Shown piece after piece: positions 1 through 32,063 of a DNA stretch of 32,063 nt (its first letter is position 1; each line of letters starts with the position of its first letter). The stretch spans positions 1 to 32,063 of the forward strand of contig CAMWQI010000009.1 in assembly GCA_947176345.1 (NCBI GenBank), in the 5' to 3' direction. The translations under genes and the position numbers were made by a program. The DNA comes from an uncultured Ruminococcus sp. (GTDB lineage Bacteria; Bacillota; Clostridia; Oscillospirales; Ruminococcaceae). The notes under the pieces are model-generated. The model was not told the DNA's origin and ran no database searches. It worked only from the letters and a program-made list of their open reading frames with translations.

Positions 1-884
1 GAACGCTCTATGCCCTCTGTGAAATGTTTCTGCAAAAATATATACATAATCAGCAACGGCGACAATACAAGCAAACAACCGGCTTCCTGCCATACAATCT
101 GTTCACGGGGACTGACCTGTGCTGTTTCTCCGAAAAGATGCATTTTCAACTCATTGTCAAGATTTTCAAGAACAAGACCAAGTGTTTTAGTATTCCGGAA
201 AAATGCCGAACTTGTGTAGAAATCATTCCAGTAAATTACTACCGAAAGCAGAAAAACTGTCAGCACAGCCGGCAAGGCGTTAGGCATTATGACTGATATA
301 AAAGTCCTGAACGGAGAACAGCCGTCTATGTATGCGGACTCCTCAAGCTCTTTAGGAAATCCACTGAAAAACTGTCTGAAAATAAGAATCATAAGTCCGG
401 ATTTTAAACCGTTTGCGGTCATTGCAGGAAGATACATTGTAAGCATATTGTCAATTAAATTTATTCTTAGATTTCCTATTCCGAAATTCATAAATTGTGT
501 ATACAACGGCAGTGAAATGACTTGTGGAGGAACTAATATCATCATTATTACTATGCCGAAAAGAATTTTTTTCCCTATGAAATCAAATCTTGCAAAGCCA
601 TAACCCGTCACTGCACATGAAATGACCTGTACCACCGCACAGCCGACGTTAAGAAACAGGGTATTTTTTAAGGCATTTCCGAAATCCATAGCTTTTATTG
701 TATCTCTCATGACATCAAGCGTTAAATGTTTCGGCATCCACATCACAGACGGGTCGTTCATGTCCGCACTGTCACGGAATGCACAACTAATCATATATAT
801 AATAGGATACATTATTATAAATTCTGTGCCTATTAGAATTACTGTCCGAAAAAAATTCCATATGTATTTTTTTAATTTATTCAT
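1..884 (-). CDS. Carbohydrate ABC transporter permease, MalG/UgpE-like (3' part beyond window edge)
   Basis: Open minus frame from ATG at 884 (MNKLKKYIWNFFRTVILIGTEFIIMYPIIYMISCAFRDSADMNDPSVMWMPKHLTLDVM...), hydrophobic; no stop in window so absent from ORF track; directly follows a MalF-like permease. Confidence 0.85.
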   Translation of the reverse strand, partial: MNKLKKYIWNFFRTVILIGTEFIIMYPIIYMISCAFRDSADMNDPSVMWMPKHLTLDVMRDTIKAMDFGNALKNTLFLNVGCAVVQVISCAVTGYGFARFDFIGKKILFGIVIMMILVPPQVISLPLYTQFMNFGIGNLRINLIDNMLTMYLPAMTANGLKSGLMILIFRQFFSGFPKELEESAYIDGCSPFRTFISVIMPNALPAVLTVFLLSVVIYWNDFYTSSAFFRNTKTLGLVLENLDNELKMHLFGETAQVSPREQIVWQEAGCLLVLSPLLIMYIFLQKHFTEGIER

Positions 885-885
885 A

Positions 886-1779
886 TCAATCACTTCTTTT
901 ATTGAATAAAATAACAGTTATTGCAGTTATCAGCATAATTACTGCAAAATAAATCCATGACATAGCCGACGCTTCCCCGAATGCCCATTGATTACGCATA
1001 GTTCCTATCCTCTCCATGACGGTATTAAGCGGATTTGTAAAAGTATCAATCACGGTAAATATTATATTTGCAATAATAAATGGCTTTATATACGGGACTG
1101 TTATTTTCCAGAAAAATTCCCATGCCGTCGCACCGTCAATAAGTGATGCCTCACGTACTGATTTAGGTATATTCTGCAATGCAGAAAGAAACAATAATAT
1201 CTGTATACCGCAGTTCCAGACTATCCCGTAAATATTATCTGCAACTGCTGAAATAAAATTATTTATCCTGTCGTTTACTCCGTAAATGCCTATAAATTCA
1301 AGAAAATCACCCATAAAATCAGTTGAAAAAACAGTTGAAAAATTTGAAATATCATTATTTCCGGAAGAATTTATATTACCAGTAATAATTTTATAGGCTG
1401 AACCGGTGACTATTATTACCGGCAGAAAAAATACAGCACGTGCAAAAGTTCGCCCCCTGAATTTCTGATTTAATACCACCGCAATAAACAACGAAAATAT
1501 AATTATAACGGGTGTTTTCCAAAGAGTTTCAATAACCATATTTGTCAGATATTCGGTATATTTTTCGTCTTCCGTCAGGACTTTTATATATTTTTCAAAT
1601 CCGACATATTCTGTTATTGTTTTTCCGGAATCTATAGTCACTTCGCTGAATGAATAAATTAAAGATTTCACAAGCGGTATCAGAAAAAATATAACCGTCC
1701 CGAAAAGCCATAGTCCTATAAATCCATATCCATAAAAGGATTTTTTCACGGAATATGGAATTTTTCTTTTTTGTTTCAT
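886..1779 (-). CDS. Sugar ABC transporter permease, MalF/UgpA-like
   Basis: 297 aa, multiple TM helices, EAA-like loop 'VREASLIDGATAWEFFWKITVPYIKP'. Confidence 0.9.
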   Translation of the reverse strand: MKQKRKIPYSVKKSFYGYGFIGLWLFGTVIFFLIPLVKSLIYSFSEVTIDSGKTITEYVGFEKYIKVLTEDEKYTEYLTNMVIETLWKTPVIIIFSLFIAVVLNQKFRGRTFARAVFFLPVIIVTGSAYKIITGNINSSGNNDISNFSTVFSTDFMGDFLEFIGIYGVNDRINNFISAVADNIYGIVWNCGIQILLFLSALQNIPKSVREASLIDGATAWEFFWKITVPYIKPFIIANIIFTVIDTFTNPLNTVMERIGTMRNQWAFGEASAMSWIYFAVIMLITAITVILFNKRSD

Positions 1780-1783
1780 TTAC

Positions 1784-3898
1784 TCACCCCGAATAAATTA
1801 TTTTGTTGTTAAATTCTATGGTTTTTTCCGAAAAATCAGCTTTTATAACGTTGCCATTTGAAAAAGTTGTTGTTATTTTCTGTCCGGAATTTTCAGCGAT
1901 ATATCCAGTAATTGTCGCATTGCTTACCGCTTTAAGTATGGGCGAAATAATATTATATTGTTCCGAAATTGTTTCAGTCCAGTATGAAGAATCTGCATAA
2001 AATAAATTATTAAATTCAGTATTTTTAATTTCATTCGCAGAATTTATAATATCATAATATAAATTACTGCCCGTAACTGCCGAAATCAACAGCATATCAG
2101 CAATATCTGCACTTGCATTCACAGCCGTGGACGTATAGGGAATTATTCCATGAATTACAATCTGATAAAATGGAATATCCATATCTGATATATCAAATCC
2201 GCTTGAATTAACTGGAATATTTATTATATGGCTTGAATAAGGCAACATATAGGCGTTTGCACCGTCTGCAAAAATATTTTTATCTAAAATATTTTCTTTG
2301 ATAATTTCCATTGCCTTAAAACGTGTTATTTTATTTTTCCCGTAATCTCCATAAAGTGAAGATGCTATTTTTCCAGAATAATTATTTATTTTATTAAAAT
2401 TTTCCGGCGATAACAAATAACGTTTTTTACGGGAATTATCCGGTGTATTAAACGCTAAATTATAGTCCGGAATTTCCGCATATGCTTCGGAAATTCTCAT
2501 AGCTCCGGAAAAAATATTAAAGCCGTTTCCCGAAAAATATTCAATATTTTCTGAAATCGGATAAAATTCATAATTATTTTCGTCAATGAAATTTCTGAAT
2601 TTATTGAAATCTTTTTTTCCGCCTAAAATTCCGGAAGGTTTTAAATCCGTATCAATTTTATTTTCAATTCCGGCATCTGTACAGTTTTCATAAGAAATCA
2701 CCATTTCTTTAATATTTCCCAGTTTTTCAAGTATTTTCTGTGCCTCATCGTAGGAAGTTATTTTCTGTTTCTGCATTAAAGGTATTCCTAAAAATGATTT
2801 TTTCTTTTTCGTTCCTCCGTAAAATTTCACATACAACGGCGAATAATTTTCCGCTACAGACCGCACTAAACCACATTCATTAATTAAATAATTCCGGTAA
2901 CATTCCGCTACATCAATATAGTTTACATTTTCTTTTACAATCGGATAATAAATTATTTCAATATTTCCGCAGTCAATACCGCCGTTTTCAAAAACCGTAA
3001 GGCGTTCTGAGCTGTCACCGGACATATAATAATTATCAGTATTTCGCAGAATAAATGTGAAATTACAGGTATTGTAATTACTGCCGGACTGTCCGGAAAC
3101 ATTCGCCGAAATATAAGCATCGGCATCGCCTTGTGATGCAATCGTCAGCAGTGCATTATTTTCGCGTACTATGCCGTATATGGGCAAATATGCCTGTTCC
3201 GTGACTAAATTTTTTTCCGGAACTGCTGTCAAATTTTCACCGTAAATTTTTTGCTTATACGGATTTGAATTAATTTTCCCGTTATTGAAATTTATCAATG
3301 CACCACAGCCGTCCGGAACTATAAAATAACCGTTTTCAGTATTGTCAGATGCACCGAAATTTCCGGCAATGGTTATTTCCGTTGCAATATCAGAATTGTT
3401 TTTTTCTACAAATTCAGATGTTTTAAAAATAGCTTTCAGACAATTTTTTTCAAGAATATAATCCACATAAAAATGAAAATTTTCAAAATTATAGTCAATT
3501 CTTATTCCGTTCTGAATATCTGAAACACCACTTTCACAAGCTGTACTTCCCGAACGCAGATAATTATTTTCAGTATGTTTTTCAAGTTCTCCGTATTTTA
3601 AAATTACAGAAGATTTTAAATTTTCAGCGACAACCGGTTTAATATCGTCGCTTAAATCTTCAACCGGTGATGACCACCATATATAATTACTTTTCTTGTC
3701 CTGTAAGCCAAAAATAGCCGTTTTATCGTAAACAAGCAGTCTGTAATTTTCATTTTCGGTGGCGGTGCGTAGTTCCGGACTATGTGAAAATTCTGGTGTT
3801 TTATAATCAGAAATATTTATAACTTTCGTCTGAATTTCTGAAAACGTCATTGAAAAAAATGAAAATAAAATTATAAAAAATATTTTTATTTTATGCAT
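1784..3898 (-). CDS. DUF5696-like exported protein
   Basis: 704 aa; N-terminal signal peptide; 'VPDGCGALINFNNGK', 'FLGIPLMQKQKITSYDEAQKILEKL' and neighbourhood (Yip1, NHL protein, sugar permeases) match the DUF5696 family as I recall it. Confidence 0.7.
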   Translation of the reverse strand: MHKIKIFFIILFSFFSMTFSEIQTKVINISDYKTPEFSHSPELRTATENENYRLLVYDKTAIFGLQDKKSNYIWWSSPVEDLSDDIKPVVAENLKSSVILKYGELEKHTENNYLRSGSTACESGVSDIQNGIRIDYNFENFHFYVDYILEKNCLKAIFKTSEFVEKNNSDIATEITIAGNFGASDNTENGYFIVPDGCGALINFNNGKINSNPYKQKIYGENLTAVPEKNLVTEQAYLPIYGIVRENNALLTIASQGDADAYISANVSGQSGSNYNTCNFTFILRNTDNYYMSGDSSERLTVFENGGIDCGNIEIIYYPIVKENVNYIDVAECYRNYLINECGLVRSVAENYSPLYVKFYGGTKKKKSFLGIPLMQKQKITSYDEAQKILEKLGNIKEMVISYENCTDAGIENKIDTDLKPSGILGGKKDFNKFRNFIDENNYEFYPISENIEYFSGNGFNIFSGAMRISEAYAEIPDYNLAFNTPDNSRKKRYLLSPENFNKINNYSGKIASSLYGDYGKNKITRFKAMEIIKENILDKNIFADGANAYMLPYSSHIINIPVNSSGFDISDMDIPFYQIVIHGIIPYTSTAVNASADIADMLLISAVTGSNLYYDIINSANEIKNTEFNNLFYADSSYWTETISEQYNIISPILKAVSNATITGYIAENSGQKITTTFSNGNVIKADFSEKTIEFNNKIIYSG

Positions 3899-3901
3899 AA
3901 T

Positions 3902-4531
3902 TTAAGCCCTTAATCTGTAAATTATTTCCGTGAAAATTTCTGAAATAAATATCAAAATCTGCTGTATCAGCAACATGAAAAGTATCAAAATTATGAACAT
4001 TATCAGCATCATAATTAATGTTAAAATTATCGCTGTAAATGTTTTTTTCAATGTATATTGATGGACTGCCTTTACAGCGGAAAACATCAGAATAACACTC
4101 CAAACTGTACCAGTTATTTCTATCAACTGCATGAAAATATATTCGTCCCGCACTAAAATATATGAAAAAATTAAATTTATATATATTTGAATTACATACG
4201 GACAAATCGCATATGCACTATATATGAAAATATTTTTTATAGTTCCCTCACCATCAAGTAATGTACATACCGACCAGTTCCCTACCGTCCACGCCACAAA
4301 AAGAATTATGCTTTTCATTATGTAGGGAATTATATTGAAAGTTCTTTCATAATCCGCTGAAAACTGAAAGCCATATAGTCTGTCTTTGGCTATAATTCCG
4401 AAAAAAAACATAATTAATATTATAAATGAAATTTTCAGTGAACCAGATTTTTTCCAATACATATCATCGAAACCGTCCGGAATATTTGTAACTGTATATT
4501 TAAGCCATTGAAATTGTGTGAAATTTTTCAA
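3902..4531 (-). CDS. Yip1 family membrane protein
   Basis: 209 aa, about five hydrophobic helices, Yip1-like 'WTVGNWSVCTLLDGEGTIKNIFIYSAYAICPYV'; overlaps the upstream gene by 4 bp. Confidence 0.75.
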   Translation of the reverse strand: MKNFTQFQWLKYTVTNIPDGFDDMYWKKSGSLKISFIILIMFFFGIIAKDRLYGFQFSADYERTFNIIPYIMKSIILFVAWTVGNWSVCTLLDGEGTIKNIFIYSAYAICPYVIQIYINLIFSYILVRDEYIFMQLIEITGTVWSVILMFSAVKAVHQYTLKKTFTAIILTLIMMLIMFIILILFMLLIQQILIFISEIFTEIIYRLRA

Positions 4532-5904
4532 AATTTTTCCCCTCGTTTTTTAATCAGGATAATTCCGGAAATTACAAAAATTATTATTAAAATTTTTCCG
4601 GAATTTTCTTTCAGAAAAATTCTCCGGTATTCCTGAAATGCCTTATTGTATAATTCGGAATCGCCAGCAAGTTTTGCGTATTTCATGGAATTTTTGTATT
4701 CACCGTTTCTTAAAAACGCATATGCCAGACCGTTATAAGCGTATGTATAATTGCCATCATATTTAAGGATTTCAAGCCATAAATTGAGAGTTTCCGCATA
4801 ATATCCGGAATTATATAAATCAACTGCATTATGGACTTTTTCACCAAATTCTGTTTCTGAAAAAACTGTTATATTATTTTTTCCCGAATCAAGAATATAT
4901 ATATTTTTTCCGGCTGTTTCAATTGCAGACGGCTTTTCAAAACCGCCCGACTGTCCGGAGATATTTCCCATAATAAAAAGCAGTTTGCAATTTTTATCAT
5001 ACTGAAAAATATGTCCTGTTTCTGAATCAATAAAATTTATATTTCCGTTTTCAGAAATATCAATATCAGATATTTTCGGTGGTTTATAGCCGGAATTGCT
5101 GTATTCCGACTGATAATCTCCGAAATGTAAATTTCTGTCAGAAAATATATTTTTTCCTGCTGAATTTAACTTTTTTATAATATCAGAAGTTTTTTCAGAA
5201 TTTTCGGTACACGTATAAATAAAATCTTCTGAAATATCAAAATTATTTATTCCTGTAGGAATATTTCTTTTCCGACGTGATTTTTTCTTATCGGAAACAA
5301 AGTAATTACGGATATTTTCCGCTGTACGTCCGGAACGGTTTGCGCCGAAAAATCCAGTAAAATCCCCATCACTACTGAACATCATACAACCTGTTGTGAT
5401 ATTTCCGGAAATGACATATATATTTCCGGATTTATCGACAAGAATTTTTTCCGGAATAAAAGTCTTATTTTGGTCATAAATTTCAGAAACAGGTTTTTCT
5501 ATTTCCATAATAATTTCTGAATTAAAATCAGAAATTATTACTCTTGAATTTCCAGTATCGGCAATATATATTTTTTCACCTGAAACATAAATTCCCTCCG
5601 GATTATTCAATTGAGTTTCCTTGCCGTTCGGAAAAATAAATTTATCATAAATTTTTATTATATTTTCAAGATTATAATCAAGAACTAAAATTCTGTTATT
5701 TCCGGTATCGGCTATGTAGAAATTCTCACCACTGAAAAAAATATCCTGTGGTTCGTTCATGCCGAAATACAGCACATTTTTAACATTATATCCGGCTTGC
5801 GACGGTATGGCATTTCTCATATAATCGTAATTATATGTCGCATTTACGTTAAGCGGAAATGCAAAAATTATCACGCACAAAAACATTATAAGAAATTTTT
5901 TCAT
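4528..5904 (-). CDS. NHL-repeat beta-propeller protein with C-terminal TPR-like segment and TM anchor
   Basis: Signal peptide; repeated 'FYIADTGNNRILVLD' / 'IYIADTGNSRVIISD' NHL motifs; TPR-like 'YAYNGLAYAFLRNGEYKNSMKYAKLA'; terminal TM 'ILIIIFVISGIILIKKR'. Confidence 0.82.
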   Translation of the reverse strand: MKKFLIMFLCVIIFAFPLNVNATYNYDYMRNAIPSQAGYNVKNVLYFGMNEPQDIFFSGENFYIADTGNNRILVLDYNLENIIKIYDKFIFPNGKETQLNNPEGIYVSGEKIYIADTGNSRVIISDFNSEIIMEIEKPVSEIYDQNKTFIPEKILVDKSGNIYVISGNITTGCMMFSSDGDFTGFFGANRSGRTAENIRNYFVSDKKKSRRKRNIPTGINNFDISEDFIYTCTENSEKTSDIIKKLNSAGKNIFSDRNLHFGDYQSEYSNSGYKPPKISDIDISENGNINFIDSETGHIFQYDKNCKLLFIMGNISGQSGGFEKPSAIETAGKNIYILDSGKNNITVFSETEFGEKVHNAVDLYNSGYYAETLNLWLEILKYDGNYTYAYNGLAYAFLRNGEYKNSMKYAKLAGDSELYNKAFQEYRRIFLKENSGKILIIIFVISGIILIKKRGEKF

Positions 5905-5916
5905 ATAAAAACTCCC

Positions 5917-6771
5917 CTAATTTTTTATGCCGGAATATGCCATAGTTTCAATTATCTGACTTTGTGCAAGGGCAAATATTACCGCTGGAGGGATGAGAAT
6001 AAAAATCGCCGCCGCCATAGAAATTCCGGCATGTGCAAGACCAGCAGTTGAAATCTGATTAACAACTGTCGGCAATGTTTTGTATTCCTCATGAAATACA
6101 AATGCTCCTGACTGCATATTCCATGATGACTGAAATGCAAATATAATCAATGTCATTAATGCCGGCTTCTGATTCGGAATGACTATCTGCCAGCATATCC
6201 GGAAAAGCCCTGCTCCGTCGGTTTTTGCAGATTCTATTATTGAATCCGGTATCTGACTTATTGACTGTTTCATAAGAAAAAGTCCCACCGGTGAGGCAAC
6301 CGCCGGTAAAATCAATGCCGAAAGACTGTCAATAAGTCCAAGTTTATTTATTACCATATACTGCATTATATAAATTACATTGCTTTGATACAGGAGCGAA
6401 ATTATGATTATTTTATTTATTAATTTTCGTCCGGCAAACTGACACTTTGCAAGCACAAACGCCGACATTGATATTATTACGGTCTGCAAAAAAGTCACCG
6501 AAATCGTGACCGTTATGCTATTGAAAACATATCTTGAAAATGGTACTCTGTTTTTTTTCATGGCTTCAAACATTTCAGTGAAATTCTTTAATGTCGGTCT
6601 TGATGTATATATTTCAGGCGGAAAGACAAAAAGTTCTTCTGTGGGCTTTACGGACATTACAATTGTGAGATATACCGGAAAAAACATAAACGCTCCCAGT
6701 ATTGCAAGAAATATAAATATAATCACATCTCCGGATTTTTTTCTTCCGACTATTCCGGACATTACTTTCAC
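5917..6771 (-). CDS. Carbohydrate ABC transporter permease, MalG-like
   Basis: 284 aa; EAA loop 'IIESAKTDGAGLFRICWQIVIPNQKPALMTL'. Confidence 0.9.
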   Translation of the reverse strand: MKVMSGIVGRKKSGDVIIFIFLAILGAFMFFPVYLTIVMSVKPTEELFVFPPEIYTSRPTLKNFTEMFEAMKKNRVPFSRYVFNSITVTISVTFLQTVIISMSAFVLAKCQFAGRKLINKIIIISLLYQSNVIYIMQYMVINKLGLIDSLSALILPAVASPVGLFLMKQSISQIPDSIIESAKTDGAGLFRICWQIVIPNQKPALMTLIIFAFQSSWNMQSGAFVFHEEYKTLPTVVNQISTAGLAHAGISMAAAIFILIPPAVIFALAQSQIIETMAYSGIKN

Positions 6772-6772
6772 C

Positions 6773-7666
6773 TCAATCCGTATTTTTTCCTAAAAATTTT
6801 TCCATAAGTCTGTTGACAAAATACATAACTAAAAATAATATCATACATATTGCCGATGCATAACCCATTTCATAGCGTACCCACCCGTAATCATAAGCGT
6901 GTGTCATGACCGTATGGGCGTTATAATCTGTAGTCGGAAAACCTGCTATATTCTGTATGACCGTTCCGGCTGTAAATGAACTCACTATCTGCATAACACC
7001 TGCAAACATTAAATGTGGTTTCATGGACGGAATTGTTATATATATTAATTCCTGAAATTTGTTCTTTATGCCCTCAACTTCTCCGGCTTCATACATTGAA
7101 CGGTCTATACCACGTAATCCAGCACGTATTGCAAGAAAACCAGCTCCCAATGAAAGCCACATCTGTACGATAATTGCCGTAAAAAGAACATATCTCCCGT
7201 CCGTAAGCCATTGTACCGGAGATGTGATAATTCCGGCACTGATTAAAAGCGAATTTATATATCCGTTCATATCACCGCTGAAAATGACTCTCCATACGCT
7301 GTAAACATTCGCAATTGACGGTATGTAAAATATTACCGTAAAAAAATTACCTGTTCTGCGTGGCATACTATCTATAAGCCACGCAACTATAAAACACATT
7401 ATATAACTGACTATTCCTGTGAAAAATGCAAATATAAGCGTTATCCGTATAGACTTCATGAAAATTTTATCAGATAAAAATAATGATGTATAATTTGAAA
7501 GACCGATAAATTTCGGTGGTTGTATCATATTGAAATCCGTAAAGCTGACCGGCATGGACATTACAACCGGAATTACCGTAAATATCACAAAAAGCACCAT
7601 GAACGGCATAAGCATTAAATAACAATCCATATTTTTTTTTAATTCTTTTCGGATTTTCTTAAACAA
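6773..7666 (-). CDS. Sugar ABC transporter permease, MalF-like
   Basis: 297 aa; EAA loop 'MYEAGEVEGIKNKFQELIYITIPSMKPHLMF'. Confidence 0.9.
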   Translation of the reverse strand: MFKKIRKELKKNMDCYLMLMPFMVLFVIFTVIPVVMSMPVSFTDFNMIQPPKFIGLSNYTSLFLSDKIFMKSIRITLIFAFFTGIVSYIMCFIVAWLIDSMPRRTGNFFTVIFYIPSIANVYSVWRVIFSGDMNGYINSLLISAGIITSPVQWLTDGRYVLFTAIIVQMWLSLGAGFLAIRAGLRGIDRSMYEAGEVEGIKNKFQELIYITIPSMKPHLMFAGVMQIVSSFTAGTVIQNIAGFPTTDYNAHTVMTHAYDYGWVRYEMGYASAICMILFLVMYFVNRLMEKFLGKNTD

Positions 7667-7677
7667 AACAAATCACC

Positions 7678-10530
7678 TCATTCACGGATATTTTCATTTT
7701 TCCGGAAAATTTCGTCATTTATATCATTATTGTACCATAAAAGCGTATCACGGGGGTTTTGATGTTTGTTAACGACTTCACGGAATGCATTCATGATATT
7801 TCTTGTCACGGAATAAGATGCTGGTATAATCGGAATTTCTTTTAATTCCTCACGCTGTGCGAAAAGTCTTGAAAGTTCGTCGTCTGACCACGATAAATTT
7901 TTTAAAGCCTCAGTATTGGCGGTATACAGCCGACCCATAGTACCGAACAACCCTTCTGTCTGACTGCATAAATTAATTTGAGTTTCCGTTTCCGTGAACC
8001 ACTTTACATATTCCCATGCAGAATTTATATTTTCTGTATCATTGAAAATAACTGCTCCGGAAACATTGGAATTTGCAGTATGCGTGACTTCATTATTCAT
8101 GACGGTTGCCGGCACTGGGCAGAAATTCCATAAACCTTTTATTTCCGGTGCAACATCTGTAAGCTCTCCATAAAATGAACAGTCAGCAATAACAAGCGGA
8201 TATTCACCCGTCCGGAAACGACTGAATGTATCATAGGACTGTTCAAAGCTGTATTCCGTGTAGAAATCCGTCCACATTTCAAAAGCCTCTGTCGCTTCAA
8301 CTGTATCAAAATTTGACCTGTCAAGTCCGGAATTATAATAATTAACTCCTCTTTGCAACATTAATAATGCGAATGTATGACCCGTTTCAGTGGACGGTGA
8401 AACGTCCGTTGACGGCAGAACCAGTCCGGCAGACATATAGTTCCTTTGAAGTGCGGGAAGCATATCTATTAAATTGTCCCACGTTTCAGGCGGTGAAGTA
8501 TAGCCAATTTCCGTTAAAATATCTGTGCGGTAGAAAAGCAACGGGAAATTTTGTGTTATAGGTATTCCATAAACTCCGTCATTATACTGATAGTGTGTCA
8601 TAGCATTTTCCTGAAAACGTCCGGCAACTTCCGCATAGTCATCAAATTGTGAGATGTCCGCAAGCATACCACGCATAGCAAGGCTTACGGGATATTCTCC
8701 TCCTAAAAATAAAGCTATATCTGGAGATTTTCCGGCAAGTGATGCCTCAACTATTCCACCCGTGACAAGATTTACGGAGACTGGTATTCCGGTTTTTTCC
8801 GTGAAATTTTCTGTAAGTTCCCTGACAATTTCCGCCTGTTCACGCTCTGAATTAACCCATACTTCAATGACATTTTCGCCGGAAACGTCCGATAATTCCG
8901 AATAATCCTCAAAAAATGACCCGAAAAATGCTCTTATTGCAAACCATATCTTTTTAAAGAAATTTTCCTTACATGACGAAAATTCAACGCCTGATGTGGC
9001 AAATTCTATGTAATCAATTTCAAGTGGCTGATTTCTGCATTCCAGTGACCACGCCGAAAGTGATGTTATATTTTCCTTTATTTGTGAGAGATATTCCGGA
9101 ATTTTAAGTGGTTTTTTTATGCATTTATCAAGAATTACTGTCATATTTTCTATAACGTATGCTTCAGAACCTGAACTTTCAGAAATTTTTTCAATTCCTG
9201 ACTGAATATTTTTCAGTTCCGACGATATACGCTGAAAATTTTCCAGTAAATCAGGAATTTTTTCATGTACGTAATAATCAGTATACTTGTCTGGTGAAGT
9301 CCCCATAATCAGTAAAATTTTCCTGTAGTAATCGTTAATTTCGGAAACAATATCATTTAAATGCCGTATATATTCACCAATTTCACCTGCAATACATTCC
9401 ATAGTAATAGTGTGGTCACGGTCGGCGGTAAGATATATATAAATATTTTCATTGTCGACTTTTGGCGAAAGAATTTTCCATTTTTTATTGTAACTGAATT
9501 TCACATTATTCAACTCATCATAAGGGACTTTATCATCAATATATATACGACGATTCGACGAAAAACCCCTCATTTCATTCTGTCGGTATTTTATGCCGAT
9601 TTTATACCAGCCATCATTTTTTATATCTTCTTTCGGGATAATCCATGTTGCAGACTGGAGTGGTTTTTTCCAGTTCCCATCCCCGAAAGTGTTATATAAA
9701 ATTTTCACGGGGTCTGATGGTGAAACATTATAATGTGAATTATCACACGTGGGATATAAAGTCCTGTCGGATTTAAAGACGGCATTTTCACCCTCAATTT
9801 TGAAAATATTTTCGGGTGTGGTGTTAATATCTGCTCCGGAAATATATTCTCTGTACGTGGTCAATTTTTCCGGATTATAGAATTTAAATTTTTCAATCGC
9901 AAAATAAGCACGTTCTGAACTGAATTTTATTTCATGATGACCTTTTTCAAGATAAAAGATAAGCGGTTCGCTGAAAAGCCCGTCAATGTCCATTAAATCG
10001 GAGTTTTTCCACATTTCTTTCTGAACCTGTGAGGAGCGTACCTGATTGCCGTGTGAGTCTGTGGAAATTTCCTTTTCATTAACCCATACTTTATTTAAAG
10101 TTATACGTGATGCCGTATCATAAGGTATTTTTCCGTCTATTGACAACGAAAATTCAATTGAAGATGTTTCTGACTTCAACTGAAAATATGTCATATTCAT
10201 GCAATAAATTCCCGTTTCATGAACGTCTATACCATATGAAACCTCACCGCCGGAACTTTCCCATGTAAGAATATTTTCTCGTACTGAAAATGTACCATTT
10301 TCTGCTGAAATATAGTCACTGCCGGAGATTTCAATAATACTTTCCGGACGTTTTTCAGCAGAATAAATATCATAATATCTGCTGTATGAAATTTCAGCAT
10401 TATTTTTTTGAATGGGATAGTATTTATCATAAAGCAGCCCGGCAGAATATGCCGGAAACTCCACCATTTCCGGTACAAAAAAAATAATAAAAACAAATAT
10501 TATAATTCTGAACATAAATTTATTTTTCAA
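7678..10530 (-). CDS. Extracellular solute-binding protein (family 1-like) fused to N-terminal carbohydrate-binding-like modules
   Basis: 950 aa; signal peptide without obvious lipobox; beta-rich N-terminal half; C-terminal SBP from 'NVIEVWVNSEREQAEIVRELTENFTEKTGIPVSVNLV' with 'GKSPDIALFLGGEYPVSLAMRGMLADIS'. Confidence 0.85.
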   Translation of the reverse strand: MKNKFMFRIIIFVFIIFFVPEMVEFPAYSAGLLYDKYYPIQKNNAEISYSRYYDIYSAEKRPESIIEISGSDYISAENGTFSVRENILTWESSGGEVSYGIDVHETGIYCMNMTYFQLKSETSSIEFSLSIDGKIPYDTASRITLNKVWVNEKEISTDSHGNQVRSSQVQKEMWKNSDLMDIDGLFSEPLIFYLEKGHHEIKFSSERAYFAIEKFKFYNPEKLTTYREYISGADINTTPENIFKIEGENAVFKSDRTLYPTCDNSHYNVSPSDPVKILYNTFGDGNWKKPLQSATWIIPKEDIKNDGWYKIGIKYRQNEMRGFSSNRRIYIDDKVPYDELNNVKFSYNKKWKILSPKVDNENIYIYLTADRDHTITMECIAGEIGEYIRHLNDIVSEINDYYRKILLIMGTSPDKYTDYYVHEKIPDLLENFQRISSELKNIQSGIEKISESSGSEAYVIENMTVILDKCIKKPLKIPEYLSQIKENITSLSAWSLECRNQPLEIDYIEFATSGVEFSSCKENFFKKIWFAIRAFFGSFFEDYSELSDVSGENVIEVWVNSEREQAEIVRELTENFTEKTGIPVSVNLVTGGIVEASLAGKSPDIALFLGGEYPVSLAMRGMLADISQFDDYAEVAGRFQENAMTHYQYNDGVYGIPITQNFPLLFYRTDILTEIGYTSPPETWDNLIDMLPALQRNYMSAGLVLPSTDVSPSTETGHTFALLMLQRGVNYYNSGLDRSNFDTVEATEAFEMWTDFYTEYSFEQSYDTFSRFRTGEYPLVIADCSFYGELTDVAPEIKGLWNFCPVPATVMNNEVTHTANSNVSGAVIFNDTENINSAWEYVKWFTETETQINLCSQTEGLFGTMGRLYTANTEALKNLSWSDDELSRLFAQREELKEIPIIPASYSVTRNIMNAFREVVNKHQNPRDTLLWYNNDINDEIFRKNENIRE

Positions 10531-10564
10531 AATATAATCACCTGATATTTTTCTTAATAAGATA

Positions 10565-10593
10565 ATTATATCAATTTTTTAACAGACTGTCAA
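10565..10593 (-). promoter_or_regulatory. Consensus sigma-A promoter for the SBP-permease-DUF5696 operon
   Basis: Minus strand TTGACA (10593-10588), 17-bp spacer, TATAAT (10570-10565). Confidence 0.8.
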
Positions 10594-10608
10594 GAATTAT
10601 CCTGCACC

Positions 10609-10640
10609 AAAAAAGGACGGTTTTTCTGCAAACCGTCCCT
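10609..10640 (-). terminator. Intrinsic terminator of the XRE gene
   Basis: Minus strand GGACGGTTT-GCAGA-AAACCGTCC followed by TTTTTT, just after the stop at 10645. Confidence 0.85.
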
Positions 10641-10644
10641 TAGA

Positions 10645-10974
10645 TTATTCAGCCGAAAATTTTTTTATTTCCTCCTGTACGATATTTTCCATATCACACA
10701 AGACTTTATATTTAGCCCGCTCCGGAGTAATCCTGTAAAGTTCAACAAGCTTTTTTTCGTCTTTGCTTACGTCGCTCCGATATTCTCCCAGAAGTATATA
10801 GTCAATGGAAGTATTCAGATAGTCGGCAATTTTAATGAGAACATCACCTTTAGGAAGTTGTCCCTTTTTCCAGTTACCAGTACTTCCAGTACTAATGCCT
10901 AATTTACTAAGCATATTGGTTACAGTTGTTCCTTTTTCCTTACAAATTTCACGTAATCTTCCGTAAAAATCCAT
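10645..10974 (-). CDS. XRE-family helix-turn-helix transcriptional regulator
   Basis: 'MDFYGRLREICKEKGTTVTNMLSKLGISTGSTGNWKKGQLPKGDVLIKIADYLNTSIDYILLGEY'; internal ATG at 10974 preferred over ORF-track start because of the GGAGGTGAT ribosome-binding site. Confidence 0.88.
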   Translation of the reverse strand: MDFYGRLREICKEKGTTVTNMLSKLGISTGSTGNWKKGQLPKGDVLIKIADYLNTSIDYILLGEYRSDVSKDEKKLVELYRITPERAKYKVLCDMENIVQEEIKKFSAE

Positions 10975-11034
10975 AAATATCACCTCCACATTTTGTAAAC
11001 ATTTCACAAACTTATCGGAAAACGCAAATTTTGC

Positions 11035-11062
11035 TTGACATTTTCACCGGAATGAGTATAAT
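11035..11062 (+). promoter_or_regulatory. Promoter reading into a 600-bp region without long ORFs
   Basis: TTGACA (11035-11040), 16-bp spacer, TATAAT (11057-11062). Confidence 0.6.
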
Positions 11063-11334
11063 ATAATTATAGACAGAAAACAAAAAAATATTACAGCTTA
11101 ACTATATATTATATCATAATTTTGTTGTTTCTGCAATTAATTTGTCGAAATTTGTAGAATAATGTACGATGTGTATATTTTTTTCAAAATGGTGGTTTAT
11201 AAAATGATAAAATTATTGATTTTCGCTATGTCATCAATACTAAAATAAAACACACTTTAATGTAAGTATAGGTATTGCACTTCTGTGCAGATAATTTCTT
11301 AATATGACGTTTTAACTACCGGAGGACAGCCGTT

Positions 11335-11406
11335 ATGATTCGCTCTGACGGTTGTTTTCTGTTATATAGATTTATGCATAAATACAGTTATACAACTTAC
11401 AAATAA
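11335..11406 (+). CDS. Candidate microORF, 23 aa (MIRSDGCFLLYRFMHKYSYTTYK)
   Basis: ATG at 11335 with GGAGG at 11321-11325 (9-nt spacing), TAA at 11404-11406; too short for the ORF track. Confidence 0.3.
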   Translation: MIRSDGCFLLYRFMHKYSYTTYK

Positions 11407-11591
11407 TATTTTTTAGATATTTTTAACAAAGTTTCACTATCAACCGAAACTTTTAATCCGATATTAATATAATATTTTGACTAACTATATATGCATAATA
11501 TTTCCGGCATATAACGAATTATGCATTATAAACAACTTACATTATATCACTTAAATCCTATACTGACAAATTGTTCAATTTTATTCTGCTA

Positions 11592-11633
11592 TTGACAAAT
11601 TGCGGATTATGTGATATAATTTTGATATCACAT
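11592..11633 (+). promoter_or_regulatory. Consensus promoter of the natAB-like operon overlapped by a perfect inverted repeat (candidate operator)
   Basis: TTGACA (11592-11597), 17 bp, TATAAT (11615-11620); ATGTGATAT-AATTTTG-ATATCACAT at 11609-11633. Confidence 0.75.
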
Positions 11634-11664
11634 TGTGACAATATTTTCTAAAGGAGTAACAGAT

Positions 11665-12405
11665 ATGGAAAAAGTCCTTGAAGTAAACGGACTTACAAAA
11701 CAGTACACAAAAGTACTTGCAGCGGATAATGTCTCATTTGACATCGGCAAAGGTGAAATATTCGCTCTTATAGGTCCTAACGGTGCAGGCAAAACTACTA
11801 CAATAAGAATGATTTCAACTCTTCTTAAGGCAACCGCCGGAGATGCTATTGTAAACGGTTACAGTATAAACAAAGAACCTGAAAAAGTCCGTGAATGTAT
11901 AACATACCTTCCCGACGAAGCTGGTGCTTACAAAAATATGACCGGAATGAATTATCTTAAATTCATGGCTGGGCTTTTCTGTACAGACCCGAAACAGATT
12001 ATTGACTGTGTAAACCGTGCTAAAGATATTTGTGGTCTTGGTGAAAGACTAAATGACAAGATAGGAAGTTACAGCCGTGGCATGATTAGAAAACTGCTTC
12101 TTTCAAGAGCCGTAATGACACGTCCGAAACTTGCCATACTTGATGAGCCAACAAGCGGACTTGATGTATTAAATGCAATAGAAATCCGCAAAATGATTAA
12201 AAAGCTGGCAATAGAAGAAGGAATGTCATTTCTTTTGTCGTCGCATAATATGCTTGAAATAGAGTTTGTTTCCGACCGTGTGGGCATTATTGCTAAAGGT
12301 CACCTCATGGTGACTGGTACGGGTGAGGAACTAAAACAACGTTACAATGCTGTCAATCTTGAAGAGGTTTTTGAAAGGGTGGTGATTGAGAATGAAATTC
12401 ATTAA
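11665..12405 (+). CDS. ABC transporter ATP-binding protein, NatA-like
   Basis: Walker A 'GPNGAGKTT', signature-region 'YSRGMIRKLLLSRAV', Walker B 'LAILDEPTSGLD'; ATG 11665 chosen from RBS AAAGGAG. Confidence 0.93.
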   Translation: MEKVLEVNGLTKQYTKVLAADNVSFDIGKGEIFALIGPNGAGKTTTIRMISTLLKATAGDAIVNGYSINKEPEKVRECITYLPDEAGAYKNMTGMNYLKFMAGLFCTDPKQIIDCVNRAKDICGLGERLNDKIGSYSRGMIRKLLLSRAVMTRPKLAILDEPTSGLDVLNAIEIRKMIKKLAIEEGMSFLLSSHNMLEIEFVSDRVGIIAKGHLMVTGTGEELKQRYNAVNLEEVFERVVIENEIH

Positions 12406-13726
12406 CCTGCTTCAGAAAGAACTTAAAGAACTTATAAACGCACAAATGATTCTAAGTCTTGTTGCTATTCTGGCTATACTGTCCATTATAGGAAATGTTA
12501 CGAAAGATGCTATCAATGACGCTGTTGAAGAAAATACTAACCCTAAAATAAGCATAAGTGACCTTGATAATACAGATTTTACAAAAAGCATTATTGAATC
12601 ACTTAAAACTGCTGGTGCAGAAGTCACGGAATTTGAAGTTTCCGGTGACGACTATGCCTCTATTCTTGAAAAGAATGATATAAAGAATATTGTGATTATT
12701 CCGGAGGGTTTCACGGCTACTATAGAAAACGGCGAAAAACCGGAATTAATTACGGCATCAAGAATGACTTCAGCTGCCACAATGTCAAATATTTCATCTG
12801 GTACTTCCGGAGCAGTGGCACTTATCAGTAATACCATAGCAAGCACAATAGCATCACAATATGGTATGTCACCGGAAGACTTTGAACTTATGGAAAATCC
12901 TATTATACTTAACGAAAATACAGTAGTAGACGACAAATCAGCCCATGCTTCTGTTGACAGCATAATGAATAAAGTAATGATGCAGAATATGATGCTTCCT
13001 ATTATTGTTTTCCTGCTAATTATGATGACATCACAGTCGCTTATAAGTTCAATATCAAACGAAAAAATAGACAAAACTCTTGAAACACTTCTTTCAGCAC
13101 CTGTATCACGCTCATCAATAATTACTGCTAAAATGCTTGCAGCTGCTGTGGTTGCACTTATAAACGCCGGTGTGTATATGTTCGGATTTTCAGGATTTAT
13201 AAAAAATTCCTCCGTACAGACAGAAAGTCTTGTTTCGGGCATTGCTGATGACGTTCTTTCAGCGGACGATGCTATAAAACAGTTAGGACTTTCGTTGTCA
13301 ACCGGCGATTATGTACTTGTTGGAGTGCAGTTATTCCTTACAATAATGATATGTCTTTCAGTATCAATAATGCTTGGTGCATTGGTAAACGATACAAAAT
13401 CATCACAGACAGTAATCATGCCCATCATGATGCTTGCAATGGTACCTTATCTCATTTCAATGCTTGCCGATATAAATACACTTCCTATGGCTATAAGAAT
13501 ACTTGTATATGCTATACCATTCACACATACATTTTCCGGAATGTCAAACCTAATGTTTGGCAATACAGCAATATTCTATGGTGGTCTTGTATATCAGGTA
13601 ATTGTATTTGCAATATGTATGTTCTTTGCACTTAGACTGTTCAATTCCGACAAGATACTTACTATATCCCTTAATTTCGGACAGAAATCAAAATATAAGA
13701 AGTCAAAAAAATCCGGTGATGATTAA
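12392..13726 (+). CDS. ABC transporter permease, NatB/ABC-2 type
   Basis: N-terminal TM, large extracytoplasmic domain, then about five TM helices; 'NEKIDKTLETLLSAPVSRSSIITAKML'; overlaps natA-like gene by 14 bp. Confidence 0.9.
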   Translation: MKFINLLQKELKELINAQMILSLVAILAILSIIGNVTKDAINDAVEENTNPKISISDLDNTDFTKSIIESLKTAGAEVTEFEVSGDDYASILEKNDIKNIVIIPEGFTATIENGEKPELITASRMTSAATMSNISSGTSGAVALISNTIASTIASQYGMSPEDFELMENPIILNENTVVDDKSAHASVDSIMNKVMMQNMMLPIIVFLLIMMTSQSLISSISNEKIDKTLETLLSAPVSRSSIITAKMLAAAVVALINAGVYMFGFSGFIKNSSVQTESLVSGIADDVLSADDAIKQLGLSLSTGDYVLVGVQLFLTIMICLSVSIMLGALVNDTKSSQTVIMPIMMLAMVPYLISMLADINTLPMAIRILVYAIPFTHTFSGMSNLMFGNTAIFYGGLVYQVIVFAICMFFALRLFNSDKILTISLNFGQKSKYKKSKKSGDD

Positions 13727-13740
13727 AGGAGATTGACATT

Positions 13741-14913
13741 ATGAAAAAGTTAACAGCCATTCTTGTTATGACGGCTATGTTGTGTTCGTTTGTGTCGTGC
13801 GGAAATGATACGGCAGACGAAGTTATTGACGAATCTTCCATGACATCAGTATCAGAAGAAACAACAGAGGAAATCACAGAAGAAAGTTCCGAATCCGAAA
13901 CGGTGGACGTTGAAGAAGAACCTACAGAAGAAATCACTGAACCCGAAACGGAAGAAATATCAAAAACTTCCGTCGAGGGAACAGAAGAATATGCGGAAGT
14001 TATTGACAAGTTCCTTAAATGCCAAAACAATAACAGTGATACTGTAATAGAGTTATGCTTTCCTGACAAATATTGTGATACAATAAGAGTACTTTATAAC
14101 AATGACCTTTTTTCCTTATATGGCATTATAGACTTTATCAATTCAGTTGACGTAGGTCTTATAAGTATTGATTCAGTAGAACCGGTATCAGAAGAATATA
14201 TGCCATATTTTAACTTATATTACGGCTGTTATCAGCCTTTGTACGAATATATCGAAGAAAACGGCACTGAAAATCCCGATATAGATAAACTGTCTGAGCT
14301 TATGTCAACTCCTATAACTGAACTGCCTGATATATATTTCAATATAGAAAAAGCCGTAACTGTCTACTGTACAATATCACGTGAGTTCAATGACGGTACA
14401 GAAGACCCCGAATATGAAAAAATTGTAGATACAGAATACACACTATACTATATTGACGGCGAAGGCTGGAAAGTTGATTACATTACAATGGGACACCTAT
14501 ATGAGGCAGAAAGAACAATGGTATTGGACGAACTAAGAAGCCTGTATAGTGCGTCCGAAACAGTATTGACCGGACTTGAAGAAACAGGCACGGAAATTCC
14601 GGAAAACTGCATTATATGTTCCGACAGCAGTAAGAATTACAACGTAAGCGACGAATTTTTAAATACATTTGACAACGCACTGGACGGCTGTTATCAGAAA
14701 AAGGACGGCTTTGATTATTTTGTGATGATAAACGCTGGTGAACTTGCCTGCGTGTCGGGACAGTATGCCACAAAACCAAAGTTTTATCGTGCATTTCCAA
14801 CTGCATATTTTTATGATGAAGACGACTATGTAGTAGAATCGTATGACGAACGCTATAATCTATGTCTTGAAAGAATGAAAAACGGTCAGCCACAATCCTA
14901 CATGAAGCATTAG
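13741..14913 (+). CDS. Putative lipoprotein of unknown function
   Basis: 'MKKLTAILVMTAMLCSFVSCGND' with a lipobox-like Cys, then a Glu/Thr/Ser-rich linker; 14 bp after the permease. Confidence 0.78.
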   Translation: MKKLTAILVMTAMLCSFVSCGNDTADEVIDESSMTSVSEETTEEITEESSESETVDVEEEPTEEITEPETEEISKTSVEGTEEYAEVIDKFLKCQNNNSDTVIELCFPDKYCDTIRVLYNNDLFSLYGIIDFINSVDVGLISIDSVEPVSEEYMPYFNLYYGCYQPLYEYIEENGTENPDIDKLSELMSTPITELPDIYFNIEKAVTVYCTISREFNDGTEDPEYEKIVDTEYTLYYIDGEGWKVDYITMGHLYEAERTMVLDELRSLYSASETVLTGLEETGTEIPENCIICSDSSKNYNVSDEFLNTFDNALDGCYQKKDGFDYFVMINAGELACVSGQYATKPKFYRAFPTAYFYDEDDYVVESYDERYNLCLERMKNGQPQSYMKH

Positions 14914-14938
14914 TGATTATTATGAAGACTTACAAAAT

Positions 14939-14968
14939 GGACATTCAGAAATGAATGTCCGTTTTTTT
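14939..14968 (+). terminator. Intrinsic terminator
   Basis: GGACATTC-AGAAAT-GAATGTCC-G-TTTTTTT. Confidence 0.9.
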
Positions 14969-14980
14969 GTATTTCGTATG

Positions 14981-15949
14981 TTAATTTTTTCCTGTATCGT
15001 TTATAAAATCAGCTACTATAAAGCGTGGACGCTGTTTTACTTCAGCATAAATTTTGCCGACATATTCGCCGATTATTCCCAAACAAAGCAGTTGCAGACC
15101 ACCTATAAGCCATATCGAACACGTGATACTTGACCAGCCACTTACCGATAAATCGGCAATTTTAACAATAAAGCTCCATATAAACGCTATTATACTTATA
15201 ATAAACATTATAAATCCTAATGATGTTATAAGTTTCAGGGGCTTTGTACTGAATGATGTAATTCCGTTTATTGCGAATGCAAGCATTTTTTTCAGGGGAT
15301 ATTTACTTTCACCGGCAAAACGTTCATGACGTTCATAGTAAACATTGCAACTTTGAAAGCCAATAATTGGTATCATACCACGCAGAAATAGATTTACTTC
15401 CTTGAAATTTGCAAGTTCCTGTAATACACGCCTGCTCATAAGACGGAAATCAGCATGATTATAAACAACGTCCGCACCCATGATTTTCATGAATTTATAA
15501 AAACTTTCTGCTGTGAATTTCTTGAAAAAAGTATCTGTTTTTCTTGCACTTCTCACGCCGTAAACAACCTGATTACCATTGTAATATTCCTTAACCATAG
15601 CATCAATGGTGTTTATATCGTCCTGTAAATCAGCGTCCATAGTGATAGCCATATCGCATATATCCTTGACTGTCATAAGTCCGGCAAGAACTGCATTCTG
15701 ATGACCACTGTTATGTGCAAGGTTTATGCCTGAAAAAAATTCCGGACTTTCTGCATGAAGTTCCTGAATAATTTTCCATGTAGTATCTTTAGAGCCATCA
15801 TTTACAAATACCACTCTGCTTTTTTCGGAGATAAGTTTCTGCTGTATCAGGGTTGTGTATTTTTCTTTCAACTGCTTAGCAGTTTCGTGTAAAACTTCCT
15901 GTTCATTGTAGCACGGAACTACCATATATAAAATTTCTGGTTTATTCAT
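14981..15949 (-). CDS. Family 2 glycosyltransferase, GtrB/polyprenyl-phosphate glycosyltransferase-like
   Basis: 'VVPCYNEQEVLHETA', 'VFVNDGSKDTTW', 'ITMDADLQDD'; two C-terminal TM helices. Confidence 0.9.
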   Translation of the reverse strand: MNKPEILYMVVPCYNEQEVLHETAKQLKEKYTTLIQQKLISEKSRVVFVNDGSKDTTWKIIQELHAESPEFFSGINLAHNSGHQNAVLAGLMTVKDICDMAITMDADLQDDINTIDAMVKEYYNGNQVVYGVRSARKTDTFFKKFTAESFYKFMKIMGADVVYNHADFRLMSRRVLQELANFKEVNLFLRGMIPIIGFQSCNVYYERHERFAGESKYPLKKMLAFAINGITSFSTKPLKLITSLGFIMFIISIIAFIWSFIVKIADLSVSGWSSITCSIWLIGGLQLLCLGIIGEYVGKIYAEVKQRPRFIVADFINDTGKN

Positions 15950-15982
15950 GTTTTTATAACCCTTTCTGTTTTTATCTATACA

Positions 15983-16011
15983 ATTATACCATATTATCAG
16001 CTTACTGTCAA
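15983..16011 (-). promoter_or_regulatory. Consensus promoter of the glycosyltransferase gene
   Basis: Minus strand TTGACA-17 bp-TATAAT. Confidence 0.75.
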
Positions 16012-16056
16012 CATAAAAACAGTAATTATTATTTAAAAAAAATTCTCAAATAACTC

Positions 16057-16085
16057 TTGACAAATCGATAATTTTGTGATATGAT
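16057..16085 (+). promoter_or_regulatory. Promoter of the SRP RNA
   Basis: TTGACA (16057-16062), 17 bp, TATGAT (16080-16085). Confidence 0.65.
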
Positions 16086-16123
16086 AATATATAGAGCATT
16101 ATGACTGCTCTGTTTCAGGGATA

Positions 16124-16258
16124 AATTCCGGAATATAGATGTGTGGGCCCTGTGCAACAAGACCCCGTGAACCATGTCAGGCGGGAGACCGAGCAGCATT
16201 AAGCGGATTGTTTTGTGTGCCGCAGCAAGCCTGCACATCTATGCTCCGGAATTTTTTG
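16124..16258 (+). ncRNA. ffs: Bacterial signal recognition particle RNA
   Basis: Conserved apical segment 'GTCAGGCGGGAGACCGAGCAGCATTAAGCGGAT', long closing stem (ATTCCGGAATATAGATGTGT...GCACATCTATGCTCCGGAAT) followed by T run; immediately upstream of dnaX. Exact ends uncertain. Confidence 0.85.
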
Positions 16259-16292
16259 TAGAAAACTACCATACAGAAAGGAAATATTTCAG

Positions 16293-17912
16293 ATGTATAA
16301 GGCACTCTACCGCAAATGGCGACCAATGACTTTTGATGATGTCATATCCCAGCAACATATAACTGATACGCTTAAAAATCAGATTAAAAGCGGTAAGACT
16401 GCACACGCTTATCTTTTTACGGGTTCACGAGGAACTGGTAAAACTACTTGTGCAAGAATCCTTGCTAAAGCTGTAAACTGTCCGAATCAGAAAGACGGCA
16501 GACCATGTCTTGAATGCGATATATGCCGTGATGCTGAAAACGGTTCACTTACTGATATAGTAGAAATAGATGCAGCCTCAAATAACGGCGTTGATGATAT
16601 ACGTGACCTCCGCGACGGTGCTATATATACTCCGGAACGCTGTTCATATAAGGTTTATATAATCGATGAAGTTCATATGCTATCAACAAGCGCATTCAAT
16701 GCACTGCTGAAAATCATGGAAGAACCACCCGCTTATATAATGTTCATACTTGCAACAACTGAAATACACAAAGTTCCGGCTACTATTGCATCACGCTGTC
16801 AGCGATACGATTTCCGACGTATACGCCCACAGGATATAGCCACACGCCTTGAATATATAGCCGGACAGGAAGAACTTAACCTTACTCCCGACGGTGCATC
16901 ACTTATAGCGAAACTTGCCGACGGTGGTATGCGTGATGCTGTATCTCTGCTTGACCAGTGTTCAGTGTGTGCGGAAATCATAAACGCCGAAACCGTCTCA
17001 AATTCTGCTGGCATTGCCGGACGTGAATATTTATATGAAATTCTTGAAGCAATAGCTACAAAAGATACTGCAAAGGCACTTTCAGTAACGGGAAATCTAT
17101 ATGATATGTCAAAGGACTTGACACGTCTTTGTGAGGAACTCATAACACAATTAAGAAATATTATGCTTATTCAGGTATCACCACAGACAGCACCTAACCT
17201 TATTGTCTGTATGCCCGATGAACTTGAAAAACTTAATGCACTTGCCGGACAATCCACCGCCGAAGAAGTAATGTATCAGTTATCGGCATTGCAGAAATGC
17301 CGTGAAAATATGTCACGCGTAATGAACAGACGTGTAGAATTTGAAATGACCCTTATAAAACTTTGCGGAAATAAAAATAATTCTCCTGAAAGTATTGACA
17401 ATTCTGAAATTTATGATAAAATAAAACAGTTGGAGAATAAACTTAATTCTGTCTCAGCTGTAAATTTTTCACAACCTGCTCCGGCTAATCAGAAACCACC
17501 GGAAGTCCTTACAGCTAATAACCCCATACGCGACTCCGAACCCGTCGCAAATGTGGATATAAAGTCACTTAAACAGGAAGATATGACACCATGTTCACAC
17601 TGGGACGAAATTGTGGAGGAACTCAAAAACGTAAAGCCAGACCTTGCAGGTGCATTGGACGGCTCATATGCCGTTACTGCCGGAAACGTAATATTCATTA
17701 CAGCCATAAACCGTTTATTTATAGATATTTTCAAAAAACACAAGGAAAATGCAATCATACTCGGAAATACTATAAATAAAATTCTCGGTAGTCGGTATGT
17801 AATTAAGGCACGTTGTGAAACAAGCATCGAAAAACAGAAAAGCATGGCTGAAATGATTATACAAAAAGCCAAAGAATACAGCATTGAAACCGCTGTTGAC
17901 AATAACCAATAA
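16293..17912 (+). CDS. dnaX: DNA polymerase III subunit gamma/tau
   Basis: 'MYKALYRKWRPMTFDDVISQQHITDTLKNQI', 'GSRGTGKTTCARILAKAVNC', Zn-binding cysteines, 'IIDEVHMLSTSAFNALLKIMEEPP'; start reset to 16293 (RBS AAAGGAAA). Confidence 0.97.
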   Translation: MYKALYRKWRPMTFDDVISQQHITDTLKNQIKSGKTAHAYLFTGSRGTGKTTCARILAKAVNCPNQKDGRPCLECDICRDAENGSLTDIVEIDAASNNGVDDIRDLRDGAIYTPERCSYKVYIIDEVHMLSTSAFNALLKIMEEPPAYIMFILATTEIHKVPATIASRCQRYDFRRIRPQDIATRLEYIAGQEELNLTPDGASLIAKLADGGMRDAVSLLDQCSVCAEIINAETVSNSAGIAGREYLYEILEAIATKDTAKALSVTGNLYDMSKDLTRLCEELITQLRNIMLIQVSPQTAPNLIVCMPDELEKLNALAGQSTAEEVMYQLSALQKCRENMSRVMNRRVEFEMTLIKLCGNKNNSPESIDNSEIYDKIKQLENKLNSVSAVNFSQPAPANQKPPEVLTANNPIRDSEPVANVDIKSLKQEDMTPCSHWDEIVEELKNVKPDLAGALDGSYAVTAGNVIFITAINRLFIDIFKKHKENAIILGNTINKILGSRYVIKARCETSIEKQKSMAEMIIQKAKEYSIETAVDNNQ

Positions 17913-17938
17913 TTTTTTATCCAAAGGAGATTGAAAAA

Positions 17939-18286
17939 ATGAAAGCAAGAATCCCAAAAAATGTAGGCGGAAACGCACAGAACATGAATCAGATGATTAA
18001 ACAGGCACAGAAAATGCAAGACCAGATTACTGAATTACAGGAAAATATTGAGGAAAGAGAATTTTCTGCTACTGCTGGTGGCGGTGCTGTGGAAGTCGTT
18101 ATCACAGGCAAGAAAACTATCAAGTCACTGAATATCAAGCCGGAAGTCGTTGACCCTGAAGATATTGATATGTTACAGGATTTAATCATAAGTGCTGTAA
18201 ATGAGGCTGTAAACAACGTTGAAACCACCACTGAAGCTGAAATGAGCAAGATAACCGGCGGTGTTTCTATTCCAGGACTTTTCTAA
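17939..18286 (+). CDS. YbaB/EbfC family nucleoid-associated protein
   Basis: 'QMIKQAQKMQDQITELQENIEEREFSATAGGGAVEVVITGKKTIKSLNI'; between dnaX and recR. Confidence 0.95.
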   Translation: MKARIPKNVGGNAQNMNQMIKQAQKMQDQITELQENIEEREFSATAGGGAVEVVITGKKTIKSLNIKPEVVDPEDIDMLQDLIISAVNEAVNNVETTTEAEMSKITGGVSIPGLF

Positions 18287-18888
18287 TGGCTGACCATAAC
18301 GCTTTACCACTTATAATACTCACTGAAAAGTTCGCATCACTTCCCGGCATTGGCATGAAAACCGCACAGAAACTCGCATATTATGTAATGTCAATGGAAA
18401 TGAAAGACGTTGAGGACTTTGCAACTGCACTCGTGAACGCTAAAAAAAATATCCATAAATGTAAGTGCTGTATGAATCTTACAGAACGTGAGATATGCCC
18501 TATATGCTCTTCAGATGTACGCAATAAAAGCATTATATGTGTCGTTGAAACACCTAAAGATGTTACGGCTTTTGAACGCACACGGGAATATCATGGTGTT
18601 TATCATGTACTTCACGGACTTCTCTCTCCAGCCGACGGCGTAAATCCCGACAGCATACACATAAAAGAACTACTCTCAAGAATTTCAGGCGGAAATATAG
18701 CAGAAGTTATTATGGCTACCAACCCTAACGTTGAGGGAGATGCAACTGCTATGTATATAGCAAATCTGCTGAAATCTCTCGGAGTAAAAGTCACACGGCT
18801 TGCATTCGGTCTGCCTGTGGGAAGTATTCTCGAATATGCCGATGAAGTCACACTCTATAAGGCACTTGAAAACAGAAACGATATGTAA
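18286..18888 (+). CDS. recR: Recombination protein RecR
   Basis: 'LPGIGMKTAQKLAYY', 'CKCCMNLTEREICPIC' zinc finger, Toprim 'ICVVETPKDVTAFERTREYHGVYHVLHG'. Confidence 0.97.
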   Translation: MADHNALPLIILTEKFASLPGIGMKTAQKLAYYVMSMEMKDVEDFATALVNAKKNIHKCKCCMNLTEREICPICSSDVRNKSIICVVETPKDVTAFERTREYHGVYHVLHGLLSPADGVNPDSIHIKELLSRISGGNIAEVIMATNPNVEGDATAMYIANLLKSLGVKVTRLAFGLPVGSILEYADEVTLYKALENRNDM

Positions 18889-18890
18889 AT

Positions 18891-18918
18891 AAAAGGACGG
18901 TTAAAACCGTCCTTTTTT
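18891..18918. terminator. Bidirectional intrinsic terminator
   Basis: AAAAGGACGGTT-AA-AACCGTCCTTTTTT between convergent genes. Confidence 0.88.
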
Positions 18919-19636
18919 AATATACCTGATTATATATATTTTTTCCCTCATTAAGAATTTTTTCAATCATTTCCTGATTATATACCTTACGGATATTTTC
19001 CGGCAATTCTGAACCGTCAATACTACTGTAATAATCTTCACCGTTGCCGTCTGTCACCGTAAGTGAACGCATTTCGCCAGAAAACCTCACATTGAAAGTA
19101 TATTCATTTTCCTGATAGCTACAGTCAAGAAACTTTGCATGAAAATCCGTTGAAAAATCCCAGAATGATGGCATTTCCTGATGTGGAAGTACATACGTTA
19201 TGTTATTGTCTTTCATAATGTAGAAACGTTCTGAACTTTCCGAAAAGCCTAAAGAAGTTATACCCTGATTGAAATTTTTTTCAAGTTTGTTTTTCCTTGA
19301 TGCCCATATTATACCATATACAGCAAGAGTAATCATAAAACATATAATTATTATAGAAATAACTATAAATACCGTGCGTTTAAGCCTGTTCCATTTTATT
19401 CCGACTGCTGTTTTTTCTGAAATTTGATTTACCATTTCTTTGTCCTCCCTCAAAAGTTTATCAAGCGATACACCAAACTGGTCACTTATTTTGACGATAG
19501 TGTTCAAATCGGGATAGCTTTTCCCGTTTTCCCAGTTTGAAACTGTCTGTCGTGTCACAAAAAATATCCCTGCAAAATCCTCCTGTGACATATTGTTTTC
19601 CGTCCGTATCTGTCTTATTGATTTGCCTATGTTCAT
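18917..19636 (-). CDS. XRE-family HTH regulator with a C-terminal membrane segment
   Basis: 'MNIGKSIRQIRTENNMSQEDFAGIFFVTRQTVSNWENGKSYPDLNTIVKISDQFGVSLDKLL', TM 'TVFIVISIIIICFMITLAVYGIIWA'. Confidence 0.9.
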   Translation of the reverse strand: MNIGKSIRQIRTENNMSQEDFAGIFFVTRQTVSNWENGKSYPDLNTIVKISDQFGVSLDKLLREDKEMVNQISEKTAVGIKWNRLKRTVFIVISIIIICFMITLAVYGIIWASRKNKLEKNFNQGITSLGFSESSERFYIMKDNNITYVLPHQEMPSFWDFSTDFHAKFLDCSYQENEYTFNVRFSGEMRSLTVTDGNGEDYYSSIDGSELPENIRKVYNQEMIEKILNEGKNIYNQVY

Positions 19637-19825
19637 AAAAATTCACCTCCTTGTGAGATAATTATAATCCAGAATTTCCAGAAAGTAAAGCAAATATCCT
19701 TTTACACATCCGCAAATATTCTTTGCACGTCGGTTTACAGCTGAAAAATTAACACACGAAATCCAAAAAATTAACACGCAAAACACAAAAAAGACGGATT
19801 TAGTTCGATACTCATAAAGAAGTTT

Positions 19826-19863
19826 AAGCCCCGAAACAATTATTGATAACTGCTTCGGGGCTT
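19826..19863 (-). terminator. Hairpin downstream of the 19899-20183 ORF (terminator-like)
   Basis: AAGCCCCGAA (19826-19835) and TTCGGGGCTT (19854-19863); no long T run. Confidence 0.55.
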
Positions 19864-19898
19864 ATTATTAATACTTGATTACTCACATAAATCAGAAT

Positions 19899-20183
19899 TT
19901 AACCTGCAATAAAACCATAGTGTTTTGTATCATGGTATACAAATCCTTTTCGGTTTAAATAATCTTCAAATATTTTCCTGCCTGTATCATTAAGGTCTTT
20001 CAATTCTTCTTTCTTCAGATACAGCCAACCGCCTGTTTCAGTTGATAAAATATCGCCTATATTACATTCTCCTATTTCTTCTACGGGAACGGTCATTGTG
20101 CAATTTTCAGGCATAAATGGGCATTCAACTATGACGCTGTTATCATCAACCGCTATAACCGCCCAAGTATCTATTGTTATCAT
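19899..20183 (-). CDS. Hypothetical protein, 94 aa
   Basis: RBS AAAGGAG upstream of ATG; consensus promoter at 20224-20252; coding not otherwise proven. Confidence 0.65.
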   Translation of the reverse strand: MITIDTWAVIAVDDNSVIVECPFMPENCTMTVPVEEIGECNIGDILSTETGGWLYLKKEELKDLNDTGRKIFEDYLNRKGFVYHDTKHYGFIAG

Positions 20184-20223
20184 AAAATAGTCTCCTTTTA
20201 AATTCCGATTTATCTTAGTAATA

Positions 20224-20252
20224 ATTATACATCAAAGCCGTTACATTGTCAA
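20224..20252 (-). promoter_or_regulatory. Consensus promoter of the 94-aa ORF
   Basis: Minus strand TTGACA (20252-20247), 17 bp, TATAAT (20229-20224). Confidence 0.8.
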
Positions 20253-20341
20253 TAGAAACGCCATAGCACTTTTGACTGAAAATCATAAGTGCTATAGCTT
20301 AAACTTCTTTATGAACACCACTATTTACTCCGGCTTTTATT

Positions 20342-20725
20342 TTATACTTTTTTTCTGATTGTACGCTTCACAATACCTTTAAGACGTTCACAGGTATCAT
20401 GCGGAAATTCTGTCACAAACTTTACAGCGTGTTCGTGTGCCTCTTCCTGAGGCAGTTTAAGGAAATTATGAAAGAACATATATACTTCATTGAAATTAGA
20501 GAATATTTCATTTACAGCATTTTCGCCGTCTGCGGTAAGTACAACGCTATTACAGAAATCTTCATAGACCAGTCCACAATTAGCCATACAACGCAACATC
20601 TTGCTTACACTTGGACGTGATACTCCTAAATGCCTTGCAATACTCACGCTACGCACATATTCGTCAACTTCAGAAAGTTCTTTTATAGCAATAAGATATT
20701 TTATATGACCTGCACAGTGTTTCAT
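20342..20725 (-). CDS. DtxR/MntR-family metal-dependent regulator-like protein
   Basis: 'YVRSVSIARHLGVSRPSVSKMLRCMANCGLVYEDFCNSVVLTADGENAV' winged HTH; RBS AAGGAGTGA. Confidence 0.82.
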   Translation of the reverse strand: MKHCAGHIKYLIAIKELSEVDEYVRSVSIARHLGVSRPSVSKMLRCMANCGLVYEDFCNSVVLTADGENAVNEIFSNFNEVYMFFHNFLKLPQEEAHEHAVKFVTEFPHDTCERLKGIVKRTIRKKV

Positions 20726-20740
20726 GAAAAAATCACTCCT

Positions 20741-21325
20741 TTATTTATCAGAGTCAATTAGATGCCAGTAACCTTTAAGATAAACACAGCCTGAAATTAT
20801 CGTGAGTGCCGTTGAAATCCATATAAGTACAGGAATAACTATATTATCAATGGCATTTTTTATGCCGTCCGAAATGCTGAAATCAAAATCACGGCATATG
20901 CTTAACCATACCAATGCCACCACTATAGACACCATTGTAAATGCCGTCTTGAGTTTTCCCCATATGCCAGCAGCTACTACAATTCCGCTGTCTGCCGCAA
21001 GAAGTCTCAATCCGGAAACCATAAATTCCCTTGCACTTATTATGATAAGCGGTACTGCACCCATTTTTATTTCCGGAATTTCTACAAAAACCGTCAAGGC
21101 AGATATTACAAGTACTTTATCGGCTAACGGGTCAAGGAATTTTCCGAAATTAGTTACAAGATTATGTTTTCTTGCTATTTTTCCGTCAAGTGCGTCTGTA
21201 ATTGACGCTCCGGCAAAAATAACAAATGCTATCAGGTAATGAAATGGCATATTCCAGTACATGAAAAGCAGAAAAAACGGTATAAGAAAAACCCTCAGCA
21301 ATGTAAGCTTATTTGGAAGATTCAT
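20741..21325 (-). CDS. pgsA: CDP-diacylglycerol--glycerol-3-phosphate 3-phosphatidyltransferase
   Basis: CDP-alcohol phosphotransferase motif 'DALDGKIARKHNLVTNFGKFLDPLADK'; 'MNLPNKLTLLRVFLIPFF'. Confidence 0.95.
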   Translation of the reverse strand: MNLPNKLTLLRVFLIPFFLLFMYWNMPFHYLIAFVIFAGASITDALDGKIARKHNLVTNFGKFLDPLADKVLVISALTVFVEIPEIKMGAVPLIIISAREFMVSGLRLLAADSGIVVAAGIWGKLKTAFTMVSIVVALVWLSICRDFDFSISDGIKNAIDNIVIPVLIWISTALTIISGCVYLKGYWHLIDSDK

Positions 21326-22653
21326 TAACTTATCACCTCTCCGATTAAATCATAATCAAGTGTATCAGTAATTTTTACTTTCACGTATTCCCCGACAGCA
21401 AGCGGATTTTCAGATGTAAAGAAAATTTTTCCGTCTATGTCGGGAGCGTCCATTGCAGTACGTCCGAACCAGCATTCAGCAAGGCGGTCAAAACCCTCAA
21501 TAACTGTTTCAAATACCTTGCCCATAAGTTTTTCATTGTTTGCAGCACTTATCATCATCTGCTGTTCCATGATAATATCCGCACGATGATTTTTTATTTC
21601 GTCGTCAATCTGATTATCAAATTCCGAAGCTTTTGTACCTTCTTCCTGTGAGTATGCAAAACAACCAAGTCTGTCAAAACGGACTTTTTGTACAAATTCT
21701 GATAATTCCGTAAATTGTTCATCAGTTTCAGACGGAAAACCTATTATAAGAGTTGTACGAAGAATTACATTCGGAATTTTTTCCCTTATATGCGTGAAAA
21801 GATTTTCCAGACTTTCACGGTCACCCCACCTGTTCATGCGGTCAAGGATTTCACCGTTGCAGTGCTGTATCGGAATTTCAAGATACTTGACAAGTTTTTC
21901 TTCACTGGCAATAGTTTCAAGTAATTCGTCGGTTATTCTCTCCGGATAGCAGTATAATGTACGTATCCAGTGAATGCCATCAATTTTACATAAACGGCGG
22001 AGAAGTTCCGGCAGTTTTGACTCACCGTATAAATCCTCACCATAGCGTGATGTGTCCTGTGCAATTACTATCAGTTCTGTAACACCGTTTTCTGCAAGCC
22101 ATTCAGCCTCTTTTATAACGTCCTCCATGGGAACACTACGGAATTTTCCTCTTATCTGAGGAATGGCACAATAAGTACAGCAGTTTGAACAGCCCTCCGC
22201 AACTTTGAGATATGCAAAAAACGGCAGTGTTGAAATAATTCTTTCGCCTGTAAGTTCCGCATCAAGTTTAGGTGCAAAATTAATGTATCTTTCGTCTTTC
22301 ATTACGTGGTCAAGTACATCAACAATATCCTTGTTGTTTCCTATTCCTATAACTGCATCAGCTTCCGGAAAAAGTTCAGCGGTTTCTTCCTTGTAACGTT
22401 CCGTGAGACAGCCCGTAATTACGATTTTTTTAATAGTACCCTCTTCTTTGAGTTTAGCCAGTTCGAGAATAGTCTCAATAGCTTCTTCTTTTGCAGACTG
22501 TATAAAACCACAGGTATTTACAACTGCAATATCAGAAAGCCCCGGCTCTGTCACGAGCTTATAACCATGACTTTTCAGCTTATACAGCATTCTTTCTGAA
22601 TCAACTAAATTCTTTGAACAGCCTAACGACACCATTCCAACTTTAACCGGCAT
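21325..22653 (-). CDS. rimO: Ribosomal protein S12 methylthiotransferase RimO
   Basis: 'MPVKVGMVSLGCSKNLVDSERM', radical SAM 'CSNCCTYCAIPQIRGKFRS', C-terminal TRAM-like domain; start reset to 22653 (RBS GGAGG). Confidence 0.95.
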   Translation of the reverse strand: MPVKVGMVSLGCSKNLVDSERMLYKLKSHGYKLVTEPGLSDIAVVNTCGFIQSAKEEAIETILELAKLKEEGTIKKIVITGCLTERYKEETAELFPEADAVIGIGNNKDIVDVLDHVMKDERYINFAPKLDAELTGERIISTLPFFAYLKVAEGCSNCCTYCAIPQIRGKFRSVPMEDVIKEAEWLAENGVTELIVIAQDTSRYGEDLYGESKLPELLRRLCKIDGIHWIRTLYCYPERITDELLETIASEEKLVKYLEIPIQHCNGEILDRMNRWGDRESLENLFTHIREKIPNVILRTTLIIGFPSETDEQFTELSEFVQKVRFDRLGCFAYSQEEGTKASEFDNQIDDEIKNHRADIIMEQQMMISAANNEKLMGKVFETVIEGFDRLAECWFGRTAMDAPDIDGKIFFTSENPLAVGEYVKVKITDTLDYDLIGEVIS

Positions 22654-22657
22654 ATTA

Positions 22658-23284
22658 TTAATCCTCCTGACAATCAAAATATTCTTTTACAGCATGGTTG
22701 ATTTCATCATAGCCGTAACCATACCTTACAAGTGAATTTTTGACTTTTTCTATTGATTTTCTGTCTTCCTTGTCTGTAAGCAGACGGACATATTTTGTTG
22801 ATATGAGATATGCGAGATTTTCCGGAAATCTTTCATTATAAATTTGTAAAGCGTCTTCCGCAATGTACTCACCTATACCTTTAAGAATTATCTCACGTTT
22901 TGCACGTTTCAGACCGTATTTTTTTCCCTCAACAAACCGTCGTGCAAGTTTTTCGGCATAACGTTCATCACTGATAATTCCGCATTCCTCAAGTTTTTTC
23001 ACGACAGCCTGACATAAATTTTCATTCTTATACGTTTTAACAAGTTTATCAAGCATTTCCTTAGCCGAATAGTCCCGATAATCAAGACAGTAAAGTGCAT
23101 ACTGATAAGCCCGCCTGAAATTCGAGGCATAAATTATTTTACGGAGTTCAGGGCGTTCAAGTTCAATGCCCTCACGCACCCCGAAATCCGCTATTATATC
23201 GGCGTGGAGATAGATTTTTTTTTCATTGTCTATCTCCACTTCAAAGGTAGTACCCTTGTAAATCCTTACAGAATTTATCTTCAT
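22658..23284 (-). CDS. recX: Regulatory protein RecX
   Basis: 'YALYCLDYRDYSAKEMLDKLVKTY', 'DERYAEKLARRFVEGKKYGLKRAKREIILKGI'; downstream of recA. Confidence 0.93.
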   Translation of the reverse strand: MKINSVRIYKGTTFEVEIDNEKKIYLHADIIADFGVREGIELERPELRKIIYASNFRRAYQYALYCLDYRDYSAKEMLDKLVKTYKNENLCQAVVKKLEECGIISDERYAEKLARRFVEGKKYGLKRAKREIILKGIGEYIAEDALQIYNERFPENLAYLISTKYVRLLTDKEDRKSIEKVKNSLVRYGYGYDEINHAVKEYFDCQED

Positions 23285-24435
23285 TATTCTTCAGCTGGTG
23301 TGAACTCATCAAAATCCTCATCTATATCGTCGAGAATTTCTTTAGTATCATCTTCAGCAGAAACGTCTTCCGTTTTTTCAGATTTTCCGGATTTATCGAA
23401 TATTTCCGCCTGACGCGCTAAAATCTGGTCTTCAACTTCTTTCATGAGTTCCGGATTATTTTTAAGTAATTCCTTTACATTGTCGCGACCCTGTCCTAAT
23501 TTCTGGTCATTATAGCTGAACCATGAACCACCTTTTTTGATTATATCAAGTTCCACAGCCATATCAAGCACTTCACCAGTACGTGAAATACCCTGACCAT
23601 ACATCATATCAAATGTAGCCTCCTTAAATGGCGGAGCTACTTTATTTTTTACAACCTTACAGCGTGTAGATGCACCAATTATTTCACCGTTATTCTTGAT
23701 AACTTCACCTTTCCTTACCTCAATACGTACAGAAGCATAGAATTTCAATGCACGTCCTCCGGGGGTTGTTTCGGGATTACCATACATAACGCCGATTTTT
23801 TCACGAATCTGATTAATGAAAATAGCTACACAATTTGACTTTGAAATAGCACCGGTGAGTTTTCGCATAGCCTGTGACATAAGTCTTGCAAGCTGTCCCA
23901 CGTGCAAATCACCCATATCTCCATCTATTTCCGCACGGGTAGTCATAGCAGCTATTGAGTCGATAACAATGACATCAATAGCACCGGAACGGATAAGGGC
24001 TTCAGCGATTTCAAGTGCCTGCTCACCACTGTCGGGCTGTGAAACAAGCAAATCATCGGTATTTACACCAAGTGCCTTTGCATAATTAGGGTCAAGGGCG
24101 TGTTCAACGTCTATAAATGCAGCCTCACCACCGCGTTTCTGTGCCTGTGAGATTACTGAAAGTGCAACGGTAGTTTTACCGGAACTTTCAGGACCATAAA
24201 TTTCAACAATACGTCCCTTAGGCACACCACCTATGCCGAGTGCCATATCAAGACGCATAGAGCCTGTCGGGATAGCATCAACATTGAGAGTTTCAGTCTG
24301 TCCAAGACGCATTACAGCACCAGCACCATATTTCTTTTCAATCTGTTTCAATGCACTTTCAAGTGCAAGTTTCTTGTCATCCTTTGTTGCATTGCGTACA
24401 ACAGGTGCTTTTTTTGCGAGTTCCTTTTTAGCCAT
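23284..24435 (-). CDS. recA: Recombinase RecA
   Basis: '[49 protein letters not shown]'. Confidence 0.99.
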
Positions 24436-25247
24436 TATAAATCCTCCTGTTTCTGTGCCGTCACCGACCTGATAATTTTCTGTAGGTCACGGCTGAATGT
24501 TATATTTTTAAAATTGTTTTCCTTTAATATTTCCCCTACTTTTTCATGCTGATTGTCGCCAAATTCAAACATTATGTAACCACCGTTTTTAAGGGAATTT
24601 TTCCATAGCGGAATCATCTTTCTGTAGAAATCAAGACCATCTATACCACCAAAAAGTGCTATTTCCGGCTCAAAAGTGACTTCTTTCTGTAGAGTATTCA
24701 TTTCGTCATGTGTGAGATATGGCGGATTTGAAACTATTATATCAAGTCCGGAAAATTTTTCAGCAGTTTCAGTTTTCAGAACATCGGCATTGAATATCTT
24801 AATATCCGCATTATGAAGTTCGGCATTTGTTTTTATTATATCAACTGCTTTTTCCGAAATTTCAACTGCACTCACTTCTGAATAAGGTATTTCCTTACTC
24901 AAAACCACAGCTATGCAACCACTTCCGGAACACAAATCGGCTATTGCCGGACTGATTATATTATTTTTTCTGCATAAATTAATTATGTTTTCAATAAGTA
25001 ATTCAGTTTCCGGACGCGGTATAAGTACATTTTCATTGACTTTAATTTTATATCCATAAAATTCCCACTCTTTAAGAATATACTGCAACGGATAGCCCGC
25101 TGAACGTCTTTTTATCATATCAAGAATTTTTTCACGGTTTTCGTCCGGAAAATCCTCAAAGATACACTTTGTATCAAAATATGCAGACTCTATGCCGTTT
25201 TCCTTCATAATGGAAACACATTCACGGAAAAAATCATTATTTACCAT
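24435..25247 (-). CDS. prmC: Peptide chain release factor N5-glutamine methyltransferase
   Basis: '[12 protein letters not shown]', '[15 protein letters not shown]', '[12 protein letters not shown]'. Confidence 0.95.
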
Positions 25248-26161
25248 TTGTCCTCCGATTTATCTTCAGGAATACATTCCTTAAGAGCAGTTATTGCAAT
25301 TTCAATCATACTGTCATCTGGTTCACGGGTAGTTATTCTTTGCATGGCAAGTCCGGGAGCAGAAAGTATTCTTGTAAATAAATTATCATGATTTCCGGCA
25401 AGCCTTATGCACTCATAGGATATTCCCACTATAAGCGGAAGAAGTATCAGTGATGCAACTATTCTCTGCCATGTAACAGTGAACGGCACAAGGCACATAA
25501 CAAGTATACTTATTATAAGCACTATAAATATAAAACTTGTTCCGCATCTTTTATGAAAACGCGACTGTTTGCGGACGTTCTCTACAGTGAGTGGCAATTC
25601 CGCCTCATGACAGGCTATTGTTTTATGTTCCGCACCGTGATATTCATATTGTCGTCGTATGTCTTTCATAAGGCTTACAAGTGCCATATATCCCACAAAG
25701 ATAACTATTTTAACAATGCCCTCCAGTACGGAGCGTATTATTCTTTTTTCGGCAATGCTTGAAAAAAGTCCCACTATCCATTTAGGCAGAAACATGAAAA
25801 GTCCCACTGCCATAATTATTCCGACAAACGTTCCTATATACATTATTATATCGAATATTCCTGATTTTTCCTCTTCTGCTTTTTCCTCTTCAGTAAGCTG
25901 TTTTTCGGCGGACTTCATCATATATTTGTAGCCTCTCATCATTGACTCAACAAAGTTCACACAGCCTCTCACAAGCGGAGTCTTTTTATACCACGGAGCA
26001 TTCTTTCCGTTATTTTCTTCCCATGTTTCAAGGTCTATAGAGCCGTCGGGCAGTCGACAAGCCATAGCACCCTTATTTGGTCCTAACATCATTATGCCCT
26101 CAATAAGAGCTTGTCCGCCTATTTTTGACTTGAATTTTTCACCGGATTGTTTTTTTCCCAT
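25241..26161 (-). CDS. DUF1385 domain-containing membrane protein
   Basis: 'IGGQALIEGIMMLGPNKGAMACRLPDGSI', 'YHGAEHKTIACHEAELPLTVENVRKQSRFHKRCGTSF'. Confidence 0.93.
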   Translation of the reverse strand: MGKKQSGEKFKSKIGGQALIEGIMMLGPNKGAMACRLPDGSIDLETWEENNGKNAPWYKKTPLVRGCVNFVESMMRGYKYMMKSAEKQLTEEEKAEEEKSGIFDIIMYIGTFVGIIMAVGLFMFLPKWIVGLFSSIAEKRIIRSVLEGIVKIVIFVGYMALVSLMKDIRRQYEYHGAEHKTIACHEAELPLTVENVRKQSRFHKRCGTSFIFIVLIISILVMCLVPFTVTWQRIVASLILLPLIVGISYECIRLAGNHDNLFTRILSAPGLAMQRITTREPDDSMIEIAITALKECIPEDKSEDKW

Positions 26162-26174
26162 AAATATTTATCTC

Positions 26175-27578
26175 CTATTGTGTTTTTGCCGGAAGTACAA
26201 TAGTAACAGTTGTACCTTTACCCTCACCGGCACTTGAAATATCCATAGTTCCCTCATGCATGGCAATAATTTCATCTGCAACCGCAAGTCCTATACCTGA
26301 ACCACGTCTTGTATGGTTTGCCTTATAGAATTTAGTCTTTACCTTTGACAAATCAGATTCTTTTATACCGCAACCCGTATCAGATACAGTGACTATAATT
26401 TTTCCGTCCGATTCAGAAGCGTTTATTGTGATTGTATCACCAGCCGACGAATATTTAACGGCATTGTCAATGACATTTATAAATACCTGTCGTATACGAT
26501 TTTTATCGCCGAAAACAAATGGTAACATTTCGGGGTCATTGTAGATTATTTTCATATTTTCCCGACGTGCCTTGTCGCTGTAAATCCATACAGCGTCACC
26601 AAGTTCAGCAAGTATATCCATATTTTCCGCCTGTAGCGTAAAATGTCCGCTTTGCATGCGTGAAAAGTCAAGGAGTTCTTCCACCATCTGTGAAAGCCTT
26701 TCCGTTTCATTGACGATAACACCTACACCCTTACGGACAGTATCAGGATTTGAGTCACTGTCAATCATGAGAGTTTCAGCCCAGCCCTTTATAGCTGTGA
26801 GAGGTGTACGGAGTTCGTGAGAGACAGATGATATAAATTCATTTTTCATAGCCTCTGTATTGGAAAGTTCATCAGCCATATGGTTTATGGCTGTGCATAA
26901 GTCACCTATTTCGTCGTTGCTGTTGCTGTTTATCCGCACGGAAAAATCACCTATAGCTATTTTTCGGGCTATACCGCTTATCTGCCGTATGGGCTTTACT
27001 ATAGAACCGGCAAAATAAAATCCCGTGATTATGACCATAAGTATAATCGCAAAACATACTATCGTTATTGCAATGGCACTTGTTTTTATATTGAGGTCAA
27101 TATCCGTGAGCGATGTGACCATTCGCACGGAACTGTATTCACTGCTGAAAGATGTTACCGGCATAGAAACTGCCATAATTTTTTCACCGCTGGGCATTTT
27201 TCCTACATAATAGCCCTCACCGTATTCCATAGCCTGTTCATAGTCGGGCATAAGTAAATTTTCGTCCGGTGAAAATCCCGATGACGTTAAAACCACACGT
27301 CCTTTTGAATTTATAGCCATGAGTTCTATTTTATCTTTTTCATTGAAAGTTTCAAGCATATTACGCATTTCAGCAGAAAAATTCGCTGAACTGTCCTGTG
27401 AATGCACACTTAAAACACTTGTTACAGCATTTATCTTTGACACAAGATATTGCCTTGCTGAACTATAGAAATAACTTTGTATTGCATATATGAATGCAAG
27501 GTCAAGCATAATCATTACCAGTACCACAACGCCTAAATTATTTATAATCCAGCGTTTAGTTATACTTTTTTTAGCCAT
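26175..27578 (-). CDS. Sensor histidine kinase (HAMP, HisKA, HATPase)
   Basis: Two TMs, HAMP, H-box 'FISSVSHELRTPLTAIKGWAETL', 'DTGCGIKESDL', 'GSGIGLAV'. Confidence 0.96.
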   Translation of the reverse strand: MAKKSITKRWIINNLGVVVLVMIMLDLAFIYAIQSYFYSSARQYLVSKINAVTSVLSVHSQDSSANFSAEMRNMLETFNEKDKIELMAINSKGRVVLTSSGFSPDENLLMPDYEQAMEYGEGYYVGKMPSGEKIMAVSMPVTSFSSEYSSVRMVTSLTDIDLNIKTSAIAITIVCFAIILMVIITGFYFAGSIVKPIRQISGIARKIAIGDFSVRINSNSNDEIGDLCTAINHMADELSNTEAMKNEFISSVSHELRTPLTAIKGWAETLMIDSDSNPDTVRKGVGVIVNETERLSQMVEELLDFSRMQSGHFTLQAENMDILAELGDAVWIYSDKARRENMKIIYNDPEMLPFVFGDKNRIRQVFINVIDNAVKYSSAGDTITINASESDGKIIVTVSDTGCGIKESDLSKVKTKFYKANHTRRGSGIGLAVADEIIAMHEGTMDISSAGEGKGTTVTIVLPAKTQ

Positions 27579-28279
27579 TATTGTGTATCATTCCATTTAT
27601 AACCGTAACCCCATATAGTAATTATATATTTAGGGCTTGACGGTTCTTCCTCAATTTTCATGCGTATTCTTCTTATATTTACGTCAACTATTTTGTCGTC
27701 GCCGTAATAGCTCTCACCCCATATATGATTCAGAATGCTTGCACGGTCAAGAGCAGTATTTTTATTGTTCATGAAAAATTCAAGTATCTGATACTCAACC
27801 TGTGTAAGTTCAATGGGAACACCATTTTTAGTCACTGTACGACTTTTGAGATTAAGTGCAAATGGTCCTGACTCAATAAGAGACTGTTTTTCATTTTTTA
27901 TAAAGCTCATACATACACGCCTGTAAATAGCGTCAACTCTTGCGGTGAGTTCAGAGGGTGAGAATGGCTTTGTTATATAATCGTCCGCACCAATCATAAG
28001 ACCACTTACCTTGTCCATTTCCTGTGTACGTGCCGTAAGCATTATTATGCCTATTGTGGAACTCTTTTCACGGATTTTCTTACATACTGTGAAACCGTCT
28101 ATTCCGGGCATCATTATGTCAAGAAGAACAATGTCAAAATTTCCGTGTTCCATTTCAAAAGTTTTCAGTGCAGCTTCGCCACAGTCAACATCAACAACAT
28201 CATAGCCAGCACGTTTAAGATTTATAACAACAAATTCACGGATAGTCGATTCGTCCTCACATATAAGTATACGTTTCAA
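27578..28279 (-). CDS. OmpR-family response regulator
   Basis: 'ILICEDESTIREFVVINL', 'IVLLDIMMPGIDGFTVCKKI', winged-helix C-terminus. Confidence 0.96.
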   Translation of the reverse strand: MKRILICEDESTIREFVVINLKRAGYDVVDVDCGEAALKTFEMEHGNFDIVLLDIMMPGIDGFTVCKKIREKSSTIGIIMLTARTQEMDKVSGLMIGADDYITKPFSPSELTARVDAIYRRVCMSFIKNEKQSLIESGPFALNLKSRTVTKNGVPIELTQVEYQILEFFMNNKNTALDRASILNHIWGESYYGDDKIVDVNIRRIRMKIEEEPSSPKYIITIWGYGYKWNDTQ

Positions 28280-28306
28280 AATATTTTCAGCTCCTTTTTA
28301 AAAAAA

Positions 28307-29617
28307 TTACTCTCTGCACCTGAAACCCACAGCCACATCGCCCTCCGTAATAGAAAGACCATCTGTGTTATCGTTTTTATACGGTATATAGGAAAGATAT
28401 GCCGATTCACCTTTAGTTTTCAGGAGCATATAGCCATTAGAAAGCCTGTCTTCTATAGACGGCGGGTCAGTGGCAAAATAAATCCTCAATAATTCTCTTC
28501 CGGCTTTTCCGTCCTCATATGAACAGAAAACTATTTCATCATTTATAAAATCATGCTTTACTGTGACATGGTTTTCCCATTTTTCAGGGAACACAAATAT
28601 ATAACTGTCATTTATACTGTAATATGATGTATATTTTTTTTCAAGTTTATTGTTTCTTCCCACAAAAAACCATTCAGTCGTTTTCATCTGTTCACTTTCG
28701 GAAACGTCTTCATAGCCTAAGGAAATAGTTTGTACAGGTATTTCAAGAATGCCATCGCCATCAACATCAAATGAAGTACAACCTGTAGGTCTTACCGTAA
28801 AAGCCGACTCATCAGCGGTAGAAAAGACTTTTTTCAGATTTGTGTTATCCATATAAATTATATCCGTTTGGATAAGTCCAGTACCCGTGACCGCATCTAT
28901 ATAAAGACCCGTGCGGTCGTCGTCAATTTTTCCATAGTTAAGACTGTCAAATTCTGTAAAATTTCCGCTGAGATTACAGCTATACCGGTAGTAAAGACCA
29001 TCTTCTTTCAGTTTGAATGCCTGTGCAGATGCTGTACCACCAGCAGATGCACCCGACAATAACAAAAACTCATTTTCATTGTCTTTGTCAAGGTCGGTAA
29101 CATCTATAAATGAATATGATTCGGAAAAAGTTTCTTCTATATTTCCGTCAATATAGTTGTATATGGAAACATTTTTTTCTGAACGGTTTATCAGACTGCT
29201 TCCGATAATGAGATTAGTGCGGTCATTAGAGCCTAACTTTGAAATCATGACTTTTTCAATTTCCGCACCTTTTGCCGGTGTATCGCATACTGAACGCCAC
29301 TTGCCGTCTGAACGGTCAAGAATATTTATCCTCAAAGTATTTTCTTCAAGTGCAATACTGTTTTTTTCATAGAATACAACTGCTTCATTGCCACCGTCAC
29401 CGTCTATATCATCAATGATAAAAGCAGACAAATATTTTCCGGTTTTAGGGTATTTAAGGCTTATTGAAGTACCCGTTGCATCTGTGAGTGCACTGTAAAT
29501 CTGTTCCTGTTCAACGCTAAGTTTAGGCGGTGACATCAGATTATCTATACTTGAACTGAATGCACAGCCCGTAAGCAGTATAACCAGTGGAAAAACAAAT
29601 AATTTAAGAATTTTCAT
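28307..29617 (-). CDS. Lipoprotein with FG-GAP/integrin-like calcium-binding-type motifs
   Basis: 'MKILKLFVFPLVILLTGCAFSSS' lipobox; 'DDIDGDGGNE', 'TDLDKDNENEF', 'DVDGDGILEI'. Confidence 0.82.
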   Translation of the reverse strand: MKILKLFVFPLVILLTGCAFSSSIDNLMSPPKLSVEQEQIYSALTDATGTSISLKYPKTGKYLSAFIIDDIDGDGGNEAVVFYEKNSIALEENTLRINILDRSDGKWRSVCDTPAKGAEIEKVMISKLGSNDRTNLIIGSSLINRSEKNVSIYNYIDGNIEETFSESYSFIDVTDLDKDNENEFLLLSGASAGGTASAQAFKLKEDGLYYRYSCNLSGNFTEFDSLNYGKIDDDRTGLYIDAVTGTGLIQTDIIYMDNTNLKKVFSTADESAFTVRPTGCTSFDVDGDGILEIPVQTISLGYEDVSESEQMKTTEWFFVGRNNKLEKKYTSYYSINDSYIFVFPEKWENHVTVKHDFINDEIVFCSYEDGKAGRELLRIYFATDPPSIEDRLSNGYMLLKTKGESAYLSYIPYKNDNTDGLSITEGDVAVGFRCRE

Positions 29618-30990
29618 ATTTCATGAGTATAGGCGGACTCTCTTTCAGATAATTTTACATATGGCTTTCCTTTTGCAATAGCCTTGTATGCCGGACGGAT
29701 AATTCTGTTTCCGGTTATAATTTCTTCCATACGGTGTGCAGACCAACCAGCCATTCTTGCAACTGCAAAAAGTGGTGTGAAAAGTTCGTCCGGAATGTCC
29801 AACATTCTATATACAAGTCCGGAATACATATCAACATTTGCACACATTGTCTTTGTACTTCCCTTTACCTCTGAAAAAATCTCCGGTGTGAGACGTTCAA
29901 CAGTTTCAAGGAGACGGAACTCTGCCTCAATTTCCTTACCCTTAGCAAGTTCAAAAGCCTTTCTCTTGAGAATAACTGCACGTGGGTCAGAAACAGTATA
30001 CACAGCATGACCCATACCATAAATAAGCCCTGAACCGTCATTAGCCTCACGACGTATGGTTTTACGCATATAATCGGCAACTTCGCCCTCATCATTCCAG
30101 TTTCTTATATTTGCCTTGAAATTATCAAGCATATTAATAACCTGTATATTAGCACCACCGTGACGGAAACCTTTCAACGCACTTATAGCAGAAGAATATG
30201 CAGAATAAGGGTCTGTGCCGGAAGATGTAAGCACACGACACGTAAATGTAGAGTTATTACCACCACCGTGTTCTGCCTGTAACATCAACAGACAATCAAG
30301 CATTTTTGCCTCATCGTCAGTATATTGCCTATCCGGACGTAAAAGCGAAAGTATACACTGTGCTGTATTTTCTTCATAGTTTATGGGGTGCATAATCATA
30401 CTCTGATTATCGAATACACGCCTTTTTACCTGATATGCTGCGGACATTATAACGGGAAGTTTTGCCATAAGTCCTATAGCAGTACGCATTTCAGTTTCAA
30501 GGCTTTTATTTTCGCACTCATCGTCATAGGAATATAGTGCAAGCACTGAACGTGAAAGTTTATTCATTATATTTCTGGACGGTGCTTTAAGTATCATATC
30601 TTCAACAAAACCACTGGGCAAATCACGCCTTAATGAAATATATGCATTAAACTGTGAAAGTTCCTTTTCTGTCGGCAGATGTCCGAAAAGCAGTAAAAAA
30701 ACTGTCTCTTCATAGCCGAAACGGTTTTCTTCCTCAACGTTTCTGACAAGGTCATTTATATTATATCCTCTGTAGATAAGTTCACCAGGTATAGCCTCTA
30801 CTTCACCTTCGTTCAGCACATAGCCGTGAACATTACATATATTTGTTATTCCGGCAACAACACCTGTGCCATCACTGTTACGAAGCCCCCTCTTGACGTG
30901 GTATTTATCATAAAGAGACGGTGATATACTGGCATTTTCAACCAGTTCACTGCATAAATTTTTAATATTAAAACCCGACATTATTGGCAT
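29614..30990 (-). CDS. Citrate synthase
   Basis: 'LMLQAEHGGGNNSTFTCRV', 'GFRHGGANIQVINML', 'GMGHAVYTVSDPRAVILKRKA'. Confidence 0.95.
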   Translation of the reverse strand: MPIMSGFNIKNLCSELVENASISPSLYDKYHVKRGLRNSDGTGVVAGITNICNVHGYVLNEGEVEAIPGELIYRGYNINDLVRNVEEENRFGYEETVFLLLFGHLPTEKELSQFNAYISLRRDLPSGFVEDMILKAPSRNIMNKLSRSVLALYSYDDECENKSLETEMRTAIGLMAKLPVIMSAAYQVKRRVFDNQSMIMHPINYEENTAQCILSLLRPDRQYTDDEAKMLDCLLMLQAEHGGGNNSTFTCRVLTSSGTDPYSAYSSAISALKGFRHGGANIQVINMLDNFKANIRNWNDEGEVADYMRKTIRREANDGSGLIYGMGHAVYTVSDPRAVILKRKAFELAKGKEIEAEFRLLETVERLTPEIFSEVKGSTKTMCANVDMYSGLVYRMLDIPDELFTPLFAVARMAGWSAHRMEEIITGNRIIRPAYKAIAKGKPYVKLSERESAYTHEI

Positions 30991-31023
30991 ATCAACAACA
31001 CTCCTTAAATATATTCATACTTA

Positions 31024-31052
31024 ATTATACACCATATCGGGCGTTATGTCAA
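31024..31052 (-). promoter_or_regulatory. Consensus promoter upstream of the citrate synthase-led operon
   Basis: Minus strand TTGACA-17 bp-TATAAT. Confidence 0.8.
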
Positions 31053-31079
31053 ATACTTTAGTGTGAGGTAACTGTGAAA

Positions 31080-32063
31080 ATGAAAAGATATTTTTCAACA
31101 TTAATTTTTTTAACCATCTCAATAGCTGTTGTTCCGGCTGTACCTGTGTTTTTTTCAGGAAACGCCGGAGCAGTCGCGGAAAAAGCTGTATCGGCTGAAA
31201 CTTCGGATAATACAGAAACTATATCTTATACCGGTGAGCCATATAAAGTGCTGGACGTGTCAACCGGAGAAGTAATTGAAGTTGACGAAAAAACATATGT
31301 AGTAGGGGCAGTTTGTGCTGAAATGCCGGCTACTTTTGAGGAAGATGCACTGAAAGCACAGGCTGTAGCTGCACATACATACGCCGAACGTCAACGCATA
31401 ATGGAACACAACTCACCTACTCCGGAACTGTGTGGTGCTGATTTTTCCAATGATACTAACAAGTATCAGGGATATTTCACTAAAAATCAGGCTATGGAAT
31501 ATTACGGCGACAATTTTGAAACATATTATGATAAAATAGATAATGCTGTAAATGATGTACTTCCATATATAATAACTTATGGGGACGAGCCGATTATATC
31601 GGCATTTCATTCAATGTCTTCCGGAAAAACTGAAAGTGCCGAAAATGCATGGGGTACAGCCGTTGACTATCTTGTGCCGGTAGACAGCAGTTATGACAAA
31701 TCCGCTCCGAAATATCTTGACGAAGTACGCTATGAAAAAGAACAGCTCCGGCAGATACTTTGTGAAAAATTTTCCGGAATAACTCTAAGTGAAGACTTTA
31801 CATCATGGATTACAATAAATTCAGTTTCCGACTCCGGAACGGTATTATCTGCAATGGTAGGAGATTTCAAGGTAAGCGGAAATGATATTCGTGAAGTACT
31901 TGCTCTCCGTTCAGCCTGTTTTGAGATAAGTTACGACGGTGAGACAGTAGTCATTACAACAAGAGGTTTCGGACATGGTGTCGGCATGAGCCAATATGGT
32001 GCAAACGCTATGGCGAATGAGGGTAAAAATTGGCGTGAAATCCTTGAACACTACTACCCGAAC
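31080..32063 (+). CDS. SpoIID/LytB-domain protein (3' end beyond window)
   Basis: Signal peptide; '[20 protein letters not shown]', '[19 protein letters not shown]', '[25 protein letters not shown]'; frame open to the window end. Confidence 0.92.

Follow-up and report, generated by a model that had tools for sequence, protein, structure and literature searches.

The textbook case of a platform dedicated to collecting and expressing single genes is the integron. Engineered recombinase-mediated cassette exchange swaps the gene that lies between two identical, inverted sites and leaves the surrounding frame in place; the gene can lie in either orientation. Mobile insertion cassettes, such as MIC231 and mic-qnrD, carry a passenger gene and its expression signals between terminal inverted repeats with no transposase nearby (PMC3913671). 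IS1272 moves by stem-loop-replacing transposition; its target is a stem-loop, not a sequence, and no target duplication is made (PMC5678879). The locus described here lies in a window of 32,063 nucleotides (the whole stretch of DNA analysed) from an uncultured Ruminococcus species whose genome is a 2.78 Mb draft in 296 contigs. It is one copy of a family of cassettes from which 119 non-redundant members were collected. No description of such cassettes was found in the open-access literature, several of the searches having been narrow.

The family shares features with each of these systems. Like mobile insertion cassettes, its members hold a passenger gene between terminal inverted repeats without a transposase, but no target duplication is seen, no parent IS was found, they insert into terminator loops, and within the element one passenger is swapped for another (compare PMC3913671). 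With IS1272 they have in common the preference for a stem-loop and the lack of a target duplication, but here the target stem is kept and the loop region alone is interrupted (compare PMC5678879). As in integron cassettes (IntI/attI/attC) and CALINs, each unit is mobile, holds a single gene behind a very short leader and is expressed from a platform promoter; arrays form occasionally, and the cargo is diverse and of similar type (acetyltransferases and unknown small proteins). They differ from integrons in having no IntI and two inverted cores of about 15 bp per gene, not one folded attC per cassette in direct orientation. Their platforms are dispersed, each with a promoter and a terminator, and replacement, not array growth, is the rule. 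Compared with engineered cassette exchange, the Ruminococcus system is natural and its exchange recombinase is putative.

The window unit is located between the genes for a DtxR-like regulator (20342..20725), which is upstream of the cassette, and an XRE-type regulator (18917..19636), which is downstream, and all are on the minus strand. The initial annotation described a 503-bp unit bounded by perfect 18-bp inverted repeats. The repeats are present: TCATAAAGAAGTTTAAGC occupies 19812-19829, and 20297-20314 holds its exact reverse complement. They are the sole pair in the window, with no third match at up to three mismatches and 0.08 expected by shuffling. The bounding repeats stand, but the unit is longer than 503 bp: comparison with empty sites and other copies places the ends near 19799 and 20328, about 530 bp apart. 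The sequence and the conservation profiles define terminal inverted repeats at 20297..20328 on the promoter side (minus-strand GTAAATAGTGGTGTTCATAAAGAAGTTTAAGC) and at 19799..19829 on the gene-end side (inward reading TTTAGTTCGATACTCATAAAGAAGTTTAAGC; right-end profile, n=41).

Between these repeats, on the minus strand, are a 5' hairpin (CTATAGCACTT..AAGTGCTATGG, 20260..20298), a promoter, a 5' core, the cargo gene, a 3' core and the frame's own terminator hairpin (19825..19864). The promoter (20224..20252) is constant in the family, and here it is perfect, as had been proposed, with a 12/12 match to TTGACA-17-TATAAT reading from 20252 to 20224. Folding confirms the hairpins noted at both repeat ends: the 3' hairpin has an 18-bp stem (19825-19864, -27.5 kcal/mol, z -7.6) and the 5' hairpin has 12+5 bp (near 20260-20298, -22.1 kcal/mol, z -6.6). 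The inner core pair, absent from the initial annotation, was defined from the conservation profile. The 5' core (minus-strand ATAAATCGGAATTT, 20200..20213) is inverted relative to the 3' core (AAATTCTGATTTAT, 19887..19900) and has the RBS region directly after it, and the 3' core shares the last two bases of the stop codon. Searches of Rfam at the window hairpins returned no family, and the weak matches all fall elsewhere.

The cargo is the 94-aa ORF (19899..20183, minus strand) previously recognized within the repeats. It has no family match, and searches of 59 relatives and of phage and plasmid collections detected no copy of it; the plasmids also lack the frame. Identification as a STIV turret protein or DUF3006 was rejected, the Pfam scores being far below cut-off. 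The single-sequence AlphaFold model has a pLDDT of 60, and no reading is drawn from it. A separate 22-nt repeat, T/CACACGCRAAATMCAAAAAA, lies outside the cassette at window positions 19744-19787 and recurs at L342:587-650 and near position 2491 of L354 (minus strand); in the window genome it is found beside terminators, sometimes in tandem.

The suggestion that the unit is a tiny non-autonomous mobile cassette with a cargo gene is supported by the recurrence of its ends around other genes, in this genome and in the genus, and by empty sites at the window locus. Within the host genome, inverted pairs of the 18-mer surround unrelated genes at C1:122357-122783, C1:15263-16025 and C79:3297-4015. 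These copies have about 110 bp on the promoter side and about 95 bp on the far side in common, with a different gene each time. When the frame ends are used as queries, at least a dozen frames are detected in this genome, several of them in short arrays. Frames occur across Ruminococcus and related genera: within the genus, 76/125 genomes have the 5' end and 50/125 the 3' end, and among sampled members of the family the 5' end is present in 31/299 genomes (15/126 genera). When named genomes were scanned for exact copies of the 3' core, 62 stretches were returned, mostly labelled Ruminococcus, R. flavefaciens included (strain XPD3002 has a core match), and the remainder are Oscillospiraceae or Clostridia MAGs with a few other labels. 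All frame and cassette counts are lower bounds, because nearly all of the genomes are draft MAGs whose contigs often end inside frames.

Profiles of the collected copies reveal one order of parts: a terminal repeat of about 28 bp (TTAAGA..CGATACTCATAAAGAAGTTT), the 5' hairpin, the promoter TTGACA-17-TATAAT and the 5' core TAAGATAAATCGGAATTTA, which the RBS region directly adjoins; after the single ORF come the 3' core AAATTCTGATTTAT(GCGA), a strong terminator hairpin and the second terminal repeat. The core-to-core length has a median of 532 bp and a range of 226-2403 bp. A second frame subfamily (TAAGCCCGAAAGCAG.. terminator, TTGACATAACAGTTTTTT promoter) is represented by L050, L051 and L052 (contigs C15, C158 and C83 of the window genome, G000); it has the same cores as the first, and the two coexist in one genome. 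In the arrays L133:3150-4800 (G124:C17) and L053 (G000:C167:4400-5166), each added unit is accompanied by its own diverged copy of the neighbouring host sequence. In L133 this copy is the end of the upstream gene and in L053 it is the promoter region downstream, as if the flank were duplicated with each addition. At L146:2854-4071 (G085:C253), two convergent cassettes have one common terminator hairpin, as if frames had recombined there. A viral contig from IMG/VR (L250, minus strand near 10794-10815) has a stop codon joined to the 3' core, ACTTATAAATTCTGATTTATGCGAATAA, with the rest of the frame missing.

The empty sites that the initial annotation proposed to look for between the DtxR and XRE genes exist in ten relatives with the same gene order. 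The gap in these genomes is a compact intrinsic terminator only, for example AAAAGCCGGAATTATTCCGGCTTTTTTT in L159. In the window genome the two arms of the DtxR-like gene's terminator are directly outside the terminal repeats, the 5' arm AAAAGCCGGA at 20329..20339 and the 3' arm with its T-run, TCCGTCTTTTTT, at 19787..19798 (both minus strand). The window unit is thus in the loop of a host intrinsic terminator. The unit is not a fixed part of this locus, nor is its repeat unique to it. A second locus, L141/L242, has an empty site in L133 that is a plain terminator. Across 60 cassettes, the complementarity of the outer flanks has a mean score of 14.3, against 9.7 for randomly re-paired flanks (sd 0.27, maximum 10.5), and many flank pairs are obviously complementary, for example AAAAGACCGTTCCTTTAAG / CTTACAGGAACGGTCTTTT. 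Cassettes point either way with respect to the T-run of the terminator, without a clear bias (27 vs 17). In agreement with the initial annotation, neither a transposase nor a clear target-site duplication was found for the window unit; the empty-site comparison has the terminator arms in place of a direct repeat. The 5' hairpin is probably an insulator against read-through from the split host terminator. Because that terminator is split, the frame's two hairpins probably take over termination on both sides, which would make the insertion nearly harmless.

The sharpest conserved feature of the family is the pair of near-identical inverted cores of about 15 bp, ATAAATCGGAATTT / AAATTCTGATTTAT, that brackets the gene. 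Information content is near 2 bits at most positions of both cores and 0.1-0.5 immediately inside; the edges are abrupt, and the cores are more conserved than most of the promoter. All 15 perfect core matches in the genome are inside cassettes. One difference between the cores is constant, with G in the 5' core and A at the matching place of the 3' core in 73/79. In 36/118 cassettes the stop codon TAA runs into the opening bases of the 3' core, always in exactly the same register, and about ten others have a reading frame that ends within the 3' core. The core identity could partly reflect a role in the mRNA. Contig C33 encodes a tyrosine recombinase close to a one-mismatch core, but it was rejected; the core is inside a topoisomerase-like gene, and its position is therefore regarded as coincidence.

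Comparison of orthologous host loci shows that genes move INDEPENDENTLY of their frames. Four host loci have had the gene replaced and the frame kept, with homology broken at the cores. One locus carries a 131-aa ORF in L204 and a DJ-1/PfpI gene in L130 and L099, within an orthologous frame; the sequences are homologous along the 5' frame as far as ATAAATCGGAATT, the locus-specific variant AATATAAATC being shared, then lose homology and regain it at CTAAATTCTGATTTATGCGAG. The other replacements are L068 vs L147, L151 vs L134/L149 and L240 vs L283. Identity of the 5' frame is 0.93-0.96 at the first three loci (L204, L068, L151), compared with 0.82 +/- 0.06 for random frame pairs; at L240/L283 it is 0.85, no closer than random frames. 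Conversely, genes that are 92-99% identical over the full core-to-core length are found in unrelated frames, loci and species. The gene is 97% identical in L198/L287 (frames 0.77 and 0.83, against the same random value), 96% in L240/L123 (frames 0.81 and 0.82) and 97% in L248/L120 (frames 0.85 and 0.81), and an SMI1-type gene is another aligned case of the same gene in differing frames. In some other same-gene pairs the frames are alike too, which is what joint movement or common descent of whole units would produce. Cargo identity above frame identity could partly reflect stronger constraint on coding DNA. Cargo is 95-97% identical between species, compared with 76-88% for the host flanks of the DtxR locus (window genome versus relatives), which points to recent transfer of the genes.

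Exchange has other outcomes as well. A single host locus has the gene in one genome and a gene-less frame in another (L140 vs L131), and in L141 an extra alpha/beta-hydrolase ORF is joined ahead of the ORF resident in L242. The 154-aa ORF of L147 is inverted between the cores and points away from the promoter, the one clear inversion among 119 cassettes. The units exchanged between genomes are single ORFs, mostly promoterless, and they are replaced between two short inverted sites with the frame retained. Two points go beyond the initial annotation: the target is an intrinsic terminator loop, and the gene is exchanged independently of the frame at the inner inverted repeats.

The 116 cargo ORFs fall into 89 families. 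A scan of 85 representatives identified nine GNAT acetyltransferases, three SMI1/KNR4 proteins, Imm42, SUFU and DUF4291, as well as glyoxalases, DJ-1/PfpI, HIT and GyrI-like proteins, CPBP proteases and hydrolases; immunity-like proteins are among the cargo. PADLOC matches are few and mostly weak, and the largest cargos scanned contain no recombinase. Two cargos match AAC(6') group E. Among the cassettes of the Ruminococcus group, L299:784-1422 encodes a relative of Vat streptogramin A acetyltransferases (264.6 bits, below the cut-off of 300) and L238:1590-2216 a relative of CatA chloramphenicol acetyltransferases, also below its curated cut-off. The Vat-, CatA- and AAC(6')-like cargos are homologies, and resistance is only putative.

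Frames are dispersed in terminator loops, genes are replaced at fixed inner boundaries, and the same gene occurs across frames and species. The cassettes probably form a mobile gene-exchange system with two levels, in which frames enter terminator loops and genes are exchanged at the inverted cores. At the first level, a non-autonomous element with terminal inverted repeats of about 28 bp would enter the loops of host intrinsic terminators, presumably through a transposase that is supplied in trans and recognizes the outer repeats. At the second, an RBS-plus-ORF unit between the inverted cores would be replaced by, joined by or, in one case, flipped relative to other units. The simplest reading of this outcome would be a site-specific recombinase acting in trans on the inner cores, as two inverted sites around an insert are a geometry that would permit cassette exchange in either orientation, and the promoter/terminator frame would guarantee expression of any arriving ORF. 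No recombinase or transposase with these sites was found, nor was a transposase-bearing IS sharing the cassette ends met. An IS1182-type transposase was rejected as the mover, its DDE domain, PF13751, being absent from the window genome.

The main rival is ordinary homologous recombination, in which the frame ends serve as arms and RecA swaps the gene after transformation, transduction or conjugation without a dedicated enzyme. We consider it unlikely, but it accounts for the replacement: frames common to many loci and species provide arms of about 100 bp, and it fits the failure to find a recombinase. Because crossovers are not placeable inside the conserved cores, recombination through short homology is possible. 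However, the old frame stays at three of the four loci (0.93-0.96, against 0.82 at random), and both crossovers must consequently fall at or inside its inner edge, a confinement that the arms do not explain. Exchange also takes place between frames merely 72-83% identical, one gene is inverted (L147), and the cores are conserved above the promoter. Repeated insertion of complete mobile insertion cassettes (MIC or MITE with passenger genes) into the same terminators, with no exchange inside the frame, would be consistent with units bounded by terminal repeats without a transposase, with terminator targets and with empty sites. This explanation is improbable and already disfavoured, since frames with different genes are orthologous and have locus-specific variants such as AATATAAATC in common, and identical genes are in frames no more alike than random.

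The inner pair might instead act in the mRNA, the 5' and 3' ends of the transcript pairing over about 14 bp for protection, with exchange a by-product. The position of the 5' core, shortly after the -10 box, would suit this, and so would the one constant mismatch, G opposite T, which RNA tolerates as G-U. Against this, the two cores do not covary in a compensatory way in 79 cassettes, what is fixed is the sequence itself, and the breakpoints and the one inversion map to the cores, so we assign this explanation only a slim chance. Similarity of function (single-gene units, a compact 5' leader, arrays and resistance-like cargo) could also suggest a diverged integron, that is, an attC cluster without its integrase. 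That origin is very improbable and already disfavoured: a pair of inverted cores, not a single attC, goes with each gene, every frame brings a promoter and a terminator of its own, and none of the 125 genus genomes has an integron integrase (TIGR02249) over the cut-off, with generic tyrosine-recombinase scores only, although the named control genomes likewise had none and so gave no positive control. The frames act like integron-type gene exchange without integron parts, because a single gene is swapped edge to edge between short mirrored sequences.

The two-level exchange system favoured here could represent a new class of platform by which Gram-positive bacteria of the gut and rumen capture genes. 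To this broader proposal, with dispersed promoter/terminator frames in terminator loops, whole-ORF exchange at inverted 15-bp cores, a dedicated recombinase unrelated to IntI and a genus-wide pool of adaptive genes that includes relatives of antibiotic acetyltransferases, we give an even chance. If true, it would be a second, architecturally different solution beside integrons, widespread in a dominant fibre-degrading lineage of the gut and rumen, and it would supply a new pair of recombination sites. Terminator-loop insertion with self-insulating ends would be a neat route to a harmless mobile element, and the precise junction between stop codon and core opens the long-standing question of how an ORF is turned into a cassette to testing. 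The system would also explain the sharing of small adaptive genes among these bacteria, with relatives of streptogramin and chloramphenicol acetyltransferases in the pool.
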